Below are positions 1 through 64,000 of a stretch of DNA of 64,000 nt, piece after piece. Under the pieces are notes generated by a model. The model made no database searches, was not told where the DNA came from, and was given only the letters and a program-made list of their open reading frames with translations. Positions within the stretch are counted from its first letter, which is position 1. Each line of letters opens with the position of its first letter. A program made the translations under genes and the position numbers. Source of the DNA: Phycisphaeraceae bacterium (GTDB lineage Bacteria > Planctomycetota > Phycisphaerae > Phycisphaerales > UBA1924). The stretch covers positions 558,001 to 622,000 of the forward strand of contig JAHBWW010000003.1 in assembly GCA_019636795.1 (NCBI GenBank). The letters run 5' to 3'.

Positions 1-289
1 GAATTTCAGTCGTGAACTCGAACCGCCCCGCTTCGCCGTTCTTCGGCGCCACTCCGCAAGCCACAAGCGCCTCGTGCCGTTCGTCCGGAGCCTCTCGGCA
101 CCGATCAACCAGCTGCGCAATCTCCTCTTCATGGATCACACGGCGAAGAATGCCCGCTGCGTCCAACTGACTGATCAGCGTCTGGGCGTCAAGCTGCGCA
201 GGGTCATAGCCAGGTGTCACCAGCAGCACAGCGCGCACCTTCCCCTCTTCGTGTCGCAGTTTCAGACATTCCGAGAGATCACGACTCAT
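1..289 (-). CDS. DUF342/FapA-like protein, N-terminal part (runs off window)
   Basis: An open frame of 96 codons starts at ATG 289 and continues past the left edge. The start (MSRDLSECLKL) is followed by an alpha/beta-looking stretch and ends with ACGVAPKNGEAGRFEF, which resembles the 'A.G..P..G.DG..E' signature near the start of the DUF342 (FapA) beta-helix domain. It lies 32 bp downstream of cheY on the same strand, so it is probably the next gene of the chemotaxis operon. FapA-family proteins are linked to flagellar assembly and polymer binding. The assignment rests on a short fragment and is tentative. Confidence 0.55.
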   Translation of the reverse strand, partial: MSRDLSECLKLRHEEGKVRAVLLVTPGYDPAQLDAQTLISQLDAAGILRRVIHEEEIAQLVDRCREAPDERHEALVACGVAPKNGEAGRFEFTTEI

Positions 290-321
290 CAAACACGCTC
301 ACGCTTCCGGCGCAAATCCAC

Positions 322-693
322 TCACGCCGCCTTGAACTTCGCCATCGTCTCGTCAATCCGCTGAAGCAGCAAATCCGGAGTGAACGGCTTGACCACGTAG
401 TTGTTCACGCCCGCCTTGATGGCCTCGATCACGCGGCCACGGTCGGCCTCCGTCGTCACCATGATCACCGGTGTCGTCTTGTTCGAATGCCGAAACGACT
501 TGACAAACGTCAACCCATCCATAGTCGGCATGTTCCAGTCCACGAGAATCAGGTCCGGATTGAACGCCGCGACCTTGCTCAGTGCGTCCTGCCCGTCGCC
601 GGCCTCCTCAATCTCCGTCACGCCCAGCTGTTTGAGCACAGCACGCTGGATATTTCGCATCGTCTTCGAGTCATCAATCAACATCACACGCAT
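322..693 (-). CDS. cheY: CheY-like single-domain response regulator
   Basis: This 123-residue receiver domain starts MRVMLIDDSKTMRN, with the acidic pair after beta-1, the phospho-acceptor Asp in LILVDWNMP, the switch Thr in VMVTTEA and the Lys in VVKPF. There is no output domain, so it is expected to diffuse between CheA and a motor or other target. ATG 693 is chosen because a G-rich site (GTGGGGGT) lies 8-15 nt upstream; a GTG at 708 would add five residues. It sits between cheX, a candidate CheY-P phosphatase, and a DUF342-like gene. Confidence 0.93.
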   Translation of the reverse strand: MRVMLIDDSKTMRNIQRAVLKQLGVTEIEEAGDGQDALSKVAAFNPDLILVDWNMPTMDGLTFVKSFRHSNKTTPVIMVTTEADRGRVIEAIKAGVNNYVVKPFTPDLLLQRIDETMAKFKAA

Positions 694-734
694 CACGTAA
701 ACCCCCACTTCGACCCAAACCGTTCTTCCCTGAA

Positions 735-1238
735 CTACGCCCTTGCTCGTGCGCTCGACGATTGCACTTCCTCAACTTCGCTCGCCAGACGAATCGCGAT
801 CTCGATCGAGAACCCGCCCAAATCTGTCATGCACGGAATCACAACGCAAGGCATCCCCTTCTGCTGCGCGATGAAGTGTCCAGGCCCCACGACCACACTC
901 GGACACGCGATCGACACCGAGCGCAGCCCCAGATTCGCCTTTGCTCCGCCTGCCACCATGTTGGCCAATTCTCCGATCGCGTCTGCAAACTCCGCCTCAT
1001 CTCGTTCAAGTCGCTCACCACAGAACAGCATCACCACCGCTTCGGCTGTATCGATCGGAAAACTGAGCACGACCGATCCATTGACATCCCCGCTCATCCC
1101 GATCACTCCCGACACGTCGCGCGGGGCAGCGAAGCCATTCTTCAACCGCGGCATGCCGACACTGACCGGAAGCTGCATCATCGTCATGAGCACATTTTGA
1201 ATGCTCAGTATGAACGGCTCTATGAGTTTCAAGTCCAT
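735..1238 (-). CDS. cheX: CheX-type CheY-P phosphatase
   Basis: This roughly 167-residue protein has the CheC/CheX/FliY fold signature. The phosphatase helix FADAIGELANMVAGGAK carries the Glu and Asn of the E..N motif. The GMSGDVNGSVVLSFP strand and GPGHFI segment match CheX family proteins, which hydrolyse phospho-CheY. ATG 1238 is preferred because AGGAG ends 7 nt before it; that site lies in the short stretch following the cheA stop. An in-frame ATG at 1259 overlaps the cheA stop as ATGA and would add seven residues. Translation is likely coupled to cheA. Confidence 0.85.
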   Translation of the reverse strand: MDLKLIEPFILSIQNVLMTMMQLPVSVGMPRLKNGFAAPRDVSGVIGMSGDVNGSVVLSFPIDTAEAVVMLFCGERLERDEAEFADAIGELANMVAGGAKANLGLRSVSIACPSVVVGPGHFIAQQKGMPCVVIPCMTDLGGFSIEIAIRLASEVEEVQSSSARARA

Positions 1239-1255
1239 CATCACACTCCTGTCAT

Positions 1256-2968
1256 TCATGCAGCTACTGCCTGTTGCCCTTCACTTCGCAGCATCCACCG
1301 CGCGAGCGCATCAACCTCCACAATCCAAATCGCACACCCATCCGTGCCCACGCTCGCCCCAATGAATGGACATCGCTCTCCCTGCCCAGTCATCGGCTTG
1401 ACGACTACTTCTTCCTGCCCGATCACGTCCGACACCACCAATGCCATCAACTGCTCGTGCACTCTGAGAACGACCGCAACATGAGCTACCTCGTCTTGCT
1501 GTCTCTTCACGCCAAATGCTTCCGCCGCCAGGATCGCCGGCACCTCCCGCTCCCCGATTCGCAGCACCCGAGTTTGCACGATCCTCTTCAACTCCTGATC
1601 CTCGAGTTGCACAATCTCCACAACACTGCTCAGCGGCAGCGCATAAATCTCGCACGACACCTCCGCCAGCACCACGGGTAACACCGCAATACTCAGCGGA
1701 ATGCGCACACGGATTGTCGTCCCCCGGCCTGCCACACTCCCGACTGTGATCTCCCCCCCGAGTCTTTCAACATTGGTGCGTACAACATCCATGCCGACAC
1801 CACGACCCGAAAGATCGCTCACCTGCTCCGCAGTCGAAAAACCGGGCGTAAAGATGAACCGAAACACCTCGTCGTCGGACATCGCCGCAACTTGACTTGT
1901 TGTCGCCAGACCTCTCTCCACCGCCTTGGCAGCGATCTTTTCGCGACTCAGCCCGCGGCCGTTGTCGTGCATGACAATCTGCACGCAACTCCCATCCTGA
2001 ATGGCACGCAGCGCAATCGTCCCTATAGCATCCTTGCCGGATTCGAGCCTCTCGGCCCGCGTCTCGATGCCATGATCCGCGCTATTGCGCATCAGATGCA
2101 CCAGCGGGTCATTGAGCGCTTCGATCACAAACTTGTCAAGTTCGGTTTCGCCGCCCTCAACCACCAACCGAATCTGCTTGCCCGTCTTGGTCGCAAGTTC
2201 ACGAATCACGCGCCTGTACCGACCGAACAGACGCGACAGTGGCTGCATGCGCGCACGCATGACCGCATTCTGAATGTCTGTCGTCACCTGCGCAAGCTTC
2301 TGTGAAGACGTTTCCATCGCTTCAAGCACTTGCGTCTCAGGCGTTGCGCCCGCTTCGAGACCGCGCACAAGCGACACGATTCGATTCTTCTCGATCACCA
2401 ACTCGCCGACCAGATTCATCAGCGTCTCCAGACGCTCGACTTCGACGCGAATCGTGGCTTCCGGTGTGTTCTCGCTCGCGCCTGCCTTGCCGCCTGACGC
2501 ATTTGCATCATCATCGCCCTCGACCACGCCCCAGGGCTTTCGCTCGCCGACCTCCACCACGCACGCGCCGCGATCCTGTCCTATCTCATTCAATCGCTTC
2601 ACGAGACTTTCAGGTGCAGCCTCTATCTCAACCACCCCACGATGCATCTGCTCCAACTGCTTCCCAAGTACCCCCGACGCAGCCAGTAACAGTCCTATGA
2701 GCTCGTGTTCAGTGCCAGCACGACCGATGCGGACCGCATTGAGCGCGCTCTCCGCAGCGTGCGCGATCTCCACCATGTTGCCCAGCGCCAGGAACGACGC
2801 GCTCCCCTTGATCGTGTGCAGAGCACGAAACGCCTGATCAATCCTCCCCGGATCGGGTGTCGCACTCGATTCCATCGCGCCAAGATCACGCTCCAACTGT
2901 TCGAGCAGTTCGCCCGCTTCAGTCAGAAAGTCATGAATGATCTCCGGCTCGAATCCGCCAAGCGACAT
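1256..2968 (-). CDS. cheA: Chemotaxis histidine kinase CheA
   Basis: This 570-residue kinase has an N-terminal HPt domain with phospho-acceptor His51 in HTIKGSASF and a dimerisation helix pair around residues 175-240 (NAVMRARMQPLSRLF). The HATPase domain carries the N box (LMRNSADHGIE) and G boxes (DNGRGLS, GRGVGMDVV). A CheW-like regulatory domain covers about residues 425-560. The segment between HPt and dimerisation domains is short and acidic, with no clear CheY-binding P2 domain. AGAGG lies 7 nt upstream of the ATG. It starts 3 bp after cheR ends. No cheW or receptor gene is present in the window. Confidence 0.96.
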   Translation of the reverse strand: MSLGGFEPEIIHDFLTEAGELLEQLERDLGAMESSATPDPGRIDQAFRALHTIKGSASFLALGNMVEIAHAAESALNAVRIGRAGTEHELIGLLLAASGVLGKQLEQMHRGVVEIEAAPESLVKRLNEIGQDRGACVVEVGERKPWGVVEGDDDANASGGKAGASENTPEATIRVEVERLETLMNLVGELVIEKNRIVSLVRGLEAGATPETQVLEAMETSSQKLAQVTTDIQNAVMRARMQPLSRLFGRYRRVIRELATKTGKQIRLVVEGGETELDKFVIEALNDPLVHLMRNSADHGIETRAERLESGKDAIGTIALRAIQDGSCVQIVMHDNGRGLSREKIAAKAVERGLATTSQVAAMSDDEVFRFIFTPGFSTAEQVSDLSGRGVGMDVVRTNVERLGGEITVGSVAGRGTTIRVRIPLSIAVLPVVLAEVSCEIYALPLSSVVEIVQLEDQELKRIVQTRVLRIGEREVPAILAAEAFGVKRQQDEVAHVAVVLRVHEQLMALVVSDVIGQEEVVVKPMTGQGERCPFIGASVGTDGCAIWIVEVDALARWMLRSEGQQAVAA

Positions 2969-2971
2969 GCA

Positions 2972-3853
2972 CTACCTCTTCTGCGATTCCTCGCCACTTC
3001 CCCTCAAACGCTTCGCAAAGCAGTTCCCCCGCGAAAACCGCTCCTCCTCAAACAGTTCCGTCACTTCATCGGTGTGTTCACCGCGCCCGACGATCAACAC
3101 TCCGTCACCCGCCAGATGTTCATAAAACGTGCGCACAACGCGAGCCCTCCTTGCCTGGTCAAAGTACATCATGACGTTGCGGCAAAGAATTAAATCCCAT
3201 GTGCCACGCGCCCGCGTGCTCATTGTGTCATTGAGATTGTGAACCTGAAACGAAACCAGATCCCTGATTTCGTCGCGCACATGCCACTTCCCGTCCACCT
3301 CACGCAGATACTGCGCCCTGATCGCATCAGGAATTGAACACGCAACAGCACTCGCATAGACCGCGGTTCGCGCCGTGCGTACCACACGCTCTGATATGTC
3401 CGTTCCGAGTATTTCAATGTGCCATTCCGCGAGCCGGGCTCCGAGTAATCGGTGAAGCATGATCGCCAGCGTGTACGGCTCTTCCCCGGTCGAGCACCCC
3501 GCCGACCAGATGCGAAGATGCCTGCTCTCCAATCTCGCATCTAGCAGCACCGGAAGAATCTGCCGACCCAAAACCTGCAACTGTGACTCATCACGGAAGA
3601 AACTCGTCTCATTGATCCCGACTCGGTCAAGCAACTCCTGAAACTCCTCCGCCTGATAGGGGCCAGTCGTCAGCAGTGCGAAGTACTGGTCAAAGTCATC
3701 CATGCCGAGCTCTGCTAAGCGCGTTCCCAATCGGGACTCGAAGACATGGATCTTGCTACCCGGAACGCGAATCCCGCTCCGGGTGCCGATCACTTCGCGC
3801 AACCTCGCAGCCTGCAACCCGCTCAGTTGAATCCCGTTGTTCGTGATCGTCAC
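2972..3853 (-). CDS. cheR: Chemotaxis receptor methyltransferase CheR
   Basis: This 293-residue protein has the CheR all-alpha N-terminal part (residues 10-80, ending NETSFFRDESQL) and a Rossmann methyltransferase domain with SAM motif WSAGCSTGEEPYTLA, acidic ribose-binding ILGTDIS, and DLILCRNVMMYF. It transfers methyl groups from SAM to receptor glutamates. Its ATG overlaps the cheB stop as ATGA, indicating translational coupling. Because the partner CheB appears to lack its nucleophile, this CheR may lack an opposing esterase at this locus. Confidence 0.95.
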   Translation of the reverse strand: MTITNNGIQLSGLQAARLREVIGTRSGIRVPGSKIHVFESRLGTRLAELGMDDFDQYFALLTTGPYQAEEFQELLDRVGINETSFFRDESQLQVLGRQILPVLLDARLESRHLRIWSAGCSTGEEPYTLAIMLHRLLGARLAEWHIEILGTDISERVVRTARTAVYASAVACSIPDAIRAQYLREVDGKWHVRDEIRDLVSFQVHNLNDTMSTRARGTWDLILCRNVMMYFDQARRARVVRTFYEHLAGDGVLIVGRGEHTDEVTELFEEERFSRGNCFAKRLRGSGEESQKR

Positions 3854-4953
3854 GCCAGATTCCTCCCCGACGAACTTGCCGCAAGCCGCGCTCGCGCTTT
3901 GGCTCTACGTCCAACTGCTGCCAGCAGCACCTTCATCTGTTCTGCATTGCCAACCGCATTGGCAAGCCCCGCCCGAATCACATTGCCTGGCATCTCATGC
4001 ACCACACATGTCGTGCGCTCCTGCGCCACCACCGCAGCCCCTGCCGCGCGCAGACTTCCCGCACCGGCGGTCCCGTCATCGCCCATTCCCGTAAGCAACA
4101 TGCCGAGCGCATGTTGGCCATAACTTTGAGCCGCGCTTTCACACAACTCGTTGACGCTTGGCTTGAACACGTCGCCCGAAGGCTCGCCTGAGACCTTTAG
4201 CCGCATTTCACCACCGACGCTTACCACACGCAGATGGCTCCCGCCTTCTCCGATATACACCACCCCAGGCTGAACCCGGTCCCCATCCTCAGCGATCATC
4301 ACTTCCACATTGGCCATCGCCCCGAGCCGCTCTGCAAAGCAGCGCGGGAACAGCCCCGGCATGTGCTGCGCGATCAGGATCGGAACCTGCCACCCCGGCT
4401 CAAGCGAACACACCAGCGACTCAACCATCGGAGGCCCACCTGTATTGGCCCCGATCACCACCACACTTATCTCCTGCTCAACAATCGAACCAACAACTCC
4501 CTCAGACAGTGATCGCTCGTGAATCGGACTCCCCGATTCACCATTCGCCCGAGGAGCACCGACAGCTCTCAGTTTCGCGACCAGTTCCTCTCCAAATCTC
4601 GCAGGGTTGCGTTGACACGAGTCCAACTCTTTGGTCACGAAATCCGCCGCGCCCATCCGCAGGGCCGCCAGTGCCTCCAAACTACCGTCTTTGGTCAGGT
4701 GCGAACACATCACGACCCCTGGTCTGGGGTTCTGATTGAGACGAAGAATTTCACGCAACACAGCCAGTCCATTCATTTCCGGCATCTCAAGGTCAAGAGC
4801 GATCAGATCGGGCTTGAGCGCCATCGCCTGCATCACACAGTCACGTCCGCTCCGCGCCGTGCCAACCAATTCCAGACCCTCAGCCTTCTCGATGATCGAA
4901 GAGATCACCTTGCGCATGAAAATCGAATCGTCAGCAACAAGCACTCTTGACAT
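3850..4953 (-). CDS. cheB: CheB-like response regulator/methylesterase with Ser-to-Asn change at the nucleophile
   Basis: This 367-residue protein begins with a receiver domain (Asp54 in IALDLEMP, residues 1-125) and ends with a CheB_methylest domain (about 160-345). The catalytic His197 (IAQHMPG) and the Asp pair at 292/293 (TGMGDDG) are present. The conserved GASTGG motif that supplies the nucleophilic Ser reads GANTGG, placing Asn at residue 170 (codon AAT at 4446-4444). By homology to E. coli CheB (Ser164, His190, Asp286), this should impair or abolish esterase activity. It is first in the operon and overlaps cheR by 4 bp. Receiver-mediated regulation or a non-catalytic role is possible. 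Confidence 0.9.
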   Translation of the reverse strand: MSRVLVADDSIFMRKVISSIIEKAEGLELVGTARSGRDCVMQAMALKPDLIALDLEMPEMNGLAVLREILRLNQNPRPGVVMCSHLTKDGSLEALAALRMGAADFVTKELDSCQRNPARFGEELVAKLRAVGAPRANGESGSPIHERSLSEGVVGSIVEQEISVVVIGANTGGPPMVESLVCSLEPGWQVPILIAQHMPGLFPRCFAERLGAMANVEVMIAEDGDRVQPGVVYIGEGGSHLRVVSVGGEMRLKVSGEPSGDVFKPSVNELCESAAQSYGQHALGMLLTGMGDDGTAGAGSLRAAGAAVVAQERTTCVVHEMPGNVIRAGLANAVGNAEQMKVLLAAVGRRAKARARLAASSSGRNLA

Positions 4954-5101
4954 GGGCGCGCAACCTCGGTCCAGACATTGGACCTATATCCCACGTATCG
5001 AGTAATTGGCGAGCCCAGTTTACTCTGCTCTCATGGGAAGACACCCAAAGCCCGTGGCATACAGCACACTTCCCATTTCGAGGTGCCCCGCCCGACTCAC
5101 A

Positions 5102-5126
5102 GCATCCCCAATCCTGGTGGGGATGC
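5102..5126. other. Perfect 8-bp hairpin
   Basis: GCATCCCC at 5102-5109 and GGGGATGC at 5119-5126 form a perfect stem with a 9-nt loop. No T-run follows on either strand. It lies between cheB and tRNA-Leu; the function is unknown. Confidence 0.4.
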
Positions 5127-5152
5127 GGTACAACCTGCGCACTCACCGCGGG

Positions 5153-5187
5153 ACAAAAACAACGAGACGCCGAGTATGCGGCGTCTC
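5153..5187 (-). terminator. Rho-independent terminator of tRNA-Leu
   Basis: GAGACGCC at 5164-5171 pairs perfectly with GGCGTCTC at 5180-5187 (8-nt loop). Read on the minus strand, the stem is followed by GTTGTTTTTG. It begins 5 nt past the tRNA 3' end. Confidence 0.8.
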
Positions 5188-5192
5188 ATCAA

Positions 5193-5276
5193 TGCCCAGA
5201 AGAGGACTCGAACCTCCACCCCGTTTCCGGGACCACCACCTCAAGGTGGCGCGTCTGCCAATTCCGCCATCTGGGC
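5193..5276 (-). tRNA. tRNA-Leu (anticodon GAG)
   Basis: The 84-nt gene folds as a class II tRNA. The acceptor arm is GCCCAGA/TCTGGGC with discriminator A. The D-arm includes GGCGGAATTGGCAGAC. The anticodon stem CCACC/GGTGG encloses loop TTGAGGT, so the anticodon is GAG. A long variable arm (TCCCGGAAACGGGG) and T-loop GGTTCGAGTCC are present. CCA is not encoded. A TATACT box lies about 36 nt upstream with TTGACT 14 nt further, a short spacer for a sigma-70 promoter. Confidence 0.95.
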
Positions 5277-5527
5277 TGCTGGTTGTCGTCCCGCCGGATG
5301 ACAGCGGGAGCGAGTATAGGCCACAACCGTCCAGTCAACCCTCTCACCCATTCGGACTTCGCAGTCAGGTTGCCTATCCTACTTCTCTTCCTGCAGGAAG
5401 CCGGTGTGCAGCACCCAATTCCTCGCCGGGATCAGCGTGGGTACGAACAGGTAGAACAGTCCCTGAAACAGGTGTATTGGTCGCTTCGCGCTGCTCGCAA
5501 GGCGCGAAGCCTAAAGGATCGGACTCG

Positions 5528-6970
5528 ATGAGGATTTTCATGCTCGGGTGGGAGTTTCCTCCCTTCATCGCGGGAGGGCTTGGTACGGCCTGCTACGGCC
5601 TGACCAAGGCTCTGGCACGCGCCGGGCACGAAGTCCAGTTCGTCCTCCCACGGTCGATCGACCGTTCGCATTCCTCGCACGTTTCGCTGCTTTCGCCCGA
5701 CGAACTTCCACACCTCCCCGACGATGTGCTTGGTCGTGAATTCCCTCCTGCAACAGGGTCGACCGCATCACAAGGAACTTTGCAGACATCGACCGAAATC
5801 ATCGAACGCCGCGGGAGTCGGGTCGAGATGATCCCCGTTGATGCCGGGTTCAGTTCGCCGTATCCCGAGTTTTCGGGGGGAACAACTCTCGCGCTCAGCC
5901 AGATGATCGAACAGATCCACCACGACCGTCAAACTGGCACGATTCGCATCGGTGGCATTGAACTTCCAACAAGCAGCGCCACAGCCGCAATGCTGCGCGA
6001 GGCGTACCGACGAAAGGACGAACTGTCCGCCGCCGAGGGCCATTATGGATCGGATCTTTTCGGCGACGCCCAGCGGTATGCGTTCCTGTGCGTCGCCCTG
6101 GCTGCGACACGTCAGTTTGACGTCATTCATGCGCACGATTGGCTGACCTACCCGGCTGGGATCGCCGTCCGCGCCATGACCGGCAAGCCTCTGGTCGTCC
6201 ATGTTCACGCGACGGAGTTTGATCGCTCAGGCGATTGTGTCAATCAATCTGTCTATGACATCGAGCGTGCCGGAATGGCGGCTGCGGATCGCGTCATCGC
6301 GGTCAGCCAACTGACGCGCAACATCCTCGTGCGACGTTATGGCGTGCCCGGAGAAAAAATCGACGTGGTCTACAACGGCGTCGATCAGGATTCCGCACAG
6401 CCCCCGACCGGCGCCATCATCGAACGCGACGACAAGATTGTCCTGTTCCTCGGTCGCATCACGATGCAGAAGGGGCCTGAGTATTTCATCCGGGCGGCCA
6501 AGCGCGTGCTCGAGAAGGTTCCCAATGCGAAATTCGTGGTCGCGGGTTCGGGCGACATGGCGCTGCGGATGATCAACCACGCAGCCGAGCTTGGCATTGG
6601 GCAGAAAGTGCTGTTCACCGGGTTCCTGCGCGGTCGCGACGTCAAGCGCATCTTCGACATCGCGTCGTGCTACGTCATGCCCAGCGTCTCCGAGCCATTC
6701 GGCATCGCGGCGCTCGAAGCGATGCATCATGACACGCCGGTCATCATCAGCAAGCAGTCGGGTGTCAGCGAAGTCCTGTCGCACGCGCTTAAGGTGGACT
6801 TCTGGGATGTGGACGAAATGGCCAACAAGATCGTTGCGGTGCTCAAGTACCCCCCACTGAGCAAGACCCTGCGCGAGCACGGCGCGCTCGAACTGCGCGG
6901 GCTGAGCTGGGACGGTGCAGCGGGCAAGTGCGTCAAGACCTACGCCCGCGCGATCGCGTCGCACGGTTGA
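5528..6970 (+). CDS. GT-B glycosyltransferase, family 4 (glycogen-synthase-like N-terminus)
   Basis: This 480-residue enzyme opens with MRIFMLGWEFPPFIAGGLG, the sugar-nucleotide loop shared by family 4/5 glycosyltransferases. The acceptor domain contains IHAHDWLTYPAGI, and the donor domain has VYNGVD, LFLGRITMQKGPEYFI and the E-x7-E motif EPFGIAALE. It should transfer a sugar from a nucleotide donor, probably in the cytoplasm, for glycogen or a surface glycan; the product cannot be told from sequence. The start at 5528 is chosen because the family N-terminus begins there and AAAGGA precedes it. The frame is open upstream to 5006 through tRNA-Leu, which is spurious. Confidence 0.88.
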   Translation: MRIFMLGWEFPPFIAGGLGTACYGLTKALARAGHEVQFVLPRSIDRSHSSHVSLLSPDELPHLPDDVLGREFPPATGSTASQGTLQTSTEIIERRGSRVEMIPVDAGFSSPYPEFSGGTTLALSQMIEQIHHDRQTGTIRIGGIELPTSSATAAMLREAYRRKDELSAAEGHYGSDLFGDAQRYAFLCVALAATRQFDVIHAHDWLTYPAGIAVRAMTGKPLVVHVHATEFDRSGDCVNQSVYDIERAGMAAADRVIAVSQLTRNILVRRYGVPGEKIDVVYNGVDQDSAQPPTGAIIERDDKIVLFLGRITMQKGPEYFIRAAKRVLEKVPNAKFVVAGSGDMALRMINHAAELGIGQKVLFTGFLRGRDVKRIFDIASCYVMPSVSEPFGIAALEAMHHDTPVIISKQSGVSEVLSHALKVDFWDVDEMANKIVAVLKYPPLSKTLREHGALELRGLSWDGAAGKCVKTYARAIASHG

Positions 6971-7075
6971 TATTGAACCCCTTCGGCGTGATCCAGCACA
7001 CCGAACCACAGACAGATTCGTTGCGTAGGCGTTCTGATGCGCCCATAGACTTGATGTCCGCAAGAGGAGTTTGTC

Positions 7076-8401
7076 ATGCCAAGCCATACCGCCAGTGCCG
7101 TCGCTACGTTCATCGCTTCCGCCGCGCTGGCCATGAGTTCATTTTGCGGGACCGCGTACGGGACGAACCCGGACCCGCAAGCCTCGCCATACATGCGTGT
7201 GGTGACGCCGGATGAACGGACACTCCAACTTGACATGGCTGTGCGCACACTGATCCCGAAAAACCCGAGCCATCCGATTGTGCATCTCGTCGGCGCTATC
7301 CATATCGGGGATCGTTCCTACTACGGCGATTTGCAAGCGTACCTCGATGTGCATGACATTGTGCTCTACGAAGGTGTCGGCGGCGCGCGCACGCCCAGAC
7401 TCCTGACCGACACGACGCGCGACCGCAGGACGACCGAGCACCACCTGCAATTCCTCGGTCTGATGGCCGCAGACGTTCAGCGTCGAACGAACTCATGGCC
7501 TCAAGATCGCGATGCACTCCTTGGCCAGTTTGCAGGAACAACCCGCACCCTGATTGAGAGTGCTCTGACCGATGCCTGGGGGAACCAGATCACGATCATT
7601 GCGTCACCCGACTCGTTCGACGCCTTGAGCCTCGGGGCCGATCATGCGATCGGGGGCGAGGACGATAACGAAGACATCAGACTTTCGGATCTTCGTGCCG
7701 CTGCTGCCGAACGCGAGATCGTTCGCGAGAGCGGAGGTCTCCAGCGCGATCTGGCTGATGCCCTTGGTCTGGAGTTTCAGCTCGATGGGATCGACTACAC
7801 CAAGCCGCATTGGCGCAACAGCGATCTTTCGATCGACGAAATTCGGGCTGCAATCTCCGGGCGTGATGCGCCTGCCGACGCCCCGGCCAATCCTGACGCT
7901 GAGTCCGGCAAGCCCACCGACACTGAGCGAGCAGCCAACGCCCTGTTCAGCGCGCTATCCGGCGAATCGTTCCTGGCCAAGACGGGAGGGTTTCTCTTCA
8001 AGATGCTCGGCTCGAGCCCGCGCGGGCGCACGATGATCAAGGTGATGCTGGCCGACACGCTCTCGCACGCCGATGATCTGCTCGGTTCGCAGCCGGGTGT
8101 TATGGGCGATTTGATGAAGGTGATCGTCGATGACCGCAACGTTGCCGTGGTGCGCGATCTTCAAGCCATCATCGAAAATGAGCCAACCGCTCGCAGCGTT
8201 GCGATCTTTTACGGTGCTGGCCACTTTGCCGACCTTGAAACCCGCATCAGCAATGAACTCGGGTATGCGTGGGACAGCACGATGTGGATTCCGGCGATGA
8301 CCGTTGATCTTCAGCAGGCAGGCATGACGCTCGATCAACTCGCCGGGTTTCGCGCGATGATGCGAACCAGTATTCAGAGGCAGATGCGGCAGGGGCAGTA
8401 A
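7076..8401 (+). CDS. Exported TraB/PrgY-like protein with an embedded GspG-like segment
   Basis: This 441-residue protein has a hydrophobic signal-like N-terminus (residues 8-26). TraB-family hallmarks flank the middle: VGAIHIGD (72-79) with LYEGVG (98-102) and the C-terminal FYGAGHFADLE (378-388). Residues 139-206 differ and read like the C-terminal domain of the major pseudopilin GspG: NSWPQDRDALL, then TDAWGNQITI, then SLGADHAIGGEDDNEDI. In GspG this part is periplasmic and binds calcium. TraB-like proteins are suspected metalloproteases or pheromone-control factors, mostly uncharacterised. AAGAGGAG precedes the ATG. It stands alone between the glycosyltransferase and a convergent hydrolase gene. 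Confidence 0.75.
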   Translation: MPSHTASAVATFIASAALAMSSFCGTAYGTNPDPQASPYMRVVTPDERTLQLDMAVRTLIPKNPSHPIVHLVGAIHIGDRSYYGDLQAYLDVHDIVLYEGVGGARTPRLLTDTTRDRRTTEHHLQFLGLMAADVQRRTNSWPQDRDALLGQFAGTTRTLIESALTDAWGNQITIIASPDSFDALSLGADHAIGGEDDNEDIRLSDLRAAAAEREIVRESGGLQRDLADALGLEFQLDGIDYTKPHWRNSDLSIDEIRAAISGRDAPADAPANPDAESGKPTDTERAANALFSALSGESFLAKTGGFLFKMLGSSPRGRTMIKVMLADTLSHADDLLGSQPGVMGDLMKVIVDDRNVAVVRDLQAIIENEPTARSVAIFYGAGHFADLETRISNELGYAWDSTMWIPAMTVDLQQAGMTLDQLAGFRAMMRTSIQRQMRQGQ

Positions 8402-8416
8402 GCCCAAAAACGAAAC

Positions 8417-9109
8417 TCAATCCCTCGGCACGGGACTGGCGTGTGCAATCGGATCCTCGCCTCGCAGCCTCCGCGCAATGTCCACAATGATTCCCATGTG
8501 ATGCGTAATCAACTGATGCGCGAGCAATGGCGGCCCATCGAACCAGATCGGGTCCACGCCCGGAGGTGATGTGTTGGTAGCGCCCACAAGCCAATCACCT
8601 GTTGCAGCGTATGGAAACAGTTCGAAGTCCGCGTGCTCGAGCGCCGCATCAAGTTTGGCAAGAAACTCTGACCCCGGCATCATGCACCGCGAAGCGGCAT
8701 CAATGCGCACAAACTCGGCCAACCTCGCGCCGCGGTGCGGCGTCCCGAGTGTAAACAACCGTGCAATATTCAGCCGATGCTCGCGATCGGGCAGTGCAGC
8801 GGTCCGAGCGACCAATCCGCCCATCGACACCGCCACGACATCGACCTGCTCGCCGTTGGGAGACAGTCGAGACTTCGCCAGCAACACGGCGCGATCGGCC
8901 AGCGGCATGATGTCCGAGCCGTAGGGATACGACAGCCACGCGAAACTCTCGGGCGGCGCACCCGTCAGGCTCCGCAGCCGGCGCATGAGCACATACGCAA
9001 GCGTGCGTGGCGAGCGCCATCCGGCGAGGACCAAGATCGGCCGCTGGAGCGCGATCGGACTCGCCTTCATGCGGCGAACATCAGCAGCCAGCCATTCGCG
9101 TGTCTTCAT
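8417..9109 (-). CDS. Alpha/beta hydrolase (lipase-like)
   Basis: This 230-residue protein has a nucleophile elbow VAVSMGGLVAR (Ser95), followed by LFTLGTPHRGARLAEF typical of PGAP1/lipase-like hydrolases. Asp172 and His203/204 are candidates for the rest of the triad. The substrate is unknown. There is no signal peptide, so it is likely cytoplasmic. ATG 9109 overlaps the ispG stop as ATGA, supporting this start over a longer in-frame extension. It is thus co-transcribed with ispG; a functional link to isoprenoid synthesis is not evident. It converges on the TraB-like gene with 15 bp between stops. Confidence 0.8.
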   Translation of the reverse strand: MKTREWLAADVRRMKASPIALQRPILVLAGWRSPRTLAYVLMRRLRSLTGAPPESFAWLSYPYGSDIMPLADRAVLLAKSRLSPNGEQVDVVAVSMGGLVARTAALPDREHRLNIARLFTLGTPHRGARLAEFVRIDAASRCMMPGSEFLAKLDAALEHADFELFPYAATGDWLVGATNTSPPGVDPIWFDGPPLLAHQLITHHMGIIVDIARRLRGEDPIAHASPVPRD

Positions 9110-10410
9110 GTTGTCCGTTCGCGATCGACGGTCAGTGGCACCGCCCGGGGTCCGCTGGTCGCAGCGATGCGCTCGGCTGCCATCTTCTCCCACCCGCTTC
9201 CGAGTTCACCCTCGGGATCGGGCGGCACAATCGACACCTTCTTCTCGCCGAGCTTCACTTCGCCTGCACGCACACGATCCTGAAACACGCAGCACTCGTG
9301 AAGCAATCGATCGAGAATTTCGGTTTCGGGCACGATTGCAACCCGCTCGCCCTGAACATAGATGATGCCCTTGCGATCGCCCGCGAACACCGCCACATCG
9401 GCGCCTTCAGCCTCACCGGGGCCATTGACCACGCAGCCCATGACTGCCACTTTCATCGGCACCGTAATGGCCTCGGCAAGTTTGGCACGCACCTGCTGCG
9501 TGAGGGTGAACAGATCGACCTGTATGCGCCCGCATGTCGGGCACGCGATCAGTTCGGCCCCGACGCGCTCGCGCAGCCCAAGCGACCAGAGCAACTCGAG
9601 CCCATCTTCAACTTCATAGATCGGATCGCTGGCATAACTGATGCGAATCGTGTCGCCAATGCCATTGGCCAGCAAGGTGCCCAGCGCGACGACCGAGCGG
9701 ATGCATCCGGTTTCCTTTGGCCCAGCGTGAGTCACGCCAAGATGCAGCGGATGATCGAATCGCGCGGCTATCTCCGTGTAAGCGTCGATCACGACTGTCG
9801 GATCCATGCTCTTGGCGCTGATGCAGATGTCGAAGAAGTCTTCTTCGTAGAAAATGTCGAGGTACTCCTCGAGTTTGGCGATCATGATCGCGAGCAGGTA
9901 GCCGTGCTTGTGGTGACTGAAGACCGCGCCCAGTTCGCGCGCTCGCTTCTGCTTGTCCTTGCGTTCGATGATCGAGCCTTCGTTGACCCCGACTCGGATG
10001 GGAATGCCTGCATCCTTGCACGCCCGGATGACGTCTCGCACCTGGTCTCGTTCGGTGATGTTGCCGGGGTTGAGGCGGATCTTGTGGATGCCGGCTTCGA
10101 CGGACTCGAGCGCACGCTGAAAGTGAAAATGCACGTCAGCGACGATCGGAACCGTTGTCTGAGCCAATATCTCGGGAAGGGCAGCAGTGTCCTTGCGCTC
10201 GGGCACCGCGACACGAACGATGTCGGCCCCGGCCGCGGTCAATTTGTGAATCTCTGCCACGCAGGCGTCGATCGTGTGGGTATAGCCCGCGGTCATAGTC
10301 TGAACGCTGACCGGAGCAATGGTGGTGCCGTGGAGTCCGCCCCCAATTGCGACGATGCCTGTCCGATCATCGCCGATTCTGATCTGCCGTGTCGCGCGTC
10401 GTGGTGTCAT
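9106..10410 (-). CDS. ispG: 4-hydroxy-3-methylbut-2-enyl diphosphate synthase (IspG/GcpE)
   Basis: IspG converts methylerythritol cyclodiphosphate to HMBPP in the MEP isoprenoid pathway using a [4Fe-4S] cluster. The protein (434 residues from ATG 10410) has the TIM barrel start PVSVQTMTAGYTHTID, ADIVRVAVP and DVHFHFQRAL. The C-terminal cluster domain has ACPTCGRIQVDLF and MGCVVNGPGEAEGADVAVFAG, supplying three Cys ligands. ATG 10410 starts directly at the family N-terminus (MTPRRATRQIRIG) and has a TACGAT hexamer 7 nt upstream. In-frame ATGs at 10470 and 10500 would add N-terminal residues, and none has a clear Shine-Dalgarno site. Its stop overlaps the hydrolase start. Confidence 0.93.
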   Translation of the reverse strand: MTPRRATRQIRIGDDRTGIVAIGGGLHGTTIAPVSVQTMTAGYTHTIDACVAEIHKLTAAGADIVRVAVPERKDTAALPEILAQTTVPIVADVHFHFQRALESVEAGIHKIRLNPGNITERDQVRDVIRACKDAGIPIRVGVNEGSIIERKDKQKRARELGAVFSHHKHGYLLAIMIAKLEEYLDIFYEEDFFDICISAKSMDPTVVIDAYTEIAARFDHPLHLGVTHAGPKETGCIRSVVALGTLLANGIGDTIRISYASDPIYEVEDGLELLWSLGLRERVGAELIACPTCGRIQVDLFTLTQQVRAKLAEAITVPMKVAVMGCVVNGPGEAEGADVAVFAGDRKGIIYVQGERVAIVPETEILDRLLHECCVFQDRVRAGEVKLGEKKVSIVPPDPEGELGSGWEKMAAERIAATSGPRAVPLTVDRERTT

Positions 10411-10417
10411 CGCGGCA

Positions 10418-10423
10418 ATCGTA
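10418..10423 (-). promoter_or_regulatory. Candidate -10 element (TACGAT) 7 nt before ispG ATG
   Basis: TACGAT on the minus strand ends 7 nt before ATG 10410, fitting a leaderless ispG transcript. No good -35 hexamer was seen. Confidence 0.4.
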
Positions 10424-10633
10424 CGACGACGCTCCGCAGCCGGGTCGCTGGTTCGACGGGCGACATCCATATTCGCACTCTGTTCGTTATCCTTGACCAT
10501 GCCATGAAATACTCTTCGGAAAATATCGTTGGTCCTTACGAACAAATCTGTCAGTTGGAGCATCCAACCTGCGGCCGGTTTGTGTAAAGACGCGCAAGGG
10601 AGAGCAACCGAATGCGTCGGAGGAGTTTCGAGT

Positions 10634-11290
10634 ATGTTGACTGCACGAGTCGAAGCCATGGACACGAGTTTGGTGACATCTCCTGCTCCGGATGACATGT
10701 CCCCGATCGAAGCCGCGATCATGGACGGCTGTAATGCCCTGCATGCTGCGCGTGCTTCGGGGGATGAAGCGTGCCGCCGTCGGATCCGGGGCGAGCTCTT
10801 TGAACTACTCGACCGTTACGACGCGACCGATGGCGAGGACCATCCGAACCCGGCGTGGTCGAGGCCGAACCAGCGCGCGTTGGTGCATTCAGCCGCTGGC
10901 GAGCTCGATGCCGCGATCCGTTTTGAGATTGCTGCCCTGCCCTACGCCGACACGAACCGTCGCAAGGAGATCAGTCTGGGCAATCTTGCAGAACGGTGCA
11001 TCCGTGCAGGTCGGCATGACGATGCGGTCGAGTGGTTCCTGCTGGCGCAGGAAATCGCCCCGCACCGGGTACCGATTCTGTTGACTGGTGCGCAGGCGCT
11101 CTTTTTCGCTGGGTATCTTGCCGAGGCCGATCAGATTTTCGCCTCAATGCTCGACATGACTGAACTGCTCGCTGTCGGGAGCGAACTGACTGCGTATCTG
11201 GACTACGAGCCGCGTCTGCGCGTGATGGCTGCGGAACTGCCCTCGCTTGCAGAGTTGTATCGCCGATGGAACAAGACCCAGGGTCGGTGA
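10634..11290 (+). CDS. TPR-like hypothetical protein
   Basis: This 218-residue soluble protein has helical repeats in its C-terminal two thirds: NLAERCIRAGRHDDAVEWF and GAQALFFAGYLAEADQIF read as TPR-type units. There is no signal peptide or membrane segment. A strong GGAGGAG ends about 8 nt before ATG 10634, which fixes the start; the frame is open upstream. It is followed after 21 bp by another uncharacterised gene, probably in the same transcript. I do not recognise a specific family. A scaffolding role is only what TPR folds generally suggest. Confidence 0.7.
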   Translation: MLTARVEAMDTSLVTSPAPDDMSPIEAAIMDGCNALHAARASGDEACRRRIRGELFELLDRYDATDGEDHPNPAWSRPNQRALVHSAAGELDAAIRFEIAALPYADTNRRKEISLGNLAERCIRAGRHDDAVEWFLLAQEIAPHRVPILLTGAQALFFAGYLAEADQIFASMLDMTELLAVGSELTAYLDYEPRLRVMAAELPSLAELYRRWNKTQGR

Positions 11291-11311
11291 AGGACTTGAA
11301 GGGGACTCACC

Positions 11312-12118
11312 ATGATGAACCAACAGCAACAAGACGAGTTCTGGCGGCTGTATGAAGCCAAGGCCCGCAAGGTGCTCGAAGGTGCCTGTGTGCGTGCTTC
11401 GCGCAGTCTTTCCGGCGGGTCAATGGACGTCTTCGACATGATCGCCTGGATCGACGACCGGGTGTGGCGCATGCTCAAGCTCGAACAGGCACCCCTGTTT
11501 CATGAACTCGTCTCGCCGGAAGAGGCGGTCGAGCGCGTACTCGCGCACTCCAAGACCTTGAGTCGCTGGGCGTATCTCGCACTGAGCCGACGCCACTGGA
11601 AGCGTCTTGAAAGGTCGCAGGAATTCGTCGCACAGACATCGAGAGCCGAGCGCCTTGCGTATGTCAAGGCTGCGGAAGTGGACATCGAAAAGCAGGAAGA
11701 AATCGACGAAAAACTGGCCAAGATCCGCTCCACAGTGTCGCAGAATGTGCGTCGCCGGGCTGCGGCATCATGGCAGGACCTTGCCGAGCGCCATCGCATC
11801 GCAGCCGCACTCGGGGCAACTGAAAAAGAGGATACCGACTTGATCGAACAGACCACCTCAGGGGAAATCAAGATCAATACTGTCGAGCAGATGCGCAGCC
11901 GTTCGATTCGGCGTATCCGGGAGATCGTTGCCGAGCACGCCAGCAAAGCACTCGTGCTGATGGCGGTTGTGTCCGCATTGGTCGCAGCGGTCCCGGCGCA
12001 CGCTGGCGAGCAAAGTGGAGGTCGAGGCGGCGGGTCGGCAGCAGCCGAAATCCAGGTGCTCGATCACAATGCTCTGCGGGCAGGCGAACAAAGTGGTGGC
12101 CGAGGCGGACGGGGCTGA
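11312..12118 (+). CDS. Uncharacterised protein with C-terminal membrane segment and repeated AGEQSGGRGG
   Basis: This 268-residue protein is helical and strongly charged (residues 1-210), with a coiled-coil-like part around 118-165. One hydrophobic segment (213-228, ALVLMAVVSALVAAV) is followed by PAHA, which looks like a signal-peptidase site at the wrong end. The tail then carries AGEQSGGRGG twice, identically, at 231-240 and 257-266. AAGGGGA precedes ATG 11312. It follows the TPR gene by 21 bp. A tail-anchored or processed topology is possible. No family is recognised, and the function is unknown. Confidence 0.7.
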   Translation: MMNQQQQDEFWRLYEAKARKVLEGACVRASRSLSGGSMDVFDMIAWIDDRVWRMLKLEQAPLFHELVSPEEAVERVLAHSKTLSRWAYLALSRRHWKRLERSQEFVAQTSRAERLAYVKAAEVDIEKQEEIDEKLAKIRSTVSQNVRRRAAASWQDLAERHRIAAALGATEKEDTDLIEQTTSGEIKINTVEQMRSRSIRRIREIVAEHASKALVLMAVVSALVAAVPAHAGEQSGGRGGGSAAAEIQVLDHNALRAGEQSGGRGGRG

Positions 12119-12139
12119 TTTCACCCCCAAGTCACTCAA

Positions 12140-12212
12140 AGCCGCCGAAGGGACTCGAACCCACGACCTGCGGTTTACAAAACCGCTGCTCTACCAACTG
12201 AGCTACGGCGGC
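12140..12212 (-). tRNA. tRNA-Thr (anticodon TGT)
   Basis: The 73-nt gene has acceptor GCCGCCG/CGGCGGC and D-arm AGCTCAGTTGGTAGAGC. The anticodon stem GCGGT/ACCGC encloses loop TTTGTAA, so the anticodon is TGT. The T-arm contains GTGGGTTCGAGTCC. CCA is not encoded. It converges on the preceding plus-strand gene. Confidence 0.96.
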
Positions 12213-12351
12213 GCTCGCCCAATCCTATCCCGGCCGGACGAGGAATCGTTGAGTCCCTCCGACCATCAGCGGCAGCTGCCATGACGTGACCCATGGCCCG
12301 CACTGATTTTCAATCGGCGAGAAATTCCTATCAGACCGTACCCGTTCTTCC

Positions 12352-12380
12352 TTGCCAAGATGCGGATCTTGGGGTACACT
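12352..12380 (+). promoter_or_regulatory. Sigma-70-type promoter for the PEP-CTERM gene
   Basis: TTGCCA (12352-12357) and TACACT (12375-12380) are separated by exactly 17 bp. A start near 12387 would give a leader of about 55 nt with AGGAG at 12431. Confidence 0.6.
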
Positions 12381-12441
12381 GTGCTCGTTGAGATTGAGTC
12401 TCAGTTACGACCATTTATCCCCCCTTTTCGAGGAGTGTTGT

Positions 12442-13116
12442 ATGCTTCATCGCGCGATTTCCGCCGCAGGCAGCGTCTGCCTGCTGGCGACAATGACTAA
12501 TGCGAACATTCTCGGCTTTGTCGAGTCCTTTGACGCTGGGCCCGCCAACTGGAGAAACTTCAACAGTTCGGCGGACCTGGAATGGTCTGCTGCAGGCGGC
12601 CCCGACGGGTCGGCCTATGCGTCAAGCGTGTTCAACCTCTCGGGCACGACCGTCGGCGGGTTTCCCCCCACCGTCATTCGTGCTCATGCGAACTTCAACT
12701 CCTCGAACAGCGCGTATGTCGGAGATTGGATCGCGGCCGGGGTGACAGGGGTTTCGTTCGATTTTCGTCACAACCTTTCTGAAGCCCTGACGATCACCGG
12801 GCGGTTTGCGACGCCCAACAACCAGTCCGGAGCATCAATCGAATCGACAGTTTTGATCCCGGGTGATGTATGGACCACAATCTTCGTCGATCTGACCCCG
12901 AACAGTTCGGATTTCATTTCCTTCGGCAACAGCAACTACAACGCGATCTTCAGCAACATCGGGAATATTCAGCTCGGATTCAACGTGCCTGTGTCGCTGG
13001 CGGGTCAGAATATCGATGCGCGATTCGATATCGACAACTTCCGCATTGTCCCGGCTCCGGCGTCGGCCCTGTTGATGGTTCCGGGCTTGCTCGCCTGCGT
13101 CCGTCGTCGCCGCTGA
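12442..13116 (+). CDS. PEP-CTERM-type exported protein
   Basis: This 224-residue protein has an N-terminal signal peptide (MLHRAISAAGSVCLLATMTNA). A beta-rich Asn/Ser-rich middle resembles carbohydrate-binding or choice-of-anchor domains. The C-terminus reads VPAPASALLMVPGLLACVRRRR: a Pro motif, a hydrophobic stretch and Arg-rich end. This is the planctomycete form of the PEP-CTERM sorting tail, which is recognised by an exosortase and linked to surface or exopolysaccharide export. AGGAG ends 7 nt before the ATG. A promoter lies upstream and a strong terminator downstream, so it is monocistronic. The ligand is unknown. Confidence 0.83.
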   Translation: MLHRAISAAGSVCLLATMTNANILGFVESFDAGPANWRNFNSSADLEWSAAGGPDGSAYASSVFNLSGTTVGGFPPTVIRAHANFNSSNSAYVGDWIAAGVTGVSFDFRHNLSEALTITGRFATPNNQSGASIESTVLIPGDVWTTIFVDLTPNSSDFISFGNSNYNAIFSNIGNIQLGFNVPVSLAGQNIDARFDIDNFRIVPAPASALLMVPGLLACVRRRR

Positions 13117-13161
13117 CGCAGCATCGCCCGACCGAGTCGATTCAAACTACACAAAGTGTGC

Positions 13162-13197
13162 CAGCAGGGTGTCGCGAAGACACCCTGTTGCGTTTTG
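13162..13197 (+). terminator. Rho-independent terminator after the PEP-CTERM gene
   Basis: CAGCAGGGTGTC pairs with GACACCCTGTTG (12 bp, one G-T) around a GCGAA loop, followed by CGTTTTGT. Confidence 0.85.
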
Positions 13198-13475
13198 TGA
13201 CACTGGCCAGGTTCATCTCGCAATTTGTGGGAGTTGGATCGGAACCTTCGGAGCGAGAACCCGTATGACATAGTGTCCGACATTCATCGGATTGGTGATT
13301 GCCTATTGGATCCTGATTCAAAAACCCGCATTCGCGGACCGGCAAGAGCCAGCACAGCAGGAAGAAGCCAAGCAATACCCCTCAGCGGATCGAGTGCCGG
13401 TGTGTTACAGGTGCAATCGTTGCGGGGGTGTGGGATATCGGGCTATAAAGCCCCGGATGCCTGGGGAGAGGAATC
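13198..13475. other. Intergenic stretch without recognised elements
   Basis: Between the terminator and the small winged-helix-like gene there is no convincing gene or RNA. Short frames here lack start sites and family features. Confidence 0.5.
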
Positions 13476-13709
13476 GTGACGAAGATGCCGGATCACTGGC
13501 GGCAGGCGGTCATCGCTGCACTCAATCGACTCGTTCATGGCGACCAACGCGGGTTCGAAGACACGCTGTGGCTCGAACTGGGCGATTCATGGTGGCCTTT
13601 GAGGCAGGCGCTGATCCGCAAAGGTCTGATCGAGGTCACTCCCCAATCGAGCTACCCACGACTCACTCCTCGGGGCGAAGCTTTCCTCCATCGCACTGGG
13701 AAACACTGA
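13476..13709 (+). CDS. Small winged-helix-like hypothetical protein
   Basis: This 77-residue protein ends with ALIRKGLIEVTPQSSYPRLTPRGEAFL, a pattern typical of the last helix and wing of winged-helix or DUF-type small regulators ('L..kGLi......y.LT..G'). It has no signal peptide. It begins with GTG at 13476, preceded by GGGGAGAGG ending 4 nt upstream; an ATG three codons later is also possible. It stands alone. DNA binding is a guess from the C-terminal pattern only. Confidence 0.65.
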   Translation: MTKMPDHWRQAVIAALNRLVHGDQRGFEDTLWLELGDSWWPLRQALIRKGLIEVTPQSSYPRLTPRGEAFLHRTGKH

Positions 13710-13782
13710 ATCAGCGCGAGAAACTCCCCTCGGCGGGGTCGGCGAACTTCCCCGGATCGCCGGCCCCGCTCCCCATTTTGAT

Positions 13783-14940
13783 TCACGCCGGTCTTGGCCA
13801 GAACTGCAACTGAGGCTGAACAACAGCGTCGATGCCGCCGCCTGGACCCGCAAAGCGCACAAGTGCTTCGGGCTGGGCGGATGCCCACTTGAGCATGGCG
13901 AACATGATGATCTCGCCCCCGAGCATCGGGCTGATGGTCGAACTGGTCACAGTGCCGATTGCATTGTCCTGGTTGTCGCGCGCAAAAACTGGAGTGCCCG
14001 TGACAGGCTGCCAGTCTGAAGGGATGGCGGTGCCCTTTTCAAGGCGAATTGCAGCGAGGCATTGTTTGGGATGGCCAAGGCTTTTCATGCGGGCGACGAT
14101 TTCCTGTCCGAGATAGCACCCCTTGGCGAAACTGACGCGATCGTGAAGTACGCCTGTCTCGGCGGGAAGTGAGTCCGTGCCGAAGTCGAGCATGAAGAGG
14201 GGCTTACCCGACTCGATGCGGGCAATGTTGAACGCGTGCCACCCAGCCGGGCGCACTCGGATCGGCGGCTCCGATTCGTGCTCTTCGGCGTGGGCGAGAA
14301 TGGCGCGCCACACGGAGGATGCATGCTCGGTTGGAACGGTGATTTCAAACCCAGGTTCGCCGGCACGATCCCAGCGGTCGGCGATCACATTGACCCCAGC
14401 GATTTCGAACGAAGTGACCTTGCCAGCGGCGTTGAGTGAAGCGGATGGGCCTGAAAAGCGTGCGAGGAGTCGCGGCGCGTCGGGGCCATGCAGAGCCAGG
14501 CGGTGCACTGACTCGGTGACGTCGAGCAAGTGGACATCTTCACTGAAAAGGTATTCGCTGAGCGTTGCGATGGTGGCGCCAACGGCATGAACATCAAGGT
14601 CGATCAGAACTCGATCTTCGAGCGCGACGACGCGGAGATCGGCGCGAATACGCCCCTGCCGATTGAGCCAGAGGGCGCAGCGAGCCTGACCGGGCTGGAG
14701 ATCACCAAGTTTCTGCGTGAGCATGCGGTCGAGGAACCCGAGGGCGTCGGGTCCGCGCAGTTCGATGGTTCCGCGCTGGGGCTGATCGAAGAGTGCACAG
14801 GCTCGCCTGAGAGCTGCGTATTCGAACTCGATCTCGTCGAAGCGTTCGACGACCTCGACAGCGTTGCCCGCTGGGCCGTAACCGAGCGTTTCGGGCAGTG
14901 GATCGGTGATGTGGGGAAGAATGGGGCTTTGCCTTGCCAT
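13783..14940 (-). CDS. ygfZ: YgfZ/GcvT-like folate-binding protein
   Basis: This 385-residue protein has the YgfZ signature KGCYLGQEIVARM near the C-terminal third and a GcvT-type N-terminal domain (ALRRACALFDQPQRGTIEL, GPDALGFLDRMLTQ). YgfZ homologues (IBA57 in mitochondria) bind tetrahydrofolate and help assemble or repair Fe-S clusters, for example in MiaB and radical SAM enzymes. This genome has miaB and ispG as plausible clients. ATG 14940 has AGGAG 12 nt upstream and starts near the family N-terminus; an in-frame codon at 14991 is less likely. It is divergent from the M42 peptidase gene. Confidence 0.88.
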   Translation of the reverse strand: MARQSPILPHITDPLPETLGYGPAGNAVEVVERFDEIEFEYAALRRACALFDQPQRGTIELRGPDALGFLDRMLTQKLGDLQPGQARCALWLNRQGRIRADLRVVALEDRVLIDLDVHAVGATIATLSEYLFSEDVHLLDVTESVHRLALHGPDAPRLLARFSGPSASLNAAGKVTSFEIAGVNVIADRWDRAGEPGFEITVPTEHASSVWRAILAHAEEHESEPPIRVRPAGWHAFNIARIESGKPLFMLDFGTDSLPAETGVLHDRVSFAKGCYLGQEIVARMKSLGHPKQCLAAIRLEKGTAIPSDWQPVTGTPVFARDNQDNAIGTVTSSTISPMLGGEIIMFAMLKWASAQPEALVRFAGPGGGIDAVVQPQLQFWPRPA

Positions 14941-15009
14941 TTCGCTACACTCCTGTGGCATGTCAGCGGATCCTACGCTGCACCGGAACACACACTTTGG
15001 AGATTGAAC

Positions 15010-16095
15010 GTGAACATCGAGTTGCTCAAGCGTCTTTGTGAAACCCCCGGAGTCCCTGGGCGTGAAGAACGAGTGCGTGCCCTGATCGAGAAGGAAGTGG
15101 CGGGGTTGTTTGATGAGGTGTCAACTGATGCGCTGGGCTCGTTGATCTGCCGTCGAAAGCCTCGCGCCGGAGCGGGAGCTGGGGCAAAAAAGAAGACCGG
15201 AGGCAAAGGCGGCGAGCCTCTCAAGGTCATGCTGCTGTGTCACATGGATGAGATCGGGTTCTACGTCAATCACATCGACGACAAGGGTTTTCTGTGGCTT
15301 GATCCGGCGGGAGGTTTTGATGCGAGAAACTTGTTCTCGCGCCGCGTGAAGGTGTGCACCGCGTCGGGCGATCTGCCGGGCGTGATGAATCCGGGCGGGA
15401 GACCCATTCACATTTCGAGTGAGGCAGACCGGAGCAAGGTGCCGGAGATCAAGGAGTTTTGTATCGACACGGGGCTCAAGGCAGACAAGGTCAAGAAGAC
15501 CATCAAAGTCGGAGACTACGTGGTGATGGATGAGCCCTTCCGCGAGATGGGCGACAAATTGGTCAGCAAGGCGATGGACAATCGTGTCGCGTGCTGGCTT
15601 GGCATCGAATCGGTGCGTCAGGCAGCTGCAGCCAAGTCGGGTCATGCATGCGAGGTCATCGTGGCGTTCACGACTCAGGAAGAAGTTGGTCTGCGAGGGG
15701 CGCGGGCAGCTGCGTATGCCGTCAAGCCTGATATCGGGTTTGGGATTGATGTGACACTTGCGGTGGACACCCCGGGCGTTCCGGATCAGGAAGCCGTGAC
15801 GCGGCATGGGCAGGGGTTCGGCCTGCACCTGAAGGATTCATCTTTCATTGCAGATGCGGGACTGGTCGGACATGTGGAAAAGGTCGCGATTGCGCGCAAG
15901 ATTCCGTATCAGCGCACAATTCTTGCGCGCGGCGGCCAGGATGGTGCGGCTGCCCAGCAGGCGGCAGCCGGCGCCAAAGCCATCGGCATCACAGTCGGTA
16001 CCCGGTATATTCACACTGTGACGGAGATGATCGACAAGCGCGACCTGAAGGCAGCGTGCGACATCCTCGCGGCGATGATCGGGGAACTGAAGTAG
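15010..16095 (+). CDS. M42-family aminopeptidase
   Basis: This 361-residue metallopeptidase has the M42 metal-binding pattern: His and Asp in LLCHMDEIGFYV, Asp in SKAMDNRVACW, the Glu pair in TTQEEVGLRGA, Asp in GIDVTLAVDTPG and His near the end (GTRYIHTVTEMID). Members form large tetrahedral aminopeptidases that degrade peptides in the cytoplasm. A Gly/Ala/Lys-rich insertion (about residues 57-73) interrupts the N-terminal domain and is unusual. It starts with GTG at 15010 with GGAG 7 nt upstream; the long upstream extension is antisense to ygfZ and spurious. Confidence 0.92.
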   Translation: MNIELLKRLCETPGVPGREERVRALIEKEVAGLFDEVSTDALGSLICRRKPRAGAGAGAKKKTGGKGGEPLKVMLLCHMDEIGFYVNHIDDKGFLWLDPAGGFDARNLFSRRVKVCTASGDLPGVMNPGGRPIHISSEADRSKVPEIKEFCIDTGLKADKVKKTIKVGDYVVMDEPFREMGDKLVSKAMDNRVACWLGIESVRQAAAAKSGHACEVIVAFTTQEEVGLRGARAAAYAVKPDIGFGIDVTLAVDTPGVPDQEAVTRHGQGFGLHLKDSSFIADAGLVGHVEKVAIARKIPYQRTILARGGQDGAAAQQAAAGAKAIGITVGTRYIHTVTEMIDKRDLKAACDILAAMIGELK

Positions 16096-16102
16096 AACGA
16101 TC

Positions 16103-16134
16103 CGATGGCAGAGGTCAAAAAGCCTCTGCCATCG
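16103..16134. other. Perfect 12-bp hairpin between convergent genes
   Basis: CGATGGCAGAGG (16103-16114) and CCTCTGCCATCG (16123-16134) form a perfect stem with an 8-nt loop, between the M42 peptidase stop and the regulator stop. It probably acts as a bidirectional terminator or mRNA 3' end stabiliser, but neither side has a T-run. Confidence 0.6.
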
Positions 16135-16145
16135 ATTAGACAGGG

Positions 16146-16724
16146 TTAATGCACGACGGACGTGACGTTTTCGATGATCTTGACAGCGTCGCGGACGGGG
16201 AAGGGCTTTTTGAGGAAGCCGTCGTACCCGGCGGAACGGAGTCCCTGGGCCTGGCCATCGGTGAGTTTTCCGCTCATGGCGACAACGCGGGTCATTTGCA
16301 TGTGATCGCTGTCGCGGATGAGATCGGCCAGACTCTTGCCTTCGGTGTCGGCGATGTGGATATCCAGCAGGACGACATGTGGACGAAAGCGTTCACACTC
16401 GAGGCCGGCTTTGAATGCGCTGTTGGCGGTCCGGATTTCATAGTCGGTGCCTTCGCGAAGGGCTCGTTCGAGGGCGTCGACGATCTCGACATGGGAATCG
16501 ACGATGAGGACGCGGGTCTGGCCCATGGCGATGCCCTCGACGGGGATGCCGTGGGCCTTCATGAAGCGGTAGAGCTCGGCGACGGGAATACGGCGGTCCT
16601 TGGATCCGGGGATGCGATAACCCCCAAGTTGACCTGAATCGAACCATTTGGAGACGGTACGGGGTGCAACCTGGCAGATCTTGGCGACTTCGCCGGTGGT
16701 GAGAACGTCCTTGTCAAGCGGCAT
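16146..16724 (-). CDS. HTH-receiver regulator (MerR/excisionase-type HTH before receiver)
   Basis: This 192-residue protein starts with an excisionase/MerR-like DNA-binding domain (residues 5-58: LTTGEVAKICQVAPRTVSKW, then GGYRIPGSKDRRIPVAEL). A receiver domain follows (about 68-190) with Asp in VVLLDIHIAD, Ser/Lys switch residues in AMSGK and LKKPF. The second acid after beta-1 is replaced (IVDSHVE rather than DD), which may weaken Mg binding. The DNA-binding-first order is the reverse of most response regulators. GGAGGAG upstream fixes ATG 16724. No adjacent kinase is present. Confidence 0.85.
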   Translation of the reverse strand: MPLDKDVLTTGEVAKICQVAPRTVSKWFDSGQLGGYRIPGSKDRRIPVAELYRFMKAHGIPVEGIAMGQTRVLIVDSHVEIVDALERALREGTDYEIRTANSAFKAGLECERFRPHVVLLDIHIADTEGKSLADLIRDSDHMQMTRVVAMSGKLTDGQAQGLRSAGYDGFLKKPFPVRDAVKIIENVTSVVH

Positions 16725-17149
16725 GAAACAACTCCTCCGTGGCTTGCTAGAGACTGATCGCGTGAGTCGCACCGATCATGCCGTTTCGATCGGCATAACG
16801 AGGAGGGCAGTTGATCTGATGGGAACATCGAAATGGGATTGGGGGGGAAACCGGCAATTGTCGCGCGTCTGGACCGTAAGGAATACCCCAGACCCGGGTG
16901 GTGGACGGTTGAACGTGATTGGAAGGGATCCGCTCGGTCTGTGCGACGAATCGACGATTGGGCTACGATCATCGCTCGGATTGACGCGATCGGGTGCGGG
17001 TCGGTACAGTGCCTGCTGTCGATCGAGAGAAACGGACGTAGTTGGGGGCCGCGGGGAGTGTTTCCCGCCCCGAAACGGTGGTCGGTGTGAAGGGGTTTCC
17101 CGCTTGTCGCACACGCGTGGCGGGCTAGGTTCAAGTTCAGGAGACGAAT
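16725..17149. other. Divergent intergenic region
   Basis: This 425-bp region separates the HTH-receiver gene from the HEAT-repeat gene. It holds a candidate promoter (16981-17010), a 7-G run near 16849, and ATGCCG/CGGCAT dyad near 16790-16807. No gene is supported. Confidence 0.5.
16981..17010 (+). promoter_or_regulatory. Candidate sigma-70 promoter for the HEAT-repeat gene
   Basis: TTGACG (16981-16986) and TACAGT (17005-17010) are spaced 18 bp, about 140 bp upstream of GTG 17150. Confidence 0.5.
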
Positions 17150-19351
17150 GTGGGACGATCGCAGGGAAGACTCAACCGCATCGCGGCCGTGGTGGCACTG
17201 ACGTTCTCGGTCGGCTTCACGGTGCCCGCCGTAGCTCAGACCGACGAACGGACCAATGAAGAACTGCTCGCGGACTTCGAGCACTTCATGCTGATTGCGA
17301 ATTACGAACTTGCGGAAGCTGTGGGTGTCGAGTTGGTCGACCGTGGGCTTTCGCCGGTGGAGTATGTCGAACTGGTCGAGAGCGGGCGGAACATTCGTCG
17401 CTACGAGCAAGCACTTGCCCGGGCGATGAACGTGCCTGCGCTGGAGGATCTCGCGGCGTCGCTGGATCGCCTGTATCGGCAAGGGCGTCTGGATCGTTCT
17501 CGCAACCCGGACGAGATTGCCCGCAATATCGGACTCTTGACCGGAACGCTGCGCCAGCAGCAGATTGCGCGTGAGAGGCTGGTTGCTGCGGGCGAGTATG
17601 CCTTGCCACAGTTGCTTGATGCTGCGATTCAGCGCGAGAATCCGGAGTTGCGGGCGCGTGTGATCGGGGTGTTGCGGGATCTTGGTCGGCAGTCGATCAT
17701 CCCGCTGGTGACGGCGATTCCGCAGTTGGATGCGGCCCGCCAGGAGATGGTCGCGGACATTCTCGGACAGATTCCGTACCGGACGAGCCTGCCATTCCTG
17801 CTCGAACTGCATCAATCGACGAACAGTGCTCCGGTTCGTGAGGCTGCACGTCGCGCGATCGAGCGTCGCGAAGGGCGGGTCGATGCGAGTGCTGCGGAGA
17901 TGTACCGCTCGCTGGCTGAAGGGTACTACGACGAGAGGATCGAACTGACGAGTTTTGCCGAAGAATCGCACCAGTTGATCTGGCGTTACGACGCGGGGCT
18001 CGGGTTGGTGATGATCCCGATCAGGACTGAAGTGTTTCATGAAGCCATGGCGATGGATCTGGCCGAGCGATCGATGAAGTTGAACCCTTCGGATCGGGCG
18101 ACGCTGGCGTTGTGGCTTGCATCGAACTTTTCGCGTGAAATTGATTCGCCAGCGGAATATCAGAACCCGGCGTATCCGAACACACGGCGTGAAGCGATGT
18201 ACTACGCGGTGGCGGCGGGGCCGATGGTGAGCCAGTTGGTGCTTGCTCGGGCGATTGACAAGTCGGACACCAATCTTGCACGGCTTGCGATTGCATCGAT
18301 TGCCGAGACTGCTGGAAGCGATTCGCTGATTTCGCTGGGCGAGGGCACTGAAGCTCGCAGCCCGCTGCTGGAGGCGTTGCGGTATCCGGATCGGCGTGTT
18401 CGGTACGAGGCTGCGCTGGCGCTTGGTAAGTCGCAACCTTTGCAGAACTTTGAGGGCGCGAATCGGGTGGTTCCGATTCTGGCCAGTGCAGTGCGTGATG
18501 CGGCGAGGCGTACGGCGCTGGTGGCAACGGGTCCGGACCGCGAGGAGTATGACCGGCTTCGGAATCACCTCGAGAAGCTCGGTTTCTCGGTGCTGCCTCC
18601 GGCGGACAGTGGGCTTGCGGATATTGCAGGACCGATCGCGGATGCCCCTGCTGTGGACATCATCGTGACTTCGCTCTCGGGCGACAGCACACGAAGCGTG
18701 ATCGAGCAGTCGCGTGCGAACTCGAAGTTGATGGTGACTCCCGTGCTGGCTTTGCTGAGCGGCGAGGATTTGGAACCGACGCGGCGTGTGTATATGCGTG
18801 ACACGCTGGTCGAGGCTCGTCGTCGGGCGATTTCGACCGAAGCGCTGACGCAGGCCATCAATGATGTGATTGAGGTTGGCTCGGGCGGGCTGATCAGCGA
18901 TGCAGAGGCGACTGCCTATGCGAAAAGGTCGCTGGGTGTGCTTCGTGACCTTGCAGTGAGCCGCAATCCGGTGCTGGCAATCAATGACGCCTCGGCAACA
19001 CTGATCGCGGCACTTTCTGAGAAGTCCGGGAGTACTCGTCTGGACGTTGCGGAAGTGCTCTCGCACATTGGTCGTGGCGAGGCACAGGTCGCACTGGTCG
19101 ATGCATCGCTTCGTGCCCAAGGTAGCGAGCAGATCGCACTGCTTGGCAAGGTTTCGCAGTCGGCCAAGCGGCATGGGAATCTGCTCCCGGAGCGTCAGGT
19201 GTCGCGGGTGGTGGATCTCTCGAACAGTTCGGACTTCCAGGTGGCGACTGCGGCTGCGGCACTGATGGGGGCGTTGGAGCTGCCGAACGCGGGCGTGGTT
19301 CCGATGATCCTGCGCGACGGCGGGCACAACAATGCTCGTGCGGGCCGATAA
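17150..19351 (+). CDS. Exported HEAT-repeat protein with a receiver-like segment
   Basis: This 733-residue protein has a signal peptide (residues 8-29, ending VPAVAQ). The first half has HEAT-type helical repeats (ELRARVIGVLRDLGRQSIIPLV, PVREAARRAIERREG). HEAT units recur at RYEAALALGKSQPLQ and near the C-terminus. Residues about 457-575 resemble a response-regulator receiver fold (TALVATGPDREEYDRLRNHL, VDIIVTSLSGDS, MVTPVLAL), but the phosphorylation Asp position reads Ser/Leu, so it is probably inactive as a phospho-acceptor. GTG 17150 has AGGAGA upstream. It precedes the pseudopilin locus but a terminator separates them. Function unknown. Confidence 0.75.
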   Translation: MGRSQGRLNRIAAVVALTFSVGFTVPAVAQTDERTNEELLADFEHFMLIANYELAEAVGVELVDRGLSPVEYVELVESGRNIRRYEQALARAMNVPALEDLAASLDRLYRQGRLDRSRNPDEIARNIGLLTGTLRQQQIARERLVAAGEYALPQLLDAAIQRENPELRARVIGVLRDLGRQSIIPLVTAIPQLDAARQEMVADILGQIPYRTSLPFLLELHQSTNSAPVREAARRAIERREGRVDASAAEMYRSLAEGYYDERIELTSFAEESHQLIWRYDAGLGLVMIPIRTEVFHEAMAMDLAERSMKLNPSDRATLALWLASNFSREIDSPAEYQNPAYPNTRREAMYYAVAAGPMVSQLVLARAIDKSDTNLARLAIASIAETAGSDSLISLGEGTEARSPLLEALRYPDRRVRYEAALALGKSQPLQNFEGANRVVPILASAVRDAARRTALVATGPDREEYDRLRNHLEKLGFSVLPPADSGLADIAGPIADAPAVDIIVTSLSGDSTRSVIEQSRANSKLMVTPVLALLSGEDLEPTRRVYMRDTLVEARRRAISTEALTQAINDVIEVGSGGLISDAEATAYAKRSLGVLRDLAVSRNPVLAINDASATLIAALSEKSGSTRLDVAEVLSHIGRGEAQVALVDASLRAQGSEQIALLGKVSQSAKRHGNLLPERQVSRVVDLSNSSDFQVATAAAALMGALELPNAGVVPMILRDGGHNNARAGR

Positions 19352-19406
19352 GTGTTGATGCTGGCCTGACGTTCAGTTGCGAGACAGTTTGACGTAAGAA
19401 TCAGTA

Positions 19407-19436
19407 GGCCGCTCCGGATTCGGGGCGGCCTTTTTT
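19407..19436 (+). terminator. Rho-independent terminator after the HEAT-repeat gene
   Basis: GGCCGCTCCG pairs with CGGGGCGGCC around a GATT loop and is followed by TTTTTTC. Confidence 0.92.
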
Positions 19437-19601
19437 CTGCGCGCGTGAGGCATTGAGTCCGAGAAGCCACCCGGCAAAAAGTGCCTGTGGTGTGCAGGCG
19501 TTAGAACCGCACCTGATCCATTGAAATGAGAAACGTGAGCACTCAACTGTGGGTGTGTGGATGTCGATAGGTCTTGGCAGCAGGCAGAGTTGTCTGCGAG
19601 G

Positions 19602-19629
19602 CCAGAGCCATCGGAGGAGACGGCTCTGG
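19602..19629 (+). promoter_or_regulatory. Leader hairpin presenting GGAGGAG in its loop
   Basis: CCAGAGCC (19602-19609) and GGCTCTGG (19622-19629) pair perfectly. The 12-nt loop contains CGGAGGAGA, a near-perfect ribosome-binding sequence, but no start codon follows at proper distance. It lies about 77 nt upstream of the first pseudopilin ATG, whose own AAGGAG is at 19691-19696. The 19437-19705 stretch has no gene. Confidence 0.4.
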
Positions 19630-19705
19630 TCGAACGCGAGGTACCCGGTCGAGTGCGAGTGGCACAAGGCCTCGAAGTCAATGTTACTTTGAAGGAGTGT
19701 GAAGC

Positions 19706-20140
19706 ATGCTTGTGAATGGTGTGCGTCGGAAGACGCGTGGTTTTACGCTGGTGGAAATTTTGATTGTGGTCGTGATCCTTGGCATTCTGGCGGCCATCGT
19801 GGTTCCGCAGTTTACGAATGCGGCCAACGATGCGCGTGCGGGCAACCTGCGCTCGCAGATCAAGACGATCGAGAACCAGCTCGAGTTGTTCCGTGCCCGC
19901 ACGGGTGCGTACCCGACTCTGGCTCAGCTCCAGGCTGCTCCGACTGACGCGACAGCTGGAACGTCGTTCGGCATCATGGTCGATAACGACTACCTGAAGA
20001 CGTCGCCGACCAATCCGGTCAACGGCAGCCAGACGGTTGCTGCGGCGGCCGCTGCCACTGTCGGCTGGCACTGGGACGGTTCGGTCTTCGGCGCATCGTA
20101 CTTCAATGAGACGACCGGCCAGATCACTTCTGATCCCTAA
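19706..20140 (+). CDS. Type II secretion/type IV pilin-like pseudopilin 1
   Basis: This 144-residue prepilin has a leader ending RRKTRG, cleavage before Phe13, and the N-methylation motif FTLVEILIVVVILGILAAI with Glu at +5. A helical stalk (ARAGNLRSQIKTIENQLELF) is followed by a short Ala-rich C-terminal domain. The GspG calcium motif (DPWGN..SLGADG) is absent. It should be processed by prepilin peptidase and built into a short periplasmic filament. AAGGAG precedes the ATG. A strong terminator follows it, so it may be made in excess over the genes downstream. Confidence 0.9.
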   Translation: MLVNGVRRKTRGFTLVEILIVVVILGILAAIVVPQFTNAANDARAGNLRSQIKTIENQLELFRARTGAYPTLAQLQAAPTDATAGTSFGIMVDNDYLKTSPTNPVNGSQTVAAAAAATVGWHWDGSVFGASYFNETTGQITSDP

Positions 20141-20158
20141 TCCCCAGGTGTAACTATC

Positions 20159-20186
20159 GGGCGGCCCAGTTGCTGGGCACACGCCC
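20159..20186 (+). other. Nested hairpin in the pseudopilin 1-2 gap
   Basis: GCCCAG (20164-20169) and CTGGGC (20173-20178) form a hairpin with TTG loop, extended by GGGCG (20159-20163) with CGCCC (20182-20186) across a 3-nt bulge. Confidence 0.5.
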
Positions 20187-20200
20187 TACAAGTTTCCCAA

Positions 20201-20235
20201 ACGGTCGATCCCCTCGCGGGATCGATCGTCTTTTT
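20201..20235 (+). terminator. Internal terminator/attenuator between pseudopilins 1 and 2
   Basis: ACGGTCGATCCC pairs with GGGATCGATCGT around CTCGC (12 bp, one G-T) and is followed by CTTTTTG. Located inside the putative operon, it likely reduces expression of downstream genes relative to pseudopilin 1. Confidence 0.82.
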
Positions 20236-20279
20236 GTCACCGACTCAGGGGGGGCTGTGTTTCAGCCGACGAAAGGGGT

Positions 20280-20741
20280 ATGAACAGTTCCATTCAACAG
20301 CACGCCTCTGGCATTGTCGGGCATGTTCGCCGTGCGTTTACGCTCGTCGAAATTTTGATTGTGGTTGTCATCCTTGGCGTTCTTGCTGCGGTGGTCGTGC
20401 CGCAGTTCGGCAGTGCGGTGCAGGATGCTTCGATCGGAACAACGACGAGTGAACTGCACAAGATTCGGCGGGCTCTGGAGGTGTACATGGTGCAGAATGC
20501 CAATCTGCTGCCCACGGTAGCGGAAGGTGATGGCACCTGGGGGCCTCTGGTGACGGGGTCGGGATACCTCAAAGGTCCGCCTCTGAATCCATATGTGGGG
20601 GGCTCGAATGCGGGGGTTATTGTGTTCCGCAATGCGCCGGATAACGCGTATCAGACAACCTATGGGTGGGTTTATGACAACGCGACTGGGCGCATCTGGG
20701 CGGGCGGGTTCGACGGGAATGACAACCCGTTGCCTCGCTGA
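20280..20741 (+). CDS. Pseudopilin 2
   Basis: This 153-residue protein shares with pseudopilin 1 the methylation motif FTLVEILIVVVILGVLAAV and near-identical DNA there, indicating a duplication. The residue before the expected cleavage site is Ala19 (HVRRA/FTLVE) rather than Gly, a less common but tolerated -1 residue. The stalk (TTTSELHKIRRALEVYMVQ) leads to a small domain with GYLKGPPLNPY and YGWVYDNATGRIW, similar in style to planctomycete pseudopilins. The start codon is ATG 20280 with GAAAGGGGT upstream. Its stop region overlaps the start of the longest downstream frame. Confidence 0.88.
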   Translation: MNSSIQQHASGIVGHVRRAFTLVEILIVVVILGVLAAVVVPQFGSAVQDASIGTTTSELHKIRRALEVYMVQNANLLPTVAEGDGTWGPLVTGSGYLKGPPLNPYVGGSNAGVIVFRNAPDNAYQTTYGWVYDNATGRIWAGGFDGNDNPLPR

Positions 20742-20779
20742 TGGACCTGAGAGTTGTTGACGGTCTGAAAGGATGCACG

Positions 20780-21355
20780 ATGAACCACGCACAAAGCGCA
20801 TGTAAACGGGGCTACACACTCGTTGAGGTGTTGGTGGTGGTGACGATTCTAGGTATCGCGGGAATGCTGATCATTCCATCGCTGGGGCAGGCGGACGTGT
20901 TGCGTGTGCAGGGAGCGGTGAGGACTGTGGTATCGGACCTGACGTATGCGCAGGCTGACGCGCTGGCGTATCAGGAACAGCGCGCGGTGCTGTTCAACGT
21001 CAGGGACAATGAGTACACATTGGTTGCGGTGGATGAAACGGGCATCGACCCGGATCTGAACGCGCTGTGGGATCCTACCGGACCTGACCAGCGATACGTA
21101 GTGAGTCTGGATAACCCGGCCTACGGGCTTTCTCAGTTGGCGATAGCGAACTTCGGGAGCGAGAGTTACATTGTCTTCGATGAGTTGGGTGGCCCGGTTG
21201 TTGGTCCGGGATCGGATGTGCCGAGCGAGGGCGGGTCTGTGGACGTAATGAGTACGCAGGCACGCTTCCGGATCCATATTTCGGCATTTACCGGGGCCAT
21301 CACCGTGGCATCGGTTCAGATGGATGGCGGGAGCAGCGAGGGAGGCTCGGAGTAA
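20780..21355 (+). CDS. GspH/FimT-like minor pseudopilin
   Basis: This 191-residue prepilin has leader MNHAQSACKRG, cleavage before Tyr12 and motif YTLVEVLVVVTILGIAGML. The mature part has the GspH/FimT pattern 'A.....A.aqR.avlF......y' (DLTYAQADALAYQEQRAVLF) followed by beta strands, and ends with an acidic Gly/Ser tail. Minor pseudopilins of this kind prime filament assembly. ATG 20780 has AAAGGA upstream; an in-frame ATG at 20741 overlaps the preceding stop but lacks a leader-like start. Confidence 0.87.
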   Translation: MNHAQSACKRGYTLVEVLVVVTILGIAGMLIIPSLGQADVLRVQGAVRTVVSDLTYAQADALAYQEQRAVLFNVRDNEYTLVAVDETGIDPDLNALWDPTGPDQRYVVSLDNPAYGLSQLAIANFGSESYIVFDELGGPVVGPGSDVPSEGGSVDVMSTQARFRIHISAFTGAITVASVQMDGGSSEGGSE

Positions 21356-21386
21356 GCGAGCGGGCTAAGCCAGGAGATCCGGCATC

Positions 21387-21605
21387 ATGCAAGGCAAGCA
21401 GGCGTGGAGAGGCAGGACAGTTGTGGCACTGACCGCGCTTGCTGGTCTGTTGATCTGGTCCAAACTGAGGCTGGTGACGGACTTCCCTCGAACGGTGCTC
21501 GCCGACCCGGAAGAGGAACTGGTGCTGGGGAATGGCTCTGTCACGGGGATCGAAGTCGAGCGCGACGATCACGCGACGGATGAATTGACCCACCCGGATA
21601 AGTGA
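21387..21605 (+). CDS. Small single-pass membrane protein in the pseudopilin locus
   Basis: This 72-residue protein has one hydrophobic segment (residues 12-26, VVALTALAGLLIWSK) after a short basic N-terminus, and an acidic tail. AGGAGA lies 9 nt upstream of the ATG. It follows the minor pseudopilin by 31 bp, so it is likely part of the secretion or pilus apparatus, perhaps a GspC/PilP-like connector by position and topology only. No family is recognised. Confidence 0.65.
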   Translation: MQGKQAWRGRTVVALTALAGLLIWSKLRLVTDFPRTVLADPEEELVLGNGSVTGIEVERDDHATDELTHPDK

Positions 21606-21898
21606 TTGCATCGCACGATCGATCGAGCAGGTGACTCGGGCTTGAAATGCTGAGCTACCGAGGTGTTGCGTGCATGGTGCGAGTTTTCTGGGACGTGGCG
21701 CAAGTCTTGCGCGACGGACGGAATGAACGCACCTCTGAGACGCTCAAAGTTCGCTGGATTGTCTGATCGTTGCAAAGTTTGCATTCGAGAGAGACGACAA
21801 GTGTGACGCAGTGGTTGCGTTGAACCGAAGCATCGAGTCGGTTCGGCGTTCGAGCCGATGCTCGGCGCCTGACCGTCTCTCCGAATGAGGGCTTGAAG
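21606..21898. other. Intergenic region upstream of the secretin gene
   Basis: No gene, hairpin with T-run or clear promoter was found in this 293-bp gap. It is long enough for a separate secretin promoter. Confidence 0.4.
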
Positions 21899-24430
21899 AT
21901 GTCGGACCGTGTTGTGAAAGAAACGAACTTGCCTTTCGTCTCGAGCGGGTCGCGTGGCCTGCGAGTGTCGGCGATGCTGCTCCTGTGCCTTGCGGGCACA
22001 AGTGTCGGCTTTGGCCAGAGTTCCGGGTTGAACTCGTTCCTCGACGATCTGGTCGACGACGACCTGATGTACGACGAGGATAGTGCGTACCCGACTCGGG
22101 AACCTGCGGACCTGTCTTATCTTGAGGACAAGGTCAAGGTGAATGAGTACGACATTGTTGACCTGCATGTGAACAACGAAGATCTGGGCAACGTGCTTCA
22201 GTTGCTGAGCCTGCAAAGCCAGCGGAACATCATTGCGTCGAACAAGGTGAGCGCGACGGTGACCGCGGACTTGTACAACGTGACGTTCGAGGAAGCGCTG
22301 AATGCGATCCTGCACGTCAATGGGTATGGGTGGGTGCAGAAGGGGAACTTCATCTATGTGTACACGGCTGAGGAGTTGACAGCCATCGAAAAGGCTTCGC
22401 GTCGAAGGATTTCGCGCGTCGTTACGCTCGACTATCTGAACGCGGTTGATGCGGCGACGTTTGTGCAGCCGCTGCTCTCTGCGGAAGGCAAGATCACGGC
22501 GAACAGTGCGGCCGGTCCGTTCAATATCGGTTCGAACACGCCGGTCGGAGCGGATGAGTACGCCTCGAACGCGATGATCGTGCTGTTCGACTATGAAGAA
22601 AATGTCGATCAGATCGTGGAGTTGATCGGCTTGCTGGACACCAAGCCGGTGCAGGTGCTTGTTGAGGCGACGATTCTGCAAACATCGCTGAACGAGTCGA
22701 ATGCGTTTGGCGTGGACTTCTCGATCATCAATAACATGAACTTCACGGACTTCGTCGGGTCGGGCCCGCTCGGGGTCGTTGATGATCTGATCAGTGGTAT
22801 CGGTTCAACGATGTCCGGCGGCGGCGCGACGGATGTGACCGTGCCTGTTCGCGGAAACGGCTCGGCGATCAACACGAACATCGGCGCGGTGCGCGATCCG
22901 GGCGGGCTTAAGGCTGGCATCATCAAGGAAGACGTGGCGGTGTTCCTGCGACTGCTCGATGAAGTCACAGACGTAACGGTCATCAGCAATCCGAAGATCC
23001 TGACGCTCAATCGCATGCCGGCCCGAGTGCTTGTCGGTACGAAGGTCGGGTATCTCCAGACGACAACGACTGATACTTCGACGACGCAATCGGTCGAGTT
23101 TCTGGACACGGGTACGCAGTTGAATCTGAGGCCTTTCGTGAGTGCCGACGGGATCATCCGCATGGAACTCAAGCCTCAGGTGTCGAGTTTCAGGCTTCGG
23201 AATACGACCGACTCGACGGGAGCCACGATCACGATCCCGGACGAAGACACGAGCGAACTGGTGACCAACGTGATGGTGCGTGACGGCCAGACGGTGGTGC
23301 TGGGCGGTTTGTTCACGGAATCGACGACGGCGACGCGCCGTCAGGTTCCTGGTTTGGGCGACATTCCTCTGATCGGAGCTGCGTTCAAGGGGCACGACGA
23401 CACGACACGCCGGAGCGAGATCATCTTCATGATCACGCCTTCGATCGTGAACGATCACATGCTCAACAATCAGGCGAGTCGTGCGGGTGATCACCTGAAG
23501 AACGCTCGGACGGGTGAGCGCGTCGGAACGCTGCCCTGGAGCCGCGACCGCCGTGTGAGCCGATTGCTGATCGAGGCCCGCAAGGATGCGGAGTCGGGAG
23601 ATCGGGAAGGTGCATTGTTCAAGGTTCGTCGCGCATTGACGCTGTATCCGCAGTCGCTGGATGCGCGGCGCATGCTCGATCAGTTGTCGACGACGGACAC
23701 CTGGCCGTCGCGCAGCATGCTCGAGGATGTGATCCACAACGAGTTGCAGTTGCCGCCCGCGTCGGTGAATCAGGGTGCGGTCAACTTCAAATCCAACTCT
23801 TCGATGTCGTCGAGCAACGGCAGCGCACAGAACGCAGTGACGGATTGGCTGCTGGCGAACGACACGCCGAGTTCGAGCACAGGAAGTTTCGGTACCACTG
23901 CGACCAAGGCTGAGCCGAACGGGTTCATTGATCAGCGCGGGCGGGAGCAGGCGATGCGTCAGTCTTCGCCGCAGGATTGGCCACAGTACGACGCGGCCTG
24001 GCTGCCGAAGCACAGTGATTGGTATAAGCAGGAGGCTGATTCGACGGGGCACGGTGCCAAGACGAACCGTCAGAATGTGGTTGAGCCGAGCACTCAGACC
24101 ACTTCGATCTTCGATCAGACGGATGAGTTCGATAGCCAATCTGGATCAAACTTCGGGTCGGGTGAATCTTTGAACACGTCGCCCTCGATGATTGAGACGA
24201 CAGAGCAGGTCCCCACTCAAGCTCAGACGCAGGACTATCTGAACAGCTGGGGCGACTTTGGCCCGATTACGTACGGCCCGGAGATGATTCCAGTTTTCAT
24301 CCCTATGCACGGGGGATTGTTCTGGATCGCAGTTCCGCGCGGCATGTTTAGCGCCGAGTCGATCCGCAGCACGTTTTCTGAGGAAGCGGTGACCAACGCT
24401 CCGACGAATGCCAGTGGCTTTGCCGACTGA
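21899..24430 (+). CDS. Secretin (GspD/PilQ-type outer membrane channel)
   Basis: This 843-residue protein has a signal peptide (about 22-40, MLLLCLAGTSVGFG). An STN/N0-like domain (LHVNNEDLGNVLQLLSLQSQ) and an N1-like repeat (VVTLDYLNAVDAATFVQPLL) precede the secretin domain from about residue 255 to 525. That domain has VQVLVEATILQTSLNESNAFG, VISNPKILTLNRMPARVLVG and VLGGLFTEST followed by VPGLGDIPLIGAAF. A TPR-like unit (about 560-605) and a long Ser/Gln-rich tail follow, unusual for the family. TTG 21893 is in frame two codons upstream, but ATG 21899 is chosen. It should form the export pore for the pseudopilin machine. Confidence 0.9.
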   Translation: MSDRVVKETNLPFVSSGSRGLRVSAMLLLCLAGTSVGFGQSSGLNSFLDDLVDDDLMYDEDSAYPTREPADLSYLEDKVKVNEYDIVDLHVNNEDLGNVLQLLSLQSQRNIIASNKVSATVTADLYNVTFEEALNAILHVNGYGWVQKGNFIYVYTAEELTAIEKASRRRISRVVTLDYLNAVDAATFVQPLLSAEGKITANSAAGPFNIGSNTPVGADEYASNAMIVLFDYEENVDQIVELIGLLDTKPVQVLVEATILQTSLNESNAFGVDFSIINNMNFTDFVGSGPLGVVDDLISGIGSTMSGGGATDVTVPVRGNGSAINTNIGAVRDPGGLKAGIIKEDVAVFLRLLDEVTDVTVISNPKILTLNRMPARVLVGTKVGYLQTTTTDTSTTQSVEFLDTGTQLNLRPFVSADGIIRMELKPQVSSFRLRNTTDSTGATITIPDEDTSELVTNVMVRDGQTVVLGGLFTESTTATRRQVPGLGDIPLIGAAFKGHDDTTRRSEIIFMITPSIVNDHMLNNQASRAGDHLKNARTGERVGTLPWSRDRRVSRLLIEARKDAESGDREGALFKVRRALTLYPQSLDARRMLDQLSTTDTWPSRSMLEDVIHNELQLPPASVNQGAVNFKSNSSMSSSNGSAQNAVTDWLLANDTPSSSTGSFGTTATKAEPNGFIDQRGREQAMRQSSPQDWPQYDAAWLPKHSDWYKQEADSTGHGAKTNRQNVVEPSTQTTSIFDQTDEFDSQSGSNFGSGESLNTSPSMIETTEQVPTQAQTQDYLNSWGDFGPITYGPEMIPVFIPMHGGLFWIAVPRGMFSAESIRSTFSEEAVTNAPTNASGFAD

Positions 24431-24435
24431 TTTCG

Positions 24436-24468
24436 CAACCGGGGTGCTGACGCACTCCGGTTGTTTTC
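24436..24468 (+). terminator. Terminator-like hairpin after the secretin gene
   Basis: CAACCGGGGTGC pairs with GCACTCCGGTTG (12 bp, one G-T) around TGAC, followed by TTTTC. It probably attenuates transcription into the TPR lipoprotein gene. Confidence 0.8.
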
Positions 24469-24493
24469 GGACTTTACATCAGGAGATTTGACG

Positions 24494-25726
24494 ATGACAT
24501 GGACTCAGAACTGTCGGGTTGCGTTGGGGTTGATCGCGATCGCAGGAACTATCGGACTGAGCGGTTGCGGGCAAGGCTCGTACACACGCGAGGGGTCGAG
24601 CCTTGCGAAAGAAAAGATGAACATGATGAAGAGCGCCACCGAGTGGGAGATGGCGCGACAGGCCTTCTTTGCGGGTGATCTGGACAAGGCGCTGCGCAAA
24701 GTTGATGTGAGCCTGGGCATGAACCCGAATGTGGCCAAGAGCCATGTCCTCAAGGGGCGCATTCTGCTTGAGCAGGGCGAAGTGGGGCTGGCGGTTCGAT
24801 CATTCAACACGGCGCTTGCGATTCAGCCTGACTTTGTGGATGCGCACTACTACATCGGAATCGCGGCCGAACGGCTCAACCGGCACCAGGATGCGTTTGA
24901 TCATTACGCCCGAGCGGCGGCGCTGGATGAATACAACGATCAGTACCCGATGGCTGCGGCCGAGATGCTGATCGACATGGGACGACTTGATGAGGCTCGC
25001 ACATATCTGGAAGGCTGTGCGACACTCGAAGACAGCCCTGGCATTCGCCAGACGCTTGGGCACATCGCGCGTCTGAGAGGGGACATGCCGGCTGCAGTCA
25101 ACTACTTTCAGTCGGCGCAGCTGCTGGCTCCGGACGATCAGGGAATTCTGGAGGATCTGACGCGGGCGCAGTTTGCGGTCGGCCGATTTGCGGACGCTGA
25201 GTATTCGCTCTCGACATTGCTTCAGAAGGCGGATTATGCGCAGCGTCGCGATCTTCAGCGTCTTCGTGCCGAGTGCCTGATCCAACTGAACAGAACTGGC
25301 GAAGCTCGCCAGTTGTATCTGGAACTGACGGGCACAGGCGAAGGGGTGAAGGATCTGGATTCGTGGATCGGGCTTGGTGAAGTGAGCCACAAGGTGGGTG
25401 ATTTTGCAACGCTTCGCAAGGCTGCGACGCGCGTGGTCTCGCTCGCGCCTGAGCGTCAAGAAGGTTATGTGCTGTGGTCGCTGTGGCACAGGCAGCAGGG
25501 CAATCAGGAAGCAACGCTGCGGAGCATCGACGATGCGATCAGCCGGAACACGGACAATCCGCTGCTGTTCACGATGAGGGCAATGACACTGATCGAACTC
25601 AATCGAGGTTCGGAAGCGCGGCAGGCCCTGACCACCGCGCTGAAGCTCGACCCGAAGCATGCGCCTTCGCTCGCGGTGCTGAGCAATCTTGACAACCGTG
25701 TCGCGGGCGTGAGCACGGAACAGTAA
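24494..25726 (+). CDS. TPR lipoprotein of the secretin locus (PilF-like role)
   Basis: This 410-residue protein has a lipoprotein signal with lipobox GLSGC (Cys25). It is then almost entirely TPR: SHVLKGRILLEQGEVGLAVRSFNTALAIQP, DAHYYIGIAAERLN, LDEARTYLEGC and further units to the C-terminus. Lipidated TPR proteins beside secretins (PilF/PilW, pilotins) help localise or multimerise the channel, which is the likely role here by context. CAGGAGA precedes ATG 24494. It ends the locus and is followed by a strong terminator. No ATPase (GspE), GspF or prepilin peptidase gene is in the window. Confidence 0.85.
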   Translation: MTWTQNCRVALGLIAIAGTIGLSGCGQGSYTREGSSLAKEKMNMMKSATEWEMARQAFFAGDLDKALRKVDVSLGMNPNVAKSHVLKGRILLEQGEVGLAVRSFNTALAIQPDFVDAHYYIGIAAERLNRHQDAFDHYARAAALDEYNDQYPMAAAEMLIDMGRLDEARTYLEGCATLEDSPGIRQTLGHIARLRGDMPAAVNYFQSAQLLAPDDQGILEDLTRAQFAVGRFADAEYSLSTLLQKADYAQRRDLQRLRAECLIQLNRTGEARQLYLELTGTGEGVKDLDSWIGLGEVSHKVGDFATLRKAATRVVSLAPERQEGYVLWSLWHRQQGNQEATLRSIDDAISRNTDNPLLFTMRAMTLIELNRGSEARQALTTALKLDPKHAPSLAVLSNLDNRVAGVSTEQ

Positions 25727-25744
25727 GAAATGAACGTACAAGAG

Positions 25745-25779
25745 AACCCGGGGCACTCTTCTGGTGCCTCGGGTTTTTC
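25745..25779 (+). terminator. Rho-independent terminator of the secretion locus
   Basis: AACCCGGGGCAC pairs with GTGCCTCGGGTT around TCTTCTG and is followed by TTTTC. Confidence 0.88.
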
Positions 25780-25818
25780 ATTGGGCTCGTTGGGTGATTG
25801 TCGGTGCGGGTGAGTGAG

Positions 25819-26949
25819 TTAGCGCTGATTCATCGGCACATAGGGTGCGTTATGCGGGCCGACATAGTCGGCTTTGGGCCTGAAAAGGCGGTTGTCAGCC
25901 AACTGTTCGATGATGTGCCCACTCCATCCGCCGAGGCGTGAGAGCGCAAACATGGGTGTGAAGAGATCAAGTTGCAGGCCGATGCAGTGGTAGGTGGTTG
26001 CGCTATAGAAATCGACGTTTGGATAAATACCTTTTGAACCGACTTCGCGGGCCATGATCTCTTCGATCTTGTGGCTCTTGGCGTAAAGATCCTGATTGCC
26101 GGTGTCCTCGGCGAGTTGCTTGGCGAGCGACTGGAGAGCGTTGGCACGCGGGTCCTTGGTGCGGTACACGCGGTGGCCGAAGCCCATGATCTTGTCCTTG
26201 CGCTCCAGTTTGCCCATGACGTAATCTTCGACAGCGTTAAGCGAAGGGATTTCGTTGAGCATTTTCATCACGCCTTCGTTAGCGCCGCCATGAAGCGGGC
26301 CACGCAGCGAACCGATCGCGCCGGTGACGGCGGAGTAGACGTCCGAAAGGGTGGAGATGATGACGCGAGCGGCAAATGTCGAGTTGTTCAGGCCGTGGTC
26401 GGCATGAAGGATCATGCAGATGTCGAACGCGCGAGCCATGGTCGGTGTGGGCTTTTCGCCATTGAGAATGTAGAGAAAGTGCTCCGCGAACGAAAGCGAT
26501 TGATCCGGCTTGATGGGGTCGAGCCCGCGGCGGTAGCGATCGAAGTTCGCGACGATCGCGGGTGCCTGGCCGAGAATGTTGAGCGACTTGGCGCGGGCTG
26601 CTTCGACGGAATTGTCGTTGGGATCCGGGTCGTACATGCCGAGCGAACTGACCATCGTCCGCAGCATGTGCATTGGTTCGGCGTCCTTGGGCAGCGTGCG
26701 TATGCGCTCGCCCAGACCGGCGGGCAAGGCGTAGTGACTGCGCAGTTCTCTGCTGAAGGCGGCGAGTTCATCGGCCTTGGGAAGGCGCTTGTTCCAGAGC
26801 AGGAAGACCGTCTCCTCGAAGGTGCTTTTGGTGCTCAGTTCGCCGATGGGAATACCAACGTATTCGAGCACGCCCGCCTGGCCGTCGATGAACGACATCT
26901 CGGTTTGTGAGGCAACGATTCCTTCAAGCCCTTTGACGTATGTACTCAT
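25819..26949 (-). CDS. gltA: Citrate synthase
   Basis: This 376-residue enzyme condenses oxaloacetate and acetyl-CoA at entry to the TCA cycle. The catalytic residues are all visible: His in GPLHGGANE, His in GFGHRVYRTKDPRA and Asp in YPNVDFYSA, with the C-terminal Arg-containing segments. The length fits the short Gram-positive/archaeal-type (CitZ-like, 370-380 residues) rather than the longer NADH-inhibited E. coli type, so it is probably not NADH-regulated. AAGGGA lies 8 nt upstream of the ATG. It is monocistronic and converges on the secretion locus. Confidence 0.96.
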   Translation of the reverse strand: MSTYVKGLEGIVASQTEMSFIDGQAGVLEYVGIPIGELSTKSTFEETVFLLWNKRLPKADELAAFSRELRSHYALPAGLGERIRTLPKDAEPMHMLRTMVSSLGMYDPDPNDNSVEAARAKSLNILGQAPAIVANFDRYRRGLDPIKPDQSLSFAEHFLYILNGEKPTPTMARAFDICMILHADHGLNNSTFAARVIISTLSDVYSAVTGAIGSLRGPLHGGANEGVMKMLNEIPSLNAVEDYVMGKLERKDKIMGFGHRVYRTKDPRANALQSLAKQLAEDTGNQDLYAKSHKIEEIMAREVGSKGIYPNVDFYSATTYHCIGLQLDLFTPMFALSRLGGWSGHIIEQLADNRLFRPKADYVGPHNAPYVPMNQR

Positions 26950-27086
26950 CCAGCAGTCCCTTCACGCTGTCAACTGATCCCGATGGTTTTGCCCTGAGTG
27001 GGTGAGTCAGCCAGCCGACCCCTCGGGAACTGCATCATAGTGCGCTTCCCGGCTGCGCTCCACAGCGTGGAATTGGCTGCGGCGTC

Positions 27087-27092
27087 TACCAT
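27087..27092 (+). promoter_or_regulatory. Candidate -10 element (TACCAT) 5 nt before the rhomboid GTG
   Basis: TACCAT ends 5 nt before GTG 27098, and no Shine-Dalgarno site is visible. This fits a leaderless or near-leaderless transcript. Confidence 0.35.
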
Positions 27093-27097
27093 GGGTC

Positions 27098-28303
27098 GTG
27101 ATCATTCCATTGGGAACAGAGCGTTCGCTGGTCCGCAAGCCGATTGTAACGATCTCGATCGTGACCTTGACGATCGGCGTGCATCTGTCGGTTTTTATGC
27201 TCTCGATGTTCGATTCTCAGTTGGCGGACAGGATCGTCGAGACTTTCTGCGTGCAGGGGGGATTCCGGTTTCGCTGGTGGGGGCTGTTGACGAGCGCGTT
27301 TCTGCATGCGGGATGGCTGCATCTTGCGGGGAACATGCTGTTTCTGTGGGTGTTTGGGCCGAGTGTCGAGGATCGCTACGGGCATCTGGGATTTCTGGCG
27401 TTTTATCTGGCGGGGGCGGCAGCTTCTGGCGGGGCGCACGCCCTGGTGGAGGTGCAACCTTTCGCGATTGCCGGCGGGCAGACGATACTTGTCGGCGTAC
27501 CGGCGATTGGAGCCTCGGGCGCGATTGCAGCTGTAACCGGGGCGTTTCTGGTGATGTTCCCGAATACGCGGGTTCGGGTGCTGTGGCTGATCGGGCTTTC
27601 GGTAGTTTTTGCTCCTGCGTGGTGGTTGATCGGGCTGGGAGTTGCGTGGAATTTGTTTGCGGTGGGCGTGGGCGATCAGCAGAACATCGCGTATATCGCG
27701 CATCTGGCCGGGTACGGGTTCGGGTTTGTGGTGGCGATGGGGCTGCTCGCGGCGCGTGTGGTGCCGCGCGATTCGGCAGATCTGCTGACCATGATTCGCC
27801 ACGCGCAGCGGCGGCGACAGTTCCGAGTCGCTGCGACGCCCGAAGCCGTGGTCCCACGTCCTGTACGTGCGGCGACCATGCCTCCCGATGAAACGATTGA
27901 CGCGGTGGCCGAAGCGCGGGCGGAGGTCTCCCGACTCATCGCCAGCAAGGATTTCGAGGGAGCGGCCAAAGCGTATCAGGCGATGGAGAGTCAGTTCGCG
28001 CACAGGCCCGAGATGCTCTCGCTGTCGCGCAATGCGCACGCAACGCTTGCGGCTCATTTGTATTCGTCGGGTCGATACCGCCTCGCGGGTTCGGCGATCG
28101 AACGGTTCGTGGCGTCGTATCCGAACGATCGGGAAGCGGATCACATGCGCATCCTGCTTGCGCGGCTGTATCGCGAGAAACTCGGGCGTGCGTCCGAGGC
28201 CACGACTCTGCTCGAGGAGATCATCGCGACGACGCAGGACGCGGAGGTGCGCACACTGGCGAGCAGCGAACTCCCCCACTCGCATCAGGAGCATACATCA
28301 TGA
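27098..28303 (+). CDS. Rhomboid-family intramembrane serine protease with C-terminal TPR region
   Basis: This 401-residue protein has about six membrane helices in residues 15-225. Rhomboid hallmarks are LLTSAFLHAGWLHLAGNMLFLWVFG, the catalytic Ser in GASGAIAAVTG and the catalytic His in AHLAGYGFG. It should cleave membrane proteins within the bilayer. The cytoplasmic C-terminal 140 residues are helical with a TPR-like pattern (LIASKDFEGAAKAYQAME, HLYSSGRYRLAGSAIERFV), perhaps for substrate or partner binding. GTG 27098 is used. Its end overlaps trpF by ATGA, so the two genes are translated together despite no obvious common function. Confidence 0.9.
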   Translation: MIIPLGTERSLVRKPIVTISIVTLTIGVHLSVFMLSMFDSQLADRIVETFCVQGGFRFRWWGLLTSAFLHAGWLHLAGNMLFLWVFGPSVEDRYGHLGFLAFYLAGAAASGGAHALVEVQPFAIAGGQTILVGVPAIGASGAIAAVTGAFLVMFPNTRVRVLWLIGLSVVFAPAWWLIGLGVAWNLFAVGVGDQQNIAYIAHLAGYGFGFVVAMGLLAARVVPRDSADLLTMIRHAQRRRQFRVAATPEAVVPRPVRAATMPPDETIDAVAEARAEVSRLIASKDFEGAAKAYQAMESQFAHRPEMLSLSRNAHATLAAHLYSSGRYRLAGSAIERFVASYPNDREADHMRILLARLYREKLGRASEATTLLEEIIATTQDAEVRTLASSELPHSHQEHTS

Positions 28304-28944
28304 ATCACCACGGTTTCAGCCGCACGCGCATCAAGATCTGTGGTCTGCAGGACGAAGCAGCGCTCGAAGCGGCGGTGTCGTGCGGGGCCGACGCGGTGGG
28401 ATTCATGCTTGTGCCCGAGAGCCCGCGGTATATCGCGGCGGAGGAGGCGCTGGAACTGATGGCGATGCTGCCGCCGATGGTGACTGCGGTTGGTGTGGTG
28501 CGCAATCTGAGCGTCGATGAGTTCTGCGATCTTGAGCAGACATTCCCCGCCCCACTGATGCAGCTGCATGGCAGCGAGAGCGAGAAGGTTGTGCGTTCGT
28601 GCGGACCGGGCGTCATCAAGGCTTTCAAGTTCGACCCGCGCACGATCGACGCTGAACTGGCGCGCTGGAGCGCGATTGATGAGGTCGATGCGATTCTTAT
28701 CGATGGCTCTGACGGCGGCGAGGGAGCGGCGTTTGATTGGGAGGCTCTGGCGGGCAGACTCGATGGTGTTCAGACGCCGGTGATTCTTGCGGGCGGACTG
28801 AATGCCGAAAACGTCGGCGAAGCGATTCGGATTGTGCGGCCGTTCGCGGTAGATGTATCGAGCGGTGTCGAGTCGGCTCCAGGTGTGAAGGACCCGGACT
28901 TGATCGCGGCGTTCTGCGAGGCGGTGCATCAGGCTGGTCGTTGA
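28300..28944 (+). CDS. trpF: Phosphoribosylanthranilate isomerase
   Basis: This 214-residue TIM barrel carries out the third specific step of tryptophan synthesis, rearranging phosphoribosylanthranilate to CdRP. Visible motifs are RIKICGL with the catalytic Cys, GADAVGFML, QLHGSES, the catalytic Asp in AILIDGSDGGEG, LAGGLNAENV and VDVSSGVESAPGVKD. It overlaps the rhomboid gene as ATGA. The other trp gene in the window, trpD, is 16 kb away, so the tryptophan genes are dispersed. Confidence 0.95.
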   Translation: MNHHGFSRTRIKICGLQDEAALEAAVSCGADAVGFMLVPESPRYIAAEEALELMAMLPPMVTAVGVVRNLSVDEFCDLEQTFPAPLMQLHGSESEKVVRSCGPGVIKAFKFDPRTIDAELARWSAIDEVDAILIDGSDGGEGAAFDWEALAGRLDGVQTPVILAGGLNAENVGEAIRIVRPFAVDVSSGVESAPGVKDPDLIAAFCEAVHQAGR

Positions 28945-28993
28945 TCGGCGTGCCTGCCAGGCTTCGTGTGCGTGCTCTGCGGCCCTGGCGCGC

Positions 28994-29025
28994 AAAAAAG
29001 GACCCACGACCAAAGCCGTGGGTCC
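28994..29025 (-). terminator. Rho-independent terminator of the subtilisin gene
   Basis: GGACCCACG (29000-29008) pairs perfectly with CGTGGGTCC (29017-29025). On the minus strand the stem is followed by TTTTTT (28999-28994). It lies about 42 nt past the protease stop and may also stop trpF transcripts. Confidence 0.92.
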
Positions 29026-29067
29026 GATTGTGTGATCAGTGCGATCGCACCCTGATCGATGCGACTC

Positions 29068-30846
29068 TTATGGACATCCGGCGCTGAACGCGCTGAGGAA
29101 CGCGCTGACGTCGAAGAAATCGAAGTTGCCGTCGCCGTTGAGATCGGCGATCGGGTCGAGGTTTGCAAAGGCACTGAGATACAGCGATACGTCGAAGAAG
29201 TCGAGCTCGCCGTCGCCGTTGAAGTCCGCCAGGCATGGAGACGTGCCTGCTGCTGCGGCCACCGCTGCCCCCGCGTTGATAAAGCCCCAGCCGAAGTCGG
29301 TATCGTAACCGGGCGTGCCCTTATCGACGGCGGTCTGTGCGAGGATCGCCTCGACCTCCGCGGGCGTCAGCGCTGGGTTTGCTGACAAGACCAGTGCCGC
29401 GACCCCGGCTGCATAGGGCGAAGCGAAACTAGTGCCGTCGATGGTGGTCCAGTCGCCGCTGGCGTACCCCGCGCTGCCGGTGCGGTCGGTGGTGAGGACG
29501 GCGGCCCCGGGCGCGCTGATGAACAACCCGTTGCCGTAGGTGCTGAAACTCGCGCGATCGCCGGTGCTGGCCAAGGCGGCAACAGCGTTGAGCGAAGCGA
29601 GATTGGCGGGGAAACTGACGGTGCTTGTGCCGTCGTTGCCCGCGGCGGCGAAGTGGAGCACGCCCGCGGCGCGGGTGTTGTTGAACGCCGTGGTGATCGC
29701 GGCCGACGCTGCGCCGCCCCCCCACGAAGAGTTGGTCACGCGTGCCCCGCTGCTCGCTGCCCAGTTGATGCCCGCCACGGTCCACGAATCCTGCGACTCG
29801 AGGAACGGCAGGCAGAACCCGAAGAAGTTGATTTCGTTGAAGATCTTGCCCGCCTGCACGCGCGTGCCCGGCGCGATGCCGACAATGCCGATGCCGTTGT
29901 TGATGGTCGCGGCGATGCATCCGGCAACAGCCGTGCCGTGGTTGTCGCACGAGTTGCCCGGACCGCCGTTGGTCCCTGTGCCCGTGAAGGACTGGCCGGT
30001 GACCTGGCTGATGTCGGGGTGGTCCTGCTGGGTGCCGCTGTCGAGCACGACCACGCGAATGGCTGGATCACCGATCGTGATGGCCCATGCGGCCAGCGCG
30101 TCCATGTCTTGGTTGTTTGCCTGCTCGAGAGCCCATTGCTGGGCGAACATCGGGTCGTTGGGCGGGCCACCCATGCGACGGGCCCAGAAGATGCGGTCCG
30201 ATTGTGCCCACAACGTGAGCGGATGATCGTTGAGAGCCTGTGCGATGTCGAGCATCGCTGCGCCAGTGAGTGCGTCGGTTCGCGCGCGCACAAGACCGGC
30301 CATGCCCGCGGCATCGCGCTCGATGGCGGCTGCGCCAAAGGATGCGAGAACAGCGTTCTGCACCATGTCGGGCGTGCTCGGATCGAACGCAATGAGCAGG
30401 TCGCGTGTGGGAATCACAGGCAGGCCGCCCTGACCGAGATACACCAGCGACGCCATGCCGACCTCAGGCAGAGCAGCAAGTGCATGCACGGCCTGCTGAG
30501 CCGATGCCAGACTCGCTCCGTCGGCCGGCAGCATGACGTAGGTCCACCCCGGCACCGTACTGGCCTGTGTTTCGGCCCCGGCGAGATTCGCGGCTGCAAG
30601 CACACCTGCGACGCCGCCCGCTGCACGCTGCGGCGCAGGGGCTGCGGGGTCGAGATACACGGCGATCATCTGCGGATAGACCGACAATGGAGACTGCTGG
30701 TCGAAGTACGGCTCGGCAGCGACGTTGTGGATCGTGGCCACGCGGGGGTCGGCGAGATGTCGCTGGAAGTCAGCGTCGGTCGCCTGCGCGACGGCGAGGC
30801 CCGCACACGCTGAAAGGACGAGAGTACTCAGTGTTCGGTCAATCAT
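29068..30846 (-). CDS. Secreted subtilisin-like protease (S8) with dockerin-like C-terminus
   Basis: This 592-residue preproprotein has a signal peptide (residues 1-20) and a propeptide-like region to about 225. The S8 domain has the catalytic triad Asp269 (VVVLDSGTQQDHPDI), His303 (DNHGTAVAG) and Ser473 (GTSFASPYAAGV), with oxyanion Asn404. The C-terminus has two Ca-binding loops, DFNGDGELDFFD (541-552) and DLNGDGNFDFFD (568-579), a planctomycete dockerin-like tail found on exported proteins. GAGGAG upstream supports ATG 30846; the frame remains open upstream inside the intergenic region and the next gene. Confidence 0.93.
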   Translation of the reverse strand: MIDRTLSTLVLSACAGLAVAQATDADFQRHLADPRVATIHNVAAEPYFDQQSPLSVYPQMIAVYLDPAAPAPQRAAGGVAGVLAAANLAGAETQASTVPGWTYVMLPADGASLASAQQAVHALAALPEVGMASLVYLGQGGLPVIPTRDLLIAFDPSTPDMVQNAVLASFGAAAIERDAAGMAGLVRARTDALTGAAMLDIAQALNDHPLTLWAQSDRIFWARRMGGPPNDPMFAQQWALEQANNQDMDALAAWAITIGDPAIRVVVLDSGTQQDHPDISQVTGQSFTGTGTNGGPGNSCDNHGTAVAGCIAATINNGIGIVGIAPGTRVQAGKIFNEINFFGFCLPFLESQDSWTVAGINWAASSGARVTNSSWGGGAASAAITTAFNNTRAAGVLHFAAAGNDGTSTVSFPANLASLNAVAALASTGDRASFSTYGNGLFISAPGAAVLTTDRTGSAGYASGDWTTIDGTSFASPYAAGVAALVLSANPALTPAEVEAILAQTAVDKGTPGYDTDFGWGFINAGAAVAAAAGTSPCLADFNGDGELDFFDVSLYLSAFANLDPIADLNGDGNFDFFDVSAFLSAFSAGCP

Positions 30847-31027
30847 CGGAATCTTTCTCCTCTTCAATCGCTTCGTGCCCGATCGCGCGGCGGCCCCCTC
30901 CAGAGCGCCGACCCACGCGCAGCAGGCTATCGAAGCCGGTAGCCGGGCCAGCATACCACGAGATTGAGTGCTGTACAACCCATAGCCCAAATACTTCGAC
31001 AAGGCTGTTGCCGCCCAACCAAATGCA

Positions 31028-33673
31028 TTAATCACACCCAGCCGCAAAGAGGCCGAGGAACAGCTGCACGTCAAAGAAGTCAAGAGTGCCGTCACCGTTG
31101 AAATCGGCAGCGGGATTCCCGGATGAGAATGCGGCAAGGAAGTGTTGGATATCAAAGAAGTTGAGGACCCCATCGCCATTGACATCCGCTGGGCATGGTG
31201 GCGAAGCCATCGGGCACGCTTGCCACTTGGCGATGTTTTCGGACACGATTCCTCCAGCAGATTTGAACGAGCCGCCAACGTACAGTCCCAGGCCAGATCC
31301 GTCGTCAAAAGCCGCCAGCGCTCGAACAAACAGATCGTTCGTACCCGATACTCCGATACCGGCCGGGCCAGAGAGACCAGACCATTGAAAGCCGTTCCAC
31401 TTCGCGACGCCGCTGCAGTTGAGGTTGCCAATGCTGTAGAAAGCGCCACATGCGAACAGAGCCGGTCCGGTGCCATCATCGAAGACCGTAAGAGCACGGA
31501 TTGCATTATGGATGGCATTTTCGCCCGGGATTCCGAGTGAGGACCAGTTTGTACCGTCCCATCGCGCGATGCGACTGGCAGAAGCACCACCAGCTGTCCC
31601 GAAGTTCCCTGCCGCATAGAGGGCTGGGCCAGTGCCGTCATCAAAAGTCGTCAAGGCATAGACACTAAATGGCGTTACGCCCGTTCCATTTGGGCCGCTC
31701 AGCGCGGACCAAGTTGTGCCGTTCCACCGAGCAATACGATTGACGGTCACTCCACCAGCCGTGATGAATGCTCCACCGACGTACAGCGCCGGACCTGTGC
31801 CGTCGTCAAAGACCTCGATGGCCTCCACTGCGTTGTTTACCCCGATGATGCCGCCGTCCCCTGTGAGCGCGGACCACAGCGTGCCGTTCCATCGGGCGAT
31901 GTGATTGACTGTCACGCCGCCAGCGGTGGTAAAGTGCCCCCCTGCGTACAACGCCGGACCAGTGCCTTCGTCAAACACTTTGAGGGCTGCCACCCGTACC
32001 TGAATTTGTATACCGCTCATTCCGATTCCGTTGGGTCCTTCGAGAGCGGACCACGTCGTGCCGTTCCATCGGGCAATCCGGTTTGCCGTGATGCCGCTGG
32101 CGAGAGTAAACGAACCACCAGCGTACAAGGCCGGTCCACCACCGAGACCATCGTCAAAGACCACCAAGCAATCGGCAGCCCTGGTCAGCCCGCTGTACGG
32201 TCCAGGTCCGTTCAACTCAGACCATGTTTGCCCGTCCCATTTTGCGATTCCGTAGAAAATATCAACCCCGCCAGCTCGTGTAAACGGACCGCCTACGAAC
32301 AGAGCCGGCCCTGAACCGTCGTCATATGTAGCGAACGAGTGCACCTCGTGCGTGGTGCCGATTTTGTTGGCTGGTTCAACCAGCGCTGTCCACTGCGATC
32401 CACTCCAGGATGCCACACTTTCACATTGTTCTCCACCTGCGGTATTAAAAACGCCCCCAACAATGAGCTTCGAGCCAGAGGCGTCATCGAATTGAATCAA
32501 GGAACTGATCGACGCATCAGAACTGGAATCCTGGACCCCAGGCATCGTGGACCACTCAGAGCCATTCCACGCGGCGATGTTCTCGACCGATATCCCACCG
32601 GCAGTGGAAAACATTCCCCCCGCGTACAGGACCGGGCCGGTACCATCGTCGAAGACAGCAAGGGCGTTGACGAACTCATTGATCCCGTTCCCACTCGGGC
32701 CGGAGAGAGAGTGCCACTCAGATCCATCCCACTTGGCGATGCGGTTGGCGGCTGTGCCGCCCGCCGTGGTAAACACGCCACCGACGAACAGGCCTGCTCC
32801 TTTGCCATCGTCGAAGACAACCATGTCTCTGACATTGGGAACAAAGGTCACAGCCGTAAGCCCTTCCCCATTCGAGCCTGTGAGTGAGGTCCACTCGGTC
32901 CCGTCCCATCGAGCGATGCGATTGACTGGGATGCCACCGGCGAATGTAAAATGACCGCCTGTATACAACGCCGGCCCAGCACCGTCATCGAAGACCGCAA
33001 GCGTATTGACGGTTGAAGAGACCCCTGTACCTTGGCTTCCAGCCAGCGCGAGCCAACTCGTCCCGTTCCACTTTGCAATGTTATTGACCGTCACCCCGCC
33101 GGCTGTGGAGAATGCCCCGCCCGCATAGAGAGCTGCGCCAGTGCCGTCATCGAAGACCACAAGATCCTGAACGCGAGCGGATTGAATACCGCCGACTCCG
33201 TTGCCGCCTTGTGTTGTGAGAGCAGACCAATCCGTCCCGCTCCATCTCGCGATGCGATTGGCTGCCACACCCCCAGCGATTGTGAAGTTGCCGCCCACAT
33301 AGAGTGCCGGACCAGAGCCATCATCAAAAACCTGTAACGCACGAACTACATCATTGACACCTGTTCCGTTTGCTCCTGTGAGCGATGACCATGAAGTGCC
33401 GTCCCATTTGGCAATGTTTTGAACATCGTTGGCGCAACCAGCAATGGTAAACGATCCACCAACATAGACGGCCTGTTCGGTACCATCGTCCCATATCGCC
33501 ATCACATCGACGAAGCCGGTGATTCCCGGAGGGCAAAATAGACCGGCGACCCAGTGCGGCTCGCACTCATCATCTGCACAAGCCGGGGCAGGTAGCAGCA
33601 ACAGCACGCAGGACAACAGAACAAACAGCGGAATGAAGCGAAAAACGGGATTGGAAGGAGGACTTGTGTGCAT
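31028..33673 (-). CDS. Large secreted propeller-like repeat protein with dockerin-like C-terminus
   Basis: This 881-residue protein has a signal peptide (about 10-33, with a long Leu run) and then 13 full and one partial copy of a 53-60-residue repeat. The consensus is 'ALYVGG.FTTAGG....NRIA.W.GT.WSAL.G..G.GV......L.VFDDGTGP'. Such repeats probably fold as beta-propeller blades. The tail has CPADVNGDGVLNFFD and DFNGDGTLDFFD, the same dockerin-like pair as the neighbouring protease. AAGGAG precedes ATG 33673. It may be a cell-surface or matrix protein and a candidate substrate or partner of the protease; both points are inference. Confidence 0.88.
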   Translation of the reverse strand: MHTSPPSNPVFRFIPLFVLLSCVLLLLPAPACADDECEPHWVAGLFCPPGITGFVDVMAIWDDGTEQAVYVGGSFTIAGCANDVQNIAKWDGTSWSSLTGANGTGVNDVVRALQVFDDGSGPALYVGGNFTIAGGVAANRIARWSGTDWSALTTQGGNGVGGIQSARVQDLVVFDDGTGAALYAGGAFSTAGGVTVNNIAKWNGTSWLALAGSQGTGVSSTVNTLAVFDDGAGPALYTGGHFTFAGGIPVNRIARWDGTEWTSLTGSNGEGLTAVTFVPNVRDMVVFDDGKGAGLFVGGVFTTAGGTAANRIAKWDGSEWHSLSGPSGNGINEFVNALAVFDDGTGPVLYAGGMFSTAGGISVENIAAWNGSEWSTMPGVQDSSSDASISSLIQFDDASGSKLIVGGVFNTAGGEQCESVASWSGSQWTALVEPANKIGTTHEVHSFATYDDGSGPALFVGGPFTRAGGVDIFYGIAKWDGQTWSELNGPGPYSGLTRAADCLVVFDDGLGGGPALYAGGSFTLASGITANRIARWNGTTWSALEGPNGIGMSGIQIQVRVAALKVFDEGTGPALYAGGHFTTAGGVTVNHIARWNGTLWSALTGDGGIIGVNNAVEAIEVFDDGTGPALYVGGAFITAGGVTVNRIARWNGTTWSALSGPNGTGVTPFSVYALTTFDDGTGPALYAAGNFGTAGGASASRIARWDGTNWSSLGIPGENAIHNAIRALTVFDDGTGPALFACGAFYSIGNLNCSGVAKWNGFQWSGLSGPAGIGVSGTNDLFVRALAAFDDGSGLGLYVGGSFKSAGGIVSENIAKWQACPMASPPCPADVNGDGVLNFFDIQHFLAAFSSGNPAADFNGDGTLDFFDVQLFLGLFAAGCD
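31230..33475 (-). repeat. Tandem ~165-bp coding repeat array (13 full units plus one partial)
   Basis: These are the DNA units that encode the propeller-like blades. Each has a Gly-Gly-x-Phe core, an Ala-Gly-Gly turn, an Ile-Ala-x-Trp strand and a Phe-Asp-Asp-Gly end. Unit 7 (KLIVGGVFNTAGGEQCES) and unit 13 (ALFACGAFYSIGNLNCSG) are the most divergent, and both carry extra Cys. Confidence 0.8.
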
Positions 33674-33780
33674 GGGGCTCCTTATCAGGCAATATGCCCA
33701 TCGATTTAAGTCAGTCGAGTATACCGAAAATCGGCCTGTTCACCGAAGGAAAAAAACGAATTTCCTCGCGGGCTGATGCC

Positions 33781-36720
33781 TCACTTACCCTCGAACCAGT
33801 TGCGGCTGATGGCGGCCTCGGCCACGATCGGCACCCGCAGCGCCATCGCACGCTCCATGCGCTCGACGATCACCGCTCTGGCCGCCTCGGCCTGCGCATG
33901 CGGGCACTCGAAGACCAGTTCGTCGTGGATCTGGATGAGCATCCGCACGCCAGCGAGCGCCTCGCCTGCGGTCGCCGCGCCGATGCGGCGGTGCAGGTCG
34001 ATCATCGCGAGTTTGATCAGATCGGCAGCCGACCCCTGCACGACGCTGTTGATCGCGACGCGCTCGGCCAGGGCCCGGCGGTTGGGGTTGTTTGAGTCGA
34101 TGTCGGTGATCGGCCTGCGCCGCCCGAGCATCGTCTGGACATAGCCGAAGCGTGTGGCCTGCTGCACGCACTCTTCGAGGAAGGTCGTGATGCCCGAGAA
34201 ACGGCGCTTGTAGTCGTCGATGATGGTCGAGGCTTCGGCGTTGGAAATCTTGAGGCGCCGCGCCAGCCCGAAGGCCGTGATGCCGTAGACGATGCCGAAG
34301 TTGACCATCTTCGCGCCGTTGCGCTGCTCGCGCGTGACGGCGTCGAGCGGCACGTTGTGAATCTGCGCCGCGACGGCGCGGTGGATGTCTTCACCAGCCT
34401 CGAATGCAGCGATGAGTCCAGGATCGCGCGACAGGTGCGCGAGCAGACGCAGCTCGATCTGCGAATAGTCGGCCGTGATGAGCACATGATCGGGCGGCGC
34501 GACGAACGCGCGGCGGATCTCGCGCCCGAGCTGCGAGCGGATCGGAATGTTCTGCAGGTTCGGATCGCTCGAACTGAGGCGGCCGGTCGCGGCACCGGTC
34601 TGGTGAAAACTCGCATGGATGCGCCGGGTCTGAGGATGAATCTCATCGCGCAGGTTGACGAGATAGGTGCTCACCAGTTTGCTCAGTTGCCGGTATTCGA
34701 GGATCAGTTGCGGCAGTTCGCTCTCGACCGCAGGATCCATCGCGAGTTTCTCCAGGACCTCGGCGTCGGTCGAATAGCCTGTCTTGGTCTTGCGACCCGC
34801 GGGCAGACCGAGACCCGGTTCGGCTGAAGTCGGCGCGTTGAACAGCACGGCTGCGAGTTGCCTTGGTGAATCGGGATCAAAACCCCGCCCCACTGCGTCC
34901 TCGGCTGCTGAAGCGATCTCGCGCCGCAGTTCGACGAGGCGCGCTTCGAGCCGGGCACGCTGTCGTTCGAGTTCGGCCGGGTCGAGAAGCACGCCGTTGA
35001 ACTCGAGCTCGGCCAAGACATCGACCAGTGGCATCTCGACATCGCGATAGAGATCGGTCAGACCCATGGCCTTGATCTGCGGGAGCATGACATGCGCGAG
35101 TTGGAGTGTGACATCGGCGTCTTCGGCTGCGTAGTCGGTCGCGAGCGCGAGCGGCACCTGATCGAACGTGCGCTGGTTTTTGCCGACGCCGATCAGATCC
35201 TTGATCGAGATGTTCTGGCGATGGAGCAACGCCTGCGCAAGGGCGTCCATGCCGTGGCTCGAGCGCGAGGCGTCGATGAGCGAACTGGTGACCATCGTGT
35301 CGCCGGCGCGAGGCTTGTCGATCGTCGGTTGATGCCCGCGCACACGCACGCCCGCGCGGCGCAGAACGATCAGATCGTACTTGATGTTGTGCCCGACCTT
35401 GGCGATGGATTCATCTTCGAGCACCGGACGCAGTGTTTCGATGACTTCGGCCTGGCTCAGGTGCGCCTCACCGACCGGGGCACGCACGGGGATGTACCAG
35501 CCTCTGCCCGGCTCGACCGAACAGGAAATGCCGCACAGATGGGCCCACATCGGACGCAAGCCGGTCGTTTCGGTATCGATGGCGACCAGTTCGGCGGCGC
35601 GCATGGCTTTGGCCACCTCGTCGAGTTGCGCTCGCGTCGTGACGCAGGTATATGTCCCGCTCGCAACAGCGCGCGGCGTCGCATCCTCGATCGCGTCGAA
35701 GAGGCCGCCGACGATGCGCGGTGCTGCTGACGTCTTGCTGTCGCTCGCTCCCCTTGGCGCAGCGGAATCGGGCATCGGCGAAACCGCCCCACCCTCGCTC
35801 TGACCGAGCATGAGTCGCACTTCATCCTGATAGCGGTTAAAGCCCAGTTCCCGCAGGACCGGCAGCAAGGCCCCAAGATTGATCCGTTCGACACTGGCCT
35901 GTGCAAGATCGAGCGCCACAGGCGTATCGTGCCGCAGCGAGACAAGCTGGCGCGACAGCGGGAGGTGCTCACGCGCGGCGAGAATGTTCTCGCGGCGCTT
36001 GCCTTTGATCTTCCATTCCTTTGCGGGCCTGTCAGCCACGACCTCGGCGAGCACCGCTTCGAGCGAACCGAACTCGGCGATGAGTTGCGCCGCGGTCTTG
36101 GGCCCGATGCCGCTGACGCCGGGCACATTGTCGACCGTGTCGCCCATGAGCGTGAGCATGTCGATGACCTGCGATGGCGTAATGCCGGTTTCATCGCGCA
36201 GTGTCTCGGCCGTGATGAGCTGGTCGGTATGCACATCGTACATTTCGGTCGGCGGTGCGCCCGAGCCGAGAAGCTGCTTGAGGTCCTTGTCCTTGCTGAT
36301 GATGCGGACACGCACATCGGGGTGCTTCTCGCTCCACGCGGTCGCAATGGTGGCGATGACGTCGTCGGCTTCAAAACCCTCAGCACCGAGTACGGGCACG
36401 CCGACTGTTTCGAGCAACCGAAGACACCGCTCGACCTGCGGCTTGAGATCTTCGGGCGGTTCATCGCGGTTGGCCTTGTAGGCCGGATATAACTGGCTGC
36501 GAAAGGTGCCACGATCGCCGGAGACATCGAGCGCGACGGCGACGAAATCGGGCGGACTTCCCATCGCGCCTTCGCCGCGCAGCAGTTTGAGCAGCATGCC
36601 GACGAAACCGAACGTCATGTTGGTCGGCTCTTTCGTGACCGGGCTGGTCATCGGGGTGCGGATCGCGTGGTAGGCGCGAAAGAATTGCGCGTAGCCATCG
36701 ATGATGTACAGCGTCTTCAT
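33781..36720 (-). CDS. polA: DNA polymerase I
   Basis: This 979-residue polymerase has all three domains. The 5'-nuclease (1-290) starts MKTLYIIDGYAQFFRAYHAI. The 3'-5' exonuclease (about 370-560) retains its acidic residues in VAIDTETTGL, HNIKYDLIVL and YAAEDADVTLQL, so proofreading looks intact. The polymerase domain has motif A DYSQIELRLLAHL, motif B KMVNFGIVYG and motif C HDELVFEC. It serves repair and Okazaki-fragment maturation. No Shine-Dalgarno site is seen; TATCCT lies 6 nt before the ATG. It follows the alternative glmU by 53 bp. Confidence 0.97.
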   Translation of the reverse strand: MKTLYIIDGYAQFFRAYHAIRTPMTSPVTKEPTNMTFGFVGMLLKLLRGEGAMGSPPDFVAVALDVSGDRGTFRSQLYPAYKANRDEPPEDLKPQVERCLRLLETVGVPVLGAEGFEADDVIATIATAWSEKHPDVRVRIISKDKDLKQLLGSGAPPTEMYDVHTDQLITAETLRDETGITPSQVIDMLTLMGDTVDNVPGVSGIGPKTAAQLIAEFGSLEAVLAEVVADRPAKEWKIKGKRRENILAAREHLPLSRQLVSLRHDTPVALDLAQASVERINLGALLPVLRELGFNRYQDEVRLMLGQSEGGAVSPMPDSAAPRGASDSKTSAAPRIVGGLFDAIEDATPRAVASGTYTCVTTRAQLDEVAKAMRAAELVAIDTETTGLRPMWAHLCGISCSVEPGRGWYIPVRAPVGEAHLSQAEVIETLRPVLEDESIAKVGHNIKYDLIVLRRAGVRVRGHQPTIDKPRAGDTMVTSSLIDASRSSHGMDALAQALLHRQNISIKDLIGVGKNQRTFDQVPLALATDYAAEDADVTLQLAHVMLPQIKAMGLTDLYRDVEMPLVDVLAELEFNGVLLDPAELERQRARLEARLVELRREIASAAEDAVGRGFDPDSPRQLAAVLFNAPTSAEPGLGLPAGRKTKTGYSTDAEVLEKLAMDPAVESELPQLILEYRQLSKLVSTYLVNLRDEIHPQTRRIHASFHQTGAATGRLSSSDPNLQNIPIRSQLGREIRRAFVAPPDHVLITADYSQIELRLLAHLSRDPGLIAAFEAGEDIHRAVAAQIHNVPLDAVTREQRNGAKMVNFGIVYGITAFGLARRLKISNAEASTIIDDYKRRFSGITTFLEECVQQATRFGYVQTMLGRRRPITDIDSNNPNRRALAERVAINSVVQGSAADLIKLAMIDLHRRIGAATAGEALAGVRMLIQIHDELVFECPHAQAEAARAVIVERMERAMALRVPIVAEAAISRNWFEGK

Positions 36721-36726
36721 GCCCAG

Positions 36727-36732
36727 AGGATA
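36727..36732 (-). promoter_or_regulatory. Candidate -10 element (TATCCT) 6 nt before polA ATG
   Basis: TATCCT on the minus strand, then CTGGGC, then ATG 36720. It suggests a separate leaderless polA transcript within the mre-glmU-polA string. Confidence 0.4.
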
Positions 36733-36773
36733 TCAATGCAGCACCGCGGAACGAGTCTCCCGGCCGAACCGGG

Positions 36774-37991
36774 TCAGGAACTCGCGGTTGCGTGCAGGCG
36801 TGCCAGACGCTCTCGCATCGCGTTGGTGGCTTGTAGGTGCCGTCGGCCCATCATCGCGTCCATCGCGTCGTTGAATCGCCCGAGGCGGTAGAAGCGGGCC
36901 CCCTCGTCGGTCACCCAACTGAAGCGCGACGTCGCCCCGCTCAGAGCGCGTGTGGCGGCCCACATCGTGCCCGTGCCGACGACGCTCCCGCCCATGATCC
37001 GCGTATGAATTGCTGTCTTGGCGTGATCGCCAATGATGCCGCCGAGGAACTGCAGGCCCGTGTGTTCGCGACCCGAACCAGGCGCGGCAACGGCGGATAT
37101 CTCGCCATAGGTGTTGAGCAAGTTACTGGTCGTCGTGCCCGCGCCGAGATTGACCCACTCACCAATCCACGAATCGCCGACATAGCCTTCGTGGGCCTTG
37201 TTCGAGTAGCCCTGGAAGATCGTGCCCGCGACTTCGCCGCCGACCTTGCACACCGGGCCGATGGCCGTGTTGCCGCGGATTGTCGCCTGCTCGGTTACCG
37301 TTGATCGAATTCCGACATACGTTGGCCCGATGAGCACTGCACCCGATCGCAGCACCGCGTGTTCATCGACCACGATCGGCCCGTCGTCAAGATCAAATGT
37401 GACACCGGCCGAGATGCGAGCACTCGGATGTACGCTCAAGGGGTTCTCCCCGTTCATCCACGGATAATCCGACATGTCACGGCGCGGCATGGTTGCAAGC
37501 AGCGACAGGTCAATCGCAATAGCCCGATTGCGGTGATGAATCACATCCCACGGCCTTGCCAGCAATACGCGATCTTCAACGACAATCGCTTCGCGCGTCG
37601 GGTTGTCGCCCGCGAGCAATCGCTCGATCTCGGACCAAGTCAGCAAGGCGCAGATCAGATCGCCCGATGATCTCTCGACAGCGGCCTGCCCGGGTTGCAG
37701 TTCCTCCATCACGTCCAGCGGCAGCGGACATCGACCATTGATCAGGAGCATTGGTTTGGAACCGTCGATCGCGGGCGTGCGGTTCACAGCGAACGTATGC
37801 CGTTCCTCGACTAACCTGCGTATCGATTCGGGCACGTAGGCCGCCACGGCTTCGAGTCGGAGCGTGCGCGTGATGCGTTCGAGCGATGTGAGCGCGCCGG
37901 TGCGAATTTCGAAACTGGCGCGCAGGTCGCAGAGCGGCTCGAGCATGCCGCGGCCATCGTCAAAGAACACACATGCCTTTCGATCCGACAC
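36774..37991 (-). CDS. Alternative GlmU-like UDP-GlcNAc diphosphorylase/acetyltransferase
   Basis: This 405-residue protein starts VSDRKACVFFDDGRGMLEPLC, typical of the GlmU-related family of Bacteroidetes and planctomycetes. A degenerate nucleotidyltransferase part (to about 200) is followed by a left-handed beta-helix of hexapeptide repeats (VVDEHAVLRSGAVLIGPTYVG, YVGDSWIGEWVNLGAGTTTSN, IGDHAKTAIHTRIMGG). It probably makes UDP-N-acetylglucosamine for peptidoglycan or surface glycans. GTG 37991 is chosen: GGAG lies upstream, it is 23 bp past mreD, and the family N-terminus begins there. Its place next to mreBCD fits cell-wall synthesis. Confidence 0.82.
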   Translation of the reverse strand: MSDRKACVFFDDGRGMLEPLCDLRASFEIRTGALTSLERITRTLRLEAVAAYVPESIRRLVEERHTFAVNRTPAIDGSKPMLLINGRCPLPLDVMEELQPGQAAVERSSGDLICALLTWSEIERLLAGDNPTREAIVVEDRVLLARPWDVIHHRNRAIAIDLSLLATMPRRDMSDYPWMNGENPLSVHPSARISAGVTFDLDDGPIVVDEHAVLRSGAVLIGPTYVGIRSTVTEQATIRGNTAIGPVCKVGGEVAGTIFQGYSNKAHEGYVGDSWIGEWVNLGAGTTTSNLLNTYGEISAVAAPGSGREHTGLQFLGGIIGDHAKTAIHTRIMGGSVVGTGTMWAATRALSGATSRFSWVTDEGARFYRLGRFNDAMDAMMGRRHLQATNAMRERLARLHATASS

Positions 37992-38014
37992 GTTCTCGAT
38001 CTCCAGTGCGAGCT

Positions 38015-38572
38015 TCAGTGCCCGAAACGCCGATGCGACTGCGGAAACCCGAACAGGCCCGACATAGGAATCAGCGCGATGGCCAAGACCGACGCCACGA
38101 TGCCTGTAAATGCTGCATTGAGCAATCCGTCGAGGAGTCGTTGAGTTGGTTCCCACACGATCGGGTCGCCGATGAGCTTGTGCACGGTCAGAAATGCGAC
38201 GACAATGATCGAGGAGATAACGCCCACAAGCATGGCAAGCACACCCATAGCAACTGGGTTACGACTGACAACCATGCCGCGGAGCGCGAGCACTGCTTGC
38301 GCACCAATGACAAATCCAACCGCGTGCGGGCCGATGAGCAGCGTCGTGCCTCGCGGCAGAGTCGTGATCGAACCAGTCAGATCGGTGAGCACTCCAAGCA
38401 CAATCGCTGCCCAGAGCGAGGCTCGTTGAGAAGCGTTGAGGGCTACGAACACAACAAGTGTCACGACGAAACTCGGTGCGATTCCTTGAGGCCCGATATG
38501 CAACATCTCTCTCAGGCCCAATTCAAGCCCGAGGCACAACCACGCCGCCACCGCGAAGGCCAACCAGTTCAT
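38015..38572 (-). CDS. mreD: Rod-shape-determining protein MreD
   Basis: This 185-residue membrane protein has five or so hydrophobic helices (WLAFAVAAWLCLGLELGL, SFVVTLVVFVALNA, ASLWAAIVLGVLTDLTG, MGVLAMLVGVISSIIVVAF and a C-terminal helix). The loop VLTDLTGSITTLPRG matches the MreD pattern 'G...D......G'. Its ATG overlaps the mreC stop as ATGA. Identity rests on topology and position as much as sequence, since MreD is poorly conserved. Confidence 0.85.
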   Translation of the reverse strand: MNWLAFAVAAWLCLGLELGLREMLHIGPQGIAPSFVVTLVVFVALNASQRASLWAAIVLGVLTDLTGSITTLPRGTTLLIGPHAVGFVIGAQAVLALRGMVVSRNPVAMGVLAMLVGVISSIIVVAFLTVHKLIGDPIVWEPTQRLLDGLLNAAFTGIVASVLAIALIPMSGLFGFPQSHRRFGH

Positions 38573-39465
38573 GGCGCACGCTCCTCGCCATCGACCGGAA
38601 TGCGCAGTACAGCCTGACTGATGGTGCGCAGTTCGACAAGCGGCTCAACCGTGATCCATCTCCGTAGCGGCTGGCCCGGGGCAGGGTCAATCGCGACAAC
38701 GCGCCCTATGAGGAGCATTTGGGCGCTTGTAGGCCACGAACCATCGCGCGCCATGAGTCGCACATCCTGCCCCAGCGCGAGTTCGGGTGCGTCAACATTC
38801 GGACCGAGCTCCGTCACCGGGCCGGACAGTGTCCCGTCGCCGTTGGGGGTCAGGCTGCAATTGAGCGTGGCTTCGCCGTCAGGACTGAGCATGACCACGC
38901 CATCGACCCGACCGCTCCGACGGGCTGTGATGGGTCGGATTTCGCACACTGAGCTTTGTACGCGCTCGACACGCCCGACAAGTTGCATTCCGTCGTATGT
39001 TGCCACCGTGCTTGTCGTCACGCCGTCACCCGAGCCCGCCCGCACAATCAACACCCCGCCGGAGAGATCGCTCGGGTTTCCGATGACGGGTCTGGCGAGC
39101 AATCGCACGGGCACGCCTGCATCGAGCGCAAACCCTCGTTGCAAGTCGTCAACGAGTCGCCTCAATCGATCATTCTCCAACTGTTCGCGGAGCAGTTTCT
39201 GCCTGGTCAGTTCCAGTTCCTGCGCCAGTACCGCCTCGGGAGCATCAGACAACGCGGTCGAACGGTCCGGCGAAACCCAACGTGTCAGTTCGGAAATCGG
39301 GTGGCTGACCGGTGCGATCACGCGCCAGGCCAGGCCGCCAAACCACTTGACCCACGACTCGGTGAACCGAAGCGGCATGAGCCCAAGCACACAGAGTACC
39401 ACCACCGTCACCGCAAGCGGTCGGCCACCAGGAGCAGTGTGGGTTGTGGCTCTTGAACTCGGCAT
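38569..39465 (-). CDS. mreC: Rod-shape-determining protein MreC
   Basis: This 298-residue protein has one N-terminal membrane helix (residues 17-34), a coiled coil (about 80-115, LAQELELTRQKLLREQLENDRL) and a beta-barrel periplasmic part with VRAGSGDGVTTSTVATYDGMQLVGRV, typical of MreC. MreC links the MreB filament to wall synthases. A GAGGAG lies about 15 nt upstream of ATG 39465. It is 54 bp downstream of mreB and overlaps mreD. Confidence 0.92.
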   Translation of the reverse strand: MPSSRATTHTAPGGRPLAVTVVVLCVLGLMPLRFTESWVKWFGGLAWRVIAPVSHPISELTRWVSPDRSTALSDAPEAVLAQELELTRQKLLREQLENDRLRRLVDDLQRGFALDAGVPVRLLARPVIGNPSDLSGGVLIVRAGSGDGVTTSTVATYDGMQLVGRVERVQSSVCEIRPITARRSGRVDGVVMLSPDGEATLNCSLTPNGDGTLSGPVTELGPNVDAPELALGQDVRLMARDGSWPTSAQMLLIGRVVAIDPAPGQPLRRWITVEPLVELRTISQAVLRIPVDGEERAP

Positions 39466-39519
39466 CCTTGCGTTGTGCTCGACTCCTCGCCTGCTTTAGG
39501 CCCGTTCGTGCGGGTGTGC

Positions 39520-40566
39520 TCAAAGATCCATGTCGCTCTCAAGCGTGTCGCGCCATTCCTCGATGTTCTCGAGATAAATTGCTGTTCCGCGTGCCACGCA
39601 CGTCAGCGGGTCGTCCGCGAGCCTGACTTCGAGCCCCGTGGCCTTGTTGATTACGGTTGGCAGCCCGCGAAGCAGCGCGCCACCGCCCGCCAGCACAATC
39701 CCGTTTTCCACAAGGTCCGCAGCAAGTTCGGGCTCCACCCGCTCAAGGGTCCGAGTCACGGCCTCGATGATGGCATTGACCGGTTCCTGCAGTGCCTCCC
39801 GAATTTCCTCACTCGTGATGACCGTCTTGCGAGGCAGGCCAGAGATCATGTCGCGCCCACGGACTTCCATCGAAGTCTCTTCTCCTGAGCTGGCAGCCGA
39901 ACCGATCTCGATCTTGACACGCTCGGCACTCTGCTCGCCGATCATGAGGTTGTAAGTCCGTCGCATATGAGCGATGATGGCTTCGTCCAGATCGTCGCCG
40001 GCGACACGCACAGACTCGCACGTCGCGATATCACCCAGCGACATGACTGCGACTTCGGTCGTGCCGCCTCCAATGTCCACGATCATGCTGGCGGTCGGTT
40101 CGCCAAAGGGGAGCCCCGCGCCGATTGCCGCTGCAATAGGTTCTTCAAGCAGATACGTCCGTCTTGCTCCCGCTCGCTCGGCCGAGTCGAAGACGGCTCG
40201 CTTTTCGACCGCGGTAATGCCCGACGGAATCGAGATCACGACGCGCGGATGAAAGATCCAGCTTCGCCCCGAGACCTTGCGGATGAAATATGAAAGCATG
40301 GCTTCGGTGATTTCGAAGTCGCTGATCACGCCGTCCTTCAATGGCCTGATCGCGGTGATCGAGCCCGGCGTCTTGCCGAGCATCTCCTTGGCCACCCAGC
40401 CCACTGCCTGCCCGCCCTTGAGAACCTGATTGGTTCCCTTCTTCACCGCGACGACGCTCGGTTCATTGAGCACAATGCCACGACCCCTCACCGCAACAAG
40501 TGTGTTGCAGGTGCCGAGGTCGATCCCCATGTCGACGCTAAAAAATCCTAGAAGTTTATCGAGCAT
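39520..40566 (-). CDS. mreB: Actin-like cell-shape protein MreB
   Basis: This 348-residue actin homologue has phosphate-1 VDMGIDLGTCNTLV, connect-1 motif GEPTASMIVDIGGGTTEVAVMSLG, and adenosine motif GIVLAGGGALLRGLP. It polymerises on the membrane and guides elongation. ATG 40566 (MLDKLLGFF) begins at the usual N-terminus with its amphipathic helix; a longer frame to 40629 is unlikely. Ribosome-binding sequence is poor. Upstream are a perfect dyad (40633-40649) and hairpins, so expression may be regulated at this leader. Confidence 0.96.
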   Translation of the reverse strand: MLDKLLGFFSVDMGIDLGTCNTLVAVRGRGIVLNEPSVVAVKKGTNQVLKGGQAVGWVAKEMLGKTPGSITAIRPLKDGVISDFEITEAMLSYFIRKVSGRSWIFHPRVVISIPSGITAVEKRAVFDSAERAGARRTYLLEEPIAAAIGAGLPFGEPTASMIVDIGGGTTEVAVMSLGDIATCESVRVAGDDLDEAIIAHMRRTYNLMIGEQSAERVKIEIGSAASSGEETSMEVRGRDMISGLPRKTVITSEEIREALQEPVNAIIEAVTRTLERVEPELAADLVENGIVLAGGGALLRGLPTVINKATGLEVRLADDPLTCVARGTAIYLENIEEWRDTLESDMDL

Positions 40567-40632
40567 CACACAAACGGATTCCTCTCGGGTCAATCCATGA
40601 CCCCATCGAGCGACAGAAACTCTCATCAAGTT

Positions 40633-40649
40633 ATCGGGTTGAACCCGAT
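40633..40649. promoter_or_regulatory. Perfect 17-bp dyad upstream of mreB
   Basis: ATCGGGTTGAACCCGAT has 8-bp half-sites around one central base, 67 bp before mreB. The one-base centre suits an operator for a dimeric regulator better than a hairpin. Confidence 0.45.
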
Positions 40650-40717
40650 TTAGCCACTACCCCCTATCGAGAACTGAACAAATCCATGCCTTGGCCATCG
40701 ACTTGGGGACAAAATGG

Positions 40718-40832
40718 AGCGTGACCGCCCTGACGGAGACGATCTTACGCCTCTGCCACGACGGTCACGCTGCCGAAGGGGGATGCAATCGGCGAACCCC
40801 GGCCTCGGGGAAAGTGGCGGCCTCGGGCCGCC
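40718..40832. promoter_or_regulatory. Structured region between the coiled-coil gene and mreB
   Basis: AGCGTGACCG (40718-40727) pairs with CGGTCACGCT (40762-40771) across 34 nt. CCCCG/CGGGG (40797-40810) and GGCGGCC/GGCCGCC (40816-40832) form two further hairpins just after the coiled-coil gene stop. Without T-runs they may be a Rho-dependent end or an mreB leader structure. Confidence 0.4.
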
Positions 40833-40837
40833 CAGGG

Positions 40838-41794
40838 TCACTGACGCGACGCCAGTGGTTTGCCACTTCCCGTGTCGGCCTGTTGAGGCTTGATCTCGAT
40901 AACTTCAACCTCGGTCTGGAACCCCGCGCTCGGCAGGGTTCGAACGTCGCGCCCTGCCGCGCTGGCGTCCTGCTGGATCAGGTACTGCGCCTCGGTTTCG
41001 TAATCGCGGTGCTGTGTTTCCCGCCCGATCGAGTCCAGCCTTGATTGCTGCTGACTGCGAATACTCGCGAGTTTGCGATGCAACTGGTCCAGACTGCTCG
41101 CGTGATAGCGAGAATACTCGTCGATCGTCGACTGACGCTTCTCCATCGTCGCGATCATGCGATCGTTGCGACCAATGGCGTCGATCTGTGCGTCGAGTTG
41201 GAAGAGTTGAGCTTGAAACTCGGTGCGCTCGGTTTCAAGCCTGGTGAGCAAGGCTGCCAACTGCTCTTCCTGCTGCGTGAGGTAGGTCAGATCACGCGAA
41301 AGATCTGTTGCCCGTCCCGAATGGAACTTGGCGGTCTGCTCGATCTGATTCCTGCGGGAGTAAGCATCGGGCAGCGCGAGCGAGCGATCATTGAACGAAA
41401 TACGAACAATTGCGCCTTGATGAGCGGCCTGCACAGTGCGTGCCTCACCGATCTGCTCATCGAGACGTGCGAGATCGGTTGACGTCAGGGAAACAACCTT
41501 CTTGCTGACCGCCAGTTCATGCTGCAACTGCCTGATCTGCTCCTGCACATCGACCAAGTCACCCCGAACCTCGCCGATCTTCTTCGGGTACTCGGCTTCG
41601 AGCGAGCGAATCTGGGCACGCAAGGCGATCGGGTCTTCGATCTTGCTGTCGATGGTGCGGCTCAGGGTACCGCGAGCCTGTCCGGCCATGGCACGAACAG
41701 ATCCGGGACTTGCCCACTCGGCAACAACAACCCCTGCTCCAAGAGTCAGAGCGCCGACGACTGCGACACGAACGATACCTTTGACGAGTGCCAT
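40838..41794 (-). CDS. Membrane-anchored coiled-coil protein upstream of mreB
   Basis: This 318-residue protein has an N-terminal hydrophobic helix (residues 8-25, VRVAVVGALTLGAGVVVA). Long coiled coils follow: about 55-120 (LRAQIRSLEAEYPKKIGEV, QEQIRQLQHELA) and 155-270 (DLTYLTQQEEQLAALLTRL, QLFQLDAQIDAIGRND). The tail is polar. AGGAGGT upstream of ATG 41794 gives a strong start. Its position before mreB and its topology suggest a role in the envelope or cell shape, but I recognise no family and offer no function. Confidence 0.75.
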   Translation of the reverse strand: MALVKGIVRVAVVGALTLGAGVVVAEWASPGSVRAMAGQARGTLSRTIDSKIEDPIALRAQIRSLEAEYPKKIGEVRGDLVDVQEQIRQLQHELAVSKKVVSLTSTDLARLDEQIGEARTVQAAHQGAIVRISFNDRSLALPDAYSRRNQIEQTAKFHSGRATDLSRDLTYLTQQEEQLAALLTRLETERTEFQAQLFQLDAQIDAIGRNDRMIATMEKRQSTIDEYSRYHASSLDQLHRKLASIRSQQQSRLDSIGRETQHRDYETEAQYLIQQDASAAGRDVRTLPSAGFQTEVEVIEIKPQQADTGSGKPLASRQ

Positions 41795-42163
41795 GATGTA
41801 ACCTCCTGATTCGCTGTTGCTCGTTCCTGCGAGGCCTCACGCCTCGGTTGTGTTCAGATGCGCCCGACTCGCCTGGGCGGTTGGGCACAGGTTTCATTCC
41901 GAAATGCACTCGCTCAATTTCACACCCAGGGTCGCACACCCCCAGTTTGTCTCCTTGCGGGACGTCCAACGCCCTATATCAGGCGGATTCACCCATAAAA
42001 CCCCATTTCGAAGCCCTTGGCCCCGCTTTGTGTGCACAATCCGTCTGGGTCTCGATATCCTTGTGGGAGTCCACACAAGGCCTCGGGGCGCGAAATCCCC
42101 AGAACCCTGATCGGAATACAACGGGGGGCGCGCGGTCCTGCGCGAGCCAGAAGGGCGGATGCA
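41795..42163. other. Divergent intergenic region
   Basis: This 369-bp gap separates the coiled-coil gene from the sigma factor gene. It holds hairpins CGAGGC/GCCTCG near 41840-41856 and CCTTGTG/CACAAGG (42059-42080). No gene or good promoter was identified. Confidence 0.45.
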
Positions 42164-42928
42164 ATGCTCACTCAGGTCACGACCAGTTTCATCGCGCGCC
42201 TCCGCGCCAATGACGAAGGCGCATGGTTCGAACTCTGGGAGGTGTTCGGCCCGATCATTCGCGCACAATTGACGAAATGGGGCAAGGGGCGCATTGGGGC
42301 TGAGACTGTTCGCGACCTCTCGCAGGAAACGCTCGCTGCCCTTTCGTCGTCCATCGACCGCTACGACCCGGGGCGTGGGGCGCGCTTTTCGACATGGCTG
42401 CTGGCGATTGCCAAGCATGTGCTGGGCGATGAGATGGACCGCCGCATGGCGCTCAAACGCGGCGGTGGAAAGACGGCCGCCCTGCTCGATGAAACGTGGA
42501 TGTCGGCCTGCGATGGACGCAGCGTGGATCGGGCGTACGAAGAAGGCGTGTTCCGGAGCAAGGTCGAGGCTGCCATTCGGATGGCCGAACGTGAAGCCGA
42601 TTTCACTGACTTTTCTATCTACCGCATGCGCGTGCTTGACGGACAGAGCGGAAAGGACGTTGCTTCGGCACTGGGCATCAGCGAGCCGACCGTGAGCCGC
42701 CGACTGGCGAAAATCCGCGATCTCCTGCGGATCAAACTGACAGAAGTCATGCTGACCTATTCCTTCACGGAGGAGGAACGGGAGGAGGCTGCACGAAACG
42801 GGCTTTCCCTCAATCCCAAAGCAGGTTCAGACAAGAACGACGACTCGATGTTCGACGATGCCATTGCCGAGATTTACCATCGGCAACTCGAACTTCGGCG
42901 TCATGACGAGCAGGAACTTCTGGGCTGA
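42164..42928 (+). CDS. ECF-like RNA polymerase sigma factor
   Basis: This 254-residue sigma factor has region 2 (about 15-98, with VRDLSQETLAALSSSIDRYDPG and FSTWLLAIAKHVLGDEMDRR). Region 4 helix-turn-helix (160-190) is GKDVASALGISEPTVSRRLAKIRDLL. A 60-residue acidic C-terminal extension follows, longer than in typical ECF factors. ATG 42164 has GGGCGGA upstream; the longer frame is rejected as intergenic. The next gene, a membrane Ser/Thr kinase, starts 27 bp later, so kinase-controlled activation, as described for some planctomycete ECF groups, is a reasonable inference. Confidence 0.85.
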   Translation: MLTQVTTSFIARLRANDEGAWFELWEVFGPIIRAQLTKWGKGRIGAETVRDLSQETLAALSSSIDRYDPGRGARFSTWLLAIAKHVLGDEMDRRMALKRGGGKTAALLDETWMSACDGRSVDRAYEEGVFRSKVEAAIRMAEREADFTDFSIYRMRVLDGQSGKDVASALGISEPTVSRRLAKIRDLLRIKLTEVMLTYSFTEEEREEAARNGLSLNPKAGSDKNDDSMFDDAIAEIYHRQLELRRHDEQELLG

Positions 42929-42955
42929 CACCCACGTACACGCACTGGAGCCGAC

Positions 42956-45391
42956 ATGTCCGCCGTGCCACCATTTATTCTCGTCACACTGGGGCTGTTC
43001 GCCGCGGTCGTCATTGGCGTATTCGCGATCTGGCTTCTGGTCAAGTGCTTTGCCGTTCTGGGCATGGTGGCGCGGCACATCGGGCGGTTTGTCATCGGCA
43101 TGTTCTCTGACTTTTTCCGCACCATTGGTGCCGTTGTCCTTCTGTTCATACTGGCACCGTTGACGGTTCTGAATGTTGTGCTTGGGCGGTGGTCGGCGTC
43201 GGCCCACTATGGGCGTGCGTTCAAGAATGAAGTCAAGACTGCGAGCGTGAGCGTGTATCGGCTGATCGTTGGGCACCCATTGCGTTTCCTTGGGTTGGGT
43301 GGGGTCACTGAGGGACTCGAAAAGCGGCTCCCGCGCGTCATCGCCGAGGCCCCTGGAGCAGACAAGCCCGCACGCCGCGTCGGCATGTTCGAGGGGTACA
43401 CGATCATCGGCTCGCTCCCGGGCGGCGGTTCGGGGAGCAAGCTTTTTATTGCCGAACCAAATGAGATAAAGCGCGCAGCATTCGAACGGCAGGGCTTTGG
43501 CGCGATCGATCAGGTTGTCATCAAGAGTTTTCGGCTCGACGATGGATCGAGCCTGCCGCAGATCGTGCGCGAAAGTCGTGCCCTTGACGCAGCCAAGAAA
43601 CTCGGGCTCGTGTTTGAGCATGAACTGACGAACGATCGCTTTTTTTATGTGATGCGGTATGTTCCAGGAGAATCGCTCGCGACACTGACGACCCGCATGC
43701 ACGGTTTGTCGCCGGCGCAAGGGCTCTCAGACCATCATCTCCGTACCACGCTGTCGTACACGACCGACCTACTGACTTCACTTGCCGCGTATCACGACGG
43801 GGGCCTGTGGCACAAGGATGTCAAGCCAGACAACATTATCGTTGACGGCAAGCAGGCACACCTGGTCGACTTTGGTCTCGTCACGCCGCTGCGCAGCGCA
43901 ATGACCCTGACGACGCATGGCACCGAGTATTTCCGCGACCCGGAACTCGTACGGCAGGCCTTGCGTGGGGTGAAAGTACATCAGATCGACGGCACACGTT
44001 TTGATGTGTATGCAGCCGGTGCCGTGCTGTATTCGATCATCGAGAACTCGTTCCCTGCTCATGGCGGTCTGAGTCAGATCACGAAACGCTGTCCGGAAGC
44101 CGTGCGTTGGATCGTTCGCCGCGCGATGGCGGACTATGACAAGCGGTACGCGTCGGCGCACGAGATGCTTGCGGATGTCAACGCCGTTCTTGCGGCTGTC
44201 GATCCTTTCGCGGTGCGTCCGATCGACCTTCCAAGCATGAGCCAGCGCCCGGTTGATCTGCCGCATGCGCCTGTGGACGTAGTGGCGCACGCAGCCAGCC
44301 CGGTACCTCCGCCCGTCCCGCATGCAGCCCCGGCTGGCGGCGCGAGTGTGCCGGAGTCACCGGCACGTCCGGTGCCCAAGCGTCTGCTCGGTCGCCCTTC
44401 GCTTGCTGTGACCAGTTGGTGGACCGGAAAGTACAACCTCGCGGGACACGGTGGCGCCAAGCATCCAGTCAAGTATCCAGCCGATGACATTCTCGCGTCG
44501 GTTCCTGCTGGCGTGTATTTGGGTGGTCTTGTTGCCGGTGGCCGGACGCCTCGGCCCGCGCCGCATCTGCCGATACCGCATGCGCGTTCCCTTCGCCCGA
44601 AATCGGAGCGAGCCAGTGCTGCCGATCAACTGCGCGAAGCGCGTGGTCGTGCTGCAGCCCGTCGCCGTTCGGCACAGGCGCGTGTGACATCGCGTCGTGG
44701 CGGACACGGTAAAACGCCGGATCCGACAGGTATCAACGCGGGTATCGTCGGTTCGATTTTTATCGTTTTGCTTGTGGCTGCAGTCGGCCTGGGAGCGCTC
44801 CTGATCCTCGTTCCCACATCATCTCGTGTCAAGATCATGCAGGAGGGTGGGATTGCTCACGGCCAAGTGGATCAAGCACCAGCCCCTTCGTTGCCCAACC
44901 CAGTTCCTTCCTCGATCAAGACCATCTCGTACGACAGTCTGGGTGGACAACGCATACTTGTGATATCTGATTTGAAGCATCCGCTTCCTTCATCGCTTTC
45001 CGACGCTCTGTATTCCGCAACGCTCACAATGACAGACGCTGGCGCGACGCTGCTCGGCGACGGACCCGTGCTGCGGCGTGACATGGATGCGGTAACCGAT
45101 GAGCACATCACGCTTGTTGCCGAGCTCAAGTCGCGGCGTGGTCAATTGCCCCATGATTCCAATGAGCTTTTCAATGTTGTCCGCTCGTTTGTGGCCGAGC
45201 GCCATGACATCGATCTCGTTATCTGGCTCTCCCCGCCCACCAACTCGCGCATCGGCGTCGACGCCAACATTTTCTCTTCCCGATCGAACGAGGGATACTA
45301 CTTTGGTGATGACATCGGCCAATCGCTTCTGGGAGTAACGACGATCATGGCAGGCGAAGTCAAGGCGTCGCGGAACGCTGCGAAACCTTGA
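42956..45391 (+). CDS. Membrane Ser/Thr protein kinase
   Basis: This 811-residue protein has two N-terminal membrane helices (6-30, 55-77) and a Hanks-type kinase domain (about 148-415). The catalytic residues are complete: Lys190 (VVIK), Glu206, HKD at 286-288 in WHKDVKPDNI, DFG at 305-307 and activation end GTEYFRDPE. A Pro/Arg-rich linker, a third membrane helix (595-620) and a 190-residue extracytoplasmic C-terminal domain follow. The terminal domain could sense a signal. It is co-directional with the sigma gene (27 bp gap, GGAG before ATG) and its last 32 bp overlap the end of trpD. Confidence 0.9.
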   Translation: MSAVPPFILVTLGLFAAVVIGVFAIWLLVKCFAVLGMVARHIGRFVIGMFSDFFRTIGAVVLLFILAPLTVLNVVLGRWSASAHYGRAFKNEVKTASVSVYRLIVGHPLRFLGLGGVTEGLEKRLPRVIAEAPGADKPARRVGMFEGYTIIGSLPGGGSGSKLFIAEPNEIKRAAFERQGFGAIDQVVIKSFRLDDGSSLPQIVRESRALDAAKKLGLVFEHELTNDRFFYVMRYVPGESLATLTTRMHGLSPAQGLSDHHLRTTLSYTTDLLTSLAAYHDGGLWHKDVKPDNIIVDGKQAHLVDFGLVTPLRSAMTLTTHGTEYFRDPELVRQALRGVKVHQIDGTRFDVYAAGAVLYSIIENSFPAHGGLSQITKRCPEAVRWIVRRAMADYDKRYASAHEMLADVNAVLAAVDPFAVRPIDLPSMSQRPVDLPHAPVDVVAHAASPVPPPVPHAAPAGGASVPESPARPVPKRLLGRPSLAVTSWWTGKYNLAGHGGAKHPVKYPADDILASVPAGVYLGGLVAGGRTPRPAPHLPIPHARSLRPKSERASAADQLREARGRAAARRRSAQARVTSRRGGHGKTPDPTGINAGIVGSIFIVLLVAAVGLGALLILVPTSSRVKIMQEGGIAHGQVDQAPAPSLPNPVPSSIKTISYDSLGGQRILVISDLKHPLPSSLSDALYSATLTMTDAGATLLGDGPVLRRDMDAVTDEHITLVAELKSRRGQLPHDSNELFNVVRSFVAERHDIDLVIWLSPPTNSRIGVDANIFSSRSNEGYYFGDDIGQSLLGVTTIMAGEVKASRNAAKP

Positions 45392-46403
45392 CGAGAGTTT
45401 CCAGGACTTTCCTTGCCGAGCCAGAGTCGATAGATTCCTCAGCCGCCTTGATGCCCTCTGAAAGCGATGGGCAGACATCGGCAACGACGAGGGCCGCGGC
45501 AGCGTTGAGCACTGTCAGATCGCGACGCGGGCCGCGCTGCGCATCAAGGATCTCCCGCGCAGCCGCAACCGCCGCTTCAAGCCCGTCGACAGAGAGCGAT
45601 TCGTGCGACGCGCTCGCGAGGCCGAGCGATTGCGCATCGACTTCTTCAACACGAACACGCCCGCTTTCGACATGCGCCACAAGCGTCGGGCTGCTCGTTG
45701 AGAGTTCATCAAGTCCATCAAGGCCATGAACGACCATTGCCCGTTCGGCGCCGAGTTGTGCCAAAGACTGCGCCATGGTTTCGACGAGATCGGCTGCGTA
45801 CACCCCGATCAACTGCCTTTGCGCTCCCGCGGGGTTCGTCAAAGGTCCTAGTAAATTGAAGATCGTGCGCATCCCGAGCGAGCGGCGAGGCCCGGCTGCG
45901 TGCTTCATCGCAGGGTGGTGATGGATCGCAAAACAGAAACAAACCCCCGCTTCTTCCAGACACTGCGACTGCACCTCGGGGCTTGCATCGACCCGCACGC
46001 CGAGTCCCAAGAGGACCTCGGCCGACCCGCGCCCTGTGCGACTCCGATTCCCGTGTTTGGCGACAAACACACGTTCACGGCCCTCTCGCCCGCCTGCTCC
46101 GGCAGCGACAATCGCGGCGAGCGTGGAGACATTGAAAACTTTGGGCCCGCCGCCAGTCCCGCAGGTGTCGATCAATCTCTCGCCCCGAGGCGCCTTCACG
46201 CGGGTGACGTGTCGGCGCATGACACGGGCGGCCCCGCAGAGTTCATCGACGCCAATTGGGCGGGCCTGCAGCAAGGCGAGCACAGCCCCGATCTGTGCCT
46301 CATCGAGTTCGCCCGCCAGCAGCCGCGAGAAGAGATCCTCAGACTCGTGCGCGTCAAGCCTTCTCCCGGAAACCAGCATCGAGAGTAACGCGTGTGTATC
46401 CAT
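45360..46403 (-). CDS. trpD: Anthranilate phosphoribosyltransferase
   Basis: This 347-residue enzyme joins anthranilate and PRPP in tryptophan synthesis. Motifs include DTCGTGGGPKVFNVST (PRPP/Mg loop), VAKHGNRS, GPRRSLGMRTIFNLLGPLTNPA and VVHGLDGLDELS. Residues after KHGNR read SRTGRGSAEVLL where many homologues have a Ser-Ser-Lys-Ser sequence. ATG 46403 is chosen over a TTG 17 codons upstream because it starts at the family N-terminus and has TACGCT 6 nt upstream. Its 3' end overlaps the kinase gene tail to tail, an unusual arrangement. Confidence 0.95.
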   Translation of the reverse strand: MDTHALLSMLVSGRRLDAHESEDLFSRLLAGELDEAQIGAVLALLQARPIGVDELCGAARVMRRHVTRVKAPRGERLIDTCGTGGGPKVFNVSTLAAIVAAGAGGREGRERVFVAKHGNRSRTGRGSAEVLLGLGVRVDASPEVQSQCLEEAGVCFCFAIHHHPAMKHAAGPRRSLGMRTIFNLLGPLTNPAGAQRQLIGVYAADLVETMAQSLAQLGAERAMVVHGLDGLDELSTSSPTLVAHVESGRVRVEEVDAQSLGLASASHESLSVDGLEAAVAAAREILDAQRGPRRDLTVLNAAAALVVADVCPSLSEGIKAAEESIDSGSARKVLETLVKVSQRSATP

Positions 46404-46409
46404 GCCCTG

Positions 46410-46415
46410 AGCGTA
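46410..46415 (-). promoter_or_regulatory. Candidate -10 element (TACGCT) 6 nt before trpD ATG
   Basis: On the minus strand TACGCT, CAGGGC, ATG 46403. No Shine-Dalgarno site is seen. Divergent to the candidate -10 at 46450-46455. Confidence 0.4.
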
Positions 46416-46449
46416 GTCAAACTGCAAACGAAGTGTAGTACGGATCGCG

Positions 46450-46455
46450 TACAAT
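46450..46455 (+). promoter_or_regulatory. Candidate -10 element (TACAAT) 6 nt before the polyQ gene ATG
   Basis: TACAAT, ACTTAC, ATG 46462. The best match to consensus of this leaderless-type group; no Shine-Dalgarno site lies between. Confidence 0.5.
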
Positions 46456-46461
46456 ACTTAC

Positions 46462-48786
<2,325 letters not shown>

Positions 48787-48824
48787 TCTCGCCCCCGATC
48801 GTTGAACCCAATGAAGCCCCAATC

Positions 48825-51800
48825 GTGAACATCTCATTCGACGATCCTCAACGACTCCTGCTTTCGCTGGCTGCGATTCCGCTCGCGCTGGTAGCGCTGC
48901 GTTGGTTCAGGTCGATGATCCTCGCACGCCGCCTGAGCGCTATCGCGGCCCGAGCGGTGCTCTTGCTGCTTGTCGCGTCGATGCTTGCGGGCGCTCGACG
49001 TGTGCGCGAGACTGAACTTCTGGCTGTGATAGCGGTGGTTGATCTCTCGGAGTCGGTCCTTCGTTTCTCGACCACAGGCCTCGAATCAAGCGAGCGAGTG
49101 CGCGAGTTTCTTCAGCTCGCGACGACGGATCGAGGGCCTGATGATCTGCTCGGCATTGTCGCGTTTGATGGCAGATCCATCGCCGTCGCGTCTCCATCGC
49201 GTGCCGACGTGCTCACACGCCCGCTCGAACCGGCCGGCATGGTGGGCACGGATCTGGCGGGCGCCCTCAGGCTCGCCGCTTCGATGATCCCACCCGATGC
49301 CACAGGACGCATCATTCTCTTCTCCGATGGCAATCAGACAACCGGCTCGGCTCTCGACACCGCATCAGAACTTGTCGCGAACTCCACGGCCACCGCTCGC
49401 TCCCCAACACCAATCGATGTGATTGCATTTGACTACAACGTCCAGGACGAAGTCGTGTTCGAGTCGCTCGACGCGCCACCGCACGCTGCCGGTGAATCCA
49501 CCATCACCCTTCGCGCCATCTTCAACAGCACATCACATACCCAGGGCACACTCTCGCTGCTGCGCGAAGGGGAACCTGTCAATATCGCACTGTCTCCGGC
49601 TGCTGGGCCCTCGCGCCGTGTGACGCTCACCCCAGGCCGAAGCATTCAACTGCTCACGGTCCCGCTCCCGTCCGGTCGTGTGCACCGCTTCTCGGCCGTC
49701 TTCGAACCGGACCCCATCGATGGCGGTTTTCTCGGCGACTCGACGCTGGTCAACAATATTGCCTCAACATTTACACTCACACCGGGCCGCGGCTCGGTCT
49801 TGCTTGTCGATGGAGTTTCGGATGGATCCCCGGTCGGTCCGGGCGCGACACTCTCGCGAACTCTGATCGAAGCCGGGATCGACGTACAGACCATTCCGCC
49901 GCGCGCGTTCCCTCGCGACATGCTCTCGCTCCAGCCGTACGACCTGATTCTCTTTCAGAACGTGCCCGCCGACGAGATCGACGACGACCAGCAGCGTCTG
50001 CTCGCCTCATCGATTCGTGACCTTGGTGCCGGGTTTGTGATGATCGGCGGTCCCGACGCCTTCGGCGCAGGCGGATGGCACAACTCAACTGTCGAAGCAC
50101 TCCTTCCCATCCGCATGGATCTGCCCGATCAACTGATCGCGCCCGAAGCTGCCATTGTGTTCGTGCTCGATCAATCTGGTTCGATGGCGGCCAACGTGCT
50201 TGGCTCCATGCGATCACAGCAGCAGATTGCCAACGAAGCTGCTGCACTTGCCATCCGCTCGCTCGACAAGTCGGATCTTGTCGGCGTCATCGCGTTCAAC
50301 GATGCGTATCGCGTGATCGCGCCGCTGGCTCCCAACTCGAACGCAGACCAGACGGCTGCCCGTGTTCGCGCGATTGCTCCTGGCGGCGGCACAACCCTCG
50401 GTCCGGCACTGCGCGAAGCCGGGCGCCAGCTCGCCGCAGCCGACGCGCGCAACAAGCAGATCATCGTGCTGACCGATGGCGTCTCGACCGATGCCGGCGA
50501 ACTGCCTGCACTCGCTGCTCAACTGTCGCGCCAGGACATTCGTGTCTCGACCATCTCTGTCGGCGACGGCGCCGATGATGCTGGCCTCAACCAGATCGCC
50601 TCGCAAGGCGGCGGAACATTCTTCGCGGTAGTCAATCCCAATGCCCTGCCGCGCATCTTCCTCAAGGCAGTGCGCGTCGTCCGAAGCCCGCTCCTGCGCG
50701 AGCGTGAAACATCGCTCATTGTCCCGGCCACCGGCTCGCCCCTGACGGCCGATCTTGTTGACCCACCGCCGCTGCTCGGGCACGTCATGGCCCGCTTTCG
50801 CGACGATGCGACGATCACCAACGCGATCATCTCTGCCGAGGGCGAACCGATCTTTTCGCACTGGAACGTGGGCCTCGGACAGGTCGGTGCGTTCACATCC
50901 GATGCGCACCGCTGGGCCGAACTGTGGCTTGAGGCACCAACGTACCGTCAGTTCTGGATTCAACTCGCGCGGACTGCCGCGCGCGTGCCTGCTGATTCCA
51001 ACTCCGAACTCTCGGTCGATGTTTCGGGAGGCATGCTTTCGATCGGGCTCGACGCGTTCGATCGCGACCTGCGTCCGCTCGACCTGCTGACTGTTCCCGC
51101 AACGGTCTTTGCGCCTGCGGGTTCGAGCTTTGAGGTGGTGTTGTCGCAGAAGGGACCAGGCTCGTATGAGGCGCTTGTGCCCGTCGATGCTGAGGGATCG
51201 TACATCGTCATCGCCCGACCACGCCTGGGCACGTCGCGCCTCACGCCGCTGCTTGCCGGCGCCACGCTTCCTGCCGGAGCCGAACTGGCCCGCCTCAGCC
51301 CCGACCTCGGGCTGTTGCGCCAAATTGCCGAGCGCACCGGCGGGCGTGTGCTTTCACTCGACATGGCGATGGATCGCGCAAGCACGCCGCTGCTGTTTGA
51401 TCGCTCGACTATTTCGCCTGCGCGGACCAGCCGCCCGATTTGGCCGTACCTGCTTGCGTGGGCGCTGGCCGTGTTCCTGCTCGACGTAGGCACGCGCCGC
51501 ATCGCGTGGGATCGATTCATCAGTCGCCGCTTCGGCGTCGATCTGCGACGAGACATGCGCGAGGCCGTCGCTGCGCGCGATGTTCGGGCCCCCGAGTTGT
51601 TGCTGGCGCGGCGTTCCCATGAGCGCGAGGTGTCCCCCGTTGCCCTCACATCGCAGGACGCACGCGAGGCGGTCGCGGACGCCAAACGACGCCGCGCCCA
51701 GGCTCATGAACGCAAGATTCAGGAGCAACGCGCCAATCGCGATCAGAGCCATGCGGCTCCGATCGAGCGTGATGCGCAGCCGCCGCCGTCTGATGATGCT

Positions 51801-51863
51801 CCCGGCGATCTGCTTGCTGCCAAGCGAAGGGCCCGCAAACGATTCGAGGACCAACAGCCATGA
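48825..51863 (+). CDS. Membrane protein with two VWA domains and a GATase1-like segment
   Basis: This 1012-residue protein has N-terminal membrane helices (about 10-27 and 40-57). The first VWA-like domain (65-205) has DLSES at 73-77. A glutamine-amidotransferase-like segment (about 322-432: SVLLVDGVS, PYDLILFQNVPADEI, GFVMIGGPDAFG) follows. The second VWA domain (441-600) has a clear metal site DQSGS at 449-453 and LTDGVSTD. Another membrane helix (about 903-922) and a charged, Arg-rich cytoplasmic tail end the protein. Such proteins act with MoxR-type ATPases in envelope complexes. GTG 48825 starts 38 bp after the polyQ gene. Confidence 0.85.
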   Translation: MNISFDDPQRLLLSLAAIPLALVALRWFRSMILARRLSAIAARAVLLLLVASMLAGARRVRETELLAVIAVVDLSESVLRFSTTGLESSERVREFLQLATTDRGPDDLLGIVAFDGRSIAVASPSRADVLTRPLEPAGMVGTDLAGALRLAASMIPPDATGRIILFSDGNQTTGSALDTASELVANSTATARSPTPIDVIAFDYNVQDEVVFESLDAPPHAAGESTITLRAIFNSTSHTQGTLSLLREGEPVNIALSPAAGPSRRVTLTPGRSIQLLTVPLPSGRVHRFSAVFEPDPIDGGFLGDSTLVNNIASTFTLTPGRGSVLLVDGVSDGSPVGPGATLSRTLIEAGIDVQTIPPRAFPRDMLSLQPYDLILFQNVPADEIDDDQQRLLASSIRDLGAGFVMIGGPDAFGAGGWHNSTVEALLPIRMDLPDQLIAPEAAIVFVLDQSGSMAANVLGSMRSQQQIANEAAALAIRSLDKSDLVGVIAFNDAYRVIAPLAPNSNADQTAARVRAIAPGGGTTLGPALREAGRQLAAADARNKQIIVLTDGVSTDAGELPALAAQLSRQDIRVSTISVGDGADDAGLNQIASQGGGTFFAVVNPNALPRIFLKAVRVVRSPLLRERETSLIVPATGSPLTADLVDPPPLLGHVMARFRDDATITNAIISAEGEPIFSHWNVGLGQVGAFTSDAHRWAELWLEAPTYRQFWIQLARTAARVPADSNSELSVDVSGGMLSIGLDAFDRDLRPLDLLTVPATVFAPAGSSFEVVLSQKGPGSYEALVPVDAEGSYIVIARPRLGTSRLTPLLAGATLPAGAELARLSPDLGLLRQIAERTGGRVLSLDMAMDRASTPLLFDRSTISPARTSRPIWPYLLAWALAVFLLDVGTRRIAWDRFISRRFGVDLRRDMREAVAARDVRAPELLLARRSHEREVSPVALTSQDAREAVADAKRRRAQAHERKIQEQRANRDQSHAAPIERDAQPPPSDDAPGDLLAAKRRARKRFEDQQP

Positions 51864-52633
51864 GCGACGATCCACATCCGACAATGCGCTTCACCTCGCG
51901 TGCCGACGACTACACACGCTTCCGCCCAGACTACCCGGTTGCTGCATTCCCCGCCATGCTCGAAGGCCTCGGCTATCCGCACATGCTCACCGCTGCCGAC
52001 ATCGGTTCGGGCACGGGCATCTCGGCGCGCCAGCTGGCGTCCTTTGGCCCGCTGGTCGTCGCGGTCGAGCCCAACGCCGCGATGCGAGATGCGGCCGCAT
52101 CGCACGAGCGTGTCCTGCCGCACGAGGGCAGTGCCGAGGATACCGGCCTGAACACCGGCTCGATCACGCTCGTGCTGTGTGCACAGGCTTTTCACTGGTT
52201 CCGCGCCGATGAGGCGCTGGCCGAGTTTCGCCGCATTCTCTCGGGCCTCGGCCGGCTCGCGCTGATGTGGAACACGCGCGACCTCTCCGACGAGGCCACA
52301 CGCACCTACACCGACCTCATCAGTCAGGCCGCTGCTGCGCCGTTGCCGGATCTCTTTGTTGAGCCTGCTGCGGCGCTGGCAGCCAGTCCGCTCTTTACCA
52401 ACTATCGCGAACTGACCTTCGTGCACCCGCAGCGTCTGTCGCGCGAGGGGCTTCTCGGCCGCGCCCGCAGCGCGTCATACTGCCCCAAAGCCGGCCCGGC
52501 CTACGACACCCTTGCTGCCGGGCTCAATGCCCTCTTCGACTCGTGCGCCGAAATTGACCCGGACTCGGGCGAATCGCTCGTGACTCTTCGCTACCGCACC
52601 CGCCTGTATCTTGCCGAACCTGCATTCGAATGA
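51860..52633 (+). CDS. Class I SAM-dependent methyltransferase
   Basis: This 257-residue protein has SAM motif I AADIGSGTGISARQLA, the acidic residue ending beta-2 (VVAVEPNAAMRDAA) and the downstream LVLCAQAFHWF typical of UbiE/Methyltransf_11-type enzymes related to trans-aconitate methyltransferase-like proteins. FTSRADDYTRFRPDYP at the start is characteristic of this subgroup. The substrate is unknown. It overlaps the VWA gene by ATGA, so it belongs to that operon. Confidence 0.88.
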   Translation: MSDDPHPTMRFTSRADDYTRFRPDYPVAAFPAMLEGLGYPHMLTAADIGSGTGISARQLASFGPLVVAVEPNAAMRDAAASHERVLPHEGSAEDTGLNTGSITLVLCAQAFHWFRADEALAEFRRILSGLGRLALMWNTRDLSDEATRTYTDLISQAAAAPLPDLFVEPAAALAASPLFTNYRELTFVHPQRLSREGLLGRARSASYCPKAGPAYDTLAAGLNALFDSCAEIDPDSGESLVTLRYRTRLYLAEPAFE

Positions 52634-52747
52634 GACGTGCCTTGCGCCAACGGTGCTTGAGTGACGGCCTTTGAGCGTTGATCGTTACCATCGCGTGACG
52701 TGCTTCCAGCGGGCATTCTGTACGATAATGACATCCGGAGAACACAC

Positions 52748-53425
52748 ATGATGCATGCCATACCAAGCGCGGCGATGATCGGAATCATGCTTCTGGCCTG
52801 CGGGTGCAGCCCCACTCGCCATCAGGTGCGCAGCGAGCCGGTCCAGACTCAGGCTCCACAAACCCAGGAAACGCACGCCCCGCCGTTCGATCCGCTCGAC
52901 GGCGCGTATCCCGCGATCCACTGGATGTTCAACGTCTACGACGTACCGCTGACGGCTGAAATCGCACCCGATGGCAGGCTCCAGATCGCCCGGGGCGAGC
53001 GGGCCCGCGGGCTCGGGCTCGTCAGCGCCGCTCAGGTCCCCGCCGCAATCGAGTCGATCAGCGCGTTCCCCGGCGCGGTCCATGTGGCGGCTCCATCGAT
53101 CCTCTCACAGCCCGGCCAATCGGCCCGCATCGAATCGACATTCACCGACAAGCCCGGCGCCACGATCGGCTCGCGCACAATCGCCATCAGCGGCCAACTC
53201 GCGCAGCACGGCGTGGAGACTGAACTGGACATAACCAATGCCGCATCGGGCACGGGCTGCGGCACAGGCCCGCTGATCGTGGCCGAGGGCGGCGCTGTGC
53301 TCTTGCTCTGCCCGGGACCGGATCAGCACCACCCGATGACGCTCGTCGTCGTGCGGCCCATCGTGCTGCGTTCGATCGAGGACTATCCGTTCCAGCGTGC
53401 CAGCAGCATGCCCCCACCGAAGTAA
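52748..53425 (+). CDS. Putative lipoprotein of unknown function
   Basis: This 225-residue protein has a lipoprotein signal peptide ending LLACGC, with Cys as the probable lipidation site, then a Gln/Thr/Pro-rich linker and a beta-rich domain of about 170 residues. Two close Cys (GTGCGTGP, LLLCPGP) may pair. No family is recognised. CCGGAGA precedes ATG 52748, and a TACGATAAT -10-like stretch is at 52721-52729, suggesting its own promoter. It is separated from the methyltransferase gene by 114 bp. Confidence 0.7.
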   Translation: MMHAIPSAAMIGIMLLACGCSPTRHQVRSEPVQTQAPQTQETHAPPFDPLDGAYPAIHWMFNVYDVPLTAEIAPDGRLQIARGERARGLGLVSAAQVPAAIESISAFPGAVHVAAPSILSQPGQSARIESTFTDKPGATIGSRTIAISGQLAQHGVETELDITNAASGTGCGTGPLIVAEGGAVLLLCPGPDQHHPMTLVVVRPIVLRSIEDYPFQRASSMPPPK

Positions 53426-53500
53426 ACACCGTCCCGGCGCGGCGACTCCGCTCAGAAGCATGCGCAGCGCCGCGGCGCGTCCCAGTGCATGCCCGCGGCA

Positions 53501-55093
53501 TTACCCTTGCCCGCGGTCACTGCGCCCAGACAGGTCGGCGCGGAAACGGGCTTCGAGCCGCGTCTCGGCGGCGCGCGTCGGGTCGAGGCGCAGCGGCACG
53601 ATGAGGCTGAACATCGAGCCGTGCCCTTCCTGACTGACGATCTGCAGTTCGCCCTGAATCACGCCAGACAGTTCGCGGCAGATGGCAAGACCCAGGCCCG
53701 TCCCCGGGCGGGTGCCGTCGCGGTCGAGGCGGCTGAACTTTTCGAAGAGCAGTTTCTGATCGTCGGCGCTGATGCCCGGGCCGTTGTCGATCACGCTCAC
53801 GCGCACGCGCGCATCCTGACTCAAGAGCCCGGTCGGCGCGAGGCGTTCGGCCCGCAGGATGATCAGCCCGCGCTTGCCTTCGGGGCTGTCGGTGAACTTG
53901 ACGGCGTTGGACAGCAGGTTGAACACGATCTGGCTGAACTTCTTGATGTCCGTCTCGATGATGGGCACATCGGAGCGCACGTCCAGTTGCACCTCGAGCC
54001 CCTTGCGCCGCGCCAGCGGGTCGATCAGGGCGACCAGACTCTCGCACGTCGCCCCCACGCTCATGGGCGCGGGGTTGACCTCGATGCGCCCGGCTTCGAG
54101 CTTGGCCATCTCGAGCAGCGACTCGATCATCTCGAGCAGCGTGCGGCCCGCGCTGATGATGTTGTCGAGGTAGCGCTGCCGTTTGGTCAGCGCGACGGGG
54201 ATCGACTGCGAATCCGTCACGAACCGTTCGTGCTCGGCCCGCGCGATCTCGGCGAGCAGTTCGGCAAAGCCGAGAATGGAGTTCATGGGCGTGCGCAGTT
54301 CGTGGCTGACGCTGGCCACAAACTCGCTCTTGAGCTGCGTCGCCTTGGCCAGGGCGGCGTTGACTTCGGTCAGTTCGGTCAGGCGCCCGTCCAGGGCCGA
54401 GTTGATCGCCCGCAACTGGTCCTGCTTCATCTCGAGGTCGCTGAGCATGAGGTTGAAGGTCTCGGCCAGGGTCTCAAACTCGTCACCGGTGCGGATCTCG
54501 GAGCGCGTCGCCAGGTCGCCGTCGCGCACGCGTTCGGCCGACTCGCGCAGCGACCGCACCGGCGAGAGAATGATCCGCGTCAGGATCGCGCGAAACAGGA
54601 GCACGGCCACGCCCAGCACCACCAGCCCGGCGGCGAGCAGGTAGAGTGTGTTGATCGCCAGGTTGGCCGCCGCACCGTCGGAGCGCTGTTCGATGCTGAC
54701 GATCGAGACGAGCGTGCCCGCCTCGTCGCGGCGGGCGCGGGCGTATCGATATCTCTTGCTCCCGCCTTCCCAGGTGCTTTCGAGCAGTTCATTACGGGGT
54801 TTGGGGCGGGTGAAGGCTCGCGCCGCGCGCGTGAGAAAATCGTTGAATGACGCTTCGTCGGCAGGGGTCTCGGTGATCGAAGCCCCGGCGACGAGGAGGG
54901 CTTCGGGCTGGTCGAGTTCGATCCAGACCTGTGCCAGTTCGCGCGAGATCTCCAGTTGCCCGGCCCGCACAAGCCCGTTCATCCGCAGCCACGGCACGGT
55001 CAGGGCGATCGCGATCAGGATCGTGATGGCCCCGCCGAAGAGCAGCAGGCACTTGTTCGAGAGCGACAGTCGCAGCAGCAGCGGGCGCAGCAT
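53501..55093 (-). CDS. Orphan membrane sensor histidine kinase
   Basis: This 530-residue kinase has membrane helices near 14-36 and 145-170 bracketing a 105-residue periplasmic sensor. A HAMP domain (SPVRSLRESAERVRDGDLATR) follows, then HisKA with SVSHELRTPMNSILGFAELL (His about 264) and HATPase_c with N box NLLSNAVKFTD, G1 DNGPGISADD and G2 GTGLGLAICREL. The kinase is complete. No response regulator gene adjoins. ATG 55093 (MLRPLLL) is chosen over a longer frame. The 5' neighbours are two small genes on the same strand. Confidence 0.93.
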   Translation of the reverse strand: MLRPLLLRLSLSNKCLLLFGGAITILIAIALTVPWLRMNGLVRAGQLEISRELAQVWIELDQPEALLVAGASITETPADEASFNDFLTRAARAFTRPKPRNELLESTWEGGSKRYRYARARRDEAGTLVSIVSIEQRSDGAAANLAINTLYLLAAGLVVLGVAVLLFRAILTRIILSPVRSLRESAERVRDGDLATRSEIRTGDEFETLAETFNLMLSDLEMKQDQLRAINSALDGRLTELTEVNAALAKATQLKSEFVASVSHELRTPMNSILGFAELLAEIARAEHERFVTDSQSIPVALTKRQRYLDNIISAGRTLLEMIESLLEMAKLEAGRIEVNPAPMSVGATCESLVALIDPLARRKGLEVQLDVRSDVPIIETDIKKFSQIVFNLLSNAVKFTDSPEGKRGLIILRAERLAPTGLLSQDARVRVSVIDNGPGISADDQKLLFEKFSRLDRDGTRPGTGLGLAICRELSGVIQGELQIVSQEGHGSMFSLIVPLRLDPTRAAETRLEARFRADLSGRSDRGQG

Positions 55094-55147
55094 CGGGTGA
55101 GTGTAGGGAATTGGTGCCGCGTGCACGGGGGCGGGCCTCGCCTTGAT

Positions 55148-55318
55148 TCAGGCCGGAGCCGATGGCTCGCGCACGCGCCACGCGCCGCCGCACTCAGGAC
55201 AGACGCTCAGGCCGTCGGCTTCGGGCGGCGTGGCGGTCAGGTCGTAGCCGCACGCGGCGCAGCGGCCGGCAGCGGCGATGAGATCGGCCACGCGAGGACG
55301 CAGCAGGATGAACCACAT
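55148..55318 (-). CDS. Small zinc-ribbon membrane protein
   Basis: This 56-residue protein begins with a hydrophobic stretch (MWFILLRPRVADLIAAAG) and has RCAACGYDLTATPPEADGL followed by CPECGG, a two-CxxC zinc ribbon with the CGYDLT signature very common in planctomycetes. ATG 55318 overlaps the stop of the upstream small gene by one base (TGATG), which supports this start over a longer frame. It is likely made by translational reinitiation. Function unknown. Confidence 0.78.
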   Translation of the reverse strand: MWFILLRPRVADLIAAAGRCAACGYDLTATPPEADGLSVCPECGGAWRVREPSAPA

Positions 55319-55617
55319 CACAAAAGCGCCTGCGCAGATGCGGCGAAACCGGCGATGTAGATCAAAGGGAGCCAAGCCATCCACGCTTCAACCGCCGCGA
55401 GGTCAAGATCACCCGGATCTTCGGGTAGAAACAAGTCAAAATACAGCGGTATGGCGCAGGCGGTTCCGAACCATGGGAGCGTCACAAGCACGGCGTAGAA
55501 CCACGAGGCCATGAAGTACCGAAATCGTGCGCGACGGGCGAAGGCATTGGGCATGCGGACCCACAAACTCCAGTTGAAAGAGCGCTTGCGGACCCGGTTG
55601 TTGCGGTGATCGCGCAT
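55318..55617 (-). CDS. Small two-helix membrane protein
   Basis: This 99-residue protein has a basic N-terminus, a hydrophobic helix (about 36-57, YFMASWFYAVLVTLPWFGTA) and a second near the C-terminus (residues 79-98, MAWLPLIYIAGFAASA). It is coupled to the downstream zinc-ribbon gene by a TGATG overlap; together the two may form a small membrane complex. No family recognised. TATGAT 11 nt before ATG 55617 could be a -10 box. Confidence 0.6.
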   Translation of the reverse strand: MRDHRNNRVRKRSFNWSLWVRMPNAFARRARFRYFMASWFYAVLVTLPWFGTACAIPLYFDLFLPEDPGDLDLAAVEAWMAWLPLIYIAGFAASAQALL

Positions 55618-55771
55618 GGGATATGGGCATCATACCTGATCGCCCGTGATCGGTTGCGGCACAGTTGGACTCTGGACGGGTGCATGGCGCGATCTGCGTC
55701 GAACACGGGGCGATATGGCGCGATCATGCCGGGTTTGCGAGCCGCGAGCGGCGGTTGCGACCCGAAAAGCG

Positions 55772-56002
55772 CGCATTGGTACTCTTGAAACGCGCGTTTG
55801 TACTCCTGCAGCGCGCGTTGCAACGCCTGCAGCTCGAGAAATTATCGTGTCAGCGCGCGTTGCAACGCCTGCAGCGCGCGGAATTGTCGTGTCAACGCGC
55901 GGAATTATCGTGTCAGCGCGCGTTGCAACTCCTGCAGCTCGAGGAATTATCGTGTCAACGCGAGAAATTGTCGTGTCAACTCGAGGAATTCTCGTGTCAA
56001 CT
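55772..56002. repeat. 21-bp minisatellite, 11 units of two types
   Basis: Eleven adjacent 21-bp units begin CG(C/A)G. Type A (GTTGCAACGCCTGCAGC core) is units 2, 3, 5 and 8. Type B (GAATTATCGTGTCA core) is units 4, 6, 7, 9, 10 and 11. Unit 1 is degenerate. The 55618-56089 region otherwise has no gene. The unit length is a multiple of three, and one minus and two plus frames are open through it, translating as heptads. Confidence 0.9.
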
Positions 56003-56076
56003 CCAGCGTGTGCAGCGCCAGCGGGCGCAGAACCTGCGCCCCCCGCCCGCCCTGCCGACGCCCGCAGGGCCGTGCG

Positions 56077-56082
56077 TACCAT
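56077..56082 (+). promoter_or_regulatory. Candidate -10 element (TACCAT) 7 nt before miaB ATG
   Basis: TACCAT, CCCTCCC, ATG 56090, without a Shine-Dalgarno site; same arrangement as at other genes of this window. Confidence 0.35.
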
Positions 56083-56089
56083 CCCTCCC

Positions 56090-57754
56090 ATGGCTCAGCG
56101 GACCGTCTATCTCGAAACCTTCGGCTGCCAGATGAACGAGCTCGACTCAGAGCTCGTCGCCGGGCGGCTGGCCGATCTGGGCTACGCCTTCACCGCCGAC
56201 AGCGAAGCGGCCGACATCGTCCTCTACAACACCTGCTCGGTCCGCGAGCACGCCGAGCAGAAGGTCTGGAGCCGCCTGGGCGACCTGAAGGACCGCAAGG
56301 CCCAAAGGCCCGACCTGGTCGTCGGCGTCCTCGGCTGCATGGCCGAGCGCGACGGGGCGGGGCTGATGAAGCGCATGCCGGTCGTTGACCTGATGTGCGG
56401 CCCGGCTGAACTCGACAAGCTGCCCGACCTCCTCGACAACGCCGTGCGCACGCGCCTCTCGCTGCTGGCCGACGACCCGGCCTCGGCCGCGCGCGTCTCG
56501 GCACGCATCGCAGCGCTGGCCGGCGGGGCCTCGCGCCGCAGTTCGACTCTCGCCGCCGCCGCCGACTCGCTGGAAATGCTCGACCTGTCGCGCACCATCG
56601 CGCCGACGGACAGCGCCCACCGCCGCAGCGCGTACGTCCGCATCACGCGCGGGTGCAACAAGTTCTGCACCTACTGCGTTGTGCCCTTCACGCGCGGGGC
56701 CGAAGTTCACCGCCCGCCCCAGCACATCATCGACGAGTGCAAACGCCTGGCTGACACCGGCGTCATCGAGATCACGCTCCTCGGCCAGACGGTCAATCAC
56801 TACCGTTTCGAGCACGACGCGGCCGTCAGCGCCGGCGGCATCACCCAGCCGCAGAAGGGACGCAGCTATAAGGGCGGGCATCGGCGCGATCCGTTCGCCG
56901 GCTCGCGCGTCACGACGTTCGCCGATCTGCTGCACATGATTCACGAGCGCGTGCCCGAGATTCTGCGCCTGCGCTTCATCACCAGTTACCCGCGCGACTT
57001 TGGCGATGATGTCCTCGACGTCATGCGCGCCAGCCCCCGCCTGTGCCGCTACATCCATGCGCCGGGCCAGAGCGGCTCGGATCGCATCCTGAGCGCGATG
57101 AACCGGGGGTATTCGGTCAGCGAGTACGACGAGTTCCTCGCCCGCTGCCGCGAGTACCTCGACGAGCCCGAAAAGGGGAGGCCCCTGATGCTCTCGGGCG
57201 ACATCATCGTCGGCTTCCCGACCGAAACCGACGAAGACTTCGACAAGACCATCGCGCTGGTGCAGCGCAGCCGTTACAAGAACTGCTACATCTTCAAGTA
57301 TTCGCCGCGTCCGGGCACCATCGCCTTTGACAAACTCGCCGATGACGTGAGCGAAGAGGTCAAACGCCAGCGCAACAACGCGCTGCTGGCCGTGCAGGCC
57401 GAGATCTCCGACGCCATCTCGCGCCAGCAGGTCGGGCGCACGTTCGACGTGCTCGTCGAGGGTCTGAGCCGCCGCGAACACAAGAAGCGCGGCACCGATG
57501 TCAAGCCCGGCAGCGGCATGATCGAACTGACCGTCGGCGGTCGCGCCTCGCATGCGGCCGTCCTCGATCTCGAAACAGATCCCGGCCAGAGCGTGCAGCT
57601 GAGCGGCCGCACCGAAGGCGACCAGATCGTGTTCTTTGACGCTGAGGCCCAGACCGATCCCGCCACAAACCTCGCCGAACATTTCGTCGGACAGATCGTG
57701 CGCGTGCACATCACATCGGCCGAGCGACTCGCTCTGCACGGCCACCTCGTCTGA
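56090..57754 (+). CDS. miaB: tRNA methylthiotransferase MiaB
   Basis: This 554-residue radical-SAM enzyme adds the methylthio group to i6A37 of tRNAs. The N-terminal domain has three cluster Cys (FGCQMNELDSE, NTCSVREHAE, VLGCMAERDG). The radical SAM domain has RGCNKFCTYCVVPFTRG, and a C-terminal TRAM domain is present. A charged insertion of about 35 residues after LLGQTVNHY (DAAVSAGGITQPQKGRSYKG) is longer than in most homologues. The frame is open 148 codons upstream through the 21-bp repeats, but ATG 56090 matches the family N-terminus. Confidence 0.94.
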   Translation: MAQRTVYLETFGCQMNELDSELVAGRLADLGYAFTADSEAADIVLYNTCSVREHAEQKVWSRLGDLKDRKAQRPDLVVGVLGCMAERDGAGLMKRMPVVDLMCGPAELDKLPDLLDNAVRTRLSLLADDPASAARVSARIAALAGGASRRSSTLAAAADSLEMLDLSRTIAPTDSAHRRSAYVRITRGCNKFCTYCVVPFTRGAEVHRPPQHIIDECKRLADTGVIEITLLGQTVNHYRFEHDAAVSAGGITQPQKGRSYKGGHRRDPFAGSRVTTFADLLHMIHERVPEILRLRFITSYPRDFGDDVLDVMRASPRLCRYIHAPGQSGSDRILSAMNRGYSVSEYDEFLARCREYLDEPEKGRPLMLSGDIIVGFPTETDEDFDKTIALVQRSRYKNCYIFKYSPRPGTIAFDKLADDVSEEVKRQRNNALLAVQAEISDAISRQQVGRTFDVLVEGLSRREHKKRGTDVKPGSGMIELTVGGRASHAAVLDLETDPGQSVQLSGRTEGDQIVFFDAEAQTDPATNLAEHFVGQIVRVHITSAERLALHGHLV

Positions 57755-57798
57755 ACGGCTCGAGCGCCGCCCGGCCCCGGCACTCACGTCAACTCGAC

Positions 57799-58584
57799 TT
57801 ACTCATCGTTGTCAAGATCGGCCAGTGCCCTGTCTGTCGCAGCCGCGACATCCGCAGCCGGCAGGACCGTGTGAGCAAAGACCAGCTGGCCGGTCATCGA
57901 GTTCTGCATGGCCATCATCTCGTCCTGCTCGGGCAACTGCAGCACTCCAAAGCCCACGACCGCTCCGTCGCTGGCGAACACCGGCAGCCCGACGGTCACG
58001 TTGCCGCTGGCGACAAACAGACTCCGTGGCTTGCTGACAATCGCCGCCACCTTGCCCTCGACGATGTACGCGGCGCGATCGAAATACTTATCGAGCTTCA
58101 TCACCTGAAGCACCTCGGCCCCGAGATTCACACTCGACCCGCCCGCAAACGCCACGGCCGCGAACTTCTGCTCGGCCTTGGGAGCGATGCGCAGCCAGGC
58201 CAGATCGCGCTCGCGATCGCGGATGATCACCGTCGCGTCCAGGCCTTCGGTGTCTTCGCCGACGAGCACCTTGATCTCGCGCGGGCGGATCTCGAAGCCC
58301 ATGCCCTCATAGCCGAACATCATGGCGCTCGAGACCAGCACAATGCCGTCCTCGCGAATCATCACGCCATGGACCTCGCTCTCTTCGCTCTGCTCGCCCC
58401 CAAAGCCGCTGTCAAAGTCCATGACGAACTTGACGTTGACGATCGCGGGGGCGACTTCCTTGGCAAGCTTGGCGTAGGTCGCTTCGGACGACGAGACAAC
58501 ACGAGCCGCCGGGGCCGGAGCCTCGATCGCAGCGGGAGACTGAATGAACGACCACGCGACAAGCGCGGCGGTGAGAGTGAACAT
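57799..58584 (-). CDS. Degenerate HtrA-like (pseudo-protease) exported protein
   Basis: This 261-residue protein has a signal peptide (residues 1-18) and the outline of a trypsin-like HtrA domain: VAPAIVNVKF, REDGIVLVSSAMMFG, RDRERDLAWLRI and VGLPVFASDGAVVGFGVL. Compared with HtrA, the TNAHV strand reads SSAMM (no His), and GNSGGP is replaced by GLPVFAS (no nucleophile in context), while the Asp remains. It is therefore probably inactive. AGGAG lies upstream of ATG 58584. It follows an intact HtrA gene by 81 bp on the same strand and may regulate it. Confidence 0.8.
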   Translation of the reverse strand: MFTLTAALVAWSFIQSPAAIEAPAPAARVVSSSEATYAKLAKEVAPAIVNVKFVMDFDSGFGGEQSEESEVHGVMIREDGIVLVSSAMMFGYEGMGFEIRPREIKVLVGEDTEGLDATVIIRDRERDLAWLRIAPKAEQKFAAVAFAGGSSVNLGAEVLQVMKLDKYFDRAAYIVEGKVAAIVSKPRSLFVASGNVTVGLPVFASDGAVVGFGVLQLPEQDEMMAMQNSMTGQLVFAHTVLPAADVAAATDRALADLDNDE

Positions 58585-58665
58585 GCGGGACTCCTGAGTT
58601 GGGCGGGAGCGTTCCCGCGGTGTTGACGCCTGATCGGGCGGCCGATGAGGCACGCCGGGAGAAGT

Positions 58666-60750
58666 TTAGTCCTCGGCCTGAACCTGCGGCTTCCACTCGG
58701 GTTCGACGAAGCGGAACGACGTGCGATAGCCGCGCAGGATGCGAAATACAACGCGCTCGGGCTGCGTGTCGATGACCGTCTCGATCGCGGACTTGAACGA
58801 CGCCAGCCCCAGCACCGGCGAGTCCCCGATCTGCTGGATCAGATCGCCACGCGCGATGCCTCCCGCCCCGGCCCAGCTGCCATCCTCGACACCCTCGACC
58901 AGCACCCCCTTGACCTCCTCGTCCCAACGGTTATCGATGCGATCGAAGAATGTGATGGCGCGCACCGTCAGACCAAAGTCGCGGTTGCGCTCGCGGCGGG
59001 CCTCGGCCGGCGTGGTGCGCGATCGCTCGAGCACGACATCAACAGTCTGGGTCGCCCCGTCACGAACGACCGACAGCGTTGCTCGCGAGTCGATGTCATG
59101 TCGCCGGATCTCGCGACCCAGCAGACCGGCCTGCTCGATCGCTGTAGGCTGTACCGCAACGTCGTTGATGGCCGTGATGATGTCACCAACATGCAGGCCC
59201 GAGTCGGCAGCGGTGGTCTGCGGGTAGATGCGCGTCACGCGAAACCCGGTGGTGATCGACAGTTGACGAGCAAGTTCGGACACGATCGGCTGCGTCTCGA
59301 TGCCGAGCCAGGCCTTTGGAAGATCCGCCGGAGGGTCACCAGGCTCGGGCAGGTTCGTGCGCAATGCCGTGACCATTTGCGCGTCACGCCGGGCAAACTC
59401 GACGACCAGATACTCGGGAAGCTCGTCCGAATCGCGCAGAGAGTTATAGAGATCCACGAAGTCGCTGATGCTCTTGATGGGCTGACCATGCACGCGATGA
59501 ATGAGATCGCCCCACTGGAGCGGCGGCTGAGCCAGTTCGGCGGGCATGCCGCTGCGGGTGCCCTGCACCAGCGCCCCGTCAGTCGAATCGAGCCTCAGCC
59601 AGCGCGCGCGGTACGGCGTGATATCGGCAATAGTCAGGCCCAGCGGACGCAGCGAGACACGCCCGATATGATCGAGTTCGAGCCTCTGGGTGATGATGTC
59701 CAGATCCAGTTCTTCACCAGATCGCAGGACACGAACCGCGATGGCCTGCCCGATTCGGGTTGACGCGATGTCGCGTTCGAGCGATGGGATCTGCTCGGGA
59801 AAGCGGATCGTGATTGGCTCACGGTTGACGTGAGTCATGACATCACCGGCGCGAAGGCCGGCTGCGTACGCCGGGCCATCGGTATCGACAGAATCGACAA
59901 ACACGCCATGATCGAATCCGGTGCGATCGAGATGTTTGAACCCGACACCGATCCAGCTGCGCGGCACGGAGCCATGCTCGCGCAGATCGCGTGTGACGTC
60001 GCGGGCGATAGTGCTGGGCGTTGCAAAGCCGTTGCCCCCGCCGCCCCGCGTGTTGATGCCGATGATCTGCCCCCGCATGTTGACCAGAGGTCCGCCGCTA
60101 TTGCCGGGGTTGATGAGGGCGTCGTGCTGGATCCACGACGTGAACAGCCCCGTACGCTGACCGAAGTTGTCGAGCTGGAGATGCTCGACTTCTTTGGTCG
60201 CCCCAGCGGTGAAAACGCGCTCGGTGTTCGAGACAATCCCGAGCGTGACAGTTCGGTCAAGCGCGAAAGGTGAACCCATCGCCATGACAAAATCACCAGT
60301 CTCCACACGCGTGCTGTCGCCAAAGGCGGCACTGGGAAGCCCGCCCTCATAGCCCGCCAACTTCGACATATCGAGTTGAAGGAGGGCCAGGTCAGTCCAT
60401 GGGTCTTCGCCCACGAGTGTGGCGGGGATCTGCTGCTTGTCAGCCAGGGTGCACATGTAACGCCGCCCGTTGCGGGTGACGTGAGCATTGGTCAGCACAA
60501 GGCCCGACGAGTCGATGATCGTGCCCGAACCCGTGGAGATGCCCTTGGACTCCTGCCCGGACCAGTATTCGACCGTATGCGATTCGATGTGCACGAGTGC
60601 AGGAAAAACCGCATCACGGGCCTCGGCGATCATCGCCCGTAGCGGCTCACGCACGTCCACCGGCTGGGCTGAAGCTGGCAGCACGAGGACAGCGATCGCA
60701 ATGATCGGAATCAGACGAGAAAAAATCGAGTCGATCTTGTGAAAGAGCAA
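58666..60750 (-). CDS. HtrA/Deg-type serine protease with multiple PDZ domains
   Basis: This 694-residue exported protease has a signal peptide (about 12-28) and a trypsin-like domain (40-250) with intact triad His90 (LTNAHV), Asp120 (DPWTDLALLQL) and Ser218 (NPGNSGGPLV). Three to four PDZ-like domains follow (about 255-345, 375-460, 480-575, 600-690), more than the one or two in DegP/DegS. It should degrade or refold envelope proteins. The start is probably TTG 60750, with GGAG 9 nt upstream and the signal peptide right after it; no in-frame ATG precedes the signal. Confidence 0.9.
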   Translation of the reverse strand: MLFHKIDSIFSRLIPIIAIAVLVLPASAQPVDVREPLRAMIAEARDAVFPALVHIESHTVEYWSGQESKGISTGSGTIIDSSGLVLTNAHVTRNGRRYMCTLADKQQIPATLVGEDPWTDLALLQLDMSKLAGYEGGLPSAAFGDSTRVETGDFVMAMGSPFALDRTVTLGIVSNTERVFTAGATKEVEHLQLDNFGQRTGLFTSWIQHDALINPGNSGGPLVNMRGQIIGINTRGGGGNGFATPSTIARDVTRDLREHGSVPRSWIGVGFKHLDRTGFDHGVFVDSVDTDGPAYAAGLRAGDVMTHVNREPITIRFPEQIPSLERDIASTRIGQAIAVRVLRSGEELDLDIITQRLELDHIGRVSLRPLGLTIADITPYRARWLRLDSTDGALVQGTRSGMPAELAQPPLQWGDLIHRVHGQPIKSISDFVDLYNSLRDSDELPEYLVVEFARRDAQMVTALRTNLPEPGDPPADLPKAWLGIETQPIVSELARQLSITTGFRVTRIYPQTTAADSGLHVGDIITAINDVAVQPTAIEQAGLLGREIRRHDIDSRATLSVVRDGATQTVDVVLERSRTTPAEARRERNRDFGLTVRAITFFDRIDNRWDEEVKGVLVEGVEDGSWAGAGGIARGDLIQQIGDSPVLGLASFKSAIETVIDTQPERVVFRILRGYRTSFRFVEPEWKPQVQAED

Positions 60751-60791
60751 AGTGTGTCTCCGTTGTTACAGATTCCGCAGGCCCGAGACGT

Positions 60792-60797
60792 TATGCT
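60792..60797 (+). promoter_or_regulatory. Candidate -10 element (TATGCT) 6 nt before the PA14-ThuA gene ATG
   Basis: TATGCT, TGGTTC, ATG 60804, with no Shine-Dalgarno site between. Confidence 0.45.
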
Positions 60798-60803
60798 TGG
60801 TTC

Positions 60804-63515
60804 ATGATAAACACGCTGAGCCTGGTCGTAGCGCTGTGCACAGCCGGCGCGGGCAATCCTCCCGCTGGGCATGAGTTCGGAGTCACACAACGGATCTACG
60901 ACATCGGACATCCTATGGGCCGCCTGCCGACTCTGGTTGAAGGGCAGACCCCCAATGTCGATCGCGTCGCGCCAGGGATCGACTGGACGAATCCCAGCGA
61001 TTTCGGAGGATTGACCGACTTCTTCGTGGTGGAGGTGCTCGGGGCCCTGCTGATCGAGGAAGGTGGGGTCTACGGCATCGCGATGGAAAGTGATGATGGA
61101 TCACGGCTCTGGATCAATGGCTCGGTTGTCATCGACCACGACGGGATCCACCCCACGCTCCGCAAAGAAACCGAGATCGAACTTCAAGCCGGGCTTCATC
61201 CGCTCCGGATTGACTACTTTGAAAACGACGGACAGCAATCGCTGCGGTTGCTCTGGCGCACTCCCGCAAGCCAGACCTGGGAAACCGTGCCCCCTGCGGC
61301 GCTCGTGACCAAAGTCGGACTGACGCCCGTCACCTCGCCAGGGCCCAAGCGCCTCATGGGCGCAGCAGGCGCCATGCGCCCGGGCAGCGGCATGCCGCTC
61401 GAAGGCGTACATCCCAGTTTTGCCGTCAACACAATCCGCCCGGAGGGATTTGAACCGCAAGTCAGCGCCATGTCACTCGCGGGCGACGGCACGCTCTACT
61501 TGGCCACCTTCAGCCCCAATCAGGATGGATGGCGCGATGGTGTGCGCACAAAACCCGATGGTGTTGTCTGGGCCATCGACAACCCACGCGCAGCGCCCCA
61601 CGACATCGTGGTGCGAAAGGTCGCAGAAGGACTCTTCGAACCCGCAGGGCTCTGCGTGGTTGATGGTGTTGTCTACGTCTCGCAGCGCAATGAAATCACG
61701 CGGCTGCGCGATGACGATGGAGACGGATGGTTTGAAAAACACGATCCCGTCGCACGCGGTTGGATCAGCGACAACTACCACCACTTTACCTTTGGCCTCG
61801 TCGAAAGAGACGGCTCGCTCTACGCAGCGCTCTCGACATCGATTTTTATCGACAGCGCCGAAGCGCACAAGTTCGGCTACGTCGGGCTCAATGGACCAAA
61901 CCCGCGCAACCGAGGCACGCTTCTGAAAGTCGACCTCGCGACCAGACAGATCGAGTACATCGCAGGAGGATTCCGCACGCCCAACGGCCTCGGCATCGGA
62001 CCTCGTGGACAAATTCTCGTTTCCGACAACCAAGGGGCGTGGAAGCCCACGAGTTGCATATACGCGATCGAGCCCGGCGCGTTCTACGGCCACTACAACG
62101 CAACCGCAAAGGGCACGCTCTATCCCACTGGTGGTTTCGCAGGACCCTTTGAGAGCAAACCCGTCTCTCCCCCGGCACTGTGGCTGCCGCATGGTGAAGT
62201 GAGCAACTCCCCCACCAACATGGTTGTGATTCCTGACGGTCCGTTTGCAGGCCAGATGTATCTGGGCGAACTCACCGCCGGGGGTATTCGTCGCGTCCTG
62301 CTCGAAGAAGTAGAAGGCGTCACACAGGGCGCGGTGTTTCGATTCACGCAAGGACTCGAATGCGGCGTGAACCGGCTCGTCGTGGATGATGATGGCACAA
62401 TCTACATCGGAGGCACCGGGGCCGGAGGAAACTGGAACTGGCGAGGCACAACATTCGGATTGCAGCGCCTGACGCCGACAGGCAGTCTCGCGTTCGAAAT
62501 CGCGGCCGTCCGGGCGGTTGCGGGCGGTTTTCATATCGAGTTCACCAAACCTGTGCATGGCGAACAGCTGACCGACGCATCGCGGTACTTCATCGAGCAG
62601 TACCGATACGAACCATCACCCGAGTATGGCGGACCCAAACTCGATGTCGAGCGACTGAGCGTCGAACACATGATCCAGAGCACCGACAGCAAGAGCGCCT
62701 GGCTCACCATTCCGGGGCTCAAGGAAGGGCACGTGGTGCATGTCGTGGCCAACATCACAAGCAATGAAGGCGATGAGTTGTGGTCCAACGAAGCGTGGTA
62801 CACGCTCAACAAGCAGCCCGCTCCTACACAGCGCGACCGCCTCGCAGTGCTCGTCTATTCTCGAACAGCCGGATTCAGGCATGGTTCAATCGAGCCCGGC
62901 ATCGAGGCCCTGCGCAAACTCGGTTTCCAGCATGGATTCGACACAGTGAGCACCGAAAACCCCGCAATGTTCACTGATGGCTCACTCGCAGCCTTCGATG
63001 TGGTCGTCTTCCTCAACACCACCGGCGATGTGCTTGACGATGAACAACAGGCTGCCTTTGAACGCTTCATACAGCGTGGCGGCGGGTTCGTAGGCATTCA
63101 CTCTGCGTCCGACACCGAGTACGACTGGCCCTGGTATGGCCGCCTCGTCGGTGCGTATTTCGCCGGCCACCCGCCGACTCAGCCCGCTGTCGTTGAAGTT
63201 CACGATCACGAGCACTGCTCGACGCGACACCTGCCCGAACGCTGGGGTCGCAATGACGAATGGTACAATTTTCAAAAGGCCCCCGAACACGTCAATGTCC
63301 TCGCGACACTCGACACATCCACCTACACCGGCAGCGCACACGCGGGCAACCACCCGATTGCGTGGTACCACGAAATGGACGGAGGCCGGGCGTTCTACAC
63401 CGCAGGAGGACATACCAACGAATCATTCAGCGAACCCGAGTTTCTCCAGCACCTGCTCGGCGGAATCCTCTGGGCAGCGAGGCGAGAATGTCAAACCGGC
63501 GCGACTCTGCCCTGA
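60804..63515 (+). CDS. Exported PA14 / beta-propeller / ThuA fusion protein
   Basis: This 903-residue protein has a short signal-like N-terminus (residues 1-16). A PA14-type carbohydrate-binding domain (about 60-160: MESDDGSRLWINGSVVIDHDG) comes first. A glucose/sorbosone-dehydrogenase-like propeller (205-580: GGFRTPNGLGIGPRGQILVS, TAGGIRRVLLEEV) follows, then a ThuA-like domain (about 678-893: VLVYSRTAGFRHGSIEPGI, GGFVGIHSASDTEYDWPWYG, WYHEMDGGRAFYTAGGH). It contains no CxxCH heme motif. The arrangement is known in planctomycetes and Bacteroidetes in glycan degradation. It converges with a DUF1080-like gene 9 bp away. Confidence 0.87.
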   Translation: MINTLSLVVALCTAGAGNPPAGHEFGVTQRIYDIGHPMGRLPTLVEGQTPNVDRVAPGIDWTNPSDFGGLTDFFVVEVLGALLIEEGGVYGIAMESDDGSRLWINGSVVIDHDGIHPTLRKETEIELQAGLHPLRIDYFENDGQQSLRLLWRTPASQTWETVPPAALVTKVGLTPVTSPGPKRLMGAAGAMRPGSGMPLEGVHPSFAVNTIRPEGFEPQVSAMSLAGDGTLYLATFSPNQDGWRDGVRTKPDGVVWAIDNPRAAPHDIVVRKVAEGLFEPAGLCVVDGVVYVSQRNEITRLRDDDGDGWFEKHDPVARGWISDNYHHFTFGLVERDGSLYAALSTSIFIDSAEAHKFGYVGLNGPNPRNRGTLLKVDLATRQIEYIAGGFRTPNGLGIGPRGQILVSDNQGAWKPTSCIYAIEPGAFYGHYNATAKGTLYPTGGFAGPFESKPVSPPALWLPHGEVSNSPTNMVVIPDGPFAGQMYLGELTAGGIRRVLLEEVEGVTQGAVFRFTQGLECGVNRLVVDDDGTIYIGGTGAGGNWNWRGTTFGLQRLTPTGSLAFEIAAVRAVAGGFHIEFTKPVHGEQLTDASRYFIEQYRYEPSPEYGGPKLDVERLSVEHMIQSTDSKSAWLTIPGLKEGHVVHVVANITSNEGDELWSNEAWYTLNKQPAPTQRDRLAVLVYSRTAGFRHGSIEPGIEALRKLGFQHGFDTVSTENPAMFTDGSLAAFDVVVFLNTTGDVLDDEQQAAFERFIQRGGGFVGIHSASDTEYDWPWYGRLVGAYFAGHPPTQPAVVEVHDHEHCSTRHLPERWGRNDEWYNFQKAPEHVNVLATLDTSTYTGSAHAGNHPIAWYHEMDGGRAFYTAGGHTNESFSEPEFLQHLLGGILWAARRECQTGATLP

Positions 63516-63524
63516 CCAAACGAA

Positions 63525-64000
63525 TCACTCGGCCTCAATCGGCACCCACCTGCTCGGCTTGAGTTCACGGATGCGAACGTTGCGAAACCTGACTTCAAGC
63601 GGGTCTTCGCGTCCCCCCACGCTGTGAACTTGAAGTCCGATGAATCCCTCAGAAGCCGCTTCATCCACAAGATCCGCAGCAGGTACGCCGTTGATCCATG
63701 TACGAATGCGAGAGCCCTCAGCCAGGACGCGCAGGCGATTCCACTCGCCTTGTCTGAATGCATCGCGTGCAGTTGAGTTTTCCTTCAGGTGCGCAAGCCA
63801 GCCTCGTCGACTTCGCTCTTCATAAATACCCCCCGTCCACGCTCGAGGCGATGGATCGATCTCAACCTGATACCCCGTCACAGACGGACGACCATTCGCA
63901 TCTTTCTCCACCCGGCTGCGAATCTGCAAGCCTGAGTTGAGTTCCGGGTGAACAAGAAATTCCAGATCAAGTTCAAAGTCAGAATACACGCGATCTGTGC
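63525..64000 (-). CDS. DUF1080 (3-keto-disaccharide hydrolase-like) protein, C-terminal part
   Basis: The last 158 or so residues of a gene that begins beyond the right edge. YSDFELDLEFLVHPELNSG is followed by TGYQVEIDP, GGIYEERSRRGWL, WNRLRVLAEGSRIRTWINGVPAADLVD and GFIGLQVHSVG, the concanavalin-like strands of DUF1080. These proteins are secreted and act on glucosides. Frame stays open to 64000. Next to the PA14/ThuA gene it fits a carbohydrate-use theme. Confidence 0.85.
   Translation of the reverse strand, partial: TDRVYSDFELDLEFLVHPELNSGLQIRSRVEKDANGRPSVTGYQVEIDPSPRAWTGGIYEERSRRGWLAHLKENSTARDAFRQGEWNRLRVLAEGSRIRTWINGVPAADLVDEAASEGFIGLQVHSVGGREDPLEVRFRNVRIRELKPSRWVPIEAE

Follow-up and report, generated by a model that had tools for sequence, protein, structure and literature searches.

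The array of 21-bp units upstream of miaB is best explained as a non-coding DNA element belonging to a class phased to two helical turns (21 bp being two turns of B-DNA), a reading to which we assign a probability of about one half and in which the use of the spacing is putative. The array lies in the window, the whole stretch of 64,000 nucleotides from a Phycisphaeraceae bacterium that was analysed. Arrays of the class have a common period and register, carry no coding signal, turn over their units and have an upstream place at one gene family, and more than half of them have a lattice with dyad symmetry. What persists is the period, a size of about ten units and often the place beside that gene family; the sequence changes. 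Bacterial tandem arrays are usually taken as slippage products or coding repeats, and one exact period in unrelated arrays across several genera suggests that a ruler is at work, which could be selection for helical phase or copying in fixed steps.

The array and its surroundings in the window, with gene calls here and throughout from a custom gene caller, are as follows.

53501 to 55126, minus strand: sensor histidine kinase-like gene (named from a reading of the sequence), the closest called gene to the left.
55318 to 55617, minus strand: small ORF of 99 aa, divergent from miaB, starting approximately 150 bp to the left of the array; not called by the custom gene caller.
55728 to 55769, no strand assigned: two degenerate units in register with the 21-bp array (period scan from 55730, unit table).
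55770 to 56001, no strand assigned: array of eleven 21-bp units (TRF, lag scan, unit table).
56023 to 56041, no strand assigned: perfect inverted repeat of 8 bp with a loop of 3 nt (GGGCGCAG-AAC-CTGCGCCC), read by eye in the interval from the array to miaB; it has no T run.
56090 to 57754, plus strand: miaB (UPF0004, radical SAM and TRAM domains), outside the array (gene calls, homologue alignment, Pfam).

A preliminary description of this DNA had given eleven exact 21-bp units in the order x-A-A-B-A-B-B-A-B-B-B, and both the unit table and TRF reproduce it, with the units spanning 55771-56001 and the main unit types being A (GCGCGTTGCAACGCCTGCAGC-like) and B (GCGCGGAATTGTCGTGTCAAC-like). The TRF score is at most 211, reached by a row of 63 bp, and the lag scan gave 84 bits with the best lag at 63 bp (three units) and a minimal period of 21 bp. 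By the one criterion of a tandem unit of 10-100 bp the array is a minisatellite or VNTR. CRISPR arrays consist of repeats of approximately 23-50 bp parted by unrelated spacers; the window array has a period of 21 bp and interiors that are alike, and is thus not built of repeats and unrelated spacers. Its place is a divergent intergenic region, where it stands solo, with no adjoining gene of the FN3-type family described below, and an influence on miaB or on the genes to the left is possible.

Lattice-pattern and lag scans found no fewer than 12 period-21 arrays in the window genome, and several unrelated unit sequences occur among them. Those besides the window array are the following.

Own-genome period-21 arrays: C1:726k, C3:310k, C3:491k, C3:547k, C4:80k, C4:88k, C4:219k, C4:428k, C5:210k, C6:87k and C6:320k.

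The window array is related in sequence to several other arrays of its own genome, and a search of 61 genomes with its sequence gave matches in that one genome only, at several of these arrays. The exact B-type unit pattern had no match over the genome contigs, a set from which the window's own records are possibly missing. Period-21 arrays with other unit sequences are present in genomes G023 and G024, of the window's family, and in G057, of another family. When unselected stretches of G000, G024 and G023 (784 kb) were scanned for arrays of at least 43 bits and a period below 70, nine of the twelve intergenic arrays had period 21 and the other three period 9-10; two of the nine (L101 and L103) sit in weakly scored ORFs that are genes by one gene calling and not by the other. 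The unselected stretches of G057 (140 kb) yielded no period-21 array and one array of period 15. The class is patchy across genomes, since no period-21 array of at least 43 bits was found in 200 kb of G036, and no array of at least 40 bits around miaB in 80 loci, mostly from Planctomycetota (1.27 Mb). For the comparisons below we assembled a set of 43 arrays, partly from stretches picked for a CGCG lattice and excluding L125:14015-14287, which lies in a called gene.

It has been suggested that the array encodes a heptad-repeat peptide, either as a variable N-terminal extension of MiaB or as a young repeat-born gene, and we consider this highly improbable. The reading draws on the fact that seven codons make 21 bp and on the open frames: three frames, two plus and one minus, stay open over the whole window array, as had been claimed, and in addition the third plus frame is stopped only once, in the first unit, making a fourth almost open, while the other two minus frames are stopped. 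Open frames come cheaply here, because the unit is G+C-rich and its length is a multiple of three. Matches to MiaB were found in 60 of the 61 genomes, the own genome counted, and the full-length matches of relatives mostly begin to align at residue 1-6 of the start at 56090. Since, in addition, none of the miaB loci of 29 relatives has a period-21 array (TRF, and lag scan at 26 bits), the open frame upstream of miaB is probably incidental, and the proposed MiaB extension was not borne out. At one such locus, approximately 100 bp before miaB in G004 (L058:3004-3046), there is a 2.1-copy repeat of approximately 21 bp, which is below array size. That the relatives examined lack the array at miaB also weighs against the phased element.

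The repeat-born gene fared no better. A 3-bp signal in the column entropy is absent (z -1.4, 43 arrays), and mismatches between orthologous arrays of congeneric species are flat by codon position (179, 187 and 173, summed over nine pairs), unlike those of the linked genes in the same nine-pair comparison (328, 257 and 564); thus neither set has the codon-position bias in variation that a coding heptad repeat should have. Sister arrays in the own genome contain stops, TAA in C6:320k and TGA in C4:80k (read by eye), and 35 of the 43 arrays fall outside the called genes; the eight inside called ORFs we count against a non-coding element. In place of the idea that changes by multiples of 21 bp would keep a frame, we find that the period recurs in arrays of unrelated sequence and in DNA without coding signal. 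The evidence agrees with the further suggestion of a regulatory or structural repeat.

Of the 43 arrays, 39 measure 160-350 bp, and the arrays have approximately 8-16 units of exactly 21 bp. Identity between units within an array averages 64% (86 arrays, in which 4590 of 18207 letters depart from the consensus), and off-register unit copies, looked for within each array and up to 150 bp away, were found in none of the 43 arrays at the score cut used. The main rival explanation holds that such arrays are functionless minisatellites that arise by mutation or copying with a 21-bp ruler, be it slippage favoured at two turns or some enzyme. We regard this neutral origin as possible, and return to it below; the size range, and a register that is held at this level of unit identity, go beyond what slippage alone would give.

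Each unit has one contiguous conserved block, seen as a column entropy signal at period 21 (z 8.1, 43 arrays). A component at 10.5 bp is absent (z -1.2), which counts against a phased element. The reverse-complement symmetry of the lattice exceeds a column-permutation null in 27 of the 43 arrays at p<=0.05 and in 18 at 0.01, the window array being among the symmetric ones by the same null (p=0.022); the 16 arrays with non-significant dyad symmetry are again counted against the phased reading. Covariation between the arms within a unit is absent (24 of 43 arrays positive, mean +0.011), another point against that reading, and the symmetry is thus a property of the lattice and not of paired changes within units.

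Palindromic units may also act after transcription, as a row of small hairpins that would be bound or processed at the RNA level, an FN3-type protein being a possible partner. It is true that the predicted folds are stabler than those of column-permuted arrays (the mean z by strand is -2.1 and -2.0, and 27 of 43 arrays score under -2 on one strand or both) and that there is a slight excess of G-U in gene sense (748 observed against 527 expected; for A-C, 554 against 451). We nevertheless find an RNA-level element unlikely: the structure is equal on both strands, the fold z of the window array is only -1.6 and -0.6, the arrays have no composition skew by sense orientation (p 0.86 and 0.10), and the fold is lower in the sense orientation in just 28 of 44 cases (p 0.16). 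Furthermore, in the linked cases seen a promoter-like motif (see below) mostly comes after the array and ahead of the gene, so that the array would lie outside that transcript, and Rfam recognises two tRNAs in the window and nothing else.

Any bend present in the unit sums along the array because the period is 21 bp. Bending was predicted from two tables of dinucleotide parameters. With the first, the 43 arrays have a predicted bend per unit of 8.6 degrees against 3.95 in the flanks, and altered periods of 18-24 give 2.6-3.75; with the second table the corresponding values are 5.4, 2.9 and 1.5-2.1. For the window array the predicted bend is 15.2 against 6.7 after shuffling, with p 0.015 by the first table and 0.12 by the second. 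Selection for curvature beyond the period was considered and dropped, since shuffled 21-periodic sequence of equal dinucleotides bends nearly as much (6.97) over the 43 arrays; relative to such shuffles the mean z is 0.42 and 0.05 for the two tables, with 5 of 43 arrays at p<=0.05 in each.

For the phased element we propose that the feature in use would be the spacing, by which every unit shows one face of the helix. The array could then offer a protein a row of phased docking sites, act as coherently curved DNA in local chromosome organisation or in support of transcription, or do both. Before FN3-type genes it might function as an upstream element, and the window copy would be a solo array of the class.

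The FN3-type genes came to light through a comparison of array neighbours. They encode proteins of approximately 230 residues, in which the N-terminal part looks helical from the sequence and the C-terminal part is FN3-like; the best PDB matches are FN3 over the C-terminal half (E 2.6e-6), and searches of Pfam, NCBIfam, PHROGs and PADLOC with family members gave nothing convincing. At E 1e-5 the family was found in 21 of the 61 genomes and is multicopy in several, with at least 44 matches in G023 (46 of 73 candidates scored), 25 in G010 and 6 in the own genome, some of these counts being lower bounds. A correlation of family size with CGCG-lattice counts, from a pattern that also matches coding DNA, was considered and dropped; the Spearman coefficient, uncorrected for kinship, is 0.36 over the 61 genomes and 0.46 when only the window's family (37 genomes) is taken.

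At the 90 loci L224-L313, scored with an array cut of 30 bits, the arrays favour the upstream side of these genes: a period-21 array stands within 450 bp upstream at 39 of the 90 loci and within 450 bp downstream at two, and thirteen control periods occur at 0-2 of the 90 loci in the 700 bp upstream. Without the five loci of discovery the counts are 34 of 85 upstream and one of 85 downstream. In the 20-kb stretches of G023 and G024, an upstream array accompanies 4 of the 13 genes of the family, compared with 22 of 616 other called genes (odds ratio 12, p 0.0013). In the own genome one of the six family members is linked in this way, C5:209374, with its array 154 bp upstream. Arrays of at least 40 bits were seen at 44 of 105 family loci (eight loci fetched twice excluded, as well as L242, L243 and L244, below 100 bits), at a median distance of 260 bp and with a median length of 199 bp. 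This upstream bias is a further point against a neutral ruler.

A general preference of the arrays for gene starts was examined and rejected, the gene ends adjoining 35 intergenic arrays being 34 starts and 35 stops, and for this reason a general promoter preference fails to explain the link to the family. The 31 intergenic arrays without a family gene have 26 starts and 35 ends alongside. A promoter-like motif, AAGTCGCCC with at most one mismatch, occurs in the 300 bp that precede the gene at 24 of the 105 family loci, as compared with 3 on the minus strand, 5 downstream and 16 in a reversed-sequence control, and because of the last figure its count as a promoter motif is only suggestive. In the linked cases seen it lies mostly in the interval between array and gene.

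At the family loci of genus g24 we noted an extended promoter-like motif, mostly approximately 90-190 bp before the gene, in which C(C/G)TCGAT comes after AAGTCGCC(C) and which is clearer than the AAGTCGCCC count; it resembles a promoter of the sigma-28 type. At L115 in G023 a cluster of paralogues of approximately 200 aa adjoins two arrays.

We tentatively extend the phased reading to a class of intergenic elements defined by spacing, with palindromic units, approximately ten to an array and two turns apart, whose sequence is replaced and whose period is kept, and which would be tied upstream to the multicopy FN3-type family; each protein of that family may recognise an array of its own. It is on the other hand very unlikely, in our estimate, that array and FN3-type gene together form a mobile or selfish unit whose remnants are the solo arrays, the window copy among them. 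Such a unit would account for the many copies of the family in G023, for the position of the array 5' of the gene and for solo arrays akin to gene-linked ones, of which there are two pairs in G023. However, the invariant columns of the family have no obvious catalytic set, as far as can be read from the sequences, one member matched none of 50,697 phage records and none of 72,556 plasmid records, the paralogues have diverged and their arrays are mostly unrelated, and the own genome has only 6 family matches against at least 12 arrays. Another member gave no match in viral contigs.

A phylum-wide search with the family, in which 9 candidates were scored per genome, supplied three congeners of G023, and it is in this genus that variation of orthologous arrays in length and sequence was seen, the window's genus being represented in the searched set by its own genome. 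At several orthologous family genes the distance to the array is nearly constant, e.g. 306, 303 and 305 bp. The arrays of L257 and L318 align unit by unit, gapless and with 88% identity, and such alignment across species argues against a neutral origin. In the pairs L255/L317 and L258/L316 an array is found at the equal place with units that differ, and L322 has no detectable array, though its orthologues carry one. Over nine alignments of orthologous arrays there were 6 gap openings per 539 mismatches against 14 per 661 in the adjacent spacer; the difference is not clear, and we count it against the phased element and in favour of the neutral ruler.

Other observations also fit a neutral ruler. 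The unit sequences are arbitrary and turn over, and relatedness is found mostly within a genome, with 22 of 452 same-genome pairs related and one of 2323 pairs between genomes. Upstream of rpsD, G023 and G153 have arrays of unrelated units in differing inserted DNA, and the congeners G093 and G229 have none. On the 3' side of a hutI-like gene G023 has an array, G153 and G093 have none within 1.5 kb, and G229 has one farther away that belongs to a family gene. Arrays are thus gained and lost between congeneric species, which also weighs against the phased element. Because orthologous arrays exist in congeneric genomes, the question of the ruler can be tested, and the FN3-type family is a first candidate partner. 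Just upstream of rpsD in the four congeners (L340-L343) we noted in addition a leader (GGCCCAGCGTGGGCCGGATCAG... GCCGGCCCGCAGTCGCGGTC) that is highly conserved and may be an S4 leader RNA.

Several known systems resemble the arrays in part. The iterons of plasmid origins are direct repeats approximately two helical turns apart on one face of the DNA, a spacing much like that seen here; the arrays differ in numbering a dozen or more per genome with diverse sequences, and no Rep protein was recognised beside the window array, whose neighbours are the histidine kinase-like gene (by sequence reading), the ORF without a Pfam match at 0.01 (55318 to 55617) and miaB. BIME and REP elements are dispersed intergenic palindromes with a shared sequence. 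The arrays are likewise intergenic, dispersed and made of palindromic units, but the unit is mostly specific to its array and the tandem period is fixed, and a test for shared sequence failed by the pair counts given above. In type III toxin-antitoxin systems the repeats act at the RNA level, have longer units and go with a toxin nuclease. The linked copies are similar in having a repeat array upstream of a gene, and differ in that this gene has an FN3-like C-terminal part; as for a type III toxin gene downstream, the window has miaB, and nothing in PADLOC, Pfam or NCBIfam matches the linked family convincingly.

The literature searched yielded no account of arrays of this kind. Dispersed non-coding satellite families are rare in prokaryotes according to the part of the source consulted (PMC6749651), and those it describes in Leptospira interrogans and Methanocella conradii are, like the arrays here, short intergenic tandem arrays scattered in one genome as families of related copies. 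As they appear in that part of the source, those satellites share the repeat sequence, whereas here unrelated sequences share an exact period across genera (PMC6749651).

Repeats of other kinds were met along the way. The window has a perfect (AAC)22 trinucleotide run at 47960-48026, possibly inside a Q/N/T-rich coding stretch, and elsewhere in the own genome (L082:8244-13566) there is an island of tandem repeats of 117-120 bp that is unrelated to the 21-bp class. In the flanks of L064, L066, L068 and L079 (G000) and of L102 (G024) we observed a dispersed intergenic palindrome, CGTGGCCATG-GCTTTG-CATGGCCACG, and similar hairpins, which are common to the two genera.
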